DNA from: Verrucomicrobiia bacterium
GTDB taxonomy: Bacteria; Verrucomicrobiota; Verrucomicrobiia; Limisphaerales; Pedosphaeraceae
DNA: 57,854 nucleotides
NCBI GenBank assembly: GCA_036268055.1
Contig: DATAUW010000025.1
Location: forward strand, 1-57,854
Reading direction: 5' to 3'
Made by a program: the position numbers and the translations under genes. Under the pieces are notes generated by a model that saw only the letters and a program-made list of their open reading frames with translations, had not been told where the DNA came from and did not search any database. This document shows, one piece after another, positions 1 through 57,854 of this stretch (the stretch's first letter is position 1; each line of letters begins with the position of its first letter).

Positions 1-392
1 AATTTTCAACTCAAACTCCATGTCGGTAACAGCCCCCACCTTCAGCTTGCCCGCATAAAATATGAAGATTATGACCACCCTTTCAATTATAGCTGGACAC
101 GAGTGCGCTGCCGCGCAGCCGTCCCAAGTCCCGCAGGGACGCCCGACCTTAGCCCAGCCATTTATGGCTGGGTTTGCATCCATCCCCATCCAAGTCCCAC
201 CAGGGACGAAAGAATTATCCTCTTGGAACCAACCCTCACCCACTCGCCCAACGCTTCTCATTAACCCCCAACTTCAGTTGGGGGACTCCTCATCGAAACC
301 ACTCACCTCTATATCGAGCGCAGCGAGGCGAGCCCAGGCGAGCATCTTCTTATCACCTCCCGCGTTCACCCTTTGTCCTAACCCCTACCCCC
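1..392. repeat. Intergenic hairpin cluster (repeat family B), no gene
   Basis: No convincing gene is seen here; reading frames through it are encoded by repeats. Palindromes in order: a GC-rich gcgctgccgcgcagc element near 104-119, GTCCCGCAGGGAC at 128-140, CCCAGCCAT-TT-ATGGCTGGG at 153-172, GTCCCACCAGGGAC at 194-207 followed by GAAAGAA, and CCCCCAACT-TC-AGTTGGGGG at 265-284. The same ordered set recurs near 15.6, 44.7 and 57.1-57.85 kb. The organisation resembles REP/REPIN-type elements, which are mobilised in trans by RAYT transposases; none is present in this window. Confidence 0.8.
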
Positions 393-1277
393 TCACGTCA
401 ACATCCGAAACTTCGCCGGAGACATCCCCAAAATAGTCCGAAACACCCGCGAAAAATGAAACGGGTCAACAAACCCCGCCTCCTCCGCGATTTGTTTCAC
501 CATCGTCCCCGGCTGCTGCAGCCGCTCCGCCGCGTAATTCACCTTCAGCCGCAGCAAATATTGATACGGGCTCGGATTGTCATAACGCCGGAACAACCGG
601 CATAAATAGGCATTGTTCAACCGGCACTCCGCGCTGATCTGCTCCAGCGTTTGCAACCGCAAAAAGTGTTGTTGAATATGCTCGCGACATTCCTGAAACG
701 TCGTGAACGCCAGCGTCTGCGAAACCCCCAGCGGCGCGCGCGCCGCGCGGACTTTCAACGCCAGGCATTCAACCAGCCGCGCGCAAAGTTCCGCGCTATG
801 CCACGACCCTTTCAACCCGCTTTGGATCAACTCATCAAAAATTGCCTGCGGCTCGTTCGGCGGAAAAACCTGCGCGATCGTCCCCGGCGGTAATTGGCAA
901 CGCGCCAGCAACGCCGACGCCGCCGTGCCCGTGAAGTTCACAAAATATTTCACCAGCGGTTCGTGCGCGTTCGCCGTGATGTCATGCGCCACGCCCGGCC
1001 CGTAAGTGAACACGCGCCCCGGTTGTAGCGAGTGAGTTCGCCCCTTCAAGCAAACCGTCCCGCGCCCGCGCGCGACATATTCCAGCGACACAAACGGAAA
1101 ACCCGCCCGTTGAATCCGGTAATCCGCCCGCGTCCGCTCCACCCCGCCGCACACGACCACCAGCGGACGCTGCCGCGCCGGTTTGAGATCGAGATAAAAC
1201 CGCCGCGCCTCCGAAACGTGCGGCGAGAAAAAATCCGGCGTGGCGGTCGTCGCGGGACGAGACGGGTTCGTTTTCAT
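393..1277 (-). CDS. AraC-family transcriptional regulator
   Basis: A 294-residue DNA-binding regulator. The N-terminal ~150 residues fit a cupin-like ligand-sensing domain (segment PFVSLEYVARGRGTV and a following YGPGVAHDI). The C-terminal ~100 residues are a typical double helix-turn-helix AraC domain (LEQISAECRLNNAYLCRLFR, then VKQIAEEAGFVDPFHFSRVF). It is divergent from the aldo/keto reductase, which starts 107 bp away, so it most likely senses a sugar and controls that sugar operon. The ligand is not predictable from sequence. The family assignment is secure; the target is inference. Confidence 0.9.
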   Translation of the reverse strand: MKTNPSRPATTATPDFFSPHVSEARRFYLDLKPARQRPLVVVCGGVERTRADYRIQRAGFPFVSLEYVARGRGTVCLKGRTHSLQPGRVFTYGPGVAHDITANAHEPLVKYFVNFTGTAASALLARCQLPPGTIAQVFPPNEPQAIFDELIQSGLKGSWHSAELCARLVECLALKVRAARAPLGVSQTLAFTTFQECREHIQQHFLRLQTLEQISAECRLNNAYLCRLFRRYDNPSPYQYLLRLKVNYAAERLQQPGTMVKQIAEEAGFVDPFHFSRVFRTILGMSPAKFRMLT

Positions 1278-1285
1278 CGCAATAA

Positions 1286-1298
1286 GTCAATAATTGAC
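1286..1298. promoter_or_regulatory. 13-bp palindrome in the AraC/AKR divergent promoter region
   Basis: GTCAAT-A-ATTGAC is a perfect inverted repeat 8 bp upstream of the araC-type start and about 90 bp upstream of the aldo/keto reductase start. Its right half overlaps a perfect -35-like TTGACA at 1294-1299 reading toward the sugar genes, but no good -10 follows at 16-18 bp. It is a candidate operator. AraC-family sites are usually direct repeats, so the binding factor is uncertain. Confidence 0.35.
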
Positions 1299-1384
1299 AT
1301 TTAAAGTCCAAGGATGACCATTCCCCAAACCCAAAATCCATCCTATTCTCGCGGTTGTAATAATCACCGCCGCCAAAAATTGCT

Positions 1385-2320
1385 ATGGATTATCGCGTGC
1401 TCGGCAAAACGGGCTTGAGAGTTTCTGCGCTCAGTCTGGGTGCTTCGCCGTTTGGTGGCGTGTTCGGCGCGGTGGACCAGCGTCAATGCGGCGAGTGTCT
1501 TCACGCCGCGCTCGATGCCGGCCTCAACTACCTTGACACCTCGCCTTTCTACGGCCAGTTCAAGTCCGAAACCATGCTCGGCCAATGCCTTCAAGGCGTC
1601 CCGCGCGACCGCTATTTTTTAGCCACGAAAGTTGGCCGTTATCTCGGTGAAGCCAAGGCGTTCGATTTCTCCGCCGCGCGCGTGCGCCGCAGCATTGACG
1701 AAAGTTTGGCGCGCCTTAAAGTCAGCCATGTGGACATTATCCAATGTCACGACATCGAGTTCGCCCCGCTCGCGCAAATCATTTCCGAGACCATCCCCGC
1801 CTTGCGCGAAATGGTCCGCGCGGGCAAGGCGCGCTTCGTGGGCATCACCGGTTTGCCGTTGAAAATTTTTCGCGAAGTCCTCGCGCAAACCGAGGTGGAC
1901 ACCGTCCTCTCCTACTGCCATTACACGCTCAACGACACCTCCCTCACCGAACTGCTGCCGCTGCTCGAGAAAAAAAACGTGGGCATCATCAACGCCTCGC
2001 CTTTCTCAATGGGCTTGCTCACTAGGCAAGGCCCGCCCGAATGGCATCCCGCGCCGGAAAATCTGCGCGAGACCTGTCGGCACGCCATCAAATTCTGTGA
2101 GGAACGCGGCGAGAACCTTTCGCGTGTGGCCATGCAATTCGCCCTGGAAAATAAACGCATCCACACCACGCTCGTCGGCTCTGCCAGCGCGGCGCAAATC
2201 CGGGACAGCTTGCGCTGGCTGAGCGACCCGTTGCCACCCGATTTCATGGCGGAAGTCCGCGCCCTCTTTCGTCCCATCCACAACCTGACGTGGCCCAGCG
2301 GCCTCGCGGAAAATAACTGA
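1385..2320 (+). CDS. Aldo/keto reductase, L-galactose/L-fucose dehydrogenase-like
   Basis: A 311-residue NAD(P)-dependent oxidoreductase of the AKR superfamily. The N-terminus (RVLGKTGLRVSALSLGASPF) resembles plant L-galactose dehydrogenase and bacterial L-fucose (D-threo-aldose 1-) dehydrogenase, which oxidise the C1 hydroxyl of aldoses to lactones. The AKR catalytic tetrad is visible as D51, Y56 (DTSPFYG), K82 (ATKVG) and H122 (QCHD). The next gene, a sugar mutarotase, begins 1 nt after this stop, which supports a sugar substrate that needs anomer exchange. The exact sugar (fucose, galactose or another) is not fixed by sequence. Confidence 0.85.
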   Translation: MDYRVLGKTGLRVSALSLGASPFGGVFGAVDQRQCGECLHAALDAGLNYLDTSPFYGQFKSETMLGQCLQGVPRDRYFLATKVGRYLGEAKAFDFSAARVRRSIDESLARLKVSHVDIIQCHDIEFAPLAQIISETIPALREMVRAGKARFVGITGLPLKIFREVLAQTEVDTVLSYCHYTLNDTSLTELLPLLEKKNVGIINASPFSMGLLTRQGPPEWHPAPENLRETCRHAIKFCEERGENLSRVAMQFALENKRIHTTLVGSASAAQIRDSLRWLSDPLPPDFMAEVRALFRPIHNLTWPSGLAENN

Positions 2321-2321
2321 C

Positions 2322-2711
2322 ATGATAAAAACCGGCATTCTAAATCCCCAACTCCTCTCGCTCCTCGCGCGCGTGCGCCACACGAACACCCTCGTCATCG
2401 CCGACCGCGGCTTTCCCTCGTGGCCCGGCCTGGAGACGATTGACCTCTCCGTCGTGGACGACCTGCCAACCGTCTTGCAAGTGCTCGCAGCCGTGCGGCA
2501 ACATTTTCAACCGGTCGAAGCCTACATGGCCCGCGAATTCCTAAAAGCCAACTCCGCCGCCACCCGCGCGCAATTCGAAAAAGGTTTGGCTGGCGTTCCC
2601 ATCACCCGCGAGCCGCACGTGGCTTTCAAAAAACGCGTACCCTCCGCCATCGGTCTCATCCGCACCGGCGACACCACACAGTACGCGAATATGATCTTGG
2701 TTTCCGGTTAG
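2322..2711 (+). CDS. RbsD/FucU family sugar mutarotase (pyranase)
   Basis: A 129-residue protein with the RbsD/FucU fold signature. The catalytic His and Asp occupy the canonical positions H20 (RVRHTNTLVIAD) and D28 of this family. Members interconvert alpha/beta anomers of L-fucose or furanose/pyranose forms of ribose. The near-zero spacing to the upstream aldo/keto reductase indicates co-transcription and a role in supplying the correct anomer to that dehydrogenase. FucU and RbsD are hard to separate by eye; the dehydrogenase neighbour favours fucose-like use. Confidence 0.85.
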   Translation: MIKTGILNPQLLSLLARVRHTNTLVIADRGFPSWPGLETIDLSVVDDLPTVLQVLAAVRQHFQPVEAYMAREFLKANSAATRAQFEKGLAGVPITREPHVAFKKRVPSAIGLIRTGDTTQYANMILVSG

Positions 2712-3271
2712 TCCATGCAAAATTTCTCAACAGCGAAGGAACCGCATCTTGCCACTGTCATTGGCAGCCGCCCCGTATTCTTATTACCGCAAAGATGGAG
2801 CATGGTAGAGCGGAGCTGCCGCTCCGCCGTCCGGCCAAAAAAAACAATTTCAAACCCCATCCCCTCCCTACGGACCGCGGGTCTGCGACTCGCAGCAACT
2901 CCCGCAAAGATTGCCGCCCCCGGCTCAACCCAACGCGCAATCACCAATCACAATCCGCCCGAAATTCCAAACCCGCCATTCACCTGTGTGCATCCAAACC
3001 CTATCCTTGCCGACACGCACGATCTTTATTCCCGGGGAGCGCACGCGCCCTCGCGTGCAGTGGCTGGCGCCCTCGCCGGCCACATCTTTGTCTGTTCTAA
3101 TCTCAATAACAACGAAATCGGCCTGACGGGCGGAGACATCTCGCTTTCATGGCTGCTGCTCGGTCAAATCTACCTTTGCCGGACATACGGATGCGCCCTG
3201 CATTCATTCACTCAAAAGATTTTTCTGGCGCGTGCCGCCGCGCCGTGGTCGTGTATGGATAAACGCCCTGC
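2712..3271. repeat. 560-bp intergenic gap with three palindromic repeats
   Basis: I see no credible gene. The gap holds a GCGGAGC-TGCC-GCTCCGC hairpin (2810-2827), a family E element (2871-2915, beginning cggaccgcgggtct) that recurs near 22.4 kb, and a family D element (3031-3090, beginning cccggggagcgcacgcg) that recurs in reverse orientation at 26425-26481. These insertions separate the AKR-mutarotase pair from the alcohol dehydrogenase and transporter genes, so the sugar locus may be two transcription units. Confidence 0.75.
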
Positions 3272-4291
3272 ATGAAAACCTTGATTCTCGAAAAACCCGG
3301 CATCCTGCGCGCGATTGACACTGCACCTCCCGATGAACCGGATAGCAACAGCGCGCTCGTCCGCGTCCATCGCGTCGGCGTCTGCGGCACGGACATCCAT
3401 GCATTTCATGGCCGCCAGCCGTTCTTCACCTACCCACGCATTCTCGGCCACGAACTCGGCGTTGAAATCGTGAAAGTCGGCCCGAACGAACGCGGCCTCA
3501 AGGCCGGCGACCGTTGCGCCGTCGAGCCATATATTAATTGCGGCAAATGTATCGCCTGCCGTCGCGGCAAGACGAACTGCTGCGAAAACTTGAGCGTCCT
3601 CGGCATCCATCGCGATGGCGGCATGCGCGAATTCATCGTCGTGCCCACTCACAAACTGCATCCGTCGAGCAGCCTCACGATGGACCAGCTTGCGCTCGTC
3701 GAAACCCTCGGCATCGGCGCGCACGCCGTCGAGCGCGCGCATTTGCATCGCGGCGAAACCGCGCTGGTCATCGGCGCCGGCCCGATCGGTTTGGCCGTGA
3801 TCCAATTTGCGCAAGTCGCCAAGGTCCGGCTGATCGTGGTGGACATCAGCGAAGAGCGCTTGAAATTTTGCCGCGAGAAAATGGGCGTCCGCCACACCAT
3901 CAATACCACTTACGACCTGCCCACTGTCGTCCGCGAAATGAACCACGGCGAATTGCCCACCGTCGTGTTCGACGCCACCGGCAATGCCAAGTCCATGAAC
4001 GCCGCGTTTGAATTGCCCGCGCACGGCGGCCGGTTGGTGTTCGTCGGCCTGTTCCAGGGCGACGTCACGTTCAACGACCCCAATTTTCACAAGCGCGAAT
4101 TGTCCTTGCTCGCCACCCGCAATGCGCTCGCGTTCGATTTTGAAAAAATTATCGCGCTCGTTGAAACCGGGCAGGTGGACACCCGCAGTTGGATCACGCA
4201 CTACGCCAAATTATCCGAAGTCCCCGCGCAATTCGAATCCTGGACGCGTCCCGAAACCGGCGTGCTCAAGGCCATGATCGAAGTCGTCTGA
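3272..4291 (+). CDS. Zinc-dependent medium-chain alcohol/sugar dehydrogenase
   Basis: A 339-residue MDR-family dehydrogenase. Catalytic zinc ligands are C38 (GVCGTD) and H60-E61 (GHE). The structural zinc site is C90, C93, C96 and C104. The nucleotide-binding glycine motif is VIGAGPIG. It resembles sorbitol/galactitol/L-gulonate 5-dehydrogenase-type polyol or sugar-acid dehydrogenases. It lies 19 bp upstream of the sugar-binding lipoprotein and probably acts on the imported sugar or its oxidised product. The specific substrate cannot be read from the sequence. Confidence 0.85.
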   Translation: MKTLILEKPGILRAIDTAPPDEPDSNSALVRVHRVGVCGTDIHAFHGRQPFFTYPRILGHELGVEIVKVGPNERGLKAGDRCAVEPYINCGKCIACRRGKTNCCENLSVLGIHRDGGMREFIVVPTHKLHPSSSLTMDQLALVETLGIGAHAVERAHLHRGETALVIGAGPIGLAVIQFAQVAKVRLIVVDISEERLKFCREKMGVRHTINTTYDLPTVVREMNHGELPTVVFDATGNAKSMNAAFELPAHGGRLVFVGLFQGDVTFNDPNFHKRELSLLATRNALAFDFEKIIALVETGQVDTRSWITHYAKLSEVPAQFESWTRPETGVLKAMIEVV

Positions 4292-4310
4292 TTTTCCCAA
4301 CCAAAAAATT

Positions 4311-5300
4311 ATGAAAAAAATATTCGCCACGCTGAGCCTCGCTGTTGCCGGGTTGCTGTTGCAAACCGGTTGCGGCCAGAAATCTGATAACGCCTCCACG
4401 CCGTCAACCTCCGCCGCCCCCGCCGCCGGCCAGCATTCCATCGCCGTCATTCCCAAGGGCACGACGCATATTTATTGGCAGTCCGTAAAAGCGGGCGCGG
4501 AAGCCGCCGGCAAGGAATTCGGTTATCAGATTTTTTGGAACGGCCCCGAGCGCGAAACCGACCGCGAACGCCAGATCCAGATCATCGAGGATTTCATCGT
4601 GCAAAAAGTGGACGGCGTGGTGCTCGCACCGCTGGACAAGGACGCGCTCGTGCCGTCGGTCGAAAAATTGGCGAATCTGAAAATCCCCTGCGCCATCATT
4701 GATTCGGGCATCAACACGGACAAATACGTGACCTTCGCCGCGACCGATAATTATCACGGCGGCGTACTCGCAGCCCAGCGCATGGGTGAAATTCTCGGCG
4801 GCAAAGGCAACGTGATCGTGCTCAAATACGTGCCCGGCTCCGCCTCAACCACCGAGCGCGAAAATGGTTTTATCGAGACCATCCAGAAACAATTTCCCAA
4901 CATCAAAATCGTGGATAGCAAATACGGACAGGACACCGTCGAGACCGCGCTCCAAGCGGCCGAAGACATGCTGACGCGCAACCGCGACGTGCAGGGTTTT
5001 TACGCGTGCAATGCGCCGACCGCGGTCGCGGCGTTGCAGGCGCTTCAAAGCCAGAACCGGCCCGAGATCAAGATGGTCGGCTTCGACGCCGAGAAAGCTT
5101 TAATTGATGGCTTGAAAGCCGGCAAGATTGATGCGCTCGTCGTGCAGAACCCTTACAAGATGGGTTACGAAGGCGTGAAAGCCGTCGTCGCCGCCATCAA
5201 GGGCCAGCCGGTGGAAAAGAAAATAGACACCGGCGTCGCGGTCGTGACGAAAGATTCGCTCGACAAACCGGACATCAAGGCGCTGCTGAACATCCAATAA
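4311..5300 (+). CDS. Sugar ABC transporter substrate-binding lipoprotein (RbsB-type)
   Basis: A 329-residue periplasmic-binding protein of the ribose/galactose (Peripla_BP_4) class. It has a lipoprotein signal peptide with lipobox LQTGC (Cys21), then a low-complexity Ala/Pro/Ser linker and the two-lobed binding fold. Typical family features include IAVIPKGTTHIYWQSVKAGA, DGVVLAPLDKDAL and CAIIDSGI. It is followed 8 bp later by the ATPase and then the permease, forming a complete RbsABC-like importer. The sugar is unknown; the upstream dehydrogenase and mutarotase suggest an aldose such as L-fucose. Confidence 0.92.
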   Translation: MKKIFATLSLAVAGLLLQTGCGQKSDNASTPSTSAAPAAGQHSIAVIPKGTTHIYWQSVKAGAEAAGKEFGYQIFWNGPERETDRERQIQIIEDFIVQKVDGVVLAPLDKDALVPSVEKLANLKIPCAIIDSGINTDKYVTFAATDNYHGGVLAAQRMGEILGGKGNVIVLKYVPGSASTTERENGFIETIQKQFPNIKIVDSKYGQDTVETALQAAEDMLTRNRDVQGFYACNAPTAVAALQALQSQNRPEIKMVGFDAEKALIDGLKAGKIDALVVQNPYKMGYEGVKAVVAAIKGQPVEKKIDTGVAVVTKDSLDKPDIKALLNIQ

Positions 5301-5308
5301 CCTTCGCA

Positions 5309-6814
5309 GTGACCAACGCCTCCACCAACGCCGCGCTGCTGGAAATGCGCGGCATCTCGAAACGCTTTGGCCCCGTGCAGGCGTTGTCGGAGGTTTCCTT
5401 CACCGTGCGGCGCGGCACGGTTCACGCGCTGTGCGGCGAGAACGGCGCGGGCAAATCCACGCTGATGAAAATCCTCGCGGGCGTTCATCGGCCCGATGAC
5501 GGCGCCATCGAACTCAACGGTGCGCCGCAGGTTTTTTCCGAACCAGGCGATGCCTTGCGCGCGGGCATTTCGATGATTTATCAAGAACTCGATCTCGCCG
5601 AGGACTTGACCGTTGCCGAAAATATTTTTCTCGGCGCGGAACCCCGGGGAAAACTGCCGTTCACGATTGACCGCGCAAAAATCGTCGCGCAAACCGCCGC
5701 GCTCGCCGCCCAGCACGGCTTCACCGTCAATCCCACCGCCATCGTCTCCACGCTCTCGACCGGCGATTGCCAGATCGTCGAATTGCTCAAGGCGCTGCGC
5801 CGCCAATCGTCCATCATCGTCATGGATGAACCCACGTCCTCGCTTTCCGAAGCCGAAGCCACGCGCCTCTTTCAAGTCGTCCGCCAACTGCGCACGAGCG
5901 GCCTCGCGATCGTTTATATTTCGCATCGCCTCGATGAAGTCGCCGCGCTCGCGGATGACATCAGCGTCCTGCGCGATGGCAAGGTGGTGCATTCCTCGCG
6001 CGCTTCCGAGCTGACCATTCCTCAAATCGTCCAGCTCATGGTCGGGCGCGAATTGAACGAATTTTTTCCGCCACGCGATCACCAGATCGGCGAGGTCCGC
6101 GTGCAGGTCAAAAACCTTTCGTCGGACGAAGGCGTGCAGGACGTGTCGTTCGAAATTCGCGGCGGCGAAATCGTCGGCATGGCCGGACTCGTGGGTTCGG
6201 GCCGCACCGAAGTCGCGCGCGCATTGTTCGGCGTGCAGAAAAAAAATTCCGGCGAAGTCCTGCTCGACGCCGCGCCCGCACAAATCGAATCTCCCGCCGA
6301 TGCCATTGACCAGGGCGTCGCGTTTCTTACCGAAGACCGCAAGCGCTCCGGCCTTTGCCTCGAACTGCCGTGCTTTTGGAACGTCACGCTGCCGAACTTG
6401 AGCGTGCTCGACATGAAACACGTCCTGCAACCCGCCCGCGAAGCCGCGGAGTCCGCGAAGTTCGGCACGCAGATGAATGTCAAATGGTCCTCGCCGCTCG
6501 CGCCCGCGAATTCGCTCTCCGGCGGCAACCAGCAAAAACTTTTGATCGCGCGCTGGCTGATGGCGGGTTCGCGCTTCATGATTTTTGACGAACCGACGCG
6601 CGGCATTGATGTCGGCGCGAAACGCGAGATTTACGCGCTGCTGAACAACCTCGCGAAAAGTGGCAAGGCGATTTTATTTATCTCCTCGGAACTGCCTGAG
6701 TTGTTCGGCGTCGCCGACCGGATTCTCGTGATGCGCCGCGGCAAACTCGTCGGCAATTTGGAGACCAAAAAAACTGATCCGGCCCAGGTCATGCACCTCG
6801 CCGCCGTGGAATGA
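5309..6814 (+). CDS. Sugar ABC transporter ATP-binding protein (RbsA/MglA-type)
   Basis: A 501-residue tandem ATPase starting at GTG 5309. The N-terminal half has Walker A GENGAGKST, signature LSTGD and Walker B IIVMDEPTSSL. The C-terminal half has the usual degenerate Walker A (GLVGSGRTE), signature LSGGNQQK and Walker B FMIFDEPTRGID. The two-domain layout and length match RbsA/MglA/XylG proteins that energise carbohydrate import with a single fused ATPase. The gene lies between the binding protein and the permease with spacings of 8 and 4 bp. Confidence 0.95.
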   Translation: MTNASTNAALLEMRGISKRFGPVQALSEVSFTVRRGTVHALCGENGAGKSTLMKILAGVHRPDDGAIELNGAPQVFSEPGDALRAGISMIYQELDLAEDLTVAENIFLGAEPRGKLPFTIDRAKIVAQTAALAAQHGFTVNPTAIVSTLSTGDCQIVELLKALRRQSSIIVMDEPTSSLSEAEATRLFQVVRQLRTSGLAIVYISHRLDEVAALADDISVLRDGKVVHSSRASELTIPQIVQLMVGRELNEFFPPRDHQIGEVRVQVKNLSSDEGVQDVSFEIRGGEIVGMAGLVGSGRTEVARALFGVQKKNSGEVLLDAAPAQIESPADAIDQGVAFLTEDRKRSGLCLELPCFWNVTLPNLSVLDMKHVLQPAREAAESAKFGTQMNVKWSSPLAPANSLSGGNQQKLLIARWLMAGSRFMIFDEPTRGIDVGAKREIYALLNNLAKSGKAILFISSELPELFGVADRILVMRRGKLVGNLETKKTDPAQVMHLAAVE

Positions 6815-6818
6815 TTTT

Positions 6819-7766
6819 ATGAGCAAACTGATCCGCCAACTGCTGCCCTTCGCGAGCCTGCTGCTCATCCTGGTCGTGCTCGCCGTCCTGCGGCCGCACG
6901 AATTTCTCGCGATGGATAATTTCCTCAACGTGTTCCGCCGCTCCAGCGTCAACGCCATCATGGCCGTCGGCATGACCACCATCATCATTTCCGGCGGCAT
7001 TGATTTGTCAGTCGGCTCCATGCTCGCGCTCTCGGGAATGTTCGGCGCGTGGCTGATGACCAAAATAGGCGGCGACAACCTGACCGTATCATCCATGCTG
7101 ATCGGCACGCTCGGCGGCATTGCGATGGGAACCGTTTGCGGATTGCTCAACGGCCTGCTCATCACCCAAATGAATTTGCAGCCGTTCATCGTCACGCTCG
7201 GCACGATGAGCGCGTTCCGTGGCATCTCCTACGTGATGAACGACGGCCAGCCCTACAACGTCCCCGCCTACACCTACCTCGGCAACGGCCAACTTGCGGC
7301 GATGCCAGTCTCAATCCTCATCGCGGCGGTGATTGTCGTGCTGGCGATTCTTCTGCTGCGCTACACGCCGCTTGGACGTTACACTTATGCCATCGGATCA
7401 AACCGCGAAGCCGCTTTTCACGCTGGCGTGAATGTGAAACGCAATCTCACCTGGATTTATACACTCGGCGGTTTGCTCGTCGGCATCGCCTCGACAATCG
7501 CCACCAGCCGCACCGTGTCCGCGCAACCCACAGCAGGCATCGCATTGGAGTTGGACATCATCGCCGCGGTCGTGATCGGCGGCGCAAGTTTGAATGGCGG
7601 ACGCGGCACGATTGTTGGCACGATCATCGGCACATTATTGATCAGCTTCCTGCGAAACGGTTGCACCCTGCTCGGCTACTCGACGAATGTGCAACTCATC
7701 ATCATCGGCATCATCATCATCGTGGCCGTGGCCGTGGACCAACTCGCGCGCGGCCAGGCGAAATAA
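6819..7766 (+). CDS. Sugar ABC transporter permease (RbsC-type)
   Basis: A 315-residue inner-membrane protein with about nine hydrophobic segments. Family features include GGIDLSVGSMLALSGMFGAW, the TLGTMSAFRGISYV segment, YAIGSNREAAFHAGVNV and VVIGGASLNGGRGTIVGTI. It is the RbsC/BPD_transp_2 partner of the upstream ATPase and lipoprotein. It ends the operon; the following ~250 bp lack a gene. Confidence 0.95.
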   Translation: MSKLIRQLLPFASLLLILVVLAVLRPHEFLAMDNFLNVFRRSSVNAIMAVGMTTIIISGGIDLSVGSMLALSGMFGAWLMTKIGGDNLTVSSMLIGTLGGIAMGTVCGLLNGLLITQMNLQPFIVTLGTMSAFRGISYVMNDGQPYNVPAYTYLGNGQLAAMPVSILIAAVIVVLAILLLRYTPLGRYTYAIGSNREAAFHAGVNVKRNLTWIYTLGGLLVGIASTIATSRTVSAQPTAGIALELDIIAAVVIGGASLNGGRGTIVGTIIGTLLISFLRNGCTLLGYSTNVQLIIIGIIIIVAVAVDQLARGQAK

Positions 7767-7874
7767 CCCTTGTGGATGCCCGTCAGAAAAATTTCCAAAA
7801 ACGTCGGAAAATTTAACTCGGCGTCGGAAAAGCTTACAAAAAAAATTAAAACTACTTCCAGTCATGAAAAGTAG

Positions 7875-7922
7875 AGATTTTTAGAAATCTTTGGTTAATA
7901 ATAATTTAGAAAACAACCAAAG
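7875..7922. other. Nested inverted repeats upstream of the VPD-CTERM gene
   Basis: Two inverted repeats lie in the 248-bp gap between the permease and the surface protein: AGATTT-TTAG-AAATCT (7875-7890) and CTTTGGTT...AACCAAAG (7889-7896 with 7915-7922, 18-nt loop). Slightly upstream, gtcggaaaa-like words repeat (7782-7830). A TATAAA box at 7942-7947 could serve the downstream gene, but no matching -35 is seen. This may be a weak terminator or an operator; the role is unresolved. Confidence 0.35.
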
Positions 7923-8014
7923 AAAGTTCCGGCGGTGTTGGTATAAATCTCGCTTGCTTTTGGCCATCCTTAAGTAAATCGGAAAAAATCTGTACCCGTA
8001 ATCAAACCAATCAC

Positions 8015-8770
8015 ATGAATAAAAAGATATTAGCGGCCGCCTCCTGCTGGGCGGTCACAGGCGCAATCGCGTTCGCCGACGGCTCGTTCGGTCCCTTGCC
8101 TGAGGCGACCTTTAATCCCACTGGCGCCAATACGGGCAACCCAAACAACGCCGTTGAGTCAACCACTTATGGTGCCGGGGAAGAGGCCTTCACACTCGGA
8201 TTGGCGGCGCAGCAACGCTACACGAATCCGGCTTTGCAGAATAACGGCGCGGGAACGTATTTCGCAACCACGGGCGCGAATGTCCAGGGCACGCCACCCA
8301 CACTGGGCTCATTATGGAATGTGGATTTTTATATCAACGTCTTCGGGCCGACGAGCGCGGGCGGCCTGTCCGGTTTTACGTTCAAGCTGTTTTATGACTT
8401 TGATCCCGCTGCGAATACACCCAAAAGCCAGCTCGGTTTCATCAATTTGAATGCGGCGAATATTGCCACCGGGGGCAGCGCCACCACCAAGACCTTGCAG
8501 GATTCAGAAAATTTGGACTTCAATTTTTTCGCGACGCCCGTTTCGGGGGTTGTCGCGCCGCCGACGGGTGTGACCAGTTTTGACCCGAATGCGCCGGGCG
8601 AATATAGTTTCATTCTCGAAGCGGATGATGCTTCGACCGGTGCCGAGTTGACGGAAGTTGACATCACGGTGGACGTATCGTCAGTGCCGGATGTGTCGGC
8701 GACGGCTCCGCTGCTGGCGCTGGCGTTGGGCGGTCTGGGGATGTTTCGTCGCCGGCAAGCCGGTCGTTAA
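8015..8770 (+). CDS. Exported surface protein with VPD-type (VPDSG-CTERM-like) sorting tail
   Basis: A 251-residue secreted protein. The N-terminus (MNKKILAAASCWAVTGAIAFA) is a Sec signal peptide. The middle is Thr/Asn/Gly-rich and predicted beta, with no recognised catalytic domain. The C-terminus has the tripartite layout of PEP-CTERM/VPDSG-CTERM proteins: a VPDVSAT motif, a hydrophobic helix (LLALALGGLGMF) and a basic RRRQAGR end. Such tails direct processing by exosortase and surface attachment. The residues after VPD are VSAT rather than the usual S/G-G-S/T. No exosortase is in the window. Confidence 0.8.
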   Translation: MNKKILAAASCWAVTGAIAFADGSFGPLPEATFNPTGANTGNPNNAVESTTYGAGEEAFTLGLAAQQRYTNPALQNNGAGTYFATTGANVQGTPPTLGSLWNVDFYINVFGPTSAGGLSGFTFKLFYDFDPAANTPKSQLGFINLNAANIATGGSATTKTLQDSENLDFNFFATPVSGVVAPPTGVTSFDPNAPGEYSFILEADDASTGAELTEVDITVDVSSVPDVSATAPLLALALGGLGMFRRRQAGR

Positions 8771-8796
8771 ACGATTCGAAATTATTATTTTACGCA

Positions 8797-8825
8797 AAGC
8801 GCCGGATCAATCCGGCGCTTTTTTT
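8797..8825 (+). terminator. Rho-independent terminator after the VPD-CTERM gene
   Basis: A perfect 11-bp stem AAGCGCCGGAT / ATCCGGCGCTT (8797-8807 and 8810-8820, CA loop) is followed by a T tract to 8825. It lies 26 bp after the stop codon. The stem's first AAA also gives some bidirectional potential for the convergent dus gene. Confidence 0.92.
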
Positions 8826-8871
8826 ATTATGTGGCTCTGGGGAAAGGATTTCCCGCGACCCAGGTTTCGTT

Positions 8872-9987
8872 TTACCAAACCTCTATCGGCCCTTTGGGCA
8901 CAGGAATTTCCTGGCGATTGGCCACAGCGGGTTCGGTGTTGGGTTCAAGCGCAAACGAAGTCGTCATCGGCGCGGGGCGATACGCGGGTTTAAGCTGTCC
9001 GGTTTCATCGAGGAATTGGCTGCGCCATTTGCGATAACCCTCCAGCAGCGCGTGAAATTCCGCGCGCGTGGAAAGTGTCACTACTTTTTTATTGAAATCA
9101 TTGGCGGGGCCAAAGCGTTTGGAGTACCACGGCGCGATTTTCCTGAACATGCGGCAACCCAGTTGCTCGCCAAAAATTTCGACCATCAAATCCAAATGGC
9201 GGCACAGCACGCGCACGCGCTCATCGAATGGCGGTTCAGGCGGCAATTCGCCGGTGTCCAGAAATTGCCGCGTGTGCTGGAAAATCCACGGATTATAAAA
9301 CGCCCCGCGCCCGATGCTCACGCCCGCGCAACCGGTCTGGTCGAACATCATCTTCGCGGCTTGCGGCGTGGTCACATCGCCATTGCCGATGACCGGAATG
9401 CGCTTCACCGCCTGCACCACCGCGCGGATGCCGTGAAGTTTTACCTGGCCGGAAAAACCCTGCTCGCGTGTCCGGCCATGAACAAAAATTGCGGAGACGC
9501 CCGCATCTTCCAGCGCGCGCGCAAGGTCAGGCGCGGTAAGATTTTCATCATCCCAGCCAAGGCGCATCTTGGCCGTGATGGGAATCTTGACGGCATCCAC
9601 CATGCCGCGAACCAGCGCGGCGGTTTTGTCGAGTTCGGTCATCATCGCCGAACCGCCTCCGACCCGACAAACTTTCCGCACCGGGCAACCCATGTTGATG
9701 TCCACCGAAGCGATGCCCAGCGATTCCAAAACGACCGTCGCATCGCGCATTTCTTCCGGCACGGAGCCAAAAAGTTGCACCGCCAAAGGCGAATCGGCGG
9801 GACGAGTCTCAATCAGCTTGAGCGCCTTGTGATTTTTTTCGAGCAGCGAACGCGCGTTGACCAAATCCGTCGTCGCCAAATCCAGCCCGCCGATTTCGCG
9901 TAGCGTGAGACGAAACGGCAGGTTCGTGTAACCCGCCAGCGGCGAAAGAAACAGATTCGATTTTAAATTAAGCGAGCCGAAGAGCAT
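8872..9987 (-). CDS. dus: tRNA-dihydrouridine synthase (DusB-like)
   Basis: A 371-residue FMN enzyme that reduces uridine to dihydrouridine in the tRNA D-loop region. Visible features are the N-terminal LSPLAGYTNLPFR, DINMGCPVRKV carrying the catalytic cysteine, AKMRLGW, IFVHGRTREQGFSG, PVIGNGDV and GVSIGRGAFYNPWIF, in the order of the TIM barrel. The C-terminal ~45 residues form a Pro-rich extension beyond the usual Dus domain. It is convergent with the VPD-CTERM gene and appears to be transcribed alone. Confidence 0.92.
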   Translation of the reverse strand: MLFGSLNLKSNLFLSPLAGYTNLPFRLTLREIGGLDLATTDLVNARSLLEKNHKALKLIETRPADSPLAVQLFGSVPEEMRDATVVLESLGIASVDINMGCPVRKVCRVGGGSAMMTELDKTAALVRGMVDAVKIPITAKMRLGWDDENLTAPDLARALEDAGVSAIFVHGRTREQGFSGQVKLHGIRAVVQAVKRIPVIGNGDVTTPQAAKMMFDQTGCAGVSIGRGAFYNPWIFQHTRQFLDTGELPPEPPFDERVRVLCRHLDLMVEIFGEQLGCRMFRKIAPWYSKRFGPANDFNKKVVTLSTRAEFHALLEGYRKWRSQFLDETGQLKPAYRPAPMTTSFALEPNTEPAVANRQEIPVPKGPIEVW

Positions 9988-10040
9988 GTTTTGAATAGAA
10001 AGTTTAAACGACGAAACCTAATTCAATTTGATGATTTTCA

Positions 10041-10910
10041 CTAACGCTTTCTGCCCAAAGTTGTGAGGAAGTCTATGAAAGCGGGATTAATGTCAATTTT
10101 GCCTCCCGTAAAAATAACGTGACTGACATATTTCTTGGAACTACTCACATCAATTTGTGAGCTTACCGTTACATCGTTAATATTTCCCACATGCTCCGCG
10201 GCGGCAGGAGTAATAACAAAAACCGGTTTTTGTTCTCCTGCACCCTGAAGATCAACCCGATCATAATCTTGAATTTTTGCAAAGATGCCGGAAGTGACTT
10301 GAAGTTTTTTTTGGTCAACTCCTTCAGACAAATATTCACGGCGAAAATCTGAAACTTTATTTAATGCCACTGCAAAGGCTTCCTGATCAAAAAAATGAGC
10401 GACGGCGATGGGAATTCCAAAGGTATCCTGCCACGCGCCCAGTTTTTCAATGTCCTCTTCTTTCACCCAAATATTAGGAGCAGTTGGCGGTTTGGCATGT
10501 TTTAACGGGCGCGCTTCCCACTTTTCAGCTGAACGAATTTTCCAATGGCGCTCTTTCATTTCTTTTGCCCGGTAAGGAGAAAATTCAATTTCAAGCGCGG
10601 CAAAAGCCTTTTTCAATAAATCGCCCAGGCCGGCCTTCCCGAGTTGGGTTCTCTCGTTCCAATCGAGTTGGCCATCGCGTAATACTTCCTTTTCCTCGCT
10701 GCTCAGGATAGCCGTCCTAAAAAGCAAAAGATCCGGTTCCTTAAAATTTGAATTTCCATAAACAAGCTTTTCTCCCTCGGGAACATAGGTGGAAATACCG
10801 AAACGAACGGTTTTTACCCCAAAGGCATCCCCCAAAGAAGAAATCAATAAATCTTCAGCCCAGCGGCTGGAATTGAATCGGTGCTTAAAATCAATGCCTC
10901 GTCCTTTCAT
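10041..10910 (-). CDS. Type II restriction endonuclease (candidate)
   Basis: A 289-residue protein whose role is inferred mainly from position: its start overlaps the controller gene by 4 bp and it faces a divergent adenine methyltransferase. A possible PD-(D/E)XK centre is seen (KEPDLLLF near residue 58, with EIEFSPYRAKEM and APNIWVKEEDIEKL further on). The layout may fit the AccI-type endonuclease group, but I cannot confirm this without alignment. The DNA is visibly more A+T-rich than its neighbours, as is typical of transferred restriction systems. The recognition site is unknown. Confidence 0.7.
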   Translation of the reverse strand: MKGRGIDFKHRFNSSRWAEDLLISSLGDAFGVKTVRFGISTYVPEGEKLVYGNSNFKEPDLLLFRTAILSSEEKEVLRDGQLDWNERTQLGKAGLGDLLKKAFAALEIEFSPYRAKEMKERHWKIRSAEKWEARPLKHAKPPTAPNIWVKEEDIEKLGAWQDTFGIPIAVAHFFDQEAFAVALNKVSDFRREYLSEGVDQKKLQVTSGIFAKIQDYDRVDLQGAGEQKPVFVITPAAAEHVGNINDVTVSSQIDVSSSKKYVSHVIFTGGKIDINPAFIDFLTTLGRKR

Positions 10911-11167
10911 CGGTCTTCTCCCCGGTCAATTCCCTCTAATAATTCAGACAAAGACATTGATAAGCCACGCGCTAACGAGCAGAGCACATTGAAGGTGGGG
11001 TTTCTGTGGCCACGTTCAAGTGAACTTAGGTAAGTCACGTGCATTCCGGCGCGTTCAGCCAGTGATTCCAGGGTCCATTCCTTGTGCCGTCGTATGGAAC
11101 GAATGCGTTTGCCAAGTTTCTGCCCCAATTTAGTAGCGCGGCGCCTGTTCCGAATAGGCTTGCTCAT
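10907..11167 (-). CDS. Restriction-modification controller (C) protein, XRE-family HTH
   Basis: An 86-residue Cro/C1-type helix-turn-helix protein (IRSIRRHKEWTLESLAERAG, then HVTYLSSLERGHRNPTFNVL). C proteins are small dimeric autoregulators that delay endonuclease expression after a restriction-modification system enters a new host. It is translationally coupled to the endonuclease gene (ATGA overlap at 10907-10910) and divergent from the methyltransferase. The intergenic region contains a consensus-like C-box, supporting the assignment. The Arg-rich N-terminal leader (KPIRNRRRATKLGQKLGKR) is longer than usual. Confidence 0.85.
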   Translation of the reverse strand: MSKPIRNRRRATKLGQKLGKRIRSIRRHKEWTLESLAERAGMHVTYLSSLERGHRNPTFNVLCSLARGLSMSLSELLEGIDRGEDR

Positions 11168-11182
11168 TGTTCGTGAGGGTAA

Positions 11183-11226
11183 ATAATAAGGGAGCAGTTG
11201 ACCATAGACTCCAAGTCAAGTAACTT
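11183..11226. promoter_or_regulatory. C-box and overlapping divergent promoters of the R-M system
   Basis: GACT-CCA-AGTC at 11207-11217 matches the GACTnnnAGTC half-operator known for C proteins such as C.PvuII. On the minus strand a TATTAT -10 (11183-11188) lies 18 bp downstream of the box, so the box covers the -35 of the C-R operon. On the plus strand TTGACC (11198-11203) and a weak TAACTT (11221-11226) at 17-bp spacing bracket the box, just before the methyltransferase GTG at 11233. This suggests C activation of its own operon and repression of the methyltransferase gene. Confidence 0.6.
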
Positions 11227-11232
11227 TTTGTT

Positions 11233-12771
11233 GTGGCTCTTACGAAAACAGAAAAAAATTACCTTCCGCAGGTGATTCCCGCATTCGGTCCATTGCGAGA
11301 GGAGTTGCGAGAAAAAGGCCAGTTTTGGACGCCGCAATGGCTGGCAAATGCAATGGCCAAATGGGTCACCGCAAACCACCCGGAAGTTTTGTTTGACCCC
11401 GCCGTTGGGCCGGGAACATTTTTCTCGGCGGCAAGGAGTGTTGGTTTTAAAGGTGATTTTGCAGGCTTTGAGCTGGACGGGACCGCCTTGGAAGGCGCAT
11501 ATAAAAGAGGTTTGAATTTTTCAGAAATGAAGGGGATTCAAATCGGGGATTTTATTCAGGATAAAATCAGGAATGAATATCCGGCAATAATTTCAAACCC
11601 ACCTTACATTCGCCACCATCGTCTGAATCTTCAGCAAAAACTGGAACTACGACAGCTCGCCACAAATTTTCTTGGTTTTCCATTGGATGGAAGAATGGGG
11701 CTGCACATTTATTTTCTTTTAAAAAGCTTGCGCCAACTGGCATCCAATGGGCGGCTCGCATTTCTTTTGCCAGCAGATGTTTGTGAAGGGGTAAGTTCTA
11801 CGGCCTTGTGGAAGAAAATTAGTGAGCATTTTCGCATTGATGCCGTAATAAATTTCGATAACGCAGCCGCACCGTTTCCCTCCTTGGATACAAACGTCAT
11901 CTTGTTTTTAATTTCCAATCGTTCACCAGCGCCGCTAGTTGTCTGGTCGCATCTTTTAGCTCCGAAAACGGAGGCTGTCCTGGACGGTGTATATGCCCGA
12001 AATTCTCAACTTTCGGTCACTCACAAGCGCGACATATTTGAACTCCTTGCAACCGGTCTGTCGCGTCCGCCTCGGATTAACATTACAAATAGCGTTCCGC
12101 TCTCGGCATTTGCGCGCGTTATGCGAGGGATTGCCACTGGGGCAAACAATTTTTTTTTCCTGACTTCGGATCAAGTTCAACAATTCGATATCAATAAAAA
12201 TTACTTTAAGCGAGCCATCGGCAGAACACGGGACTGTCGAAAAGATAAGCTCGAACTGGCAGACCTTCGCAAGTTGGATAACGCCGGGCGTCCAACATGG
12301 TTGTTAAATATTGGCAAACAACGTGCAGAAGATTTGCCAGCTTCACTTCGCAAATACATCGAAATGGGTGAGCGATGGGGTCTGCATCAAAAACCGTTGA
12401 TCAAAACAAGACGGCCTTGGTATCGCATGGAACAGCGGATAGTTCCGGGTATTCTATTCGCCTATTTGGGAAGGCGTGATTGTCGCTTTATCGAAAATAC
12501 GGCGGAGGCGCTGCCTCTAACCGGCTTCCTTTGTATTTATCCTTGGGATCCCGGCGTGGAACATCGCCAAAAACTTTGCCGCGCCCTGAACCATCCACTT
12601 ACAATAGCAAATCTTGTGTTTGTGGGGAAGTCATATGGAAAGGGCGCCATCAAAGTCGAACCACGGCGGTTGGATGCTTTGGAGATTCCTTGTGAGGTTT
12701 TAGAAGAAATCGGCTTAAAACCAATTAAATCACATATCCAACCGATTCTTTTGGAAAAAACTCGCCGATGA
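11233..12771 (+). CDS. Type II N6-adenine DNA methyltransferase
   Basis: A 512-residue gamma-class methyltransferase. Motif X-like GQFWTPQWLANAMAKWV lies at residues 29-45, the AdoMet-binding motif I DPAVGPGTF near 55-63, and the catalytic NPPY at 122-125. The remaining ~380 residues would hold target recognition and resemble Eco57I/BseRI-like solitary methylase subunits (end segment KSYGKGAIKVEPRRLDALEI). It protects host DNA from the divergent endonuclease. Start at GTG 11233. A+T-rich relative to the surrounding genes, consistent with horizontal acquisition of the whole 10.0-12.8 kb island. Confidence 0.9.
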   Translation: MALTKTEKNYLPQVIPAFGPLREELREKGQFWTPQWLANAMAKWVTANHPEVLFDPAVGPGTFFSAARSVGFKGDFAGFELDGTALEGAYKRGLNFSEMKGIQIGDFIQDKIRNEYPAIISNPPYIRHHRLNLQQKLELRQLATNFLGFPLDGRMGLHIYFLLKSLRQLASNGRLAFLLPADVCEGVSSTALWKKISEHFRIDAVINFDNAAAPFPSLDTNVILFLISNRSPAPLVVWSHLLAPKTEAVLDGVYARNSQLSVTHKRDIFELLATGLSRPPRINITNSVPLSAFARVMRGIATGANNFFFLTSDQVQQFDINKNYFKRAIGRTRDCRKDKLELADLRKLDNAGRPTWLLNIGKQRAEDLPASLRKYIEMGERWGLHQKPLIKTRRPWYRMEQRIVPGILFAYLGRRDCRFIENTAEALPLTGFLCIYPWDPGVEHRQKLCRALNHPLTIANLVFVGKSYGKGAIKVEPRRLDALEIPCEVLEEIGLKPIKSHIQPILLEKTRR

Positions 12772-12774
12772 CTT

Positions 12775-13764
12775 TTATCCAACAGCGGACTCTCGCGCCA
12801 ACGGCCGCCCCGCGAGTTTTTCCAACACCCGAATCGGCGATTTCTCCGGCGTCACCAGCGCCTTCAGCGGAATAATGAAAGTCTGTTCGAGCGCGTATTG
12901 GCCCGACAACACCGCATGCGGCACCGAATCCGTATAGCACATCCACGTGGCCATCGGCGGAAAAGCGATATGGATCTTGGTCGTGTTCTGCTGGAAGTCG
13001 CTGTTCTCTTTCAAATAATCATGGAAGCGCAGCATGAATTTATCGTAGGCCGAACGATCCACGATTTTCATCCCCAGCGCACGCTTGAGCGTGTTGAGAA
13101 AAGAACTGGTGTCGCCGCTGCGGGCGATTTCTTCGAGCCCGGCATTGCGCGCAAATTTTTCCGCGAGCGTGTTAAATCGGTCGGTCGTGAGCCAGTTGCG
13201 CGAGCGCGTGGGATTGATGTTCGTGAAACAGCGCAAAATTCTGCCGCCGCGCGTCGGTCGCGAAGGAAAAGCATCCACGTGCAGCAGATCGTTGCGCTTG
13301 TGCAGCGAGAGATCGCGGTTCTGTTCTTCCTCGGGACGATAGCTCGCGTAATCAAGCGCCCAATGCGCGGCATACGGCTGAAGCACGCGCTTGAGCAAGC
13401 CCGTCACTTCCTCCGAAAAATGGCGCATGATATTATGCAGGCGCTGGATGTCTTCCTTGCTGTCCGCCACGCTGCCGCGCAGCATGTCCTGGCGCGGGCG
13501 ATAGGAAATATTTTTGTGGATGCGCGAATCACTCTGGCGTTGTTCCAAAAGAAAATCGCGATCGGTCTGCGGAAAATCGTATGGAATGCCGTCGAAGAAA
13601 AGAATCTGTCCGGCCTCGAGCTGTTCGCAACACCAGCGTGAACGGGCAGCCGTAGCGGCGGCATCGCCCCAGCCATTTTTAGCGTCGTAATCCGAGATGC
13701 GAACCCAATGAGCATCGGCGGATTCAGGCGTGGCGGTCGCGGAACCGGGGGCGTTTGTGTTCAT
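12775..13764 (-). CDS. kdoO: Kdo hydroxylase family Fe(II)/2-oxoglutarate dioxygenase
   Basis: A 329-residue protein matching the KdoO family, which hydroxylates the 3-deoxy-D-manno-octulosonic acid of lipid A inner core to Ko in an iron/2-oxoglutarate/O2 reaction. The facial triad is visible as H162-x-D164 (LLHVDAFPSRPT) and a distal H283 (DSVPHAVLSG). Further family segments are ILFFDGIPYDF, LHKRNDLLH and ILRCFTNINP. It is close to a GT9 heptosyltransferase-like gene, consistent with LPS core work. Convergent with the restriction methylase (3-bp gap), so it marks the island's edge. Confidence 0.88.
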   Translation of the reverse strand: MNTNAPGSATATPESADAHWVRISDYDAKNGWGDAAATAARSRWCCEQLEAGQILFFDGIPYDFPQTDRDFLLEQRQSDSRIHKNISYRPRQDMLRGSVADSKEDIQRLHNIMRHFSEEVTGLLKRVLQPYAAHWALDYASYRPEEEQNRDLSLHKRNDLLHVDAFPSRPTRGGRILRCFTNINPTRSRNWLTTDRFNTLAEKFARNAGLEEIARSGDTSSFLNTLKRALGMKIVDRSAYDKFMLRFHDYLKENSDFQQNTTKIHIAFPPMATWMCYTDSVPHAVLSGQYALEQTFIIPLKALVTPEKSPIRVLEKLAGRPLARESAVG

Positions 13765-13952
13765 AAAAATAGATGGTCGAACCAGGCGGTACAGAGCCTT
13801 TGTTATGCACGCAAAGTGTGGTTGGAGCGCGGAAAAGTCAAGTCAATCGGTGGCGATTTACGGCGGGCATCAAGGCGGCGGCGCGAAGAAATGTCCGCAT
13901 CTATTTTGTCTTGCGCGGGAGCCCGTGGTGGCGCGATGGTTTGCGGCTAAAG

Positions 13953-14414
13953 ATGCAACCAATACAATCAACCGTAACGGAGGTGTGGCGATTCCCGCTA
14001 GGCGCCATCCTGCCGCTCGTGGCAATCAGCGGGATGTTTCTGGTGCTGGGCATCATTTTTTTGCGCGAGAAAACGATGCGCGGAATGGGGGCTTTTTTTC
14101 TGATGGTGTCGGTCGTGGCGGGAACCGTATTTTTGCCGTCCAAAGTGAGAGAGCGGATCATCGTCGCGCCGAACGAATTCTCGGTGAACAATAGTTTTTG
14201 GTTTGCCCAAAAACACCAGGGATTCGCTTACGGTAAAGTTCGTCTGGTTCGCTTCCGAACGGTGGGACGCAATGCCGCGTGGCAGGTGGATTACAAGGAT
14301 GGTCACAGCGAGACTATGGAATGCACGAAACTGTGTCTCGAAAATTATACCAATATCCTCAAGGCGTTGGAACATCGCGGCGTTTCTTTTCGCAATGATG
14401 TGATTGGGGATTAA
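13953..14414 (+). CDS. Small membrane protein, unknown function
   Basis: A 153-residue protein from ATG 13953; the frame extends further upstream, but that part reads as non-coding. Two hydrophobic segments near residues 15-60 (LGAILPLVAISGMFLVLGII and GAFFLMVSVVAGTVFL) form an N-terminal hairpin. They are followed by a soluble domain predicted mixed alpha/beta (VRERIIVAPNEFSVNN ... AWQVDYKDGHSETMECTK), reminiscent of a PH-like membrane-associated domain. It is divergent from kdoO and convergent with the GT9 gene. No function can be assigned. Confidence 0.7.
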   Translation: MQPIQSTVTEVWRFPLGAILPLVAISGMFLVLGIIFLREKTMRGMGAFFLMVSVVAGTVFLPSKVRERIIVAPNEFSVNNSFWFAQKHQGFAYGKVRLVRFRTVGRNAAWQVDYKDGHSETMECTKLCLENYTNILKALEHRGVSFRNDVIGD

Positions 14415-14453
14415 TTAAGCGCCGTCGAATCGAACGCCGCTACAGGAAATATT

Positions 14454-15518
14454 TCAAACTGTGCGCAATCGTGACAACGCCTTTTCACAAACCATCTCCG
14501 GCGTGACCGCATAAAGGCACGCCAGCGGTTCGCGATACGAGCAAGTGCTTTTTTGACACGGCACACAAGGAAGGCTTCGCGTTTGCAAAACATTTTGCCG
14601 TTGGCCATAGGGACCCGTGCTGTCGGGCTCAGTGGGGCCGAAGAGCGCAATGATGGGCTTGCGCAACGCCGCCGCGATGTGCATCGGTCCGGTATCGTTC
14701 GTGATCACGAGTTCTGAGGCACGCAACCATTCGATCATTTCCGGCAGCGAAGTTTGGCCCGTCAGGTCCAGACAGCGCGTGGGATGGGCGGCGGCGATTT
14801 GCCGGCCGAGCGCGCGGTCGGAATTCCCGCCAAGGATGGCGAATTTAAAATCGGGCGCGAGCGGCGTGAGAAGTTTGACCAACTCGACAAAATTCTCCAC
14901 CGGCCAGCGCTTGTCATCCCAACGCGCTCCGGGCAACAGCGCAATCCACCGCGAATCGCCGGGACGCCATTTTTCACGGACGATGCTCGCGATCAACGGA
15001 CGCTCCGGCAGCCATTGGAAATTTTGATGCACTGGCACGCGCAGTTGCGGCAGCACGGCGAGATAACGATCCACGGCATGGGTGCGCGGCGGCGAGCGCG
15101 GCGTGAGGACATCGTAATAAAGCCGGGCGCCCTCGCGCGCGCCCTCGCGGTCGTTGTCGAGCCCGATGCTCACGCCGGCGTTGGCGAGCCAGGAAAAAAG
15201 TCCGCTGCGCGCGAGGCCTTGCAAGTCAATCGCCCAATCAAAATGCTCGTGGCGCATGGCGCGAACGCTGGTGGCGAGATGCGGCCAGTTCAATGGCGAC
15301 GACCAATCCTGCCGATGAAAAGAAAAAATCCCGGCAAGATCGGGATCGTCCGCGAGCAGGGGAACGAGGCTGGATTCGAGCCACCAAAAAATTTCGCTGT
15401 CAGGCAGGTGCAGCTTGAGCAGGCGCAGCACGGGCAGGGCGTGAACCACATCGCCGAGCGAACTGGGCTTGAGGATGAGAATTTTCAAGCAGGGTTCAGG
15501 AAAAGTTGGGCGATGCAA
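14454..15518 (-). CDS. Glycosyltransferase family 9 (heptosyltransferase-like)
   Basis: A 354-residue ADP-heptose:LPS heptosyltransferase-type enzyme. The N-terminus LKILILKPSSLGDVVHALP and the C-terminal nucleotide-sugar segment LVITNDTGPMHIAAAL ... ALFGPTEPDSTGP are diagnostic. A Cys cluster (RSLPCVPCQKSTC) lies near the C-terminus, as in WaaC/WaaF/RfaQ relatives. The actual start may be TTG at 15488 (Leu11), immediately before the conserved KILILKPSSLGD. It probably adds a sugar to the LPS core. The neighbour kdoO supports an outer-membrane glycolipid role. Confidence 0.9.
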   Translation of the reverse strand: MHRPTFPEPCLKILILKPSSLGDVVHALPVLRLLKLHLPDSEIFWWLESSLVPLLADDPDLAGIFSFHRQDWSSPLNWPHLATSVRAMRHEHFDWAIDLQGLARSGLFSWLANAGVSIGLDNDREGAREGARLYYDVLTPRSPPRTHAVDRYLAVLPQLRVPVHQNFQWLPERPLIASIVREKWRPGDSRWIALLPGARWDDKRWPVENFVELVKLLTPLAPDFKFAILGGNSDRALGRQIAAAHPTRCLDLTGQTSLPEMIEWLRASELVITNDTGPMHIAAALRKPIIALFGPTEPDSTGPYGQRQNVLQTRSLPCVPCQKSTCSYREPLACLYAVTPEMVCEKALSRLRTV

Positions 15519-15571
15519 CCACTATCATAGGCGAGCCCGTCGCGAGATCTTTTTCCTCTCGCTGCTACTTC

Positions 15572-15830
15572 ATGGTAGGGCGGAGCTGCCGCGCAGCCGT
15601 CCGCAGTCCCGAAGGGACGACCGATATTAGCCCACCACTTTAGTGGTGGGTTATCGTCTCGCTCAATCCAAGTCCAGCAGGGACAAAAGAAATTTATAAA
15701 TTGAACATGGGGTTGTCTGTTGATTGTAGAAGAGTACAAACCTTCTGTCGTCCCTCCGGGACTTGATTTAAGAGGCACTCCAACCCAGCCATAAATGGCT
15801 GGGCTATTTTCTTCCGTCCCTTCGGGACTG
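15572..15830. repeat. Family B hairpin repeats in inverted pair
   Basis: The 420-bp gap between GT9 and the phosphoesterase has no gene. It carries a forward set (GTCCCGAAGGGAC 15606-15618; CCCACCACT-TT-AGTGGTGGG 15631-15650; gtccagcagggac ~15672-15684) followed by an inverted set (GTCCCTCCGGGAC 15751-15763; CCCAGCCAT-AA-ATGGCTGGG 15784-15803; GTCCCTTCGGGAC 15816-15828). Two half-elements in head-to-head orientation are what REPIN-type mobile units look like. Confidence 0.8.
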
Positions 15831-15938
15831 CGATGATGCCGCACCCCCTTACCGCGCGTCTTTACAATCCGTCGCCTATATGAAACTTTGCCTCGGTGAT
15901 GGCCAACACGACTCGTGGACGTGAATGGGCGCGCCACT

Positions 15939-16679
15939 TTATTTGCCGTAGGCGAGACGCTCGGCCAAACGCGGCGGCAAACCGGCATCGAGAATTTTTT
16001 TCTGCGCCGCGGCGATGTCATAATCGAGCCGCCGCAATTCAATCGTGCCTTCGTCCACGTCATAGACGACGTACGCGCATTTCGGATTATTATCGCGGGG
16101 CTGGCCGACACTGCCGACATTGACGAAATATTTCTTGCCCAGGTCAACCTTGAATTTCGAATACGTTCCGCCCTTGATCACCGGCTGGCCGGATGCGGTC
16201 GGCTCGCGAATGAACGCCAGCGGCACATGCGTGTGGCCGAAGAAACAGACCGCGGTGTTCTGATATGGAAAACTGGCCGCAGCATCGAGCTTGTTGAAGA
16301 CGTAACCCCAGCGTTGCGGGCCGTCGAGCGTGGCGTGAACCATCGAGAAACTCGTGACGAGGCGAAAATATTTGAGGTCGCGCAGCCATTGGCGTTCCTC
16401 GTCGGAAAGCTGGGTGCGCGTCCAATTCACCGCTTCGGCGGCGTGCGGGTTGAAGCCGTCGAGGTCTTCCTCCATCGAGCAATATTCGTCATGGTTGCCC
16501 TTGACGCAGGGCATTCCCATGTCCCGCACGATCTTGAGACATTCCTTGGGGCTGGCTCCGTATCCAACGACATCGCCCACGCAAGCGTAATGCGTGCATT
16601 TTTGCTCCTTGATATCGTTTAAAACGACTTGGAACGCCTCCAAGTTGGCGTGTATATCAGCTATTATTGCAAACTTCAT
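15939..16679 (-). CDS. Calcineurin-like metallophosphoesterase
   Basis: A 246-residue metal-dependent phosphoesterase. The five family motifs are in order: DIHAN (residues 8-12), GDVVGYG, GNHDEY, VHATLD (S/H position) and FGHTHVPLAF. Such YfcE/diadenosine-tetraphosphatase-like enzymes hydrolyse phosphodiesters or phosphomonoesters; substrate unknown. It is co-oriented with, and starts 10 bp downstream of, the acylphosphatase stop, so the two are probably co-transcribed. Confidence 0.9.
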   Translation of the reverse strand: MKFAIIADIHANLEAFQVVLNDIKEQKCTHYACVGDVVGYGASPKECLKIVRDMGMPCVKGNHDEYCSMEEDLDGFNPHAAEAVNWTRTQLSDEERQWLRDLKYFRLVTSFSMVHATLDGPQRWGYVFNKLDAAASFPYQNTAVCFFGHTHVPLAFIREPTASGQPVIKGGTYSKFKVDLGKKYFVNVGSVGQPRDNNPKCAYVVYDVDEGTIELRRLDYDIAAAQKKILDAGLPPRLAERLAYGK

Positions 16680-16689
16680 TTATCTTTGC

Positions 16690-16968
16690 CTATCTGGCTA
16701 TCTCAAAACCGCGTAAAGCGCCCTGCGGTTCCGCCCACGCGACCGCTTCTTTTTGAATAAAATGTCCGACTTCCGATTCCCGGATGGCTTGTTGAAACGC
16801 TCCCAGTTCGTCCGGCGAACCTTCCGCGATCAATTCCACCCGGCCATCGGCTAAATTCCGCACCGTGCCCGTGACTTCAAAACCAGCCGCCAGCGTTTTT
16901 ACCGTGTAACGGAAGCCAACGCCCTGCACATTTCCCGAATAAAACACCTGTAAACGGCGTCGGCTCAT
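16690..16968 (-). CDS. acyP: Acylphosphatase
   Basis: A 92-residue enzyme hydrolysing acyl phosphates. The active-site loop [13 protein letters not shown] contains the phosphate-binding Arg, and the catalytic Asn lies in [12 protein letters not shown]. Length and fold match the family. It probably forms a two-gene unit with the downstream metallophosphoesterase. Confidence 0.93.
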
Positions 16969-17134
16969 TTCATGTTAGCACTTATATTCCTGCCGCGCCA
17001 CTCGCTTTCGACAGCTTAAATGACTGATGGCCAGCTTACGGCACACAGGATGTAGCCAAATAGCTCTCGGGGAAGCAATGATATTATTACTCGCCGCAAA
17101 AACCGCAAAAGACCGTCTAATTCAATTCCGCAAC

Positions 17135-20035
17135 TCATTCTTTTTTCCGCTGCTGCGCCCGGCGCTTGGCGTCCAGCAATCGGCTGGTAGTGCTTGCCGC
17201 TTCGGTTTTCGGTTTTTCAGGTTCTGCTACCGGCGGCGGCGCACCACTCAAACCTGAACCCGGCGTCTCACTAGATGACTCCGCGTCGGGCGGCAAGGTT
17301 ACCGGCTTTTGCGGGCGGAACAGGTCGGCGGATGGTTGCACCGGCGGCGCGGTAGCCGTCGTGTGCGTTGAGCGCACCTGATCGCGGCGCGACAAAAGCG
17401 CGGCCAAAGATTCCTCCGCTTCCGGTTCGCGTTCCACCGCTGCCCAGAAAAACACGCGGCGGCGAATCCACTGCCACATGCGCTGCATCTCTTCGCGTTC
17501 GAGTTGGATGCGTCGCACGCCAACGTCCAGCGGAAAAAGCAAAATGGAAAAGCGCAACAACCACTCCCACAAATCACGCGCCTGGTACGTTTTCTGGCGA
17601 TTGTGCAGGAAGGTGTTGTCCGCCGGATCATCGGGATTGAGCAACTTGCCGCCGCCGCTTTCGGCTAGGCGCCGCAGCAAATTCAAATTCGGCTCCGACG
17701 CGTTGAACTCCGGCGAATAATTAATGCTCGCGCCGACGACTTGCGTGCCGCGGATCTGCCCGTCTTTTTTATCGCGCAAGCTCAGCATGTAAGTGCCCAC
17801 TTCCTTCGTCGGAAAGTGCGCCTCGTAATGCCCCGGGCCGGTCTGTTCCAGTTGCACCGTCGTCGCCGTGCCTTTCGGACTCACGACCACGCCTTCGAGT
17901 TCGAGAAAATTCCGATAATTTCCCTGCTCATCCAGGGCATCGGTCGAAATGGTTCCCTGCCCGCCGTCCACCGATAAATCCGTCGAGAAATCTGAATTCT
18001 CCAATCGCCGCAAACTCCATTGCGCGATCTGCGACCAGAATTGCTGATACTTGCTCCAGCCCAGCCAGCCCTTCGCCCACTTGCCCTTGGCATCCGAGGT
18101 CCAGGCGACCGCGCGGCCCAGGCCAAATTGCCAATGCGCCAGCAGCGGATCGTTCTTGTCCGTCTCCAGCGGAATTTCCGCGCGCGCCTTCGGAGTCGTC
18201 GCGACATAGCCGAGCAGTTGCGGATATTCGTTGGGGCCGATGCCGCGCACCAGTTCGCTCGAAGCCTTGAACACCGGCTTGAACGGGTCTTCGTAAATCG
18301 CCGATTTCAAAATCACCGCCGCTTCCTTGATGAAGATCTGCGGCAAATCGTCCGGTGAAGTCACATTGTAGAAACGTCCTTTGCCATTATCCGCCATCCA
18401 GATCATCGTGTCCGGCCCCGCGTGACCCGCGATCAACACCGTGCTCACCGTGATGCGGTCGCCGACAATGTCCTGCATCAACTGGGCGGACGGCGCGCTC
18501 GGATCGCCGTCGCTGAAAACAATCATGTGTTTGAGATTGGCGCTCGCTTTTTTCAAGCCTTCGTGCGCGAGCGACATCACGCCCTGGAAACCCGGCAAGT
18601 CGCCCTGGTTCATGCCCGCGATCTGCTGGCCAAGCGCTTTTTTATTGCCGACCTTCGTCATCGGGAAAAGCCAATGCTCCGTGCCGTCCCACAGCACCAC
18701 GCCCATTTCATCTCCCGGCCCGAGCGCCGCCAAAACTCCCTGGGCGCAATCGCGCGCGACCTGGTTGCCATTGGCGAATTCCATCCCGTGCATCACCAGC
18801 GCGACCGCGCCGCTCGGCAAAACTTTTTTGCTGTCGAGTTCCATGTTGACCGGCAGCGTTTCCTCCAGCGGCGTGCCGCGATAACCGCCCGCCGCGTACG
18901 TCTGGTCGCCGCCGATGCACACCAATCCCACGCCAAAATCCCGCACCGCGCTTTCGAGCAGCGTCTGTAAATCCTTGCCGAGATCGCCCGCCGCGATGTT
19001 GGAAATGAAAATCGCGTCGTAACTTTGCATCTCGGCCAGCGACGCCGGAAAACCGCTCACGGACACGGCTTTCACTTGCAAATGCGCCGAACGCAACGCC
19101 TCGACGAGCGGTTGGTCGCCGGGAAGGTCCGACGACACCACCAGAATTTCCGGTTCGCCCTTCACGCTGGTAAATGCGCTCGCGCGATTATTTTGCGGCA
19201 CGGAATCCCCCGGCGCTTCCACACGCGCGTCGTATTTATAAAAACGCGGATCGGTCAGGGTTTGCGGAAACGTGAAAAGATTTTTTCCCTTGGACAACTG
19301 GACTTTTTGTTCGCCGAGATATTCGTCGTCGCGATACAGCCGCAGCGTCGCGGGCGTGTCGGTGTCCGACTGCAAAAATATTTTCACTTCGAACGACTGG
19401 CCCTTCTTGAGCTTCGGCGGCAGCGTGAGCTTTTGGATCGAGACATCGTTGCCGCGCTCCACGCCCATCGGCACGACGTCCATCGTCACGCCCAGTTGCC
19501 GCGCCGCGAGCAGCGCGGTCATCGCGTCGCCGGTGTTTTCATTTCCGTCGGACATCAGCACAAGGCGCTTCTGTCCCGTTTCGGGAAACGCCGCCGTGCC
19601 GAGGCGAATGGCGCCCGCGATGTCCGTGCGTTCCGTGCCGACAACCGCCTGGATTTTCTCGACGTTGACCGCGGTGTTCGCGGCGGTCTCGATATTCGCC
19701 TCGCTGCCGAAAACGATCACGCCGCCCTTGTCCACCCGCTTTTTATCGGCGGTGGTTTTGTTGATGTAAGTGCGCGCGAGGTCCTGTTGCGCCGAGGGAA
19801 TGCTGTCCGAACGGTCGAGCAGAAAGAAAACATTCATGCCTTCGAGCGCGCGCATCCACTGGATGCCCGCGAGCGCGAAGATGAGGAACGCCACGATCAA
19901 CGCGCGCAGCCAGAACGAAACCCATCGCCGCCAGCGGCTGATTTGCACGTCGCTCTTCCACGCGAGCCAGATGACCCACGCCAGCGCCAGCGGCAGCAGC
20001 AGCAAATAATAAGGATGGGTGAATTGGAATTTCAT
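17135..20035 (-). CDS. Large membrane VWA/glutamine-amidotransferase-like protein
   Basis: A 966-residue inner-membrane protein. Two N-terminal TM helices lie near residues 8-25 and 42-62. A von Willebrand A domain begins at MNVFFLLDRSDS (MIDAS-like DxSxS). A GATase1-like segment follows (DFGVGLVCIGGDQTYAAGGY), then a second VWA-like region (HMIVFSDGDPSAPSAQ) and an Ig/beta region. A further hydrophobic segment and a Pro/Glu-rich cytoplasmic tail come at the end. This architecture is typical of the large VWA partner in MoxR-DUF58-BatA clusters. Its start overlaps the permease-NHL stop by 4 bp, so the two are translationally coupled. Confidence 0.85.
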   Translation of the reverse strand: MKFQFTHPYYLLLLPLALAWVIWLAWKSDVQISRWRRWVSFWLRALIVAFLIFALAGIQWMRALEGMNVFFLLDRSDSIPSAQQDLARTYINKTTADKKRVDKGGVIVFGSEANIETAANTAVNVEKIQAVVGTERTDIAGAIRLGTAAFPETGQKRLVLMSDGNENTGDAMTALLAARQLGVTMDVVPMGVERGNDVSIQKLTLPPKLKKGQSFEVKIFLQSDTDTPATLRLYRDDEYLGEQKVQLSKGKNLFTFPQTLTDPRFYKYDARVEAPGDSVPQNNRASAFTSVKGEPEILVVSSDLPGDQPLVEALRSAHLQVKAVSVSGFPASLAEMQSYDAIFISNIAAGDLGKDLQTLLESAVRDFGVGLVCIGGDQTYAAGGYRGTPLEETLPVNMELDSKKVLPSGAVALVMHGMEFANGNQVARDCAQGVLAALGPGDEMGVVLWDGTEHWLFPMTKVGNKKALGQQIAGMNQGDLPGFQGVMSLAHEGLKKASANLKHMIVFSDGDPSAPSAQLMQDIVGDRITVSTVLIAGHAGPDTMIWMADNGKGRFYNVTSPDDLPQIFIKEAAVILKSAIYEDPFKPVFKASSELVRGIGPNEYPQLLGYVATTPKARAEIPLETDKNDPLLAHWQFGLGRAVAWTSDAKGKWAKGWLGWSKYQQFWSQIAQWSLRRLENSDFSTDLSVDGGQGTISTDALDEQGNYRNFLELEGVVVSPKGTATTVQLEQTGPGHYEAHFPTKEVGTYMLSLRDKKDGQIRGTQVVGASINYSPEFNASEPNLNLLRRLAESGGGKLLNPDDPADNTFLHNRQKTYQARDLWEWLLRFSILLFPLDVGVRRIQLEREEMQRMWQWIRRRVFFWAAVEREPEAEESLAALLSRRDQVRSTHTTATAPPVQPSADLFRPQKPVTLPPDAESSSETPGSGLSGAPPPVAEPEKPKTEAASTTSRLLDAKRRAQQRKKE

Positions 20036-22368
20036 CGGCTGGCCAGCTGGTTTCGTCGTATGAATTTTTGCACGCGATGGTTCTGCGAATCCGCCACGTA
20101 AAGGTTGCCGTGCGAATCGAGCGCGATGGCGTAGGGATTATTCAACTTGCCAACTGACGCACCGGGCCCGCCGAGGATTTCGAGGGATTGGCCGTTGGTA
20201 TCGAAAACCTGCACGCGGCTGTTTTCAAATTCACACACAAATTGCAAACCGGCCTTGTCCACCCGCACGTCATACGGGTAACTCATTTCACCCACGCCGT
20301 TGCCGGGCTTGCCGTAAGTGCGCAGGAATTTTCCATTCGGCGAAAAAATCTGGATGCGATGGTTGCACGAGTCCGCCACGTAAATATTATCCGCCGCATC
20401 CACAGCGATGCCCTCGGGCCGATCGAACTCGCCATGATTCACGCCGGTGTGGCCGATGACGCGCACGAGGTTTGTGCCGCCCGGCGTAAATTCCTGCACG
20501 CGATCCACGACCGTATATTCCGGCATCAAAAAATCACCGCGCGAATTGATCGCCACCGCGCGCGGCATGATGAGTTCACCGACGTTCGTGCCCTTGTGGC
20601 CCCATTGCTGCAACAGCTTGCCGGTGACAGAAAAAATATTGATGCGCTGGTAATGCGGCTCAATGACAATGACGTTGCCGTCCTTGTCACAGCCCATGCC
20701 TTTGGGTTTGCCGAGGTCCGTCTGCGGCAACTGCCATTGCAAAACGTATTGGCCGTCCGGCGTGAATTTCTGCACGCGTGCGGTCATGTCCACGACGTAA
20801 ATATTATCCTCGCGATCCACGGCGATGGAGCGCGGCTTGTTGAATTCTCCCACGCCCACCCCACGGCTGCCGATAACCACGACCTTGCTGAACAATTTGC
20901 TGTCCAAAGTTTTCTCCGTCGCGGTATCCACCGAGCAACTCGTGAGAAAACCGAGCGCAAAAATCGCGGCGATCGCTGTCGTGTAACGACGGCGTTGGAA
21001 AAATAATTTCGACACCTGCCATAAAATGAGCGGCGCGACCGCCAACGCGAGCAGCGCGAGGCAAAGCGAATTTACCTGCGCGTTGTGGCCGAAGTGCAGC
21101 AGATTAAAAATGCGCAAGGCAAGCGTCTCGCCGCCGGGCGGAACAACCAGCAACATGGATTCGACATCCCACAGGCAAAGCAGAAAAATCACGTACCACG
21201 CCACGGTCGCTTGCGAGGAGATTTGCGGCCATTGAACATGGCGAAACAGTTGCCAGTGTGACGCGCCATTCAGCCGCGCGACATCCGTAAGGTCGCGATC
21301 CACACCACGCATAGCCCGTGCGATGCCATTCCAGCCGAACGCCAGATACCGCAGCCCCAATGCGAGGAAAACAATGCCGACGTGTTGATAAAATATCTCG
21401 AAAATCGGGCGGTTAAAAATCGCGATGAGTGCGATGCCGATGAACACGCCCGGCACAAAAAATGGAATCCATAACGCCGTGCCAATCGGCCAGCGCCAAC
21501 TGATGAAGGAAAGCGCGAGACACAACGAGGCGACGGCGACCGCGATGTAAATTGAGTTCCAAATCGCGGATTGTCCGGCGGCGAGTGCGCCCGGAAGTTC
21601 CGACCACGTCAGCGGCGCCGTGGCGAGTTGCGCGAGCGGCAGCACGACTGAGAGCACGCAGATAAAAATGGTTCCGACTCCACAGACACGCGACCAGCCC
21701 GCGCCGAGTTGCTGGCGAAATAATTTTGCGGACACTGGGCCTTCGGCGCGCGGCCACGCGACTTCCGCCCGGCGAAACCAGAACAGCAAAAAGAACGGCA
21801 GCACCAGCAACGGCCAGCTCATTTCCAGCGCGCCTAGGGAATTCATGGTCGTATTGAATAAAATCCACACTTCTGCCGTGAATACCTTGACCTGCAAAAT
21901 CGCGGGCACGCCGAAATCATTTAGCGCGAGAACAAAAGTGAGCACCGCCGCCTGCACCAGCGGCCCGCGCGCGAGTGGCAGGAGCAATCCGCGCAGCAAC
22001 GCGAAACCGGTCACGGCCATGTCGCTCTCGAGTTGAGACGCTTCGAGTTGCCGCCACGCGCCGAGCACGGCGAACAGCGGAATCGGCCACAGCAGGAGCG
22101 AGAGAATCCAAACCGTGCCGCCGAGCGAATAAATATTTACCGGCAGCCATCCGTGCCACGTGCCCGCCGTGCCGACATAATGCAGCCACGCATTGGTCAC
22201 AAGAAACGGCGGCAGCGAAAGCGCGACAATCGCGACGCCGATCCACCGCGCGCGCCATTGCCCGCCGAGTCCCGAGAGCCACAACGCCGCCATCAACCCA
22301 AGCGCCAGCGCAAACACCGTGGTCAGTGCGCTTACGAGCAGGCTATTGATGAGCAGCGGCCAGTTCAT
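20032..22368 (-). CDS. ABC transporter permease fused to NHL-repeat lipoprotein-like domain
   Basis: A 778-residue fusion. Residues ~1-455 are a two-module ABC permease of the ThiP/FbpB kind, with about 12 TM segments and two EAA-type loops (VTGFALLRGLLLPLARGP and VARLNGASHWQLFRHVQWP). Residues ~480-775 are five to six NHL beta-propeller repeats (e.g. KPRSIAVDREDNIYVVD, RPEGIAVDAADNIYVADSCN). At the junction, residues 452-478 form a complete lipoprotein signal with lipobox LTSC (Cys478), and Val452 is a GTG (21013-21015). So a separate lipoprotein could also be translated internally. No ATPase is encoded nearby. This is either a real fusion or two genes joined by loss of a stop codon. Confidence 0.8.
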   Translation of the reverse strand: MNWPLLINSLLVSALTTVFALALGLMAALWLSGLGGQWRARWIGVAIVALSLPPFLVTNAWLHYVGTAGTWHGWLPVNIYSLGGTVWILSLLLWPIPLFAVLGAWRQLEASQLESDMAVTGFALLRGLLLPLARGPLVQAAVLTFVLALNDFGVPAILQVKVFTAEVWILFNTTMNSLGALEMSWPLLVLPFFLLFWFRRAEVAWPRAEGPVSAKLFRQQLGAGWSRVCGVGTIFICVLSVVLPLAQLATAPLTWSELPGALAAGQSAIWNSIYIAVAVASLCLALSFISWRWPIGTALWIPFFVPGVFIGIALIAIFNRPIFEIFYQHVGIVFLALGLRYLAFGWNGIARAMRGVDRDLTDVARLNGASHWQLFRHVQWPQISSQATVAWYVIFLLCLWDVESMLLVVPPGGETLALRIFNLLHFGHNAQVNSLCLALLALAVAPLILWQVSKLFFQRRRYTTAIAAIFALGFLTSCSVDTATEKTLDSKLFSKVVVIGSRGVGVGEFNKPRSIAVDREDNIYVVDMTARVQKFTPDGQYVLQWQLPQTDLGKPKGMGCDKDGNVIVIEPHYQRINIFSVTGKLLQQWGHKGTNVGELIMPRAVAINSRGDFLMPEYTVVDRVQEFTPGGTNLVRVIGHTGVNHGEFDRPEGIAVDAADNIYVADSCNHRIQIFSPNGKFLRTYGKPGNGVGEMSYPYDVRVDKAGLQFVCEFENSRVQVFDTNGQSLEILGGPGASVGKLNNPYAIALDSHGNLYVADSQNHRVQKFIRRNQLASR

Positions 22369-22395
22369 TTAAAGGTGATGTCCTTCTCTTCCCCA

Positions 22396-22508
22396 CGGAC
22401 CGCGGGTCTATGACCCGCAGCAATGTACAAATAAGATTGCCGCGCAAGGCCGCTTCGAGAGCAGCTTGACTGATGTCCGTTGCTGCCGGTCACAGACCCG
22501 CGATCCGC
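22396..22508. repeat. Family E inverted repeat pair
   Basis: cggaccgcgggtct at 22396-22409 with continuation to about 22443 closely matches 2871-2917, including the distal agattgccgc. A second copy lies in reverse at 22480-22508 (ends cagacccgcgatccgc). Together they make a ~110-bp inverted repeat filling the 169-bp gap between the solute-binding protein and the permease fusion. Confidence 0.7.
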
Positions 22509-22537
22509 AAAAAAATCGAAGTTGAAAAAGCCTTGTC

Positions 22538-23584
22538 TCATCGCAAGAAAATCGTCTCCATTTCTTTGGTGCCGGCATCGAGGTCGCGAAGCAGCGCGTC
22601 CCAATCCACTTTAAGGCCGGGATTGGTTTCCGGCTCGCCGGGCGTGGCGGATTCCAGCGCTTTTTTCTCGACGAGCAGTTGCTCGACCTCGGGGCTTTGC
22701 AGATACGCGAACAGTTGTTGCGCCGCCTCGGGATGCGGCGCGCCGCGGATGACTCCGGCGGAATTGTGGATGAGCAAGCTCTCGCTGCCCAGCGGCATGA
22801 CGGCGAGCGGCAAGCCTTCGTGCTGTTCCGCCGCCGCGTCGTCGGAATCCGTGAAGCCGATGAGCGCCTCGCCGCCGCCGACCTGGCGCGCCACGACGGA
22901 ATTGCCGTCCACGAGCATCGCCTTGTTCACGACCAGCGCGCGGCACCACGCCTGCCATTTGGCATCGCCCCAATACTGGCGCAACGCCAGAAAATGCGTG
23001 GCCGTTGTGCCGAACAGCGGATAGGCGAGCGCAACCTTGCCGCGCCACGCCACGTTGGTGGCATCGCTGAAATTAAGCGGCCCCAGCGATTGCGGCACGG
23101 CATTCGCATTGATCACCAGCCGGCGGCTGCGATAGCCGAGCAACGCCCAGCCATTCGTCTCGCGAAAAATATTTTTCGTGGCCAGCAGCCGCGTGCGCAA
23201 TTCCTCGTTGTTCCAAAACACATCGCACTGCGGATGATCGTTCTCAGCGAGCAGTCGATTGACCAGGCCAACCGTCTTCATCGCTTCACTGTCATAAACC
23301 GCTTTGACTTGAATACCTGTTTGCTTTTCAAAATTTTTGAAGATCGTGTCCGCGAACTCCTCATCCTGAGAACTGTAAACCACAACCACTTTCGAATTTT
23401 TCGAGCAGCCAGCGCCAAACAATCCGCACGCCAAAACAATCGTAAAGACTCCAACGAACAAGGCGCTAAATCTCAAAACCGGATTCCGCGCGATTTCGCA
23501 CCACGCAAAATACGCTACAGGCTTCTTTTTCAAGCCTTCACGGTTTTCATTTTCATCCAACGCATCCATATTAAATTTCTTCAT
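22538..23584 (-). CDS. ABC transporter solute-binding lipoprotein (Fe3+/thiamine-type family)
   Basis: From ATG 23584 (MKKFNMDALD) this is a 348-residue binding protein; the frame opens further upstream, but only through heptamer repeats. After an unusually long N-terminal basic leader comes a hydrophobic segment and a probable lipobox (GAGC). The mature part has the class-II binding protein pattern (VVVVYSSQDEEFADTI, GIQVKAVYDSEA, CDVFWNNE, VALAYPLFGTT). The tyrosine pair usual in ferric-binding members is not evident, so the ligand is open. It lies between BatA and the permease fusion; no ATPase gene accompanies them. Confidence 0.82.
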   Translation of the reverse strand: MKKFNMDALDENENREGLKKKPVAYFAWCEIARNPVLRFSALFVGVFTIVLACGLFGAGCSKNSKVVVVYSSQDEEFADTIFKNFEKQTGIQVKAVYDSEAMKTVGLVNRLLAENDHPQCDVFWNNEELRTRLLATKNIFRETNGWALLGYRSRRLVINANAVPQSLGPLNFSDATNVAWRGKVALAYPLFGTTATHFLALRQYWGDAKWQAWCRALVVNKAMLVDGNSVVARQVGGGEALIGFTDSDDAAAEQHEGLPLAVMPLGSESLLIHNSAGVIRGAPHPEAAQQLFAYLQSPEVEQLLVEKKALESATPGEPETNPGLKVDWDALLRDLDAGTKEMETIFLR

Positions 23585-23616
23585 TCCGCACTCCACACTC
23601 CGCATTCCGCACTCAA
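23582..23616. repeat. Degenerate heptamer repeat (TTCCGCA)n at a gene junction
   Basis: Four 7-bp units (ttccgca, ctccaca, ctccgca, ttccgca) lie across the junction of the BatA stop (23613-23615) and the solute-binding protein start (23584). A cleaner four-unit copy is at 45006-45034. The array has expanded exactly between two tightly packed genes. Confidence 0.7.
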
Positions 23617-25457
23617 ACGGTCCGTTTGTGGTAATACCACCACTCAAACAACAGCACCCCCAGCGCGATCGCCGCGAGGTGACGCCACAATTCCAGGTTC
23701 GCGCGATGCACAGTCGTGGCGGAAACTTTCACGTATTTTCCAAACTGCAAATCCTCGCGTGGCTTGATATTGCTCTCCGCCGAATCGAGCAGCGCGACGC
23801 AAAAGGTGGTGTCGTTCGTGCCGGTTTTCAGATGATAAATGCCTTGATGAAACGTATCCCCGAAAACGATCTCGGTTGCGCTCGCGTCCACTTTCAAATT
23901 TTGAATCGCGCCGCTGGGCAGCGTGACTTGCGCGTTCGTCACGGGTTGATTAAGGCTGAGATGAAACGGGTCGCCGGCGTGGACGAGAAGCTGGCTGTTG
24001 CGCTCGGTCGCGGGGTTGAGCCACTCGACGGCGTTGGCGATGAAAATGGGATAGGAAATGCGATATGGCCACGTGCTTTCGAGCGTGTCGAAGCCGACCC
24101 ACAGGATGCGCTGGCGTCCAAGCTCGCCCGCGATGATAAGCGGCGATTGCGGCGAGTCCACCAGCGAGACACCCCACGACGGCATTTTCACCTGCATGCT
24201 TTTGGCGACCTGCACGTTGTCGAAACCGACGTAGCGCAGCACGGGATGTGTCGCGCGCCAGTCCACGATTGCGGGCGTCTCGATTTGCGAAAGGCCCTCG
24301 AACCAATTCGTGTTCGCGACATGGATGGCGAGCACATTTTCGCGCGGCCACACAACGGGAACGACATCGTCGAGCACGACAAAATCAAAAGTGGCCGCGT
24401 CGTCGGTGAGTTCAGTGGCGACGGTGAGTTGGACATTTGGTGCGGCGCGCAGGGCGCGTTCGAGAAAACGATTTCCGCGCGTGACGAGCAGCGCGTTCAC
24501 CGGATGCGGCAAAAGGCTGATGACCGAGGCGTCGTTATCGGCGGCAAGAGCGTCGGGGAGCGTCGAATGGACGGAGAAAACGCCGTCGTGCGATTGCGCG
24601 GCGAGAAATATTTGCGGCGAAACCTGGCCGGGAGCGATTTTGATCGGGCGCGTTTCGAGCAGATTGCCGTCGAGCCGCAATTCGAGATCGGTCTGCTGCG
24701 TGTTGGTGGAAAAATTTGCCACGCTCACATAGACGGCGCGTTGCGAGGCGTCCTCGGGGTTCGCTTTCACGTCAAGCGCGGTGATGCCGATATTGTCATC
24801 GCTCTCGCCGACCTTGTGATAAATGAGCGGGAGCGCGCGGTTATCGAACTCGGCGATGTCCGGCACCGCGCCGTCGCTGAAAAGATGAATCTCAGGATTG
24901 CTCTCCCGACCGCGATCGCGCACGAGCGAATCGGCCATCTTGAGCGCGGGGATGAGCCGCGTGGGAGCATCCATGGCATTGCAGGAAAGAATCGCGCGGC
25001 GAAGCGCGGCCTTTTCGCCCGTCTCGGATTGCTTGACCTCGGTATTCGCGGCGACTTGAAGCACGACCATCTTATCGCCCGGCCGCAAGCTATCCACCCA
25101 CTTGAGCGCCTCCTGCCGGGCAACCTCGAAGCGCGAAGGCGTCACATCCGTAGCCTGCATGCTCGCCGACGCATCCAAAATCAAAACCCGCAAATCACTG
25201 GAGCCCGCGTGCGTGGCGAAGTAGGGCCGTGTCAAAGCGAGGATCGCGAGAATCAACAAAAGTATTTGCAGCAGCAACAACCAGTTGCGGCGAAGTTTTT
25301 GAAACGGCGCGCTCGCCTGCGTTTCCGCCAGGAATTTTTGCCAAAGCAACGTACTCGAAACTAATTTTACGACGCGCTTCCTCTTGAGCAAATAGAACAC
25401 GATGACGACCGGAATCGTCAGCGCGAACAAAAATGCGAATGGAGAAAGAAAATTCAT
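23613..25457 (-). CDS. BatA/VWA-domain membrane protein
   Basis: A 614-residue protein. An N-terminal BatA domain (residues ~1-80) has two TM helices (FAFLFALTIPVVIVFYLLKR and WLLLLQILLLILAILAL), followed by a VWA domain with MIDAS DASAS (VLILDASASMQ). A long periplasmic beta-rich region and a C-terminal TM (AAIALGVLLFEWWYYH) complete it. In Bat systems such proteins work with MoxR ATPases and DUF58 proteins as presumed envelope-assembly or metal-insertion chaperones. The DUF58 gene lies 4 bp upstream. Confidence 0.9.
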   Translation of the reverse strand: MNFLSPFAFLFALTIPVVIVFYLLKRKRVVKLVSSTLLWQKFLAETQASAPFQKLRRNWLLLLQILLLILAILALTRPYFATHAGSSDLRVLILDASASMQATDVTPSRFEVARQEALKWVDSLRPGDKMVVLQVAANTEVKQSETGEKAALRRAILSCNAMDAPTRLIPALKMADSLVRDRGRESNPEIHLFSDGAVPDIAEFDNRALPLIYHKVGESDDNIGITALDVKANPEDASQRAVYVSVANFSTNTQQTDLELRLDGNLLETRPIKIAPGQVSPQIFLAAQSHDGVFSVHSTLPDALAADNDASVISLLPHPVNALLVTRGNRFLERALRAAPNVQLTVATELTDDAATFDFVVLDDVVPVVWPRENVLAIHVANTNWFEGLSQIETPAIVDWRATHPVLRYVGFDNVQVAKSMQVKMPSWGVSLVDSPQSPLIIAGELGRQRILWVGFDTLESTWPYRISYPIFIANAVEWLNPATERNSQLLVHAGDPFHLSLNQPVTNAQVTLPSGAIQNLKVDASATEIVFGDTFHQGIYHLKTGTNDTTFCVALLDSAESNIKPREDLQFGKYVKVSATTVHRANLELWRHLAAIALGVLLFEWWYYHKRTV

Positions 25458-25461
25458 TCGG

Positions 25462-26358
25462 CTATCCCCAGACTTCCGATTGCCGCAGTTGTTTCAGCAA
25501 CAGTTGTTCAAGCGACATATTAGACGGCGCCATGAAGAAGCTGATGCCGCGCGCTTGCGAATATTCGCGGAGACGCTGGCAAAAATTCTGGACCATCTGT
25601 TGATACGACGACATACGGTATTTGCCGAAACTGACTTCCTGCACGTTGCCGGTCTCAGCATCCACGAGGCGAAGGTCGCCGTAAGTCGAGGGTGAGAGTT
25701 CCTCGGGCGCGAGAATCTGCACAGCGTTGACCTGAAAGCCACGGCCAACGAGCGCGGTCAGGCCGCTTTCGTAACCGGCGGGATCGAGAAAATCGCTGAG
25801 CACGACGGCGACGCCCGCCTGCCGGGCTTCGAGCGCGCCGCGTCGCAGGGACTCGTTGAAATTAGCGGTTCCTTTGGCAGTGAGTTGCGAAATGTTTTGG
25901 AAAAAATTCAGCGCGGACTTCCGGCCTCGCACGGCGCGCAAGGCTCCGCGCACGGCAGACTCGTCTTTGTTGTCGGGAAACGGAACGACGCTCACGCGGT
26001 CGAATCCGCAAAGCGCGACGTAGCCGATGGCGGCAGCGATCTGGCGCGCGAAATCGAATTTACGCGGTTCGCCGAAGGTCATGGATTCGCTGGCATCGAG
26101 AAAAATGCGGACGGGCAATTCGCGTTCCTCCTCGTAAAGCTTGAGAAATAATTTTTCGAGGCGCCCGTAAAGATTCCAATCGAGATAACGAAAATCATCG
26201 CCGGGCACGTAGTTACGATGGTCGGCAAACTCGACCGACTGCCCGCGCGCTCGGCTGCGGCGCTCACCGCGCGCGGAACTCTTGGCGCGACGCGAGGCCA
26301 GCAGTTGGAATTGTTCCAACCGGCGCAAAAGTTCAGCGGTGAGCAGGGGGGCGGACAT
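25462..26358 (-). CDS. DUF58 domain protein
   Basis: A 298-residue cytoplasmic protein. The DUF58 signature (EFADHRNYVPGDDFRYLDWN) is at residues ~62-82, followed by a VWA-like fold (LPVRIFLDASESMTFG) containing a DxSxS MIDAS motif. DUF58 proteins are constant partners of MoxR ATPases and BatA. It lies between a small ribbon-helix-helix gene and BatA. Confidence 0.92.
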   Translation of the reverse strand: MSAPLLTAELLRRLEQFQLLASRRAKSSARGERRSRARGQSVEFADHRNYVPGDDFRYLDWNLYGRLEKLFLKLYEEERELPVRIFLDASESMTFGEPRKFDFARQIAAAIGYVALCGFDRVSVVPFPDNKDESAVRGALRAVRGRKSALNFFQNISQLTAKGTANFNESLRRGALEARQAGVAVVLSDFLDPAGYESGLTALVGRGFQVNAVQILAPEELSPSTYGDLRLVDAETGNVQEVSFGKYRMSSYQQMVQNFCQRLREYSQARGISFFMAPSNMSLEQLLLKQLRQSEVWG

Positions 26359-26424
26359 TAAGGTTATATAAGCGGCATCTGTTTTAGATCAGATATTGAA
26401 TCAAGGTTGCGGCGAAGTGGATGT

Positions 26425-26481
26425 AAAGATGTGGCCGGCGGGACGCCGACCACTACACGCGAGACGCGTGTGCTCCCCGGG
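26425..26481. repeat. Family D palindromic element, second copy
   Basis: The reverse complement of this stretch (starting cccggggagcacacgcg, ending ggccacatcttt) aligns along its whole length with 3031-3090. Internal stems differ between copies but remain paired (CACGCG...CGCGTG in both; GGCG...CGCC flanks). It sits in the 140-bp gap between the DUF58 gene and the RHH gene. Confidence 0.7.
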
Positions 26482-26498
26482 AGATGAACACTCTCGTA

Positions 26499-26771
26499 TC
26501 ATCGCCTGCTGATTTCTACCCCATCAATTTTTTCGTCCTCGATTTCCGCCGCCAGCGCCAGCGCTTTATCAATATTCACTCCGGCGTGAATTCCAATGTT
26601 ATATGTACGTTGCTGATAAGGCTTTTTTTGAATTGGGCCTGAAGGGTTCATTTTTTCGAGCCCCAACCGGACGGCGCGCTCGACCACTTCTTCAAGTGGA
26701 AGGCCGGTTTTTTTTGTCAACGAAACCAGTTTGTCTTTAAGTTCGCCTTCGAAATCCAAGGTCGTTTTCAT
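26499..26771 (-). CDS. Ribbon-helix-helix protein, antitoxin-like
   Basis: A 90-residue protein with an N-terminal RHH-like DNA-binding segment (KTTLDFEGELKDKLVSLTKK, then LPLEEVVERAVRLGLEKM) and a charged tail. VapB/ParD-like antitoxins look like this. No toxin-sized gene is adjacent, so it may be a solitary antitoxin or a regulator of the surrounding MoxR/Bat cluster. It lies 51 bp downstream of moxR and is co-oriented with it. Confidence 0.7.
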   Translation of the reverse strand: MKTTLDFEGELKDKLVSLTKKTGLPLEEVVERAVRLGLEKMNPSGPIQKKPYQQRTYNIGIHAGVNIDKALALAAEIEDEKIDGVEISRR

Positions 26772-26822
26772 TTAAACATCCTCCTTTAGAAGCAGGTTTA
26801 TAGCAATCATCACCCAATTTGG

Positions 26823-27824
26823 CTAGGCGTTTACTGTGGCCGCATCCCTCGGCACATCCTGTAAAATCTGCGCGATGATTTGGTCGGTGGTGATGCCTTC
26901 GGCTTCGGCTTCAAAATTTAAAATCAAACGGTGGCGCAAGGTGGCGGTCGCGACGGCCTGAATGTCGTCGAAGCTCACGTTGAAACGGCCTTGTGTGAGC
27001 GCGCGTACTTTGCCCGCGAGCAGCAGACATTGGCCGCCGCGCGGGCTGCTCCCAAAACGCAGATATTGATTGGTGATCGGCGCGGCAGTGTCCGTCTTGG
27101 GATGCGTGGCGAGGACGAGGCGCACAGCATAATCTTTCACGTGCGTGGCGACGGGCACCTGGCGGACGAGGCGTTGCAGTTCGAGCAAAGTTTCGCGGTC
27201 GAGGACTTTATTGATTTGCGCGCGCGCGCCCTCAGTGGTGCGGGTGAGGACTTCGGTCAATTCCGCGCCGGTCGGGTAGCCGACGACGAGCTTGAAAAAG
27301 AAACGGTCGAGTTGCGCCTCGGGCAGCGGATAAGTGCCTTCCTGGTCAATCGGATTTTGTGTGGCGAGCACGAAGAAGGGCTCGATGAGTTTGCGGATCT
27401 CGCCGCCCGCCGTGACGCTTTTTTCCTGCATAGCCTCAAGCATGGCGGATTGGGTCTTGGGCGTGGCGCGGTTGATTTCGTCGGCGAGGACGAGATGCGC
27501 GAAAATGGGGCCGCGCTGGAACTCGAATTCGCGCCGGCCGCTGGCGGTTTCCATGACCATGTTGGTGCCAAGGATGTCGGCAGGCATGAGGTCGGGCGTG
27601 AATTGGATGCGATTGAACGAGAGGTCGAGCACTTCGCTGAGCGTGCGGACGAGAAGTGTTTTGCCGAGGCCGGGAACGCCTTCGAGCAACACATGACCGC
27701 CGGCGAGCACGGCGATGAGTGTGCCTTCGACGATGGCGTCGTGGCCGACGATAACCTTGGCGATCTCAGCGCGAAGGGCGGCGTAATTTTGGCGGAAGGA
27801 GGCGATTTGTTCTTCGGTATTCAT
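26823..27824 (-). CDS. MoxR-family AAA+ ATPase
   Basis: A 333-residue AAA+ ATPase: Walker A GVPGLGKT at residues 49-56, Walker B LVLADEINRA, sensor-1 TQNPIDQEGTYPLPEAQLDR and the C-terminal lid. MoxR proteins act as ATP-driven chaperones, usually with a DUF58/VWA adaptor; both partners are encoded downstream on the same strand. Confidence 0.95.
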   Translation of the reverse strand: MNTEEQIASFRQNYAALRAEIAKVIVGHDAIVEGTLIAVLAGGHVLLEGVPGLGKTLLVRTLSEVLDLSFNRIQFTPDLMPADILGTNMVMETASGRREFEFQRGPIFAHLVLADEINRATPKTQSAMLEAMQEKSVTAGGEIRKLIEPFFVLATQNPIDQEGTYPLPEAQLDRFFFKLVVGYPTGAELTEVLTRTTEGARAQINKVLDRETLLELQRLVRQVPVATHVKDYAVRLVLATHPKTDTAAPITNQYLRFGSSPRGGQCLLLAGKVRALTQGRFNVSFDDIQAVATATLRHRLILNFEAEAEGITTDQIIAQILQDVPRDAATVNA

Positions 27825-27912
27825 AGGTCAGTTGGAAATTTGGAACGCGGGAAATGAAAACAAAAAATGCGCGGGACAACCGTGGCCAAAATGAGATGGG
27901 CTTGCGCGAACG

Positions 27913-28563
27913 TCACGTGGAGAAGTGGTCCGGGGCGTCCTCGAGCGGAACGAAAAAACAGAGCAGCAGGTAAATAATCAGGCCGCTGCCATAACTGAAA
28001 GCGAGCATGACAAATCCAAGACGCCAAACCCAGGAAGGCGCAGGCGTCACTTTCGCAAGGCCGCCGCAGACGCCACCGATCCAGGAATCGGTTTTGTTCC
28101 GTTTGAGCCGATGCAGGAAATCAAAAACGTCTTTGGATTCCGATTTGGGAGCGGGTTGGGTTTCGCCAGTCGGAAGAAAAATCCAAAGAAGAATATAAGT
28201 CCACAGGCCGACGCCGAAAAAGAAAAACGTCACAGCGAACAGCAGCCGCCAGACATAACTGGGCGCGCGCGTGGCTTCGCCGAGTCCGCCGCAAACTCCA
28301 CCCAGGAAAGAATCGCGATCAGACGCGTGAAGTTGTCTCAAGGATTGAAAAAAAGCGGAGAGATTTGTCGAACCCGGCTCGGCAGTTTCCCGGCGGCTGG
28401 ACAAGAATGCGCCGACGAGGACGATAGTCATCAAGGCGATGGTTCCAAGCAGACTCGTCTCTTCGGAAGGAAGATTAAATGACGGCCACTCCGGCCCGAT
28501 CTTGATTAACCGGCTGATGGCGAATCCCGCAACGAAGGCAATCAAGAGTTTGATGTTTTTCAT
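27913..28563 (-). CDS. Tandem PspC-domain membrane protein
   Basis: A 216-residue protein with an N-terminal membrane region (residues ~1-60) and two PspC domains in tandem. Each opens with the same motif (SFLGGVCGGLGEATRAPSYV near 85, SWIGGVCGGLAKVTPAPSWV near 160) and continues into a TM helix. PspC domains are membrane sensors of envelope stress in phage-shock systems. It lies between the coiled-coil protein (15-bp gap) and moxR. The duplication in one chain is unusual and may reflect an internal dimer. Confidence 0.85.
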   Translation of the reverse strand: MKNIKLLIAFVAGFAISRLIKIGPEWPSFNLPSEETSLLGTIALMTIVLVGAFLSSRRETAEPGSTNLSAFFQSLRQLHASDRDSFLGGVCGGLGEATRAPSYVWRLLFAVTFFFFGVGLWTYILLWIFLPTGETQPAPKSESKDVFDFLHRLKRNKTDSWIGGVCGGLAKVTPAPSWVWRLGFVMLAFSYGSGLIIYLLLCFFVPLEDAPDHFST

Positions 28564-28578
28564 GCGGGTGAGTGATGG

Positions 28579-30519
28579 CTACTTCTTCATGTCGTCGAAG
28601 TAATCACGCACGGCCCCTTGATAAGCACGCGGGACTTTTTCCTGGCTCAATGCGCTTTGGGCGTCGGCTTGCGCGGCCACGGCGGCTTCCTCGTAGGCGA
28701 CCGAACTCGTGCCCTTGATGCTCACGCCTTTTAAAGTGATGCTCGGCATCTGGCCGCCGGGTGAAAATTGACCTTTGACCTTGGTGGGTTTGAGCGCGTC
28801 GTTCAACTCGCCATCGCCGCGATCACTGACGCCACGCGGTTTTTGGTCGGGACGGGTGATGCCGGTATTGTCCCAGCGCTGGGTTTGATGTCCGTCGTAA
28901 CCCCAGCCGGCATCTTCGTTCGCCCAAGTGCCGACGCCGGAGCCAGGTTTGCCCCCGGGTTTGGTTCCCACGCCCGGTTTGTTGCATTGGCCCCAACTCT
29001 GGCCGGTGCTGATCGCCATTTGCGCGCGGTTCAAACCGTCCAATTCGCTTTCCATCGCCTGCGCGTCGTTCATCTGCTGCATCAATTTATCGAGTTCCTT
29101 CGAAGCCTCGGCGAGCGATTGGCCGGCGCCGGGTTTATTGCCGCTTTGCATCGCCTTGGCGGCCTGATTCAATTTTTCGCCGACCTTGCCGTATTGACTG
29201 CCGGGGCTGACGGCTTTGGCGACTTCAGAAACCATTTTTTGCATTTGTTCCGGCGTAAGGTTCGCCGACTTCAACTGATCCTGCATTTTTTTCAATGTGT
29301 CCTGCGCGGCTTCAGGCTGGCCATTCTTTAATTGCTCGGCGAGGTCTTTGCCCATCTTTTCCATTTGCTGCTGCATCTGCTGAAGGCTCTTGGCAAGGTC
29401 CTTGGTTTTTTCAAGGTCCTGCGTCTCAGCCTGTAAATCTTTCAGGAACATATCGGTCTGATTGGCGGCAAGCGCCTGGATGGCCTGATCCATGTTCGGC
29501 ATTTGCATGCCCATCTGCTGCGCCTGCTTGGAAAGCGCGGCCATGGACTTGGAGATTTTTTCCTTGTCGGCCTGGCTCATGCCGCCGTTTTTATCGGCAG
29601 CGGCCTTGGCGGCTTCCTGGATTTTGTTCAACTCTTTATTGAGCTTGTCCATGTCCTCAGGCGAACCGTTGGGAGTGCCGAGTTGCTTTTGAGTCTGCTC
29701 AATTTGCTTTTGCAGACGCGCGGCATCGGGAGAATTTTCACCGCCCGGCGAGCGCGCGGCTTGTTCCATGCGCTGAATGGCCGGTTCCTTGGCCGCATCT
29801 TTCATCTCGTCTTTGATGCGGTCAGTCACATTGGCGATCTGTTTCAAGGCGTCGCTGCGGGTCAATTTCTGCTTGGAAAGTTGCTGGCCCAATTCACTGA
29901 CGGTTTCCATCGCCTTCTGCGTGGTCTCCATCGCGGGCGGACGCTTCTGCAAATTGCGCTTGGTCAATTCGGTGAGTTCTTTGCCAGTATCCTGAATATT
30001 TTTTTGATCGGCAACTTTAGCAACGAAGGTTTTGCTGCGATATTCGGGCACGAAACCGAGTCCGGCAGCGAGCGCGAGCACGACCAACGCCCAGCGGCTG
30101 ACTTGCGGCAAAGTGAAGGGCACCAGGCGGCGGGCATCGAGTTCCTTGGCGTGCGCGGCAGCATCAGTGACGAGCAAGGTGCGCCAGGTTTCAGAACCCG
30201 GACCTTTAGCCATTTCGAGCGCGGTGCTGAGACGCTCTTGTAATTGCTGGCGGCCATCCACCCAGCGGGCCATTTGTTCGACGGTGGTCTTGCGCCAGCC
30301 GCCGATGATACATCCGACCACGGCCGCGACGCCCCCGGCGATTCCCGCAGCCGTCACGACCCACGACGGAATCGGCGCGAGTTTATATATGCCGAGCGTG
30401 ACGAAGAAGATCAGTCCGCCCACCAACAGCCCCTGCCAGAGCCCGCGCAATGCCCGTTCCCGGCGACGACGGCGCGCGGCGGCCTGAAGCGTCTGCTCGA
30501 TTAATTGGAGGTCGCTCAT
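28579..30519 (-). CDS. Membrane-anchored coiled-coil protein (DUF4175-like)
   Basis: A 646-residue protein beginning with an Arg-rich stretch (RRRRRERALR), then two TM helices (residues ~28-70), an amphipathic soluble part, a third hydrophobic segment (~145-160) and ~250 residues of Gln/Lys/Met-rich heptads indicating a long coiled coil. The last ~130 residues are Gly/Pro-rich, then Ala-rich. DUF4175-type proteins with this design accompany MoxR/VWA clusters. It is the first gene of the minus-strand run that continues through PspC, MoxR, RHH, DUF58 and BatA. Confidence 0.75.
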   Translation of the reverse strand: MSDLQLIEQTLQAAARRRRRERALRGLWQGLLVGGLIFFVTLGIYKLAPIPSWVVTAAGIAGGVAAVVGCIIGGWRKTTVEQMARWVDGRQQLQERLSTALEMAKGPGSETWRTLLVTDAAAHAKELDARRLVPFTLPQVSRWALVVLALAAGLGFVPEYRSKTFVAKVADQKNIQDTGKELTELTKRNLQKRPPAMETTQKAMETVSELGQQLSKQKLTRSDALKQIANVTDRIKDEMKDAAKEPAIQRMEQAARSPGGENSPDAARLQKQIEQTQKQLGTPNGSPEDMDKLNKELNKIQEAAKAAADKNGGMSQADKEKISKSMAALSKQAQQMGMQMPNMDQAIQALAANQTDMFLKDLQAETQDLEKTKDLAKSLQQMQQQMEKMGKDLAEQLKNGQPEAAQDTLKKMQDQLKSANLTPEQMQKMVSEVAKAVSPGSQYGKVGEKLNQAAKAMQSGNKPGAGQSLAEASKELDKLMQQMNDAQAMESELDGLNRAQMAISTGQSWGQCNKPGVGTKPGGKPGSGVGTWANEDAGWGYDGHQTQRWDNTGITRPDQKPRGVSDRGDGELNDALKPTKVKGQFSPGGQMPSITLKGVSIKGTSSVAYEEAAVAAQADAQSALSQEKVPRAYQGAVRDYFDDMKK

Positions 30520-30579
30520 TGGTTTTATATATTATGCAACACTCAAACTTCCCTGGCGAGTTCAAAATGGCTCGCTTTT

Positions 30580-30593
30580 GCCGTCCGGACGGC
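30580..30593. repeat. 14-bp perfect palindrome GCCGTCCGGACGGC
   Basis: It lies in the 175-bp gap between the coiled-coil gene and the FmdB gene and is followed by ggtcatagacc, itself a partial palindrome. It belongs with the other GC-rich hairpins scattered between genes here. No gene is seen in the gap. Confidence 0.5.
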
Positions 30594-30694
30594 GGTCATA
30601 GACCAACCGTTACAAGGCGAGGTCGCTTACAAAATGATGCGTCTCTTCATGCGGACGACGTGCTTCCTCGCTTTACTTTCTGGACAACCACTTG

Positions 30695-30931
30695 TTACTG
30701 CTTCTCATACTCGCCTTTGCCAAGCTTTTTGTAAACGGTAAAACCAGCTTTTTTTGCGGCGGACAGCGAAATCTTTTGGGGCGAATTGAAACTGGACAAT
30801 AGTTTGCGCACGGGCTTCTTGCACGCGGGGCATTTGGTCAGCGGTTTGGCATCCATCGGGCGGCGCAAGGTGAACTTGCCCCCGCAGACCACGCACCCAC
30901 CCTCGCAGAGTTCATATTCGTAAAGCGGCAT
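30695..30931 (-). CDS. FmdB-family zinc-ribbon protein
   Basis: A 78-residue protein started at MPLYEYEL, the invariant FmdB beginning; the frame opens 9 codons earlier. It has a four-cysteine zinc ribbon: CVVCG, then CPACKK. The C-terminal tail is basic. Members are putative regulatory or ribosome-associated small proteins with no settled function. The CVVCG spacing is preceded by an extra Cys (LCEGGC). Confidence 0.85.
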   Translation of the reverse strand: MPLYEYELCEGGCVVCGGKFTLRRPMDAKPLTKCPACKKPVRKLLSSFNSPQKISLSAAKKAGFTVYKKLGKGEYEKQ

Positions 30932-31033
30932 AACAATCTTAAATAGACAACCAATCAAACCAGACTTTCAAGCACCAATCAATCTAACACGGGGCGCAAG
31001 GGTTGGTTGTGAGGCTGTTGGTTTTCTTTTTTT

Positions 31034-31227
31034 AACGCAGAGGCGGGGAGGCGCAGAGGCGCAGAGCAGGGAAAGGAATTGGTCACGGACGAAACGCGGG
31101 TTGGATACAGAAAAAAACTTCTAATCGGTGTTTGATTTGTGTTCCATCCGTATTTAGGACTTTTCTCTCCCATTGGCCGTCCGCAAGGACCTCTGCGCCT
31201 CTACGCCTCTGCGCCTCTGCGTCAAAT
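31034..31227. repeat. Family A ~190-bp inverted repeat (copy 1)
   Basis: Outer arms are cagaggcg-type words (acgcagaggcggggaggcg at the left, gcgcctctgcgt at the right). The inner arms are cacggacgaaa and tgttccatccgt, with a short centre. It resembles 40175-40324 and 43111-43330. Its right arm overlaps the 3' end of xdhC, providing that gene's last ~25 codons and its stop. Confidence 0.8.
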
Positions 31228-32182
31228 CAGTCCGCCCAGCGTCACGAACCAGTTCCGCACGCTTCTGGATGAATTGGGCCATGATGCTTACGGCGATTTC
31301 GGGGACGCTTTGGGAGTTGATCTCGATACCCACCGGACAGGCCACGCGCGCGAGGTCGGTTTCGCTGGCGATTTTTTCCTCGATGAAATGTTCAAAGATA
31401 GTACGGGCTTTACGCGAGCTGCCGATCATGCCGAGGAACAGAAATTTTTTGTGAATCCAATCTTTTAAAACCAGGGCATCGTGGCGGTGACCGCGGGTCA
31501 CGATCAGGCCAAACGCGGGCGCGGCGGGCAGGCGAGTTTTCAGGAGTTTGTCCCAGACATCCACGCGCAAGGCGATTTCTTCAGGGAAATATTGGCGGTT
31601 GGCGAGCGCGGGGCGGTCGTCGAACACGGTGACGGAAAAATCAAGTTGCGCGGCGAGCGGCGCGACGGCCTGGCCGATATGCCCGGCGCCGGCGATCCAC
31701 AGGGTGCAGGGCGGACGGACAGTTTCGTTGTAGCGCAAATCGGTTTTGCCGGCGGCTTTGCGCGCGGTGAGGGCATCCACGCGGCCGATCTTAAAATCTT
31801 TGCGCACGCCCCAGGTGAAGCTGCTTTTGCGCGCGGCGAGTTCGGACCAGAATTTCACCCCGACCTCCGCGGCATTGGGGAGAATGAGTCCTTCCACTTT
31901 GCCGCCGCAGATGAGGCCATCGTCCCAGCCGAAATCGTGGTCGAGCAAGAGATCAAACGCCTCGGCGCGGCCGGTGCGCAGGGCCTTGATGGCGCGCTGC
32001 TGGATTTCGGCTTCGAGACAACCGCCGCCGAGGGTTCCGGCGATGCGGCCATCCTCGTAGAAAAGGGCTTTCGCGCCGACTTTTTGGGGGCTGGAACCTT
32101 TGACGCCAGAAATCAGGCCGAGCACGACGCGTTCACCGCGGCGCGCCGCTTCAGCGAGGGCTTGAAAAACAATCGGCTTCAT
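31154..32182 (-). CDS. xdhC: XdhC/CoxI-family molybdoenzyme maturation protein
   Basis: From ATG 32182 (MKPIVFQALAEA) a 342-residue protein. The N-terminal XdhC/CoxI domain (GSSPQKVGAKALFYEDGRI, then GTLGGGCLEAEI) and a C-terminal Rossmann domain (LWIAGAGHIGQAVAPLA) match factors that insert sulfurated molybdenum cofactor into xanthine dehydrogenase-type enzymes. No molybdoenzyme is in the window. The final ~25 residues (TDLTQRRRGVEAQRS onward) are low-complexity and translated from repeat family A, so the ancestral C-terminus was probably shorter. Confidence 0.9.
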   Translation of the reverse strand: MKPIVFQALAEAARRGERVVLGLISGVKGSSPQKVGAKALFYEDGRIAGTLGGGCLEAEIQQRAIKALRTGRAEAFDLLLDHDFGWDDGLICGGKVEGLILPNAAEVGVKFWSELAARKSSFTWGVRKDFKIGRVDALTARKAAGKTDLRYNETVRPPCTLWIAGAGHIGQAVAPLAAQLDFSVTVFDDRPALANRQYFPEEIALRVDVWDKLLKTRLPAAPAFGLIVTRGHRHDALVLKDWIHKKFLFLGMIGSSRKARTIFEHFIEEKIASETDLARVACPVGIEINSQSVPEIAVSIMAQFIQKRAELVRDAGRTDLTQRRRGVEAQRSLRTANGREKS

Positions 32183-32365
32183 GCGCGGCCCGAACCGGGA
32201 AAGGATTTGGACCCAGTATGAGGAATTTATCTGAACGCGGGCCGAAAGCAATGCGGGTTTTGGATTTACGATTTGCGCCGCGCCACATCGTCATTTTTAT
32301 TATTCGTTGATCAAGGGAAATAAAATTATTCCTGTTTCCTAAGAAAGTTACCTTCGGTTACTTCC

Positions 32366-32905
32366 GTGGCACTTATTGACACGGCAGTTAAGATGCGGGA
32401 AATGGATTCGCTTGTGCCTCCAGACTCGCATTTTTTGTCCGCCGCCGAAGGCTGGCTGGGACTGGGGGACGTTGCCGAGGCGCGGGCGGAGTTGGAGCGC
32501 GTTAACGAATCGCTCCAGCAACATCCGGCGGTGCTCGACGTGCGCTGGGCGATTTTTGCGCATGAGCAGGATTGGCCGAACGCGTTGGCGCTCGCGCGCA
32601 AGCTGGTGAAACTGTTTCCCGAAAATCCGTCGGGCTGGCTGCATGTGGCGTATGCGTTGCGACGCGTGCCGGAGGGCGGTTTGACGGCGGCGTGGAAATA
32701 TCTTTTGCCCGCGCTGGAAAAATTTCCCGATGTCTCGATCATCCCCTACAACTTGTCGTGTTACGCCTGCCAAATGGGCGAAGGCGAAAAAGCGATGGAG
32801 CTTTTGAAGCGCGCGATTGATAACGGCGACGGCAACGAGATCAAAAAGATCGCGCTCGAAGATTCCGATCTCGAGACTTTGCGTCCGCTGATCCGGGCGA
32901 TGTGA
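32366..32905 (+). CDS. TPR-like protein
   Basis: A 179-residue all-helical protein from GTG 32366. About four helix-turn-helix repeats with TPR spacing are visible (e.g. AEGWLGLGDVAEARAELERV, YNLSCYACQMGEGEKAMEL). Such scaffolds mediate protein-protein contacts. It appears monocistronic, with the next plus-strand gene starting 69 bp later. Function unassigned. Confidence 0.75.
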   Translation: MALIDTAVKMREMDSLVPPDSHFLSAAEGWLGLGDVAEARAELERVNESLQQHPAVLDVRWAIFAHEQDWPNALALARKLVKLFPENPSGWLHVAYALRRVPEGGLTAAWKYLLPALEKFPDVSIIPYNLSCYACQMGEGEKAMELLKRAIDNGDGNEIKKIALEDSDLETLRPLIRAM

Positions 32906-32974
32906 AATTGGCTCCATGTTCCATTCGTGGCTAATAACCTTTTCGCCGTGGCGTTACGCTGATTAACATCCGGC

Positions 32975-33628
32975 ATGCCGAAGTGGTGCAAGACCATCGT
33001 TGCGATTTTGCTGTTGCCGGTTTGCCTGGGCGCGATCAAGGCGCTCTGGCTCGTATTCCGCCACAGCAGCGACGCCTCGACCATGTGGGTCGCCCTCGGC
33101 GGCGGCGCGGCGTGCTGGATCGTGATCTACCTGATGCTGCCCAAGCCAATGTGGATCTATGTCGTCGGCCATGAATTCACCCACGTGCTCTGGACATGGC
33201 TGTTCGGCGGCAAGGTGAAAAAATTCAAAGCCTCCGCGAAAGGCGGGCATGTGGTCGTCACGAAAACGAATTTTCTCATCGCGCTCGCGCCGTATTTTTT
33301 TCCGGTGTATGCGGCGATAGTGGTGGCGGTATTCATCATCGGCCATCTTATTTGGAACTGGCTGCCGTACCTGGTGTGGTTCCATTTATTGCTCGGCGCG
33401 GCCTACGCTTTTCACGTCACCCTGACGTGGCACATTCTCAAGACCGAGCAATCGGACATCACGCAGCACGGTTATTTGTTTTCGTTCGTGATCATTTTTT
33501 TGGGGAATGTGACGGTGCTGATGCTCGGCGTGCCGTCGCTGGCGGCGCGGGTGGGAGTATTCACGGCGTTCGGTTGGTGGTTCGAATGCACGGGGCAGGT
33601 GATCCAGCGGTTGGGGCGGTTTTTGTAG
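32975..33628 (+). CDS. M50-like membrane metalloprotease homologue
   Basis: A 217-residue protein with six or so hydrophobic segments. A zinc-binding HEFTH (VVGHEFTHVLW, residues ~70-74) sits at the end of the second TM helix, as in site-2 proteases. The second M50 motif (NxxPxxxxDG) is not evident, so it may be a distant or structural relative. A local segment resembles ALAPYFFPVYAAI of DUF3267/M50-type families. Confidence 0.65.
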   Translation: MPKWCKTIVAILLLPVCLGAIKALWLVFRHSSDASTMWVALGGGAACWIVIYLMLPKPMWIYVVGHEFTHVLWTWLFGGKVKKFKASAKGGHVVVTKTNFLIALAPYFFPVYAAIVVAVFIIGHLIWNWLPYLVWFHLLLGAAYAFHVTLTWHILKTEQSDITQHGYLFSFVIIFLGNVTVLMLGVPSLAARVGVFTAFGWWFECTGQVIQRLGRFL

Positions 33629-33728
33629 GCTGTTTGCGCTTGCGCCAAAATTGCTTAGACTGAACCCGGCGAATTGAACTTGAATTGCCCGCGCAGTTAA
33701 GGCCAAATCAGCGCGCTCTTTATACGTT

Positions 33729-34193
33729 ATGAATCTTGGTGACATTCTCGGGCCGGATAATATCGTGCCGGAACTGCGTGCTTCCGACAGATGGCAGGGT
33801 ATTGACGAGCTTATCAATAATCTCGTCACCACCGGCAAAATCAAAACCGAACATCGCGACGCCATCGCCGCGGTCGTCAAGAAGCGCGAGACTTCCATGA
33901 GCACGGGCATCGGCTTCGGCATCGGCATTCCGCACGCCTCGACGGATTTGATTTACGAGGTCGTCGGCGCGTTCGGCCGGTCCAAGACGGGCGTTAATTT
34001 CGAGGCGCTCGACAACCAGCCGGTGAATCTCGTCATGCTGTTCCTCGTTCCCCAGGGCCAATTTCAGAAACATCTTCACACCCTCGCCAATATCGCCAAG
34101 CTTCTGCACAAAAAAGAATTTCGCCAGGCGCTCGAAGAAGCTCCCGATGCCCCGGCCATGTTCAAGATCATCAAGGAATTTGGCGGGAAGTGA
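33729..34193 (+). CDS. ptsN: PTS EIIA-type protein (PtsN-like)
   Basis: A 154-residue EIIA-Fru/Ntr domain. The phosphorylatable histidine is H69 in IGIPHAS, and family segments RETSMSTGIGFGIGIPH and VMLFLVPQGQFQKHL are clear. Stand-alone PtsN proteins are regulatory phosphoacceptors (nitrogen, potassium, envelope stress) rather than sugar transporters. No other PTS gene is present here. It lies 72 bp before argS. Confidence 0.88.
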   Translation: MNLGDILGPDNIVPELRASDRWQGIDELINNLVTTGKIKTEHRDAIAAVVKKRETSMSTGIGFGIGIPHASTDLIYEVVGAFGRSKTGVNFEALDNQPVNLVMLFLVPQGQFQKHLHTLANIAKLLHKKEFRQALEEAPDAPAMFKIIKEFGGK

Positions 34194-34233
34194 GGATGGC
34201 TGCCTCGAGAATTTTTCCCGATCTCTTTTTGTG

Positions 34234-34254
34234 ACGGCGCTCAGTGAGCGCCGT
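34234..34254. repeat. Hairpin ACGGCGCTCA / TGAGCGCCGT just before argS
   Basis: A 10-bp perfect inverted repeat with a 1-nt centre, 12 bp upstream of the argS start. There is no T tract after it, so it is not a standard terminator for ptsN. It could affect argS translation or be another interspersed repeat. Confidence 0.5.
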
Positions 34255-34265
34255 TCGCCTTTAAA

Positions 34266-36044
34266 ATGTTACCGCATAAAGAAATTCAAGCGCGCCTGCA
34301 AGCCGCCGTCACCGCCGTTTTTCCCGGCGCGGATACGTCCAGCGTGCTTATCCGCCCCTGCGATCCCAAGTTCGGCGATTACCAGTCGAACGCGCTCATG
34401 GCGCTCGCCAAGGAACGCAAGCTGAACCCTCGCCAACTCGCCACGGATGTCCTCGTCAAGCTCGATGTCTCGGCGTGGTGCGAGAAAGTGGATATTGCCG
34501 GCGCGGGCTTTTTAAATTTTCGTCTTGCGCCCGCCGCACTGGCGGAGGCGTTGCAAAGCGCCTCTCGCGGCGAGCATCTTTTTTTTGAGAAGGCCTCGCA
34601 CCCGCGAACGATCGTCGTGGATTTCAGTTCTCCCAATGTCGCCAAGCCCATGCACGTCGGACATATTCGTTCCACAGGCATCGGCGATGCCATCCAGCGC
34701 GTGTTGCGGCTGCTGGGACATCGCGTCATTTCGGATAATCACATCGGCGATTGGGGCACGCAATTCGGCAAGCTGCTCCTCGGCTGGAAACAAATTCTCG
34801 ACCGCCCCGCGCTTGAGCGCGATGCCATCGCCGAACTCGAACGCCTCTACCGAATCATCAATGCCGAGTGCGACGCCCAGCCCTCGCGACTCGAAGAAGC
34901 GCGGCAGGAGTTGGTCAAATTGCAGGCCGGTGATGCCGAGAACATTGGCATCTGGAAGGAGATGATTCGCCTTTCGCAAAAACAATTCGACGCCATCTAC
35001 GGCCGGCTCGACGTGAAATTCGATCACGCGCTGGGCGAAAGCTTTTACAATCCGTGGCTCGGCTCGGTCGTCGCGGATTTGCTGGCGCGCGGCATCGCCC
35101 GCGAGAGCGAAGACGCGGTGGCGGTGTTCAGCGACGGCTCGCTGCCGCCCAAGGAAGATCCCTTTCTCGTCAATCGCGATGGCGAATGGCTGCCCGATCC
35201 CGCGCTGGTGCGCAAGAGTGACGGCGGTTTTAATTACACCACCACCGACCTCGCGACGCTCGATTATCGCATTAAAGAATGGTCGCCGCAGGAAATCGTC
35301 TATGTTGTGGACGACCGGCAATCGGCGCATTTCAGAAAATTATTTTTGATCTTCCGGCGCTGGCGGCCGGAAGCGAACCAGACGAAATTGATCCACGTTG
35401 GTTTCGGAAAAATTTTGGGCGAAGACAACAAGCCGTTCAAAACGCGCAGCGGCGATACGGTGAAACTTGGCGATTTGCTGGATGAAGCGGAGGAGCGCGC
35501 ATTTCAGACGGTGCAGGCCAAACAAATGGAGCGCGAAGAATCCGAGCGTTTGCCGGAGACGGCATGCCGCGAGATAGCGCGCGTCGTCGGCTTGGGCGCG
35601 ATCAAATACGCCGACCTCGTGCCGAACCGCCAAAGCGATTACGTTTTCAGTTGGGACAAAATGCTCGCCTTGAATGGCAACACCGCGCCGTATTTGCAAT
35701 ACGCCTACGCGCGCATCCGCAGTATTTTCCGCAAGGCGGAATTGGATAATGCAGTCGCGGGTTCAGCGGTTTCGCTCAATGCGCCTGCGGAAATTGCGCT
35801 GGCGAAATACCTATTGAACTTTGGCCTCGTGCTCGAAGCCGTAACGGAGGAATATCGCCCAAATTATTTGTGCAATTATCTCTACGAACTGGCCGGGCAC
35901 TTCGCGCGGTTCTACGAGAATTGTCCCGTGCTCAAGGCCGAGCCCGCTGAGCGCGCGAGCCGCCTGGCCTTATGCGATTTGACGGCAAAAGTTTTGCGGC
36001 AAGGCTTGGAGGCCCTTGGGATCCAGACTTTGGAGCAGATGTAA
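34266..36044 (+). CDS. argS: Arginyl-tRNA synthetase
   Basis: A 592-residue class I synthetase. The N-terminal additional domain (Add1) precedes the HIGH-equivalent in PNVAKPMHVGHIRSTGIGD. The later KTRSGDTVKL is the KMSK-region variant typical of ArgRS, and the C-terminal DALR anticodon-binding domain starts near YLQYAYARIRSIFRK. It is full length and charges tRNA-Arg with arginine. Confidence 0.96.
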   Translation: MLPHKEIQARLQAAVTAVFPGADTSSVLIRPCDPKFGDYQSNALMALAKERKLNPRQLATDVLVKLDVSAWCEKVDIAGAGFLNFRLAPAALAEALQSASRGEHLFFEKASHPRTIVVDFSSPNVAKPMHVGHIRSTGIGDAIQRVLRLLGHRVISDNHIGDWGTQFGKLLLGWKQILDRPALERDAIAELERLYRIINAECDAQPSRLEEARQELVKLQAGDAENIGIWKEMIRLSQKQFDAIYGRLDVKFDHALGESFYNPWLGSVVADLLARGIARESEDAVAVFSDGSLPPKEDPFLVNRDGEWLPDPALVRKSDGGFNYTTTDLATLDYRIKEWSPQEIVYVVDDRQSAHFRKLFLIFRRWRPEANQTKLIHVGFGKILGEDNKPFKTRSGDTVKLGDLLDEAEERAFQTVQAKQMEREESERLPETACREIARVVGLGAIKYADLVPNRQSDYVFSWDKMLALNGNTAPYLQYAYARIRSIFRKAELDNAVAGSAVSLNAPAEIALAKYLLNFGLVLEAVTEEYRPNYLCNYLYELAGHFARFYENCPVLKAEPAERASRLALCDLTAKVLRQGLEALGIQTLEQM

Positions 36045-36138
36045 TCCGGGCCGTGAAACCATGATTTAGTCTGCCGTAAAATGGCGGTTATGGCCGGTTA
36101 CAAGGTTGAGATTTCCAAACAGAAGCACTGCCCCCGCC

Positions 36139-36166
36139 TTGACGTAACCCGCTTCATACCTAAAAT
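36139..36166 (+). promoter_or_regulatory. Sigma70-like promoter for the WP-repeat/mla operon
   Basis: TTGACG (36139-36144) and TAAAAT (36161-36166), 16-bp spacing, each one mismatch from consensus. The expected start site falls ~3 bp from the TTG codon at 36176, implying a leaderless or near-leaderless mRNA. Confidence 0.55.
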
Positions 36167-36175
36167 ACCTCACGA

Positions 36176-37660
36176 TTGAATGACGCCCATCCAGCGACGG
36201 TCACTTTTAGATATGCGCTCCTTGGCATTCTGCTTTTTTTGTTTTGCGCGGGAGAAAATCTCTACGCCGAGCCCGTCCACGCCGGGTTTCTTTATGATTC
36301 CTTCGGTCTAACCCTCGCGCCCGGAGGCCATCGCACGGAGATTCTTGGGCCAAGCTATTACTCCGAGCAAAAGGATACGCAATACACCTGGGCGGTTCCC
36401 GTCCTCACGCTGGCGCACGTCGAGGACCCAAGCATCCAATACGAAGAGTTCGATTGGCTTTACCCGGTGCTCACCTATGACCGGTTCGGCGTGGAATATC
36501 GCTGGCAATTTTTCCAGCTCTTTAGTTTCGCTGGCGGAACCAACCAGGACGAGACCGGCACGCGACGCTTCACTCTCTTTCCGATTTATTTTCAACAACG
36601 CGGCACGCTGCCCGAACAGAATTACACCGCGGTCGTTCCCTTTGGCGGCACCCTCAAGCATCGCCTCTTTCGCGATGAAATTGATTTCGTCCTGTTCCCG
36701 TTTTACGCGAAGACGATCAAGAAGGATGTCGTCACTTACAACATGCCGTACCCGTTTTTTCATCTGCGCCACGGCGATGGCCTCCACGGCTGGCAAGCGT
36801 GGCCCATCACCGGGCACGAACATAAAGTGGATACGCTCAGCACGAATGTAGATGGCGAAGTCACGATCATCGGCGGTCACGACAGCCGGTTCGTCCTGTG
36901 GCCATTTTATACGCAATCCACGAACGACACCGATACGAACAACCCCTTCTGGCAGCAAGCGACGATTCCTTTCTATAGTATCTACCGCTCGAAGCTGCGC
37001 GACTCCACGAGTTGGGGCTGGCCCATCGGCGTGACGCATTCGATTGATCGCGAAAAAAAATACACCGAGTGGGACGCGCCGTGGCCGCTGGTCGAATTTT
37101 CCCACGGCAGCAAGATCACCAAACGCGTCTGGCCATTTTTCAACCAGTCGCACAACCAATTTCTCGAAGACGACTGGTATCTTTGGCCCGTCTATAAATA
37201 TAACCGCCTCCATTCACCGCCGGTGGATCGCGACCGCACGCGCATCCTTTTTTTCCTGTATTCGAGCATCAACGAGAAAAGCCTCGACGACGGCCGTGTC
37301 TTTCACCGCCAGGATTTCCTGCCCTTTTATAACTATCGCCACGAGCTAAATGGTAATGAACGGCTGCAAATTCTTTCCATTCTCGAGCCCTTTTTCCCCA
37401 ATAATAAAAGCATTGAGCGCGATTACAGCCCGCTTTGGTCCCTGTGGGTCAGCCAGCACAATCCCAAAACCGGCGCGCGCAGCCAGTCGCTGCTTTGGAA
37501 CCTTTACCGCCATGAAAGCGCCCCCCAGGTGAAAAAAACCTCGCTCCTCTTCGGCCTTTTCCAGTATGAAAGCACTTTGACCGGAAAGCATTGGCGCGTA
37601 TGCTATATCCCGTTCGGCAAACGTAACGCCCCGCCGGCGGAGCCATCGCCCCGGCACTGA
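36176..37660 (+). CDS. Exported WP-repeat protein linked to Mla genes
   Basis: A 494-residue protein from TTG 36176. A signal peptide (YALLGILLFLFCAGENLYA) is followed by about a dozen short beta-like repeats, each with a hydrophobic-W/F-P-aromatic core (LFPIYF, LFPFYA, LWPFYT, VWPFFN, LWPVYK, FLPFYN). Such alternating aromatic repeats suggest an outer-membrane or periplasmic beta structure. It ends 14 bp before mlaE and shares its orientation, so a role in lipid transport or outer-membrane asymmetry is an attractive inference. I recognise no named family. Confidence 0.7.
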   Translation: MNDAHPATVTFRYALLGILLFLFCAGENLYAEPVHAGFLYDSFGLTLAPGGHRTEILGPSYYSEQKDTQYTWAVPVLTLAHVEDPSIQYEEFDWLYPVLTYDRFGVEYRWQFFQLFSFAGGTNQDETGTRRFTLFPIYFQQRGTLPEQNYTAVVPFGGTLKHRLFRDEIDFVLFPFYAKTIKKDVVTYNMPYPFFHLRHGDGLHGWQAWPITGHEHKVDTLSTNVDGEVTIIGGHDSRFVLWPFYTQSTNDTDTNNPFWQQATIPFYSIYRSKLRDSTSWGWPIGVTHSIDREKKYTEWDAPWPLVEFSHGSKITKRVWPFFNQSHNQFLEDDWYLWPVYKYNRLHSPPVDRDRTRILFFLYSSINEKSLDDGRVFHRQDFLPFYNYRHELNGNERLQILSILEPFFPNNKSIERDYSPLWSLWVSQHNPKTGARSQSLLWNLYRHESAPQVKKTSLLFGLFQYESTLTGKHWRVCYIPFGKRNAPPAEPSPRH

Positions 37661-37674
37661 TCACGCGATTATTT

Positions 37675-38409
37675 ATGTTTCAAAATCTTGGTGAGATGAT
37701 GCTCCTCTTTTTGAGGACACTCCGTTCGATGCCGCTGGTTTGGCGTCAGCGCCAGAAGGTATTCGACCAGCTTTTTGAGATCGGCAATGCCAGCCTGCTC
37801 ATGGTGTGCATCCTGTCGTTTTTCATCGGCGGCGTGCTGGCTCTCTTGACAGGCCCGGTGCTGGTCGAACGCGGCGTGGCCAATGCCGTCGGTGGTCTCG
37901 TCGGCATCTCCATGTGCAAGGAACTCGCCCCGGTCATGATGTCCATTCTTATTGCAGGCCGCAGCGGTTCCTCAATGGCGGCGGAAATCGGTTCGATGCG
38001 CGTCTATCAGGAAATTGACGCCTTGCGCACGATGAACATCAATCCCATCTCGTATCTTGTCCTGCCGCGCATGGTGGCCATTGCGATTGCGTTGCCCATC
38101 CTCGTGGTTTTCTCGGTGTTCGTCGGCTGGTGCGGGGGTGCGCTGGTCGCGGCGAACAATTACAAGATCGGCGTGTCCTATCAGCCGTTCCTGCAAAACC
38201 TGCGCGAGACGGTCGAACTCAGCGACGTCGCCAACGGCCTCATCAAAAGTTTCGTGTTCGCGCTGGTCATCGCGATTGTCTCCTGCCACCAGGGATTTCA
38301 AACCATCGGCGGACCGCGCGGCGTGGGCCGTTCGGTCACCAAGGCGGTCGTCAATTCGATCGTGCTCATCGTCATCCTGGATTACTTCCTCACCCGCGTG
38401 ATGCTATGA
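37675..38409 (+). CDS. mlaE: MlaE-type lipid ABC transporter permease
   Basis: A 244-residue MlaE/YrbE permease with five hydrophobic segments. Features: FFIGGVLALLTGPVL, KELAPVMMSILIAGRSGSSMA and MRVYQEIDALRTMNINP. It forms the inner-membrane channel of an MCE-type phospholipid transporter. Its stop overlaps the MlaF start (ATGA at 38406-38409). Confidence 0.94.
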   Translation: MFQNLGEMMLLFLRTLRSMPLVWRQRQKVFDQLFEIGNASLLMVCILSFFIGGVLALLTGPVLVERGVANAVGGLVGISMCKELAPVMMSILIAGRSGSSMAAEIGSMRVYQEIDALRTMNINPISYLVLPRMVAIAIALPILVVFSVFVGWCGGALVAANNYKIGVSYQPFLQNLRETVELSDVANGLIKSFVFALVIAIVSCHQGFQTIGGPRGVGRSVTKAVVNSIVLIVILDYFLTRVML

Positions 38410-39197
38410 ACAACCCGGCCTCTCATCCCGAGCATTCCGCCGACCAGCAAGGCATCAGCGTCAAGGTCACCGGCCTGCGCAAATCCTTTGCCGGCCACGA
38501 GATATTAAAGGGCATAGATTTTGAAGTGCAGCCGGGCGAAGTGTTCGTGCTCATGGGGCCGAGCGGCAGCGGAAAAAGTGTTTTGCTCAAGCAGATCATC
38601 GGGCTCGACCCATCAGATTCCGGCGAGATACTCATTGACGGCCATCCCATTCAGGACGCAGCGGCGATGGATCATTATCGCACGGCGATGGTCTTTCAAT
38701 CCAGCGCGCTGCTCAATTCGCTCACGGTCGGCGAAAATGTGGGCCTCTACCTGAGCGAACACCATCTCAAAAACCCCGGTGAGATCGGACGCATCGTCGC
38801 GGACAAGCTCAAGGCCGTCGGCCTCAGTGGCCACGAGGAAAAAATGCCCGCGGAACTTTCCGGCGGCATGAAAAAACGTGTGGCCATCGCCCGCGCGCTG
38901 GTCATCGAACCGCAGTTGATTCTCTATGATGAACCGACGAGCGAACTTGATCCCATTTCCGCCGTCGCCATCGGTGAAGAAATTCTGCGGCTGAAAAAAC
39001 ACATCGGTGTCACATCCATCGTCGTTTCGCATGACCGCGATTTGGCGTTTGGCGTGGCCGACCGCATCGCCGTCATCAACGCCGGGCGCATCATCGCCAC
39101 CGGCACACCCGCTGAGATTTGCCGGAACCCAGACCCGCTCATCCAGCAATTTCTCAACGCCGATTTCAAAACTGCCATTCAGAAAGCAAAATTATGA
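38406..39197 (+). CDS. mlaF: MlaF-type lipid ABC transporter ATPase
   Basis: A 263-residue ATPase from ATG 38406; the frame is open further upstream, but that part lies inside mlaE. Walker A GPSGSGKS is at 51-58, the signature is LSGGMKKRVAIARAL, and Walker B is LILYDEPTSELDP. The LSGGMKKR variant is characteristic of MCE-system ATPases. It couples by ATGA overlap to both mlaE and mlaD. Confidence 0.95.
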   Translation: MNNPASHPEHSADQQGISVKVTGLRKSFAGHEILKGIDFEVQPGEVFVLMGPSGSGKSVLLKQIIGLDPSDSGEILIDGHPIQDAAAMDHYRTAMVFQSSALLNSLTVGENVGLYLSEHHLKNPGEIGRIVADKLKAVGLSGHEEKMPAELSGGMKKRVAIARALVIEPQLILYDEPTSELDPISAVAIGEEILRLKKHIGVTSIVVSHDRDLAFGVADRIAVINAGRIIATGTPAEICRNPDPLIQQFLNADFKTAIQKAKL

Positions 39198-40165
39198 AAA
39201 ATTCCTTGGAAACCCGGCTCGGCATTTTCGTTTTTCTCGCCGTGCTGGCCGCGTTTGTCATCGTGGAGGTCGTCGGCGGATTTGATTTCTTCAAGCCCGG
39301 CTATCATCTGCGCGCGCGCTTCGCCAACATCCAGGAACTGAAGGTCGGCGATCCCGTGAAGATGGCCGGTGTGCCGGTCGGCCGCGTGGAAAAACTTGCC
39401 ATCGTCGAAAGCAAAGTGGAACTCAGTCTGCGCCTCAATAAGGACACGCCCGTTCGCACGGACAGCAAAGCCGTTATCAAATTCGCCGGCCTGGGCGGAC
39501 AGAATTATGTTTCGATTGATTTCGGCACGCCCGGTTCGCCGTTGCTTGAACAAAATGAATTGATCACCACCATCGAGCAGCCCGATCTCAACGCGCTCCT
39601 GGCCAAACTCGACGACGCCGCCAGCGGCGTTCAAAACCTTACCAAAAGTTTCACCGGCGATAAAATTGATAACCTCGTCGGCCCGTTCATTGATTTCATG
39701 AAACAGAACAGTCCGCGCCTCGCCGCGATTCTCGGCAACGTGCAAAACATCACCGGCCAAATCAATTCCGGCCAGGGCACGGTGGGCAAATTGATTTACG
39801 ACCAGTCGCTTTACAACACCGCGTCCGTCGCCGTGACGAACCTTCAGGATGCCGCCGGTGAAATCAAGGCGACGGTCGCCCAGGCGCGCGGCATCGTTGA
39901 TCAGGTCAACAACGGCCAGGGCACGATCGGCAAGCTCATCAAGGACGACCGCCTCTATACCGCGACCACGGATTCGATGACGAACCTCAAGGAGATTTTG
40001 CAAAAGATCAATTCCGGCCAGGGCAGCGTCGGCAAACTCGTCAACGATCAGGAGTTTTATAAAGACGCCAAGCTCTCCCTGCAAAAACTCGACAAAGCCA
40101 CCGAAAGCCTCGAAGACACGGGACCGTTGAGTGTGGTCGGCTCCATCGTCACGAGTTTATTTTAA
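39194..40165 (+). CDS. mlaD: MlaD-type MCE lipid-binding protein
   Basis: A 323-residue protein from ATG 39194. An N-terminal TM (LGIFVFLAVLAAFVIVEV) is followed by an MCE domain (residues ~35-115; KVGDPVKMAGVPVGRVEKL). The C-terminal half is helical and contains three copies of an INSGQGTVGKLIYD motif near residues 190, 238 and 272. Such repeats occur in longer MCE proteins and probably extend a helical tube across the periplasm. The outer-membrane component is not obvious; the upstream WP-repeat protein is a candidate. Confidence 0.93.
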   Translation: MKNSLETRLGIFVFLAVLAAFVIVEVVGGFDFFKPGYHLRARFANIQELKVGDPVKMAGVPVGRVEKLAIVESKVELSLRLNKDTPVRTDSKAVIKFAGLGGQNYVSIDFGTPGSPLLEQNELITTIEQPDLNALLAKLDDAASGVQNLTKSFTGDKIDNLVGPFIDFMKQNSPRLAAILGNVQNITGQINSGQGTVGKLIYDQSLYNTASVAVTNLQDAAGEIKATVAQARGIVDQVNNGQGTIGKLIKDDRLYTATTDSMTNLKEILQKINSGQGSVGKLVNDQEFYKDAKLSLQKLDKATESLEDTGPLSVVGSIVTSLF

Positions 40166-40174
40166 AGGCTTTAT

Positions 40175-40324
40175 TAACTGCGGAGGCACGGAGGCACGGA
40201 GACGCGGACGGTTACTGGGAGAAGAATCCATAAATTGAACACGGACTAAACACCGATTAGGAAAATCCTTTTCCGTGTTTATGGGCTTGCTTCCTCCGCG
40301 CCTCTGAGTCTCCGCGGTTAAAAT
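40175..40324. repeat. Family A inverted repeat (copy 2)
   Basis: Left arm actgcggaggcacggaggca, right arm tctgagtctccgcggtta, with an inner hairpin around aaaatccttttccgtg. It begins 9 bp after the mlaD stop. The rest of the 220-bp gap to the next gene shows nothing further. Confidence 0.75.
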
Positions 40325-40386
40325 TAGTCTTGGCCTTATTCAAGGCTTGTCATTCGCCCGTGAATTGCGTTTAATAGAGTAGATTC

Positions 40387-41736
40387 ATGCTTTTGCGTTT
40401 GACCATTTTGTGCGCCTGGTTATGCGTGTTCACGACCGGCGCACGCGCAGTTTCGCCGCTCGAATTCAAGCGCGCCATCACCGCCGGCACCCACGAAAGT
40501 CTCAGCGGCCAATTCATCGTTCACGATGCCCCGCCCGTTTTCGGTTACCTCGTGGACGTGGATCGTCTCACGAATCTCGTGCGGCTCGATCCTACCCTCC
40601 TTGCCGTGTCCATCGAGCGCATCAAGTCCGCCGTCCTTGAGCAACTCGGCACGCACGACCAATGGCGCGACCACATCGCCATTAATCTTCATCACATCCA
40701 GGGCAACGAACCCATCACCATCACACCATTGCGTTTCGACCGCGACTGGCTTTATCGCGTGGATGTTCCCGATGCCGTGGAGCGCCCGCAGTTGGTCTCC
40801 GCCATTGCGGAAGTCGTCCTGCTCGAAATTGCCAATCGCAGCACGGCGAAATCCGTCGAGTTGCCCGCGTGGTTCGTGCAAGGTCTCGCGCGCGAAATCC
40901 AATGCACCGCACAATATGAATTGGTCATTGACCCACCCAAACGCGTCGGCGGCGCCGATCCTTTTCGTTACGTCTTCAATTCCGGCCGCCGCGCCGATCC
41001 GCTCGCGCAAGCCCACGAAGAACTGCGCACTGTGCCGCCGCTCACGCTCGAACAACTAAGCTGGCCGGGCGATTGGAAATTCACCGGCGACGCCGCGCTG
41101 GCCTACGGTTGCAGCGCGCAACTTTTTTATCACGACCTGCTGAACCTGCCCAACGGCCGCGCCGCCATGCGCGCTTTTCTCGGCGAGTTGCCGCAACATT
41201 TGAACTGGCAGATTTCGTTTCTCACTGCGTTCCATAATAATTTTGCCAGCCAGCGCGAACTGGAAAAATGGTGGGCGCTCGATGTCGTGCAATTCACCGG
41301 ACGCGACCTCACCCAAACCTGGCCGAGCGCCGAAAGCTGGAACAAGCTCGACCAAGTGCTTCGTCAATCAGTGGAGATCCGCTCCAACTTGAAAGACCAG
41401 CCGCTGCGCAATCAAGTCAGCCTCGCGACCATCATCCACGATTGGGATGCCGCGCATCAAAAACCCGTCCTCCGAGAAAAATCCCAGCAGCTCGCCATCC
41501 TGCGCGCGCGCGTTTCGCAAGACCTCGTTTACCTCGTGGACGACTACCGCCGCGTCATTGACAGTTACCTCAACAAAAAAGATTTCGGCGTTTATATCCC
41601 GCTGGGCAAAACGCTTACCCCTCCCGCACTCGACAATATCGCGCGCAATGCCCTGCAACAGCTCGCAGTCCTCGAAGCCCGTCGTGAACAACTCCGCCCC
41701 AAAGCCGCTCCCGCAGTCGCCGTCATCACCCGATAA
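40387..41736 (+). CDS. Exported protein, degenerate peptidase-MA-like
   Basis: A 449-residue protein with a Sec signal peptide (LTILCAWLCVFTTGARA, cleavage after ~21). Residues ~143-168 read VLLEIANR ... LPAWFVQGLA. This resembles the gluzincin pattern HExxH ... LPxWxxEGLA of peptidase-MA proteins, but the HExxH histidines are absent. If related, it is a catalytically dead periplasmic scaffold. Otherwise the fold is unrecognised. It follows the mla operon on the same strand but is separated by a family A repeat. Confidence 0.65.
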   Translation: MLLRLTILCAWLCVFTTGARAVSPLEFKRAITAGTHESLSGQFIVHDAPPVFGYLVDVDRLTNLVRLDPTLLAVSIERIKSAVLEQLGTHDQWRDHIAINLHHIQGNEPITITPLRFDRDWLYRVDVPDAVERPQLVSAIAEVVLLEIANRSTAKSVELPAWFVQGLAREIQCTAQYELVIDPPKRVGGADPFRYVFNSGRRADPLAQAHEELRTVPPLTLEQLSWPGDWKFTGDAALAYGCSAQLFYHDLLNLPNGRAAMRAFLGELPQHLNWQISFLTAFHNNFASQRELEKWWALDVVQFTGRDLTQTWPSAESWNKLDQVLRQSVEIRSNLKDQPLRNQVSLATIIHDWDAAHQKPVLREKSQQLAILRARVSQDLVYLVDDYRRVIDSYLNKKDFGVYIPLGKTLTPPALDNIARNALQQLAVLEARREQLRPKAAPAVAVITR

Positions 41737-41826
41737 AACGATTTTTCTCAACCGAGCAGTCAACTTTTAATGTATTGCACTCCAACGCTTTGCATAATTT
41801 TAATCAAAAACTTACTCTCCCTTCTC

Positions 41827-41854
41827 TTGACAGTCGGCCTCATGAAATTATAGT
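41827..41854 (+). promoter_or_regulatory. Strong sigma70-like promoter of kamA
   Basis: TTGACA (6/6) at 41827-41832 and TATAGT (5/6) at 41849-41854 with 16-bp spacing. The predicted transcription start is at ~41861-41862 and the ATG is at 41863, implying a leaderless message. Confidence 0.7.
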
Positions 41855-41862
41855 TCGACACG

Positions 41863-43101
41863 ATGTCAAGCTACTCAGAGTCGGGCGGCGACAGTAAAAG
41901 CGGCGAACTCGCCAAATTGAACTCTCTTAAACAATTTCGCTCCGCCGGACGCGGCTTTTGGAACGCGGTTTCCGACGAGGACTGGAACGATTGGCGCTGG
42001 CAACTCAAGCACCGTATCAACTCCCTTGAGCAACTCCAGCGCCTCATGCCCACCCTCACCCCCGAGGAACACGCCGGCACGCTGCTCGCCGCCTCCAAAC
42101 TTTCCCTCGCCATCACCCCCTACTTTTTCAACCTCATTGACCCGTCCGACGAAAACGATCCCATCCGCTGGCAAGTCATCCCGCGCATCGAAGAAACCAA
42201 CACCGCCACCTGGGAAATGTCCGACCCTTGCGGCGAAGATTCCCATTCCCCCGTGCCCGGTCTTGTCCATCGCTATCCCGACCGCGTCCTGTTTCTCGTC
42301 ACCGACCGCTGCGCATCCTATTGCCGTTACTGCACCCGCTCCCGCCTCGTCAGCAACGCCAGCGGCTACGATTTTCATCCCGAATTCGAAAAACAAATCG
42401 CCTACGTGCGCAGCCATCCCGAAGTGCGCGACGTCCTCCTCAGCGGCGGCGATCCCCTCCTCCTCAGCGACGACAAACTCGAATACCTCCTCGGCCAGTT
42501 GCGCTCCATTCCCCACGTGGAATTCCTGCGCATCGGCTCGCGCATCCCCATTTTCCTGCCGCAACGCATCACCCCTGCGCTCTGCGCCATGCTCAAAAAA
42601 TATCATCCCCTGTTCCTCAGCATCCACAGCAACCACCCCCGCGAACTCACCACCGAAGTCCGCGATGCCCTCGCCCGCCTTGCCGAAGCCGGCATCCCGC
42701 TCGGCAACCAATCCGTTTTACTGCGCAACGTGAACGACGACGTCACCGTCATGCGCGCCCTCGTGCAAAAACTGCTCATGTGCCGGGTAAAACCCTATTA
42801 CCTGTATCAATGCGACCTCATCGCCGGCTCCGCGCACCTGCGCGCCAGCGTGCGCAAAGGCCTTGAGATCATGGAAGGCCTGCGCGGCCACACCACCGGC
42901 TACGCCATTCCGCAATACGTCATAGACGCCCCCGGCGGCGGCGGCAAAGTGCCCATCAACCCTGAATACGTCCTCACCCGCAACGAAGACCGCGTCATCA
43001 TCCGCAACTTCGAAGGCAAAATTTTCGAATACCCCGAAGCCACCGATGGAACCCCCCTCCTCGAAGCCCCCACCCAAATCGAAGAACCCGAGTTGGCTTG
43101 A
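41863..43101 (+). CDS. kamA: Lysine 2,3-aminomutase (radical SAM)
   Basis: A 412-residue AdoMet radical enzyme. The CxxxCxxC cluster site is C150-C154-C157 (CASYCRYC). The PLP lysine is probably K362 in DAPGGGGKVP, and the two lysine-binding aspartates are visible as D318 (QCDLIAG) and D355 (YVIDAPGG). Those residues and the C-terminal region favour true KamA (L-lysine to beta-lysine) over the shorter EF-P modifying EpmB. beta-Lysine could serve as an osmolyte (N-acetyl-beta-lysine) or in lysine fermentation; no ablB or kamDE partner is present. Confidence 0.9.
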   Translation: MSSYSESGGDSKSGELAKLNSLKQFRSAGRGFWNAVSDEDWNDWRWQLKHRINSLEQLQRLMPTLTPEEHAGTLLAASKLSLAITPYFFNLIDPSDENDPIRWQVIPRIEETNTATWEMSDPCGEDSHSPVPGLVHRYPDRVLFLVTDRCASYCRYCTRSRLVSNASGYDFHPEFEKQIAYVRSHPEVRDVLLSGGDPLLLSDDKLEYLLGQLRSIPHVEFLRIGSRIPIFLPQRITPALCAMLKKYHPLFLSIHSNHPRELTTEVRDALARLAEAGIPLGNQSVLLRNVNDDVTVMRALVQKLLMCRVKPYYLYQCDLIAGSAHLRASVRKGLEIMEGLRGHTTGYAIPQYVIDAPGGGGKVPINPEYVLTRNEDRVIIRNFEGKIFEYPEATDGTPLLEAPTQIEEPELA

Positions 43102-43110
43102 GATCCATTT

Positions 43111-43330
43111 GAACCGCGGAGACACGGAGGCACGCAGGGAAGAAATGAAAAAAGCGGAGGGTATTGGCATTTCGAGAATCCCCTGCAGGCGGTTGCGATA
43201 AAAATATTTGGGCCACGGACGAAATATGAATTAAACACGGAAAGAAATTTTTCCGAATCAGTGTTCATTCCGTGTTCCATCCGTGGCTAATTCCCTTTTT
43301 TCTCTGCGCCTCTGCGTCTCTGCGTTAAAT
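43111..43330. repeat. Family A inverted repeat (copy 3)
   Basis: A ~220-bp imperfect inverted repeat. Outer arms are gaaccgcggagacacggagg and gcctctgcgtctctgcgtt. Inner arms are gccacggacgaaatatg and tgttccatccgtggct, with a tip ggaaagaaatttttcc. It fills nearly the whole gap between kamA and nth. It is the most complete of the three copies. Confidence 0.8.
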
Positions 43331-43376
43331 TCGTTGAACATTGACGCGTGCCACGCTATGAACTTCCCCACATTCT

Positions 43377-44051
43377 ATGCCGCGCGAAACCCTTGAAGCC
43401 CTCCGCCTCCGCCTCGATAAAATCGTCCTCGGCCTCAAGAAAACCTATCCCGATGCCCATTGCGAACTCAACTATCGCAACCCGCTCGAACTCCTTATCG
43501 CCACCATTCTCTCCGCGCAAGCCAATGACAAACAAGTCAACCTCGTCACCGAATCCCTCTTCAAAAAATATCGCACCGCCGCCGACTACGCGAAGGCCGA
43601 TCCCACCGCCTTCGCCGGCGACATCAAACGCATCGGCCTTTACCGCAACAAAGCAAAAAATATCCAGGCCTGCTGCCACAAACTTATTGAACTGCACGAT
43701 GGAAAAGTTCCCGCCTCGATGGAACAACTCGTCGAGTTGGACGGCGTCGGCCGCAAAACCGCGAACGTCGTCCTCGGCAACGCGTTCGGCCTGAACAGTG
43801 GCGTCGTCGTGGACACCCATGTTGCCCGCCTCTCCGCGCGCCTCGCCCTCACCCGCGAAACCACGCCCGAAAAAATCGAGCAAGCCCTCATCAAATTGTT
43901 GCCCTCATCCGAGTGGACCCTCTTCAGCCACCTCCTCATCTGGCACGGACGCCGCCGCTGCTACGCCCGCAACCCCGACTGCGAGCACTGCGAGATTTTA
44001 AATCTCTGCCCGCGCATTGGCCTGCCTAAATTAACGGCCAAAAATAATTAA
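43377..44051 (+). CDS. nth: Endonuclease III
   Basis: A 224-residue base-excision repair DNA glycosylase/AP lyase for oxidised pyrimidines. The helix-hairpin-helix has catalytic K127 (LDGVGRKTANVVLG) and the essential D146 (VVVDTHVARL). The C-terminal [4Fe-4S] loop is C-x6-C-x2-C-x5-C (CYARNPDCEHC ... C). It is full length. A weak promoter (TTGAAC, 17 bp, TATGAA) lies at 43334-43362. Confidence 0.95.
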   Translation: MPRETLEALRLRLDKIVLGLKKTYPDAHCELNYRNPLELLIATILSAQANDKQVNLVTESLFKKYRTAADYAKADPTAFAGDIKRIGLYRNKAKNIQACCHKLIELHDGKVPASMEQLVELDGVGRKTANVVLGNAFGLNSGVVVDTHVARLSARLALTRETTPEKIEQALIKLLPSSEWTLFSHLLIWHGRRRCYARNPDCEHCEILNLCPRIGLPKLTAKNN

Positions 44052-44096
44052 ATCGCTCTCTGGAACGGTACGGCTCGCAAACTCACCACCGCACGG

Positions 44097-44123
44097 TAGG
44101 GCGGACCTGTGGTCCGCCGTCCC
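44097..44123. repeat. GC-rich hairpin (family B component)
   Basis: tagggcggacctgtggtccgccgtcc contains GGCGGAC-CTGTG-GTCCGCC. It matches the leading hairpin of the family B clusters and lies between the convergent nth and the 113-residue protein gene. Confidence 0.6.
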
Positions 44124-44128
44124 CTCAA

Positions 44129-44470
44129 TTAATTCAAGTGATTATTCGCCGTGTTGATAAAATCCAGATTAAACCGCCCCGCCGATTTTCCAGAAACATT
44201 TCGCGATGCCCACACCGTCTCCGTCGCGTCCGATTCCACCACCGCCGGGATTTTTTCAATCGCCGTGCCAACGCCCTTGATGATTCCCGAAGTGTAACCA
44301 TCATCCAGGCAATGAAGGAGCACCTCAAATTTGCACGACGTATTTTTTTCAGCAAAAAGATAAGCGCGCAGCAACGTCTCAAAATCCCGCGCGTCCGCTT
44401 TATTTAAAACCCAGCGCACACTTTCAGATAGATACGCCTTAGTTTCCAGGTCCTGGATGATCACTCTCAT
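44129..44470 (-). CDS. Hypothetical protein, 113 residues
   Basis: A small soluble protein without signal peptide or TM. It starts MRVIIQDLETKAYLSESVRW and continues with a helical segment (DARDFETLLRAYLFAEKN) and a beta-rich region. It has two Cys and no recognised motif. It is co-oriented with the zinc-ribbon protein 640 bp upstream, from which repeats separate it. I do not recognise the family; the composition looks like a real protein. Confidence 0.55.
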   Translation of the reverse strand: MRVIIQDLETKAYLSESVRWVLNKADARDFETLLRAYLFAEKNTSCKFEVLLHCLDDGYTSGIIKGVGTAIEKIPAVVESDATETVWASRNVSGKSAGRFNLDFINTANNHLN

Positions 44471-44707
44471 AATGATAATTCATCGGCAGAAACCGCAAAA
44501 AAACTTAGTAGGACAATCGGAAATTTTCAGGCGTATTTTACCCGCAAATATTTTTAAAAATGCGAAACGCGAAAAAGAATTTGCGAACAAAAAGTTTCAA
44601 AAATCACCACCATCATTGCCCATTCTCAAAAGCGAGAACCTCTCACGGAAAATTTCAGTGCCGCGCTAAGACTTTCGTGCCGCAAAACTCCCTCTCCTGA
44701 CAATCTA

Positions 44708-44945
44708 GCGCATGGTAGGGCTGCGCTCCGCGCAGCCGTCCGAAGTCCCGCAGGGACGAAAGAAATTTGCCCACCACTTTAGTGGTGGGTCCTCGTCCCA
44801 TTCAAATCAAGTCCCGGCAGGGACGAAAGAATCTTTCCCTTGGAACCAAAATTCGCACCCTTGCCCACCGCTTCTCATTAACCCCCGGCTTCAGCCGGGG
44901 GAATGAACGCCCCTCAAAAAACTATCCCGAGCGCAGCGAGGCCAG
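44708..44945. repeat. Family B hairpin cluster
   Basis: Ordered hairpins: gctgcgctccgcgcagcc; GTCCCGCAGGGAC (44745-44757); CCCACCACT-TT-AGTGGTGGG (44770-44789); GTCCCGGCAGGGAC (44811-44824) with GAAAGAA; CCCCCGGCT-TC-AGCCGGGGG (44882-44901); then gagcgcagcgaggccagccc, also seen near 316-335. The order is the same as at 1-392. The ~640-bp gap contains no credible gene. Confidence 0.8.
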
Positions 44946-45002
44946 CCCACCAACCAACCAAGAGAAAAAATATTCACCACCGCATCCACCTTGCCATTCC
45001 CC

Positions 45003-45035
45003 CAATTCCGCATTCCGCATTCCGCATTCCGCACT
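45003..45035. repeat. Heptamer tandem repeat (TTCCGCA)x4
   Basis: Four consecutive TTCCGCA units are followed by two cttgaaa units and an A/T-rich aaattttaaattttgcattttt tract. The related degenerate copy is at 23582-23616. It lies in the gap between the zinc-ribbon protein and the family B cluster. Confidence 0.75.
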
Positions 45036-45112
45036 GAAAACTTGAAACTTGAAACTGCAAACTTCCTCCCATTTTTAAATTTTAAATTTTGCATTTTTAA
45101 TTCCCTCACCCC

Positions 45113-45451
45113 TCAATCCCCAAACAATTTTTTCAACTGCACCCGCGCCGCATCCTCCCGCGAATTCTTTTCATCCTTCGCCACAAAATTTTTCCGCGCG
45201 AACTCAAAAAATTCGCAAAACGTCCCCACCTGCTTCTCCGCCTCCGGTTCCGCGCGCCGGTCGCGGCATTGATGCGCCACCTTCGGATCGTAACTCACGC
45301 AATTCAGGCACACCCGCAAATCCGCCCCGCAGCGATGGCAACTCTCACTCCGCCCCGGTTGCCCCGCGAGCGTCCATTCCCAACCGCACCTGTAACAATG
45401 GCGTGCCGGCTGGGGCGCAGCGTTCGGTGTCGAATCAAAAATATTTGCCAC
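45113..45451 (-). CDS. Small zinc-ribbon protein, unknown
   Basis: A 112-residue protein with two CxxC-type knuckles at the N-terminus (CYRCG near residue 19 and CHRCG near 38) and further cysteines (LRVCLNCVSYDP, QCRDR), indicating one or two zinc sites. A helical tail (GTFCEFFEFARKNFVAK) follows. It is co-oriented with the bufferin operon, 48 bp after bufC, so read-through is possible. Function unassigned. Confidence 0.7.
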   Translation of the reverse strand: MANIFDSTPNAAPQPARHCYRCGWEWTLAGQPGRSESCHRCGADLRVCLNCVSYDPKVAHQCRDRRAEPEAEKQVGTFCEFFEFARKNFVAKDEKNSREDAARVQLKKLFGD

Positions 45452-45499
45452 AACGATGATTGACCAAAAATAATCTCAAAATCCAGCGAAGCAAAAACT

Positions 45500-46462
45500 T
45501 TATTTCAACCAAAACCATCCGAGCGACGCCCATTGACGAAACCATTTCTCAATCGGCGGCAACGCGCGCTCATTCGAAAAAATCTGCAACGCTCTTTCCA
45601 GCGTCGCACCACCGCGAATCGCCAACAGCAAATCATACTGCGCCTGCTCCAGCCGTTTATAATAAACCATGTTCTGATGCCGATGCACCGCGAGCCACAC
45701 GATCTTCTTTTTCGGCAAACGCAACCGCTTCACGCGCTCGCGCCCCGGCATGTCCTCCACCGCATTGCTCGCCTCACCGCGCAAGCGCGTGTTCTCGCGC
45801 AACGCTATGAGAAATTCATCCAGCGGATAACCCAATTCAAGCAAGGTCAAGTGCGGTTGCAAATGCAGCCGTAACTTCGCGGCGTCGCGCCCCTGCAAAT
45901 CTTCCAGCGTTAGCGGCGTCTTCGCTTCGCCATCGAACGCCTCGATGTGCGCCCATTCCAGTCGAGCGATGTCCCGCGCCAGTTCGCGATGCGCACCCGC
46001 CCAGCGCGGCTCGGCATCAATAAACTCCACCACGTGACTCCCCAGGTCGCGCAACGTGAACCGCGTCGAAGGATGATTCGCGAGATACGCCACCGCAAAA
46101 TCGCGAAACCCATTTTCCCCCAGCACCGCGCGCACACCCGGAAAATCATCGTAAAAACATTCCAACACGCGCAGCCAATATTGCCGATTATAAATTTCCA
46201 GCCGCTCGAAGGAAGTGAGCCGGTCATTCGGCTTCATAAACTTCGCCGCCACTTTTTCTGTCGCGCGGCCGTCGCTCCACTTCGCGCGCATGCGCAACTC
46301 CGGCGTGAGCGGACGCATCACCGCCCGCGCCATCAGCCGTTGTAGCGCGCGCAGTTCCGCGGCCGTTTGTCGCTTACGCGGCGGCGGCTTGCGGACGCTG
46401 GATAAATTGGTTGGCCTTGAGCGCTTCACGATGAACTTCGTCGAACGACGGAATATGCGCAT
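45500..46462 (-). CDS. bufC: BufC-like DUF2063 protein (bufferin operon)
   Basis: A DUF2063 protein that partners with DUF692 enzymes in RiPP maturation, probably presenting the precursor. Recognisable segments are LRALQRLMARAVMRPLTPEL, LEIYNRQYWLRVLECFYDDF and LAVHRHQNMVYYKRL. The start is uncertain. ATG 46462 gives 320 residues and an 89-nt overlap with bufB. ATG 46333 would remove the overlap but cut into the conserved helix. It lies directly downstream of bufB on the same strand. Confidence 0.8.
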   Translation of the reverse strand: MRIFRRSTKFIVKRSRPTNLSSVRKPPPRKRQTAAELRALQRLMARAVMRPLTPELRMRAKWSDGRATEKVAAKFMKPNDRLTSFERLEIYNRQYWLRVLECFYDDFPGVRAVLGENGFRDFAVAYLANHPSTRFTLRDLGSHVVEFIDAEPRWAGAHRELARDIARLEWAHIEAFDGEAKTPLTLEDLQGRDAAKLRLHLQPHLTLLELGYPLDEFLIALRENTRLRGEASNAVEDMPGRERVKRLRLPKKKIVWLAVHRHQNMVYYKRLEQAQYDLLLAIRGGATLERALQIFSNERALPPIEKWFRQWASLGWFWLK

Positions 46463-47222
46463 CCCACTCGAGCAGCGTCGCCGTCTGCCCGGTGCGCCGC
46501 ACGGCATGAGCGTAGAGTTGCCACACCGGCTCAATCACCGCGTGGTCATGCGTATCGAGAATGTATTTTCGATATTGCGAATGTCCGGCAATGTGGATCT
46601 GCGCGACGCGTTCCGCCGGAATGTGATTGAGATATTGGTAAGGATCAAATCCGTGATTGAACGCAGAGACATGAATATTATTCACATCCAATAAAATGCC
46701 GCAATCCGCGCGCTCAACCACTTCCGTCAGAAATTCCCACTCCGTCATTTCCGAAACGTGAAACTCCGCGTAGCTGCTCACGTTTTCCACCGCAATCGGA
46801 ACCTCGAGAAAATCCCGCGCCTCGCGAATTTTCCGCGCCGCAACTTTCGCCGCGGCAAACGTATAAGGCATCGGCAACAAGTCATGCGTGTAACGCCCAT
46901 CCACGCTCCCCCAGCAAAGATGATCGGAAAGCCACGGCGTTTTCGTCCGGCGAACCAGTCGCTTAAGCTTTTTCAAATGCTCGCGGTTCAACCGGTCCGA
47001 CGAACCAAAATACATTGAGACGCCATGCTGCACCACGCGATATTGCTCAAGAATCTGGTCGAGGATTTCCAGCGGACGCCCCCCATCCACCATGAAATTT
47101 TCAGAGATAATCTCGAACCAATCTACCACCGGCTTTTTGCGGAGGATATGCTGGTAATGCGGAATGCGCAGGCCGATGCCCACGCCATAATCCGTGAAGG
47201 CGTTAAAACGATTGGCGGGCAT
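46374..47222 (-). CDS. bufB: BufB-like DUF692 multinuclear iron oxidative enzyme
   Basis: A 282-residue MNIO (DUF692) enzyme from ATG 47222 (MPANRFNAFTDY). Metal-binding and core motifs: GVGIGLRIPH, SENFMVDGG, VVQHGVSMYFG, LSDHLCW, AVENVSSY, LLDVNNIHVSAFNHG, QIHIAGHS, DTHDHAVIEPVW and LLEWDAHIP. Members install oxidative modifications on cysteines of RiPP precursors using a di- or tri-iron centre. Flanked by a Cys-rich precursor and a DUF2063 protein, it fits the bufferin type. Upstream residues in the same frame lie inside the bufA gap and are not coding. Confidence 0.92.
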   Translation of the reverse strand: MPANRFNAFTDYGVGIGLRIPHYQHILRKKPVVDWFEIISENFMVDGGRPLEILDQILEQYRVVQHGVSMYFGSSDRLNREHLKKLKRLVRRTKTPWLSDHLCWGSVDGRYTHDLLPMPYTFAAAKVAARKIREARDFLEVPIAVENVSSYAEFHVSEMTEWEFLTEVVERADCGILLDVNNIHVSAFNHGFDPYQYLNHIPAERVAQIHIAGHSQYRKYILDTHDHAVIEPVWQLYAHAVRRTGQTATLLEWDAHIPSFDEVHREALKANQFIQRPQAAAA

Positions 47223-47254
47223 GGAGTTTACGCCTGAATTTTTACTCTTCTGTA

Positions 47255-47275
47255 ACGGCGATCCCAAACCGCCGC
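47255..47275 (-). other. Hairpin between bufA and bufB
   Basis: Read on the mRNA strand: CGGCG-GTTTGGGAT-CGCCG, in the 65-bp gap. There is no T tract. Such hairpins between a RiPP precursor and its enzyme can stabilise the precursor message or reduce enzyme expression. A near-identical word (ggcgatctaaaaccgcc) occurs after hisF at ~53544-53563, so it may instead be a repeat. Confidence 0.4.
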
Positions 47276-47287
47276 TACGCCAAAAAA

Positions 47288-47599
47288 TTACACGCCCTTG
47301 GCGGCTTTTTCTTTCTGCATCTTCTCCCAATTCTTGATGTCCTTGTCCGTGATGCTGCACGCGCCCTTGCCTTTGCAATCGTTCTTGAACTTGCATTTAT
47401 GGTCGTCGTTCTTGCAACCGCCCAGGCCCTTGCAATCGTTCTGGCCCGAACAATCGTGGACCTTGGGCATTTTTTTCGCCGGAGCCACCTTGCCCGGCGC
47501 GGTGTTCGTATCGGCGCTCGAAGCGCGATTGACCGCCACGCCGCTGAGCAAACCAGAGATGGCGGCGGCAGTAATAAGAGTGCGAGTTGTTCTTTTCAT
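47288..47599 (-). CDS. bufA: BufA-type bufferin precursor, Cys-rich exported RiPP
   Basis: A 103-residue precursor from ATG 47599. A Sec signal (RTLITAAAISGLLSGVAVNR) is followed by a linker and a six-cysteine core with spacing C-x5-C-x5-C-x6-C-x5-C-x5-C. The core is an internal duplication: NDCKGLGGC and NDCKGKGAC. This matches the BufA2-like group of periplasmic bufferins, metal-buffering RiPPs (notably copper) whose cysteines are oxidised by the DUF692 enzyme. The gene starts 150 bp after the DUF1425 stop, so it probably has its own promoter; a TATAGT -10-like box lies at 47627-47632. Confidence 0.88.
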   Translation of the reverse strand: MKRTTRTLITAAAISGLLSGVAVNRASSADTNTAPGKVAPAKKMPKVHDCSGQNDCKGLGGCKNDDHKCKFKNDCKGKGACSITDKDIKNWEKMQKEKAAKGV

Positions 47600-47751
47600 G
47601 GGTTTTCCAATCGTTGATTTAACCATACTATAGAGCGCATGCGGGAGACTTTCGTTCAAGGAGAAAAAGGCTTCCTCACGCCGTGTGAAAAAGATTCGGC
47701 AAGACCCACAAATCTTCCCCAATGATGCACTAAATGAATTCGCGGCGAAAA

Positions 47752-48165
47752 TCACTCACCCGAACAAATCCGAACCGTATAACGCGCCGCCGAACTGTCC
47801 GCCACAAAATGCACCGCCGCCGGCACATTCACATTTAACGTCATTAGTTGCGCCGGCGCGTACTTCCCCACGCGATGTCCCCGCGCGTCCTTGAAAATGC
47901 AATCCACCTTCACCGTCTGCGGCCGGTCTTCACGATCCCGAAGCCGCGCCGTCACCTCCAGCCGCCCATCCGGCGTCGCGCGCTCCTCAATCGCCGGGCA
48001 TGCCACCGAATATTGCAAACGCGAATCCACCACCACCACCAGCGCGTGATCCTCCACGCCATTGACCGACGTGTTCAGCGGCACGTAACTTCCTGGCCCG
48101 CCCGTCGCGCAACCGCTGATTGCCGCCACAGCCACCATCGCCAATCCGCTAAAAAAAATGCGCAT
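47752..48165 (-). CDS. YcfL-like DUF1425 lipoprotein
   Basis: A 137-residue lipoprotein from ATG 48165 (MRIFFSGLAMVAVAAISGC; lipobox ISGC); an alternative start lies 3 codons upstream. The mature part reads as a beta-sandwich (LQYSVACPAIEERATPDGRL ... VKVDCIFKDARGHRV) like YcfL. It is the last gene of a lipoprotein operon with LpoB and is the second DUF1425-type protein in it. Confidence 0.78.
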   Translation of the reverse strand: MRIFFSGLAMVAVAAISGCATGGPGSYVPLNTSVNGVEDHALVVVVDSRLQYSVACPAIEERATPDGRLEVTARLRDREDRPQTVKVDCIFKDARGHRVGKYAPAQLMTLNVNVPAAVHFVADSSAARYTVRICSGE

Positions 48166-48197
48166 CACACCCATTCGTTTCCCCGTTGAAAACTTTT

Positions 48198-48803
48198 TTA
48201 AAACCCAACCGCCGGACGCGTCCCTTGTTTCGTGATCGTCTTTTCATCCTCCCAAACCGCCACGCCCGCATTCGAGCTAAGCGATAACTGGAACACAAAC
48301 GACGATTGACGCGTATCCCCCGCGCGGTCGCGCACTTCAATGATCTTTCCCGAGAGCGTGTAATCCGGTCGGCGGCTGCCGACACCCTGATTCAACTCCT
48401 GCTGCCGCTGCATATCCGCCGCGATCGGGTCCGCCGGCCCGCCGATGCCGTAAGTCGTGGACGTCTGCACCTTCCCCGTGCGATTGAGCGCCACGCTGAT
48501 TTTTTTCACCAGCAAGTCCGTGTCGAACTGTTCGCCCGTTTCATTTTGGATGCGGCTGATCGCCAGCAGCGCCGGTTGGCCCTGCGCGCCACTGCGCAAT
48601 TTATCCTGGCTGATGTAATTGTCGTTCAGCGATTGCACCATCGCATTCGCCGCGTTGGCAAAGTCCTGGATATTGATGTCGCCCACCGTGGTCACCAGAT
48701 GCGAGCTGTCCGAATTGACGTAATGCGCGTCGGTGCCGCAACCAGTGAGCAACGCAATGCCCAGCGCGGAAATCGCCGTGGAAACAAAAATGGTTTTTTT
48801 CAT
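48198..48803 (-). CDS. lpoB: LpoB-like penicillin-binding protein activator
   Basis: A 201-residue outer-membrane lipoprotein (lipobox LLTGC). Family features: AMVQSLNDNYISQDKL, LLAISRIQNETGEQFDTDLL and YTLSGKIIEVRDRAG. In enterobacteria LpoB reaches through the peptidoglycan to activate PBP1B. The flanking YcfL-like proteins match the conserved ycfL-lpoB gene order of gammaproteobacteria. Confidence 0.9.
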   Translation of the reverse strand: MKKTIFVSTAISALGIALLTGCGTDAHYVNSDSSHLVTTVGDINIQDFANAANAMVQSLNDNYISQDKLRSGAQGQPALLAISRIQNETGEQFDTDLLVKKISVALNRTGKVQTSTTYGIGGPADPIAADMQRQQELNQGVGSRRPDYTLSGKIIEVRDRAGDTRQSSFVFQLSLSSNAGVAVWEDEKTITKQGTRPAVGF

Positions 48804-48826
48804 AAATTTTTTTGGTCGAGATTAGT

Positions 48827-49255
48827 TTAATTGACGGGATGCAAAAATTTCACGCGAAAATCCTTGGCGGTAATCGTCGGCGCGAGGGCCACGATCTCCT
48901 GCGTTTCACCGCCTTCAATGGTGCGGGAAATGGTGGTGTCCGTCGGCATGTGCATCGCCATGCCCGCCTGGTCGAACCATTCGATCTGATACGAGAACGT
49001 CTGCGTATCGCTGGTGAGGTTTTTCACCTCGATTTGAATTTTCAGAAAACCGGCGGGAGTGTCGGTTGTGTTCACGGCGATAATATGCACGTGATTATCC
49101 AGGTAAGGATCGGTCGTTACGCGTTTGTCCGGCAGCATCGCGCGCTGGCCGGAAGGCTGCGCTGGTTCCACGGTGTTCACCGAAGTGGTGCAGCCGGTGG
49201 CGAACAACGCGGCGCCCAGGGCGGCCGCCGCGAACGGAAGCAAGGGAGTTTTCAT
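48827..49255 (-). CDS. YcfL-family (DUF1425) lipoprotein
   Basis: A 142-residue lipoprotein (lipobox FATGC). Mature segment: HVHIIAVNTTDTPAGFLKIQ, IEVKNLTSDTQTFSYQIEW, IVALAPTITAKDFRVKF. YcfL proteins accompany LpoB. It lies 1 bp after the COG3014 gene and 23 bp before lpoB. Confidence 0.88.
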   Translation of the reverse strand: MKTPLLPFAAAALGAALFATGCTTSVNTVEPAQPSGQRAMLPDKRVTTDPYLDNHVHIIAVNTTDTPAGFLKIQIEVKNLTSDTQTFSYQIEWFDQAGMAMHMPTDTTISRTIEGGETQEIVALAPTITAKDFRVKFLHPVN

Positions 49256-49256
49256 A

Positions 49257-50657
49257 TTAATTCCTCAGTTTAAATTGACTCACCAATAAAGGTGTACCGA
49301 TTCTGACGCAGCGGACATACACCACATTCACCGTGCCGGGCTGCACCATGACCTCGGCCGGCGGCGCACCCGGCGCGCTCAGCGTCAATCGCCGGTCGGC
49401 CGGCGTATTGATGCGCGCGACTTCAAAATCCTTTGGCAGCGTCGTCCACGAACGCGTATCCGCGATGTTCACCGAGGCTTGCGCCACCGCCGTTCCCAAA
49501 CGCGCGATCAATCCGCCGATGGCGTCCTGCTGGCTCGCCGCCTGATTGATCGCCCAACCCGCCGCGCCTTTGGCCACCGTCGAGATCAGCGTCTTGGTGA
49601 TGATGCTTGGATATTCATTTTTGAAATCGAGCGCCACAATCGCATCCATGTTCGCCAGCGGCTCCGCCGTTTCCTGCACGCCCGCGCCGCTGACCGTGAG
49701 ATAACGCGGCTCCTCGTCATGAATGATCAGAATCGGAAACGCCGCGCCGACATACGACACATCGGAAAAAATGATCGGCACATCTATGCGCACCTGCCCG
49801 CGGCTCGGCGCCTCGCCCGTCTCAAAAATCACATACGTGCACGGCGCCGGCGCTTGTCCGCCGATCATCGCATTCACTTGCGCCAGGTCCTGCTGCACGA
49901 ATTTATTTTGTCCCTCGACTTCGATCACGCGCTCCAAAGATTTATGCGCATGCTCCAAATCCGCGCCGCCCGCGCCTTGATACATGTAAAACAATCCGTC
50001 GAGATACACCGTGAAGGGATTCACGTAATCCGCGTAATACTTGAAATTCTCCGTCCCCTTCGTCGCGTTGGCGATGGCGCTGTTGAACGTCGGGTCGGCC
50101 TTCGCGCGCTCAATCGCTTCCTTGTCCTTCGCCGAATCCTCCGCCGACTTCGCGCGCGCGATGCGTTTCGCATTGTCCGCCACCGCGTCCTGCTGGCATT
50201 GATAAGCGCGAATCAATTCGGGCCGCGCGCGTTCGGGATCGGCGAGCGTGAGGTAATTCAACGCCTCGTAAGTGTGCAGCATGATCTTGTCGTACGGCTT
50301 CCCTTCGTACGGCAAATTTTCCTGGTTCGAAAAAATCGCGGCGGTTTCGTGCCCGGCCTTGACCTTCGCCTCCTCCTCGTATTGATCCATGCGATGGGCC
50401 GCCTCGTCAAAATGACGATTGCTCTCGCCGTAACTCCCCGCCGCGCGATACGCCGCGCCCGCTTCGAGATGCCACACGACCGCATCCGCCTTCCGCGCAT
50501 CGTCCGCCTTCTTGCCGAATTCAGCGGCCGCCGCCGCCGGGCGGCCGTAATCCCAATTCGAGGTCATTCGCCCCGCCTGCTCGCGATAAGTACGGCAACC
50601 GGTGGAAACCAGTGCGACGAGCACCATGCTCGAACCCAACTGCGCAAACTTTTTCAT
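49257..50657 (-). CDS. COG3014-family TPR-containing lipoprotein
   Basis: A 466-residue lipoprotein (lipobox VSTGC). The N-terminal half is helical with TPR-like repeats (VVWHLEAGAAYRAAGSYGES, LHTYEALNYLTLADPERARP). The C-terminal half is beta-rich (PTFNSAIANATKGTENFKYY ... VDVPIIFSDVSYVGAAFP). COG3014 proteins precede ycfL and lpoB in many Gram-negatives; their role is unknown but presumed in cell-wall growth. It is the first gene of the operon. Confidence 0.88.
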   Translation of the reverse strand: MKKFAQLGSSMVLVALVSTGCRTYREQAGRMTSNWDYGRPAAAAAEFGKKADDARKADAVVWHLEAGAAYRAAGSYGESNRHFDEAAHRMDQYEEEAKVKAGHETAAIFSNQENLPYEGKPYDKIMLHTYEALNYLTLADPERARPELIRAYQCQQDAVADNAKRIARAKSAEDSAKDKEAIERAKADPTFNSAIANATKGTENFKYYADYVNPFTVYLDGLFYMYQGAGGADLEHAHKSLERVIEVEGQNKFVQQDLAQVNAMIGGQAPAPCTYVIFETGEAPSRGQVRIDVPIIFSDVSYVGAAFPILIIHDEEPRYLTVSGAGVQETAEPLANMDAIVALDFKNEYPSIITKTLISTVAKGAAGWAINQAASQQDAIGGLIARLGTAVAQASVNIADTRSWTTLPKDFEVARINTPADRRLTLSAPGAPPAEVMVQPGTVNVVYVRCVRIGTPLLVSQFKLRN

Positions 50658-50665
50658 GGACGTCC

Positions 50666-50681
50666 CCGGCGCAAACGCCGG
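50666..50681 (-). promoter_or_regulatory. 5' UTR hairpin of the COG3014-lpoB operon
   Basis: CCGGCG-TTTG-CGCCGG on the mRNA strand, ending 8 nt before the ATG. It could occlude the initiation region or act as a stability element. The rest of the 230-bp gap to the divergent membrane-protein gene shows nothing certain. Confidence 0.45.
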
Positions 50682-50888
50682 AAAATAATCACTGCTCTTT
50701 CAGTTAATAAATGATCTAAATTGCCGTGTAGTGGCCCCATAATCTTATATCTACCGCACTTTCCCGGTTATACAACCCGGACTTGAACTATTAACGCGCC
50801 ACTCGCTGAAGCACAAGGGTTTTTGGATGAACTGCGTCTTCCCGAAAAATTATTGTCACCACCTGAATCGGTCTGTTAGAAGTTTCGC

Positions 50889-51608
50889 ATGGAAGCCCGC
50901 ACTCCGATTAATCGCCGCATAAATTATTGGAACACCGCTGGGCGCTGCATCGTATTTCTGCTGGCCGCTTCCTCCATCGCCGCCCTGCTCGTGGAATTCT
51001 ATCACCTTTGTTCCATGCGCTCTTTCACCCTGTACATTTTCCTCCCGGCGATGGCTGCGCTGTTCGCCTTCGCGTCGCTCGATTGCCTCAAGGGCAACGG
51101 CCAACTCGCGCAAGCCGTGTGGATCGGTATCATCGGCGGACTGCTCGCGGCGATTGCCTATGACATTTTCCGATTGCCCTTTGTGTTCTCGAAGGAATGG
51201 GGACTCCAGACCATCGTCCCACCGATGCAACTGTTCAAAGTCTTCCCCCGCTTCGGCGCGATGATCCTCGGCCAGCCCATCGAACAAGACCACTACGCGC
51301 TCCCCGCGCAACTCGTCGGCTGGGCATATCATTTCAGCAACGGCGCAACCTTCGGCGTGATGTATATGGCAATGGTCGGCGAAGGCACGCGGCGGCATTG
51401 GGCGTGGGCGGTGTTATTCGCGATGGGTCTCGAACTCGGCATGTTGTTCACCCCGTACCCGCAGATGTTCGGCATCGCCCTCACGGCGCGGTTCGTAATC
51501 GTGACCCTGATTGCACACGGAATTTTCGGAGTCGAACTGGGCCTCGCTGCGCGCTGGCTCACGCGTCAAATTCAACGGCTGACGAGCCCATCACATGCTA
51601 TTACCTAA
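50889..51608 (+). CDS. Hypothetical membrane protein, about six TM segments
   Basis: A 239-residue integral membrane protein; hydrophobic stretches include CIVFLLAASSIAALLVEF, FLPAMAALFAFASL, GIIGGLLAAIAYDIF, ALPAQLVGWAYHF, WAVLFAMGLELGMLF and FVIVTLIAHGIFGVELGL. A conserved-looking small-residue motif HFSNGATFGVMYM follows the fourth. No catalytic motif is recognised. It is divergent from the lpoB operon and upstream of the Panacea module (133-bp gap). Confidence 0.75.
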   Translation: MEARTPINRRINYWNTAGRCIVFLLAASSIAALLVEFYHLCSMRSFTLYIFLPAMAALFAFASLDCLKGNGQLAQAVWIGIIGGLLAAIAYDIFRLPFVFSKEWGLQTIVPPMQLFKVFPRFGAMILGQPIEQDHYALPAQLVGWAYHFSNGATFGVMYMAMVGEGTRRHWAWAVLFAMGLELGMLFTPYPQMFGIALTARFVIVTLIAHGIFGVELGLAARWLTRQIQRLTSPSHAIT

Positions 51609-51741
51609 GCTAAGTGGATCTATGCCGCAGATCTGGCGCGGCAGAAAATCTACTTGTGCTTCCAAAAAACCACCGTCGTTTCAATCCATCAGTAGCGACA
51701 AAAAAATTGCAATCCCTTGTTTGGGGTGGCACTTTTGCGGC

Positions 51742-52284
51742 ATGAACTTTCCTGTAGATGGGAAAAAGGCGACCCAAGCCGCCGCAAGGCTTATTGAAAA
51801 ATCCGGAGGCCCGATAGATTATCTTCGTCTCGTGAAATTGGCCTATTTGGCGGACCGGGAAGCGATTCAGACCCGCGGAATCCCCATAATCGGCGGCCAT
51901 TATTTTTCGATGCGCAAAGGTCCAACCATCAGTGAGGTGATGAATTTTGTTCAACAAAGAAATGCCCCGGAATGGAAAAGCACAATTTCCCCGCGGCATG
52001 GCAATGAGATTCGCCTGGAACGAACTCCAAAATCCGACGCTCTTTCCGAGTCGGAATTAAAAATCCTGGACGAAACGGTTTTGCGTCATCTCAACCGGAC
52101 GACTGACGAATTGGTTGAGTGGTGCCATAAGAATTGTTCCGAATATGAACACACTTCCGCTTACGAACGAAAACCCATTCACGTTGAATCGTTGTTAAAA
52201 GCCGCCAAGAAAAGTCCAAGGCAGATTCAAAAAATTGTTCGCGAGGCAGCTTCGTTGGAAAGACTGGAAGAACTTCTTGCCTGA
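51742..52284 (+). CDS. Panacea (SocA-like, DUF4065) antitoxin
   Basis: A 180-residue protein from ATG 51742 (MNFPVDGKKATQAAARLIEK); the frame opens upstream, but that part is not coding-like. Family features: IDYLRLVKLAYLADREAI, GGHYFSMRKGPTISEVMNFV and a C-terminal helical segment. Panacea domains are versatile antitoxins that bind and neutralise unrelated toxins, and also occur as phage-encoded GepA/SocA proteins. It is followed 2 bp later by a small protein that is a candidate toxin. The pair is A+T-richer than its surroundings. Confidence 0.85.
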   Translation: MNFPVDGKKATQAAARLIEKSGGPIDYLRLVKLAYLADREAIQTRGIPIIGGHYFSMRKGPTISEVMNFVQQRNAPEWKSTISPRHGNEIRLERTPKSDALSESELKILDETVLRHLNRTTDELVEWCHKNCSEYEHTSAYERKPIHVESLLKAAKKSPRQIQKIVREAASLERLEELLA

Positions 52285-52286
52285 TC

Positions 52287-52643
52287 GTGATTTCAAAAGG
52301 GAGCGCTTTCATTTGGGAAGGCCATGTCTGGTTCATATTGAGCGACCCCAAACGCCATTCCGGTCAGGTCCTTTGTGTAAATATCACAACCCTGGACGAA
52401 GAGTGTCCGGACGATGAATGTCTTCTCAATCCGTCTGATTATGGATGGATTAAACATGCCAGCGTGGCAGCATTTTCAAGAGCCAGAGTATTCAAACTGG
52501 TTAATCTGATTGAAGCCATTAACAAAGGATTGCTCAAGCAACCGGTGCCAAATTTAATTCCTCTGAAAACCATCCAAAAAATCATAATTTGTGCCAGGTG
52601 TTCGCGCGAACTTTCCGCTGACAAGAAAAAATTTCTGGATTAG
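52287..52643 (+). CDS. Candidate toxin partner of Panacea, possible PemK/MazF-like fold
   Basis: A 118-residue protein from GTG 52287. It begins with a WEGHVWFILSDPKRHSGQVL segment resembling the first strands of PemK/MazF SH3-like barrels (GD-x-W-x-V-x-x-DP). DECLLNPSDYGWIKHASVAA and ARVFKLVNLIEAI follow. The C-terminus has a CARC pair. The 2-bp spacing to the antitoxin indicates translational coupling in antitoxin-toxin order. The fold match is by eye; catalytic residues of MazF cannot be assigned with confidence. Confidence 0.6.
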   Translation: MISKGSAFIWEGHVWFILSDPKRHSGQVLCVNITTLDEECPDDECLLNPSDYGWIKHASVAAFSRARVFKLVNLIEAINKGLLKQPVPNLIPLKTIQKIIICARCSRELSADKKKFLD

Positions 52644-52750
52644 TCCCGTTATCGCTGAGATTCGTGACAAAATCCCTTTTCGAGATTACTCTCTGCCGTC
52701 TGTTTCAGAATATGTTGCTTCCCCGGCGCGAAGCGGTTTAATTTTTTACG

Positions 52751-53524
52751 ATGCTCGCTCGACGTGTCATTCCTTGTCTGGACGTCCATGACGGCCAGGT
52801 CACCCGCGGCGTCCAATTCGGCAAAGCCGAGGTGGGCGGTCTCCGCAACGTCGGCGATCCCGTCGAACTCGCCATGCGCTACAACGAACAGGGCGCCGAC
52901 GAAATGGTTTTCTTCGACATCACCGCCAGCGCCCAGGGCCGCGCCTCGATGATCAGCGTCATCGAACGCACCGCCGATGAATGTTTCATGCCGCTCACCG
53001 TCGGTGGCGGCATCCGCACCGTCGAGGACATGTATGCCATGCTCCGCGCGGGCGCGGACAAGATCAGCATCAATTCCTCCGCGCTCGCCACCCCCGATTT
53101 GATTCGCGCCGGCGCCGAAAAATTCGGCAGCCAATGTATCGTCGTCTCGATTGACGCCAAAAAAGTTTCGCCCGAACGCTGGGAAGTTTTCAGCCACGGC
53201 GGACGCAAAGCCACCGGCCTTGAAGCCGTGGATTGGGCGAAACGCGCGGTGGAATTGGGCGCGGGCGAAATCGTTTTGAACAGCATTGATGCCGACGGCA
53301 CGCGCGCGGGTTTCGATCTCGTCATCACGCGGCGCATCAGCCAATCCGTCGGCGTGCCCGTTGTAGCCAGCGGCGGCGCGGGAAATCTCGATCACATGGC
53401 CGACGTGTTGCTCGAAGGCCACGCCGACGCCGTGCTCGCCGCGAGCGTGTTTCATTACGGGACCTACACCGTCGGCGACGTGAAGAAATTCCTAGCGCAA
53501 AAAAATATTCCCGTCCGCCTGTAA
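52751..53524 (+). CDS. hisF: Imidazole glycerol phosphate synthase cyclase subunit
   Basis: A 257-residue (beta-alpha)8 enzyme of histidine biosynthesis, using ammonia from HisH to form IGP and AICAR from PRFAR. Catalytic D11 (PCLDVHDG) and D135 (VVSIDAKK) are present, as are phosphate-binding loops (VGGGIRT, ASGGAG). No other his genes are nearby. A possible -10 (TTTAAT, 52737-52742) sits 8 bp before the ATG, again suggesting a very short leader. Confidence 0.95.
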
Positions 53525-53680
53525 CGCATTCGCCTCACCCGCGGCGGCGATCTAAAACCGCCGAAATTGCCGAACGTCTCTTCTCGCGCTCCTTCAATCA
53601 CCGCGAGATTTTTTTCTTTTCTGAATCCAAACCCGCACCTCGCCGCATCCCACCCACAGCAAACTCAACCCAACAAAACT

Positions 53681-54130
53681 ATGAACCAAAATTCTTTCGC
53701 GACTTTTCTGGTCGAAGGCGCACTGGCGCTCTCATTAGTAACGGCGGGCGCGCTCGCACTTGCTGTGCATGAATATCAAACCCTCAGCGCCCACGCGGAA
53801 CTCGATACGCAAGCCGAAGACCGCGCCATCGAGACGCTGCAATTTCAGCGCATGCTTCATTCGCTGAATGCCAATCACCCGGACGCAGTTCGACAAACCT
53901 TGAGCTTTCGCATCGCCGCGAATCTGGCGAACTTGCGCGACCACCCCGGCGGTGCTTCGGTGCGCGGCATGGCGAACCATCTGACGCATCGCATCCTCGA
54001 CGAAACCCGGGACCATCCTGAAATCTATTTCGCCGCCGAACCCGCTGTGCGCGCTGAAGAAATAAAAGCCTGGTTCGCGCTCGATTCCTTTCCTTTGCTG
54101 ACCCAAACCGCAACCGCAAAAAATAATTGA
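53681..54130 (+). CDS. Hypothetical protein with N-terminal membrane segment
   Basis: A 149-residue protein from ATG 53681. One TM/signal segment (FLVEGALALSLVTAGALALAV) is followed by a helical domain (AIETLQFQRMLHSLNANHPD, RIAANLANLRDHPGG). It lies 61 bp before the DUF6249 protein and the sigma factor gene, all on the plus strand, so it may belong to that regulon. The 156-bp gap before it contains only a ggcggcgatctaaaaccgcc hairpin. No family recognised. Confidence 0.65.
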   Translation: MNQNSFATFLVEGALALSLVTAGALALAVHEYQTLSAHAELDTQAEDRAIETLQFQRMLHSLNANHPDAVRQTLSFRIAANLANLRDHPGGASVRGMANHLTHRILDETRDHPEIYFAAEPAVRAEEIKAWFALDSFPLLTQTATAKNN

Positions 54131-54191
54131 ATCCAAAAAGACTGCTCAACGCCTCCCATTTATGCGACAAATGAATCCGCCCTTATCCATT

Positions 54192-54869
54192 ATGAAAACG
54201 ACTTGCCAACGACTGCTCGTTCTTCCCCTGCTTCTCGCGCTGACTGGCCCGCTCCGCGCCGAACCCGTTAACTCCGGCGGCACGGCCACCAACCCCACCG
54301 TCTTGAATGCGCCAGCGATGCCCACCCCGCCCACCCCTCCGGCGTTGCCAGAGAATTCCCCCGATTCCGACCACGTGCCCGTTTCCATCGGACCCAACGG
54401 CATCCATATCGGCGGGCCCTCGCCGGTGGATATAGGCATGTCGAATTTTCCCGGGACCGCTGGTCATAACGAAGAATTTTATTACGGTTTCGTTCTTCCA
54501 GTTTTGATCGTTGGAATCGTTTTTTTATTTTTAGCCTTTGTGATCGGCATGGTTCTTTATATGCGCTCCCGTCGCCACAAACTGCTCCACGAAACCATCC
54601 GTTCGATGATCGAAAAAGGCGTGCCCATCCCGCCGGAATTGCTGTCGTCCGGCGAGCGCAATGTCGCGCCGCGCACCCGGAGTGATCTGCGCACCGGATT
54701 GATGATGACCGGCGCCGGCATCGGATTATTGCTCTTCTATCACAACGCCAACAATCCCCCGATGGAGCGCGTCGGTTGGATTCCCATTTTGATCGGCGTC
54801 GCTTTTCTCATCACTTGGTTCATCGAGAAAAAGAACAAAAACAACCACGGCGGACCAACCATAAAATAG
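54192..54869 (+). CDS. DUF6249 membrane protein of the sigma-factor operon
   Basis: A 225-residue protein from ATG 54192. Signal peptide (LLVLPLLLALTGPLRA), a Pro-rich periplasmic stretch (~residues 30-90), then three TM segments (LPVLIVGIVFLFLAFVIGMV, LMMTGAGIGLLLFY, WIPILIGVAFLITWFI) around a short basic loop with HETIRSMIEKGVPIPPELL, as in DUF6249. Its stop codon is immediately followed by the sigma factor GTG, so translation is coupled. Confidence 0.78.
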   Translation: MKTTCQRLLVLPLLLALTGPLRAEPVNSGGTATNPTVLNAPAMPTPPTPPALPENSPDSDHVPVSIGPNGIHIGGPSPVDIGMSNFPGTAGHNEEFYYGFVLPVLIVGIVFLFLAFVIGMVLYMRSRRHKLLHETIRSMIEKGVPIPPELLSSGERNVAPRTRSDLRTGLMMTGAGIGLLLFYHNANNPPMERVGWIPILIGVAFLITWFIEKKNKNNHGGPTIK

Positions 54870-55421
54870 GTGTCCTTCTCCGATGCCGAACTCATCGCCC
54901 GCGTCCTTTCGCTCGAAGACCAGAATGCCTTCGGCGAATTGGTCCGGCGCTATCAATCGCCCGTGCGCGGTTTTCTCACCCGCATGGCGCGCGGCGACAG
55001 CCACCTCGCCGACGACCTCGCGCAGGAAACTTTTTTGAAGGCCTGGCAAAAACTAAAATCCTTTCGCGGCGAGGCGCGGTTCTCCACCTGGCTCTTCGGC
55101 ATCGCCTTCAACGAATTCCGCGGCGAGGCGCGCAAGCGCAAGGAACTCTCCCACGATCCCGCCGAATCCCCCCACGATCCCGCGCAACCTTCTCCCGCTG
55201 CGGGCAACAACCTGCGCCTCGATTTGACCGAAGCCATGAAAGTGCTAAATTCAGGCGAGCGCGCGGCGGTTATCCTGTGCTGCCAGAATGGGCTGTCGCA
55301 TGAAGAGGCCGCGCAGGTTTTGGAATGCCCGCTGGGCACGGTCAAGACCAACGTCCTGCGTGGGCGCGAAAAATTGCGCCGCCGCCTCGCTCTCGAATAT
55401 AAAGATTATGCCAACGCCTGA
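54870..55421 (+). CDS. ECF RNA polymerase sigma factor
   Basis: A 183-residue sigma70-family factor from GTG 54870. Region 2: DQNAFGELVRRYQSPVRGFL, then DDLAQETFLKAWQKL and FSTWLFGIAFNEF. Region 4: LNSGERAAVILCCQNGLSHE followed by EAAQVLECPLGTVKTNVLRG. It has no region 3, as in ECF sigmas. The upstream DUF6249 protein and the downstream membrane protein make a compact four-gene regulatory operon. Target promoters are unknown. Confidence 0.93.
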   Translation: MSFSDAELIARVLSLEDQNAFGELVRRYQSPVRGFLTRMARGDSHLADDLAQETFLKAWQKLKSFRGEARFSTWLFGIAFNEFRGEARKRKELSHDPAESPHDPAQPSPAAGNNLRLDLTEAMKVLNSGERAAVILCCQNGLSHEEAAQVLECPLGTVKTNVLRGREKLRRRLALEYKDYANA

Positions 55422-55743
55422 AACCAACGACCCGCTCGACGCATTCCTGCGCGAGCACGAAGGCTACATCGAGGACGCCGGCTTCACCGCGCGCGTCGTC
55501 GAATCGCTCCCGCGCAAACGCCGCCTTTCGCCGCGCACGATTATTTTGCTCAGCGCGATTGCCACCGGCTTTATCCTCGCCGGATTGTGGATGCTCCCCT
55601 TGCGGGAAATCATCACCGTGGACCGCCAGGGTGCGCTCTTGCTTCTGTTCACTACTCAGTCGCTGATGTTGCTCGCGGTCGCGTTGCTGATCGGCGCGTC
55701 GCTGCTGTGGAGTCTTTACGCCACCTTGAAGTGGGAAGATTAA
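55408..55743 (+). CDS. Putative anti-sigma / sigma-associated membrane protein
   Basis: A 111-residue protein from ATG 55408, overlapping the sigma gene by 14 bp. The soluble N-terminus (DPLDAFLREHEGYIEDAGFT) is followed by two TM helices (TIILLSAIATGFILAGLWML and LMLLAVALLIGASLLWSLY). Short membrane proteins directly after ECF sigma genes are usually anti-sigma factors, but no zinc motif (HxxxCxxC) is present. Confidence 0.75.
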   Translation: MPTPETNDPLDAFLREHEGYIEDAGFTARVVESLPRKRRLSPRTIILLSAIATGFILAGLWMLPLREIITVDRQGALLLLFTTQSLMLLAVALLIGASLLWSLYATLKWED

Positions 55744-56414
55744 GACTGTTTCCAGAACTCAATCGCGTGGCGAAATAGTTGCAACCCCTGATCCCCGAGT
55801 TCGGCATTCACCCCGAGCGAATTACTGATCCCATCCACGCAACTCCAAAACGCATCGTTCAAAATCGGCACCTTCCAAAACAGCAACACCAAAATGAACA
55901 AGCCGTAATTCGCCGCGGGCCGTAATGTGTTTTGCCATTCACCCGGAAGCCACGGCTCAATCGCGCCGAAGCCGTCCAGCGGCGGCACCGGAATCAGGTT
56001 GAAAAGGATCGCCATGATTTGCAGTTGCAGCACAAAAGCCATCGCATAAGTCGCCACCTGCCCGGGATAATGCGGCATCAAAAAAGCCCTCAATAAAATC
56101 GTGACCGCGAGCGCGAGCAATAGATTCATCGCCGGACCCGCGAGCGACACCGCCGTTTCCCACCAGCGCGAACGCAATAAATTTCGATTGATATAAACCG
56201 CGCCGCCCGGCAGCCCGATCCCGCCGATCACCATGAACAACATCGGCAGCAAAAAACTCGTCAACGGATGCGCGTAATGGATCGGGTTCATTTCGAGATA
56301 ACCCTTTTCCTCCACTGAAGTGTCCCCGCCGCGATACGCCACCCACGCATGACCGTATTCGTGCAGGCAAACGGAAAACACCCAGACCACCACCACCAGC
56401 AGGAAACAATACAT
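55740..56414 (-). CDS. Site-2 protease-family (M50) membrane protein
   Basis: From ATG 56414 (MYCFLLVVVVWVFSVCLHEY) a 224-residue intramembrane protease-like protein; the frame is open to 56621, so a longer N-terminus is possible. The zinc motif HEYGH sits in the first TM. The second metal/active-site motif is NLIPVPPLDGFGAIEPWL (NxxPxPPLDG). These match M50B rhomboid-independent proteases that act in regulated intramembrane proteolysis. Its stop overlaps the anti-sigma stop tail to tail; whether it cleaves that protein is speculation. Confidence 0.85.
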   Translation of the reverse strand: MYCFLLVVVVWVFSVCLHEYGHAWVAYRGGDTSVEEKGYLEMNPIHYAHPLTSFLLPMLFMVIGGIGLPGGAVYINRNLLRSRWWETAVSLAGPAMNLLLALAVTILLRAFLMPHYPGQVATYAMAFVLQLQIMAILFNLIPVPPLDGFGAIEPWLPGEWQNTLRPAANYGLFILVLLFWKVPILNDAFWSCVDGISNSLGVNAELGDQGLQLFRHAIEFWKQS

Positions 56415-56621
56415 GCCGCCAACTTGCCTGAAAATACGCCGCGAAAAAAGCGGGAAGTTCGAGTAAAATAAACCGAAATGTATTTCGTCTTTTGAATGCT
56501 TGCGAGTCTCCAATAAAACGAACTCGTTTGTTTCGCCCCACGAAACTCCGTTGATTTTAAATGACACGATTATAAACCAGTCGCTCCTAACGAAGCTCTG
56601 AAAGGCTTGCCCCCTCTTCAT

Positions 56622-56883
56622 TGCATCTTATCTTCGCCAACAAACCCAACTCGCCATTCGAATCATCTTGCGATTAGAAGAATCCAACGAATTTGAAGAA
56701 GTCTAGCGCGTGAGCAGAAACGAAGCTCCGCCAGGAGCGCCATGTTTATAATATCGAACGCTGGATACCCAAGCTCCGTAGGAGCGGCATGAAGAACTAG
56801 GGTCTTTCAGCGGGCTTTAACCGAAACCAGACGCGTTCGAATACATTTGTCTTTCATCAAAAATCGGAGACATTTCTCACGCA
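56622..56883. repeat. Intergenic gap with gctccgNaggagc hairpins (family C)
   Basis: Two related hairpins, gctccgccaggagc near 56725-56738 and gctccgtaggagc near 56771-56783, are each preceded by a (a)ag word. No gene is seen in this stretch. Confidence 0.6.
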
Positions 56884-57057
56884 ATGAAAGTAATCGAAAC
56901 CATCGCCACCGTTGATGATGAATTTTCCGAACAAGGCTGGACTAAAAACGCTGCGACTAGCCCTGCATTCGATTTTCTGAAAGACGAAGCGGAAGATATT
57001 TACACGCGCTCCGACGGCACACCATTCCGGCCACATCTTGCACTGCCCCCGAGGTAA
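56884..57057 (+). pseudogene. Short antitoxin-like reading frame, probably a remnant
   Basis: 57 codons from ATG 56884: MKVIETIATVDDEFSEQGW at the start and FDFLKDEAEDIYTRSDGTPF near the end. The two ends look like antitoxins of the type paired with MazF/RelE-like toxins, but the ~40 residues that usually lie between are missing. No toxin follows; family B repeats begin 10-20 bp after the stop. It may be an internally deleted antitoxin gene or a very short solitary antitoxin. Confidence 0.5.
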
Positions 57058-57063
57058 AGTCTG

Positions 57064-57203
57064 TGCACGCCGCCGCAATCCCGCAGGGACAACTGATATC
57101 CTAGCGCATGGTAGGGCTGCCCTGCCGCGCAGCCATCCGAAGTCCCGCAGGAACAACTGATAGCCTAGCGCATCGTAGGACTGCGCTGCCGCGTAGCCGT
57201 CCC
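57064..57203. repeat. Degenerate family B repeat units
   Basis: Partial units carry the tagcgcatggtagggctg word, a GC hairpin and GTCCCGCAGGGAC-like palindromes (with aggaac variants). They lead into the regular tandem array that follows. Confidence 0.75.
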
Positions 57204-57854
57204 AAGTCCCGCAGGGACAACTGATATCCTAGCGCATGGTAGGGCTGCCGCGCAGCCGTCCGAAGTCCCGCAGGGACGACCGAACTTAGCCCAGCCATTT
57301 ATGGCTGGGTTTTAGGTTGTATCCGATCAAGTCCCGCCAGGGACGAAAGAAATCGCCAATCCACCAAAGGCTCTCCCGCGTCAACGCACCCCGCCAACCG
57401 AACGTCCTCCGTCCCTCTCGCCCCACGCCGCGTGGGGAGAGAGCCGGAGAGAGGGGCCGTCTTATCTCAAATAACAAAGTCTAAATCACAACCTCCAAGT
57501 CCCGCAGGGACAACTGATATCCTAGCGCATGGTAGGGCTGCCGCGCAGCCGTCCGAAGTCCCGCAGGGACGACCCAACTTAGCCCAGCCATTTATGGCTG
57601 GGTTTGCATCCGTTACAAATCAAATCCCGCCAGCGACGAAAGAAATCGCCAATCCACCAAAGGCTCTCCCGCGTCAACGCACCCTGCCAACCGAACGTCC
57701 TCCGTCCCTCTCGCCCCACGCCGCGTGGGGAGAGAGCTGGAGAGAGGGGCCGTCTTATCTCAAATAACAAAGTCTAAATCACAACCTCCAAGTCCCGCAG
57801 GGACAACTGATATCCTAGCGCATGGTAGGGCTGCTGCGCAGCCGTCCGAAGTCC
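57204..57854. repeat. 293-bp tandem repeat array, truncated by window end
   Basis: Copy 1 spans 57204-57496, copy 2 spans 57497-57789, and a third begins at 57790. Copies differ by only scattered substitutions. Each unit holds family B hairpins (GTCCCGCAGGGAC, CCCAGCCAT-TT-ATGGCTGGG, GTCCCGCCAGGGAC) plus a CCCCACGC-CGCGTGGGG hairpin and flanking ccctctcg/agagaggg words. Minus-strand frames of 63 codons in each copy are repeat-encoded, not genes. Confidence 0.9.

Follow-up and report, generated by a model that had tools for sequence, protein, structure and literature searches.

The present study analyzes a three-gene locus on contig DATAUW010000025.1, where the window is the whole stretch of 57,854 nt analysed, from a host genome of 5.1 Mb. 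Patterns detected are consistent, at fairly high confidence, with a bufferin-type (Buf2-like) RiPP operon of a branch in Verrucomicrobiota and Acidobacteriota, with a symmetric Buf2-like precursor that would be exported, thiooxazole-modified and copper-binding. Obtained directly for this operon were its genes, their order, their family matches, their conservation and the finding of no second MNIO and no second bufA in a search of the 5.1 Mb genome. All three genes lie on the minus strand in the bufferin order A-B-C, judged from open reading frames and family matches, with the following features.

47288 to 47599, minus strand: bufA, Buf2-like RiPP precursor of 103 residues with six Cys (50, 56, 62, 69, 75, 81), from translation and NF050166 (34.3 bits).
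47513 to 47599, minus strand: N-terminal signal or leader region of bufA, residues 1-29, from alignment, with the cleavage site placed by eye.
47414 to 47452, minus strand: first three-Cys unit CSGQNDCKGLGGC, residues 50-62 of BufA.
47357 to 47395, minus strand: second three-Cys unit CKFKNDCKGKGAC, residues 69-81 of BufA.
47252 to 47278, minus strand: 12-bp hairpin in the gap separating bufA from bufB, lacking a T run, from its fold against dinucleotide shuffles.
46374 to 47222, minus strand: bufB, putative MNIO (DUF692) maturase of 282 residues, with D254 and A255, from PF05114 and NF050167.
45500 to 46429, minus strand: bufC, DUF2063/RRE partner protein (predicted PME-type 1) of 309 residues with a GTG start, from PF09836.

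The initial annotation had read a Sec-exported six-Cys precursor, a DUF692 enzyme and a DUF2063 protein, in order on one strand, as a bufferin operon in a probable verrucomicrobial genome. This reading stands, as coordinates, translation and family matches agree with it, with the Sec signal judged by eye, and genomes assigned to the same order as the window match contigs titled Verrucomicrobiales and Limisphaerales. BufB scored 362.3 bits with PF05114 (cut-off 25) and 349.4 bits with NF050167, the MNIO_BufB model (cut-off 310), but only 253.5 with the HvfB model, under its cut-off of 360. Aligned with the solved MNIOs 3BWW and TglH, it keeps the metal-site motif blocks HG, SDHL, VEN, LDVNN, HIAGH, DTH and LLE, which would supply the iron-binding residues, and D254, at the catalytic-base position, is the counterpart of the ERDF Asp in 3BWW. 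BufC scored 52.9 bits with the DUF2063 model PF09836 (cut-off 27.2), and its predicted structure (pLDDT 86.5) had NGO1945 (3DEE) as best fold match (E 6.6e-5, TMt 0.72), with TglI next; domain score and 3DEE-like fold together suggest a PME-type 1 partner. Searching solved structures by sequence with a BufC alignment gave no match at E 0.01. The bufC start was set by alignment with relatives to the GTG at 46429, giving a 56-nt overlap with bufB. Genes 72% identical to bufA and 88% identical to bufB also adjoin in another genome (G513), so the operon is not a chance arrangement. No DUF2282 was found in the host genome at E 0.001 and no DoxX in the operon, the three DoxX matches in the genome all being on other contigs. 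A zinc-ribbon reading frame at 45113-45451, 48 nt past bufC, was rejected as a fourth gene, since 28 related loci, several of limited length, yielded no homologue at E 1e-3; one of the related loci (L053) matched none of the operon genes.

The six Cys of translated BufA follow the pattern C-x5-C-x5-C-x6-C-x5-C-x5-C (spacing 5-5-6-5-5), and the two NDCKGxGxC units of the initial annotation are present at residues 54-62 (NDCKGLGGC) and 73-81 (NDCKGKGAC). The halves are identical at 8/13 positions; when the non-Cys residues of the first half were shuffled 5000 times, 0.26% of the shuffles attained this likeness. That the duplication is peculiar to this copy has to be rejected: the same spacing occurs in 25/25 precursors of the genome-derived set, which includes the window, and in 66/73 precursors beside titled loci. 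In most of these the two halves resemble each other more closely than in the window, whose halves rank near the bottom of the branch in likeness. Across 74 unique cores all six Cys are invariant, as are two Asn and four Gly; 72 of these cores read C-K-G at Cys2, and 70 do so at Cys5. In the second unit of the window's BufA, K-F replaces K-G, as in its three nearest precursors. The N-terminus is Sec-type by eye and carries the motif A13-x2-G16-x3-G20, common to all 25 aligned precursors and seen as A-x2-G-x3-G in 69/73 precursors near titled Verrucomicrobiota and Acidobacteriota loci. The AlphaFold model of BufA was not usable (pLDDT 53.5), and solved structures searched by sequence with its alignment gave no match at E 1. 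In the BufA1/BufA2 HMM search proposed in the initial annotation, NF050166 (BufA2) does match at E 2e-8, but at 34.3 bits against a curated cut-off of 60, and DUF2282 (PF10048) was absent from the domain matches at E up to 1. In the broad sense of Buf2 (Antoine et al. 2025), the locus does have the gene of an exported six-Cys precursor, its signal judged by eye, directly 5' of the MNIO and DUF2063 genes; that definition also takes in a Cys-derived modification with the mass loss per Cys of Buf1, a 305 nm band, copper chelation and copper tolerance.

Comparison with 15 Pseudomonadota Buf2/BufA2 loci (Buf_6/12Cys; NF050166), 12 of them found using a classical precursor as query, shows how close the relationship is and where it departs. 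Both have six Cys with 5-5-6-5 between Cys1 and Cys5, mostly C-K-G at Cys2 and Cys5, a signal-type N-terminus, and DUF692 then DUF2063-type genes after the precursor. The sixth Cys, however, lies 12 residues past the fifth in 15/15 of these loci and 5 in the window; the resulting 5-5-6-5-12, a spacing read from relatives rather than a published rule, occurs in 0/73 branch precursors. The A-x2-G-x3-G motif is in 0/15 Pseudomonadota loci, unlike in the window's branch, and five Pseudomonadota precursors scored 83.8-106.8 bits with NF050166, against the window's 34.3. The departure from classical Buf2 lies in the position of the sixth Cys, in a symmetric 3+3-Cys core shared by the branch, and the window copy is not isolated; its gene order is found again in Buf2-like operons of the symmetric type from Acidobacteriota and from further Verrucomicrobiota, as are, in most of them, its spacing and signal motif. 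Caulobacter Buf1 (DUF2282) shares an MNIO with a DUF2063 partner, a Sec signal and a copper role, with its central Cys modified and copper bound (PMC12452194), but has four Cys and belongs to a different precursor family. Oxazolin and fontiphorin (EGKCG, "Lys-Cys" captophorins) share the MNIO, the PME-type 1 partner and 5-thiooxazole chemistry (PMC13097082), but there Lys precedes Cys, whereas in the window's BufA it follows.

The branch itself is well populated. The 80 best titled BufB relatives are 75-88% identical to the window's, and every title is Verrucomicrobiota or Acidobacteriota. A precursor was sought at these loci as a same-strand product with CKG and at least 5 Cys, no more than 1.5 kb upstream of bufB; 8/80 had none under this filter, including two (L071, L108) with fewer than 450 bases upstream. 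bufC was matched in 79/80, the exception (L139) stopping short. Among 22 Sec or lipo loci with context, bufA adjoins bufB in all and bufC is next in 21, the contig of the other (L043) ending within bufB. Among 387 sampled genomes of the phylum, NF050166 passed its cut-off in none and NF050167 in 31. The claim that this copy extends the family is sound in that the BufA2 model misses the branch, but with BufB passing in 31 genomes, operons of this type are not rare in the phylum. A plasmid search with the symmetric precursor as query found nothing, a result that low-complexity masking probably makes uninformative on Pseudomonadota. The window's own clade is marked by a charged C-terminal tail, by C-S/A-G at Cys1 and C-K-F at Cys4, and by A255 in its BufB. 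A255 occupies the specificity position beside the catalytic base, where Asp would be expected for Cys-Lys captophorin MNIOs (the BufB2-Asp251 position); Asp is found at the equivalent position in 14/22 aligned BufB and 73/80 titled loci. According to PMC13097082, Asp251 of classical BufB2 is modelled as contacting the substrate Lys, and variants indicate that the position is not decisive. A one-to-one pairing of A255 with C-K-F was rejected, as A255 occurs in 4/4 C-K-F operons but also in 4/18 others aligned.

From these patterns we infer a pathway in which the BufA signal peptide would double as leader and BufC, through DUF2063 plus RRE, would hold BufA for BufB. BufB, as an iron enzyme, would carry out a four-electron oxidation per modified Cys to 5-thiooxazole, most likely at C56 and C75, the pair in N-x-C-K-G-x-G. 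Modified BufA would then be exported by Sec and cut near residue 29, a C50-C81 disulphide being possible, and the mature peptide would bind excess periplasmic copper, with an equivalent soft-metal site in each half. We read BufA as a symmetric Buf2 variant, probably with 5-thiooxazoles at C56 and C75 that would bind periplasmic copper. Counted against this reading are the missed BufA2 cut-off, the displaced sixth Cys, A255 in BufB, the lack of DoxX in the operon and of a promoter found, and the absence of a usable BufA fold.

No published assignment of Buf2 modification sites was found in the literature consulted. An alternative that deserves weight, if somewhat less probable than not, is that modification extends beyond two Cys, to the four C-K positions (C56, C62, C69, C75) or to the full six, in which case the peptide would have a polynuclear site rather than two equivalent ones. 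The window's BufA does have C-K at Cys 2, 3, 4 and 5, and fontiphorin bears seven thiooxazoles (PMC13097082). Against this, Lys is replaced after Cys3 in 12/74 and after Cys4 in 10/74 unique cores, and Acidobacteriota have precursors without Cys4 (L095, L146) or without both Cys3 and Cys4 (L083, L084, L144). Two equivalent metal sites, as the initial annotation suggested, would be a candidate arrangement that gains plausibility from N-x-C-K-G-x-G at Cys2 and Cys5 and from natural variants retaining Cys 1, 2, 5 and 6.

It is unlikely, though worth considering, that the same RiPP pathway serves another purpose, with gold, mercury or zinc as soft metal or oxidative or sulphur stress in place of copper. 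Bufferin relatives with "gold-induced" operons and MerC fusions are published (PMC12452194), and the GGAATAA-type promoter of relatives' bufA resembles promoters of S. meliloti RpoE1/RpoE4, which have a sulfite oxidase gene among their targets (PMC6180224). Those thiooxazole peptides that PMC12452194 and PMC13097082 describe are, however, tied to copper. The GGAATAA-N15/16-CTC promoter occurs in 21/90 unique upstream regions (mean 0.08 under a Markov background, none on the reverse strand) but is missing from the window itself. An ECF-type promoter for the window's bufA was rejected at a score of 3.5 (shuffles: mean 0, sd 3.8, max 18.1), a search of the host genome with the fuller pattern gave barely more hits than its control (3 vs 2), and no operon promoter was found in the window. 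Sigma-70-like promoters and terminators across 45000-48200 were about as numerous as in shuffles. The bufA-bufB hairpin (z -2.13; 3/200 dinucleotide shuffles fold equally well) is a possible partial terminator or processing element. Least probable by far is that BufA is an unmodified, metallothionein-like periplasmic protein for which BufB and BufC are unnecessary: six Cys in a sequence rich in Lys and Gly could bind soft metals even without modification, and one genome (G519) has a Tat-type bufA-like gene (L050) on a contig without a maturase, its full Sec-type operon (L045) lying elsewhere, but almost every sampled locus has bufB and bufC together with bufA, and two of the six Cys stand in a C-K-G context whose conservation far exceeds that around the remaining four. 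Of the sampled loci only the separate set found through bufA is independent evidence here, the titled loci having been found through BufB.

For the modified and exported copper-binding peptide that we favor, the visible two-unit repeat and the natural variants without middle Cys narrow the candidates for modified Cys to Cys2 and Cys5, and these variants are ready-made test pieces for Buf2 modification sites. As the BufA2 model passes none of the precursors it touches and the BufB model passes 31 in the 387-genome sample, bufferin counts based on this BufA2 model are too low in the phylum. Related lineages have more unusual forms, among them a sister group (8/293 genomes of the window's order) whose 9-Cys precursor has twin-arginine-type signals. 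Tentatively, and with more doubt than trust, the branch core could be seen as two autonomous three-Cys units, each with one thiooxazole and one copper site and hence splittable, repeatable and shortenable, with an A-x2-G-x3-G leader motif in the signal peptide that BufBC would recognise irrespective of how the peptide is exported, and with the 9-Cys group exporting a folded, perhaps metal-loaded peptide via Tat. The Tat-type relatives, if real, would represent another solution to keeping a signal-bearing precursor cytoplasmic until modified, and if Tat export of the 9-Cys group is true, the export route becomes a variable of bufferin biology.

A bufferin-type operon is present, with its genes in order on one strand at the coordinates given by the initial annotation, whose assignment to a probable verrucomicrobial host was also supported. 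The genes and neighbouring features are as follows.

47288-47599, minus strand: bufA, precursor, 103 aa, starting MKRTTRTLITAAAISGLLSGVAVNRASSA
46374-47222, minus strand: bufB, MNIO (DUF692) maturase, 282 aa, 65 bases beyond bufA
45500-46429, minus strand: bufC, DUF2063/RRE partner, 309 aa, GTG start, 56-nt overlap with the end of bufB
45113-45451, minus strand: Cys-rich double-zinc-ribbon-like protein, 112 aa, 48 nt after bufC
47752-50657, minus strand: envelope-type cluster upstream of the operon
44810-44830, plus strand: AGTCCCGGCAGGGACGAAAGA, with three exact genome copies (reversed-pattern control 0) and the palindrome CCCCCGGCTTCAGCCGGGGG nearby

In profile searches bufB exceeded the cut-off of NF050167, the MNIO_BufB model (349.4 bits, cut-off 310), and matched PF05114 at 362.3 bits, while bufC exceeded that of DUF2063 (52.9 bits, cut-off 27.2). 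The GTG start of bufC was chosen by aligning with relatives, and the same overlap is implied by the coordinates of related loci L041 and L045, and of L040 counting from the second Met. The AlphaFold model of BufC (pLDDT 86.5) matched Neisseria NGO1945 (3DEE) best in the PDB, followed by two entries of TglHI, in which TglI is the partner of the MNIO TglH. Searches of the host genome (5.1 Mb, 96% complete) found no second MNIO, no DUF2282 and, at E 1, no further bufA-like gene. The zinc-ribbon-like protein scored 18.3 bits with DZR, below cut-off, and had no homologue in 28 related loci. In the envelope-type cluster, one DUF1425 lipoprotein-like ORF passes the cut-off and a second does not; alongside them are an LpoB-like protein (68.6 bits) and a protein of 466 aa with no Pfam match.

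In translation the six cysteines of BufA fall at 50, 56, 62, 69, 75 and 81, a 5-5-6-5-5 spacing that recurs across Verrucomicrobiota and Acidobacteriota. In a phylum sample 16 of 387 genomes matched NF050166, the BufA2 model, at E 0.001, and in an order sample 13 of 196 were matched by bufA itself, the window's own genome being counted in both; from these, 25 Sec- or lipoprotein-type precursors were drawn, the window's included, and the last six cysteines had this spacing in all 25, some with extra Cys ahead. One genome carried five bufA matches, these being lipobox-type, two copies per contig on two contigs (L043, L044) and a fragment on a third. Among the best 80 of more BufB relatives in titled genomes (75–88% identity; 39 Verrucomicrobiota and 41 Acidobacteriota by title), 72 loci had a candidate precursor, 73 precursors in all, and the spacing was present in 66 (36/37 in Verrucomicrobiota, 30/36 in Acidobacteriota). 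The internal duplication noted initially is real in that the two 13-residue halves share 8 identities, more than in shuffles (mean 4.4, P 0.0026), but it is a family-wide trait and not special to this copy. Indeed, since 74 unique cores span 8 to 13 identities, with 11 or 12 in 49 of them, the window core is among the two least self-similar.

The difference from classical Buf2 lies in the sixth cysteine, which is 5 residues after the fifth in the window but 12 after it in Pseudomonadota. The 5-5-6-5-12 spacing occurred in 15/15 analysed Pseudomonadota plasmid-record loci, although three had been located by BufB and the other twelve by a search with a classical precursor, which favours it; L209 has it twice within one 12-Cys protein. 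It was found in none of the 73 Verrucomicrobiota and Acidobacteriota precursors. With the sixth Cys beside the second C-K-G-x-G, the core consists of two alike units. NF050166 matched bufA at 34.3 bits against a cut-off of 60; four other branch members scored 33.4–43.4 and five classical precursors 83.8–106.8. The best score in the 387 phylum genomes was 50.2, so that BufA2 passed its cut-off in none, while BufB passed its own in 31 genomes of an equally large phylum sample. Here bufA is called a symmetric Buf2-like bufferin precursor and not filed as an NF050166 equivalog. Six-Cys precursors with DUF692 and DUF2063 are described from gammaproteobacteria in PMC8692599, and DUF692 and Verrucomicrob both occur in PMC11118758; the latter term is absent from the text of PMC12452194, figures and supplements aside, and the taxon may be in its Fig. 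3b.

Parts of the signal peptide are conserved as well. A13, G16 and G20 were invariant in 25/25 aligned precursors, and A-x2-G-x3-G was present in 70 of 92 unique N-termini (shuffled mean 5.8, at most 14). This agrees with preliminary results, mentioned by the authors in the text of PMC12452194, by which the Buf1 signal peptide belongs to the region that BufB-BufC recognises. Relatedness alone could also have retained the motif. It was present in 0/15 Pseudomonadota N-termini, so a leader rule, if there is one, would be limited to this branch.

Within the window's order, 8 of 293 genomes gave strong scores for bufferin-like precursors with nine cysteines (L048, L049, L050, L051, L052, L188, L189, L190). 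All eight have identical Cys spacing, A-x2-G-x3-G (shuffled mean 0.56) and [ST]RRxF, and because of the last they are read as Tat-type. Seven adjoin bufB and bufC, and the two of their BufB that were tested both pass NF050167 (363 and 368 bits); the eighth, in genome G519, has neither on its contig and a Sec-type operon elsewhere. Among six genomes searched, TatC was found in the window's own and in three of five Tat-type genomes, with no match in G463 (56% complete) or G519 (93% complete); for G519 at least, this speaks against Tat export. Tat-signal models matched none of the five precursors scanned. The term twin-arginine is absent from the text of PMC12452194, figures and supplements aside; in the literature searched, no paper contained it together with DUF692, and the one containing it together with MNIO is on a moss mitochondrial genome.

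Seventeen further BufB places in the phylum sample were inspected for precursors, and other types occur near BufB. A seven-Cys precursor with Tat-like N-terminus SRRKFIGSLGAAALAG (L183, 767-1492, plus strand) lies beside a BufB of 51% identity and scored 20.1 bits with a formate-dehydrogenase Tat-target model, below the cut-off of 48.45. CKGK[DE][GS] hexapeptide-repeat precursors (L176, 2557-2946, minus strand; L178; L186) have about one Cys per six residues, 10–12 in the open frame. Charged-repeat precursors like DKDKDDCP[GD]KDKEKKE, with Cys-Pro and not Cys-Lys (L177, L180, L181, L187), accompany BufB of 64–67% identity to the window's, and short CKGKQSCKGK precursors end in CWC, CC or WC (L172-L175).

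In BufB, D254 aligns with the Asp preceding Phe in 3BWW; the text of PMC13097082 gives Asp at the equivalent position as catalytic base, directly followed by Asp in Cys-Lys enzymes. The Asticcacaulis BufB has Asp at the position matching 255, while the window and seven others among 22 aligned BufB have Ala, as do 5/39 Verrucomicrobiota and 0/41 Acidobacteriota of the best 80 named loci. In the three operons with the nearest bufA, as in the window, A255 occurs alongside C-S/A-G (Cys1) and C-K-F (Cys4). A255 may represent an altered substrate fit; by the variant data reported in PMC13097082, the equivalent position is not decisive.

Compared with mononucleotide shuffles, a stem-loop between bufA and bufB reached a z of at most -2 in 21 of 27 intergenic stretches (four Tat-type loci included, two longer tandem stretches left out); the window was among the six above (-1.7), and gave -2.13 with dinucleotide shuffles. 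A T run follows in several relatives, and the stem-loop would act as a partial terminator, yielding more precursor than enzyme. In 21 of the 90 unique upstream regions (0.08 expected), bufA is preceded at 90–139 nt by GGAATAA-N15/16-CTC, which resembles S. meliloti RpoE1/RpoE4 promoters as presented in the text of PMC6180224; the motif is absent upstream of the window bufA. Loci with this ECF-like promoter are as follows.

L056-L058, L061, L062, L064-L067, L077, L078, L092, L093, L102, L109
L113, L117, L124, L128, L136, L140

Over the 74 unique cores, all six Cys were invariant, as were two Asn and four Gly; C-K-G was present in 72 at Cys2 and 70 at Cys5, and Lys was retained after Cys1, Cys3 and Cys4 in 61, 62 and 64. 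In Buf1, according to the text of PMC12452194, it is the central Cys that carry the modification, and the outermost two are joined by a disulphide; by analogy, C56 and C75 are probably converted to thiooxazoles, and C50 and C81 may be linked by a disulphide. Some Acidobacteriota depart from the pattern: Cys4 is missing in L095 and L146, Cys3 and Cys4 are both missing in L083, L084 and L144, and L100 has two complete three-Cys units with a long linker between. These six loci offer natural material for testing which Cys are important.
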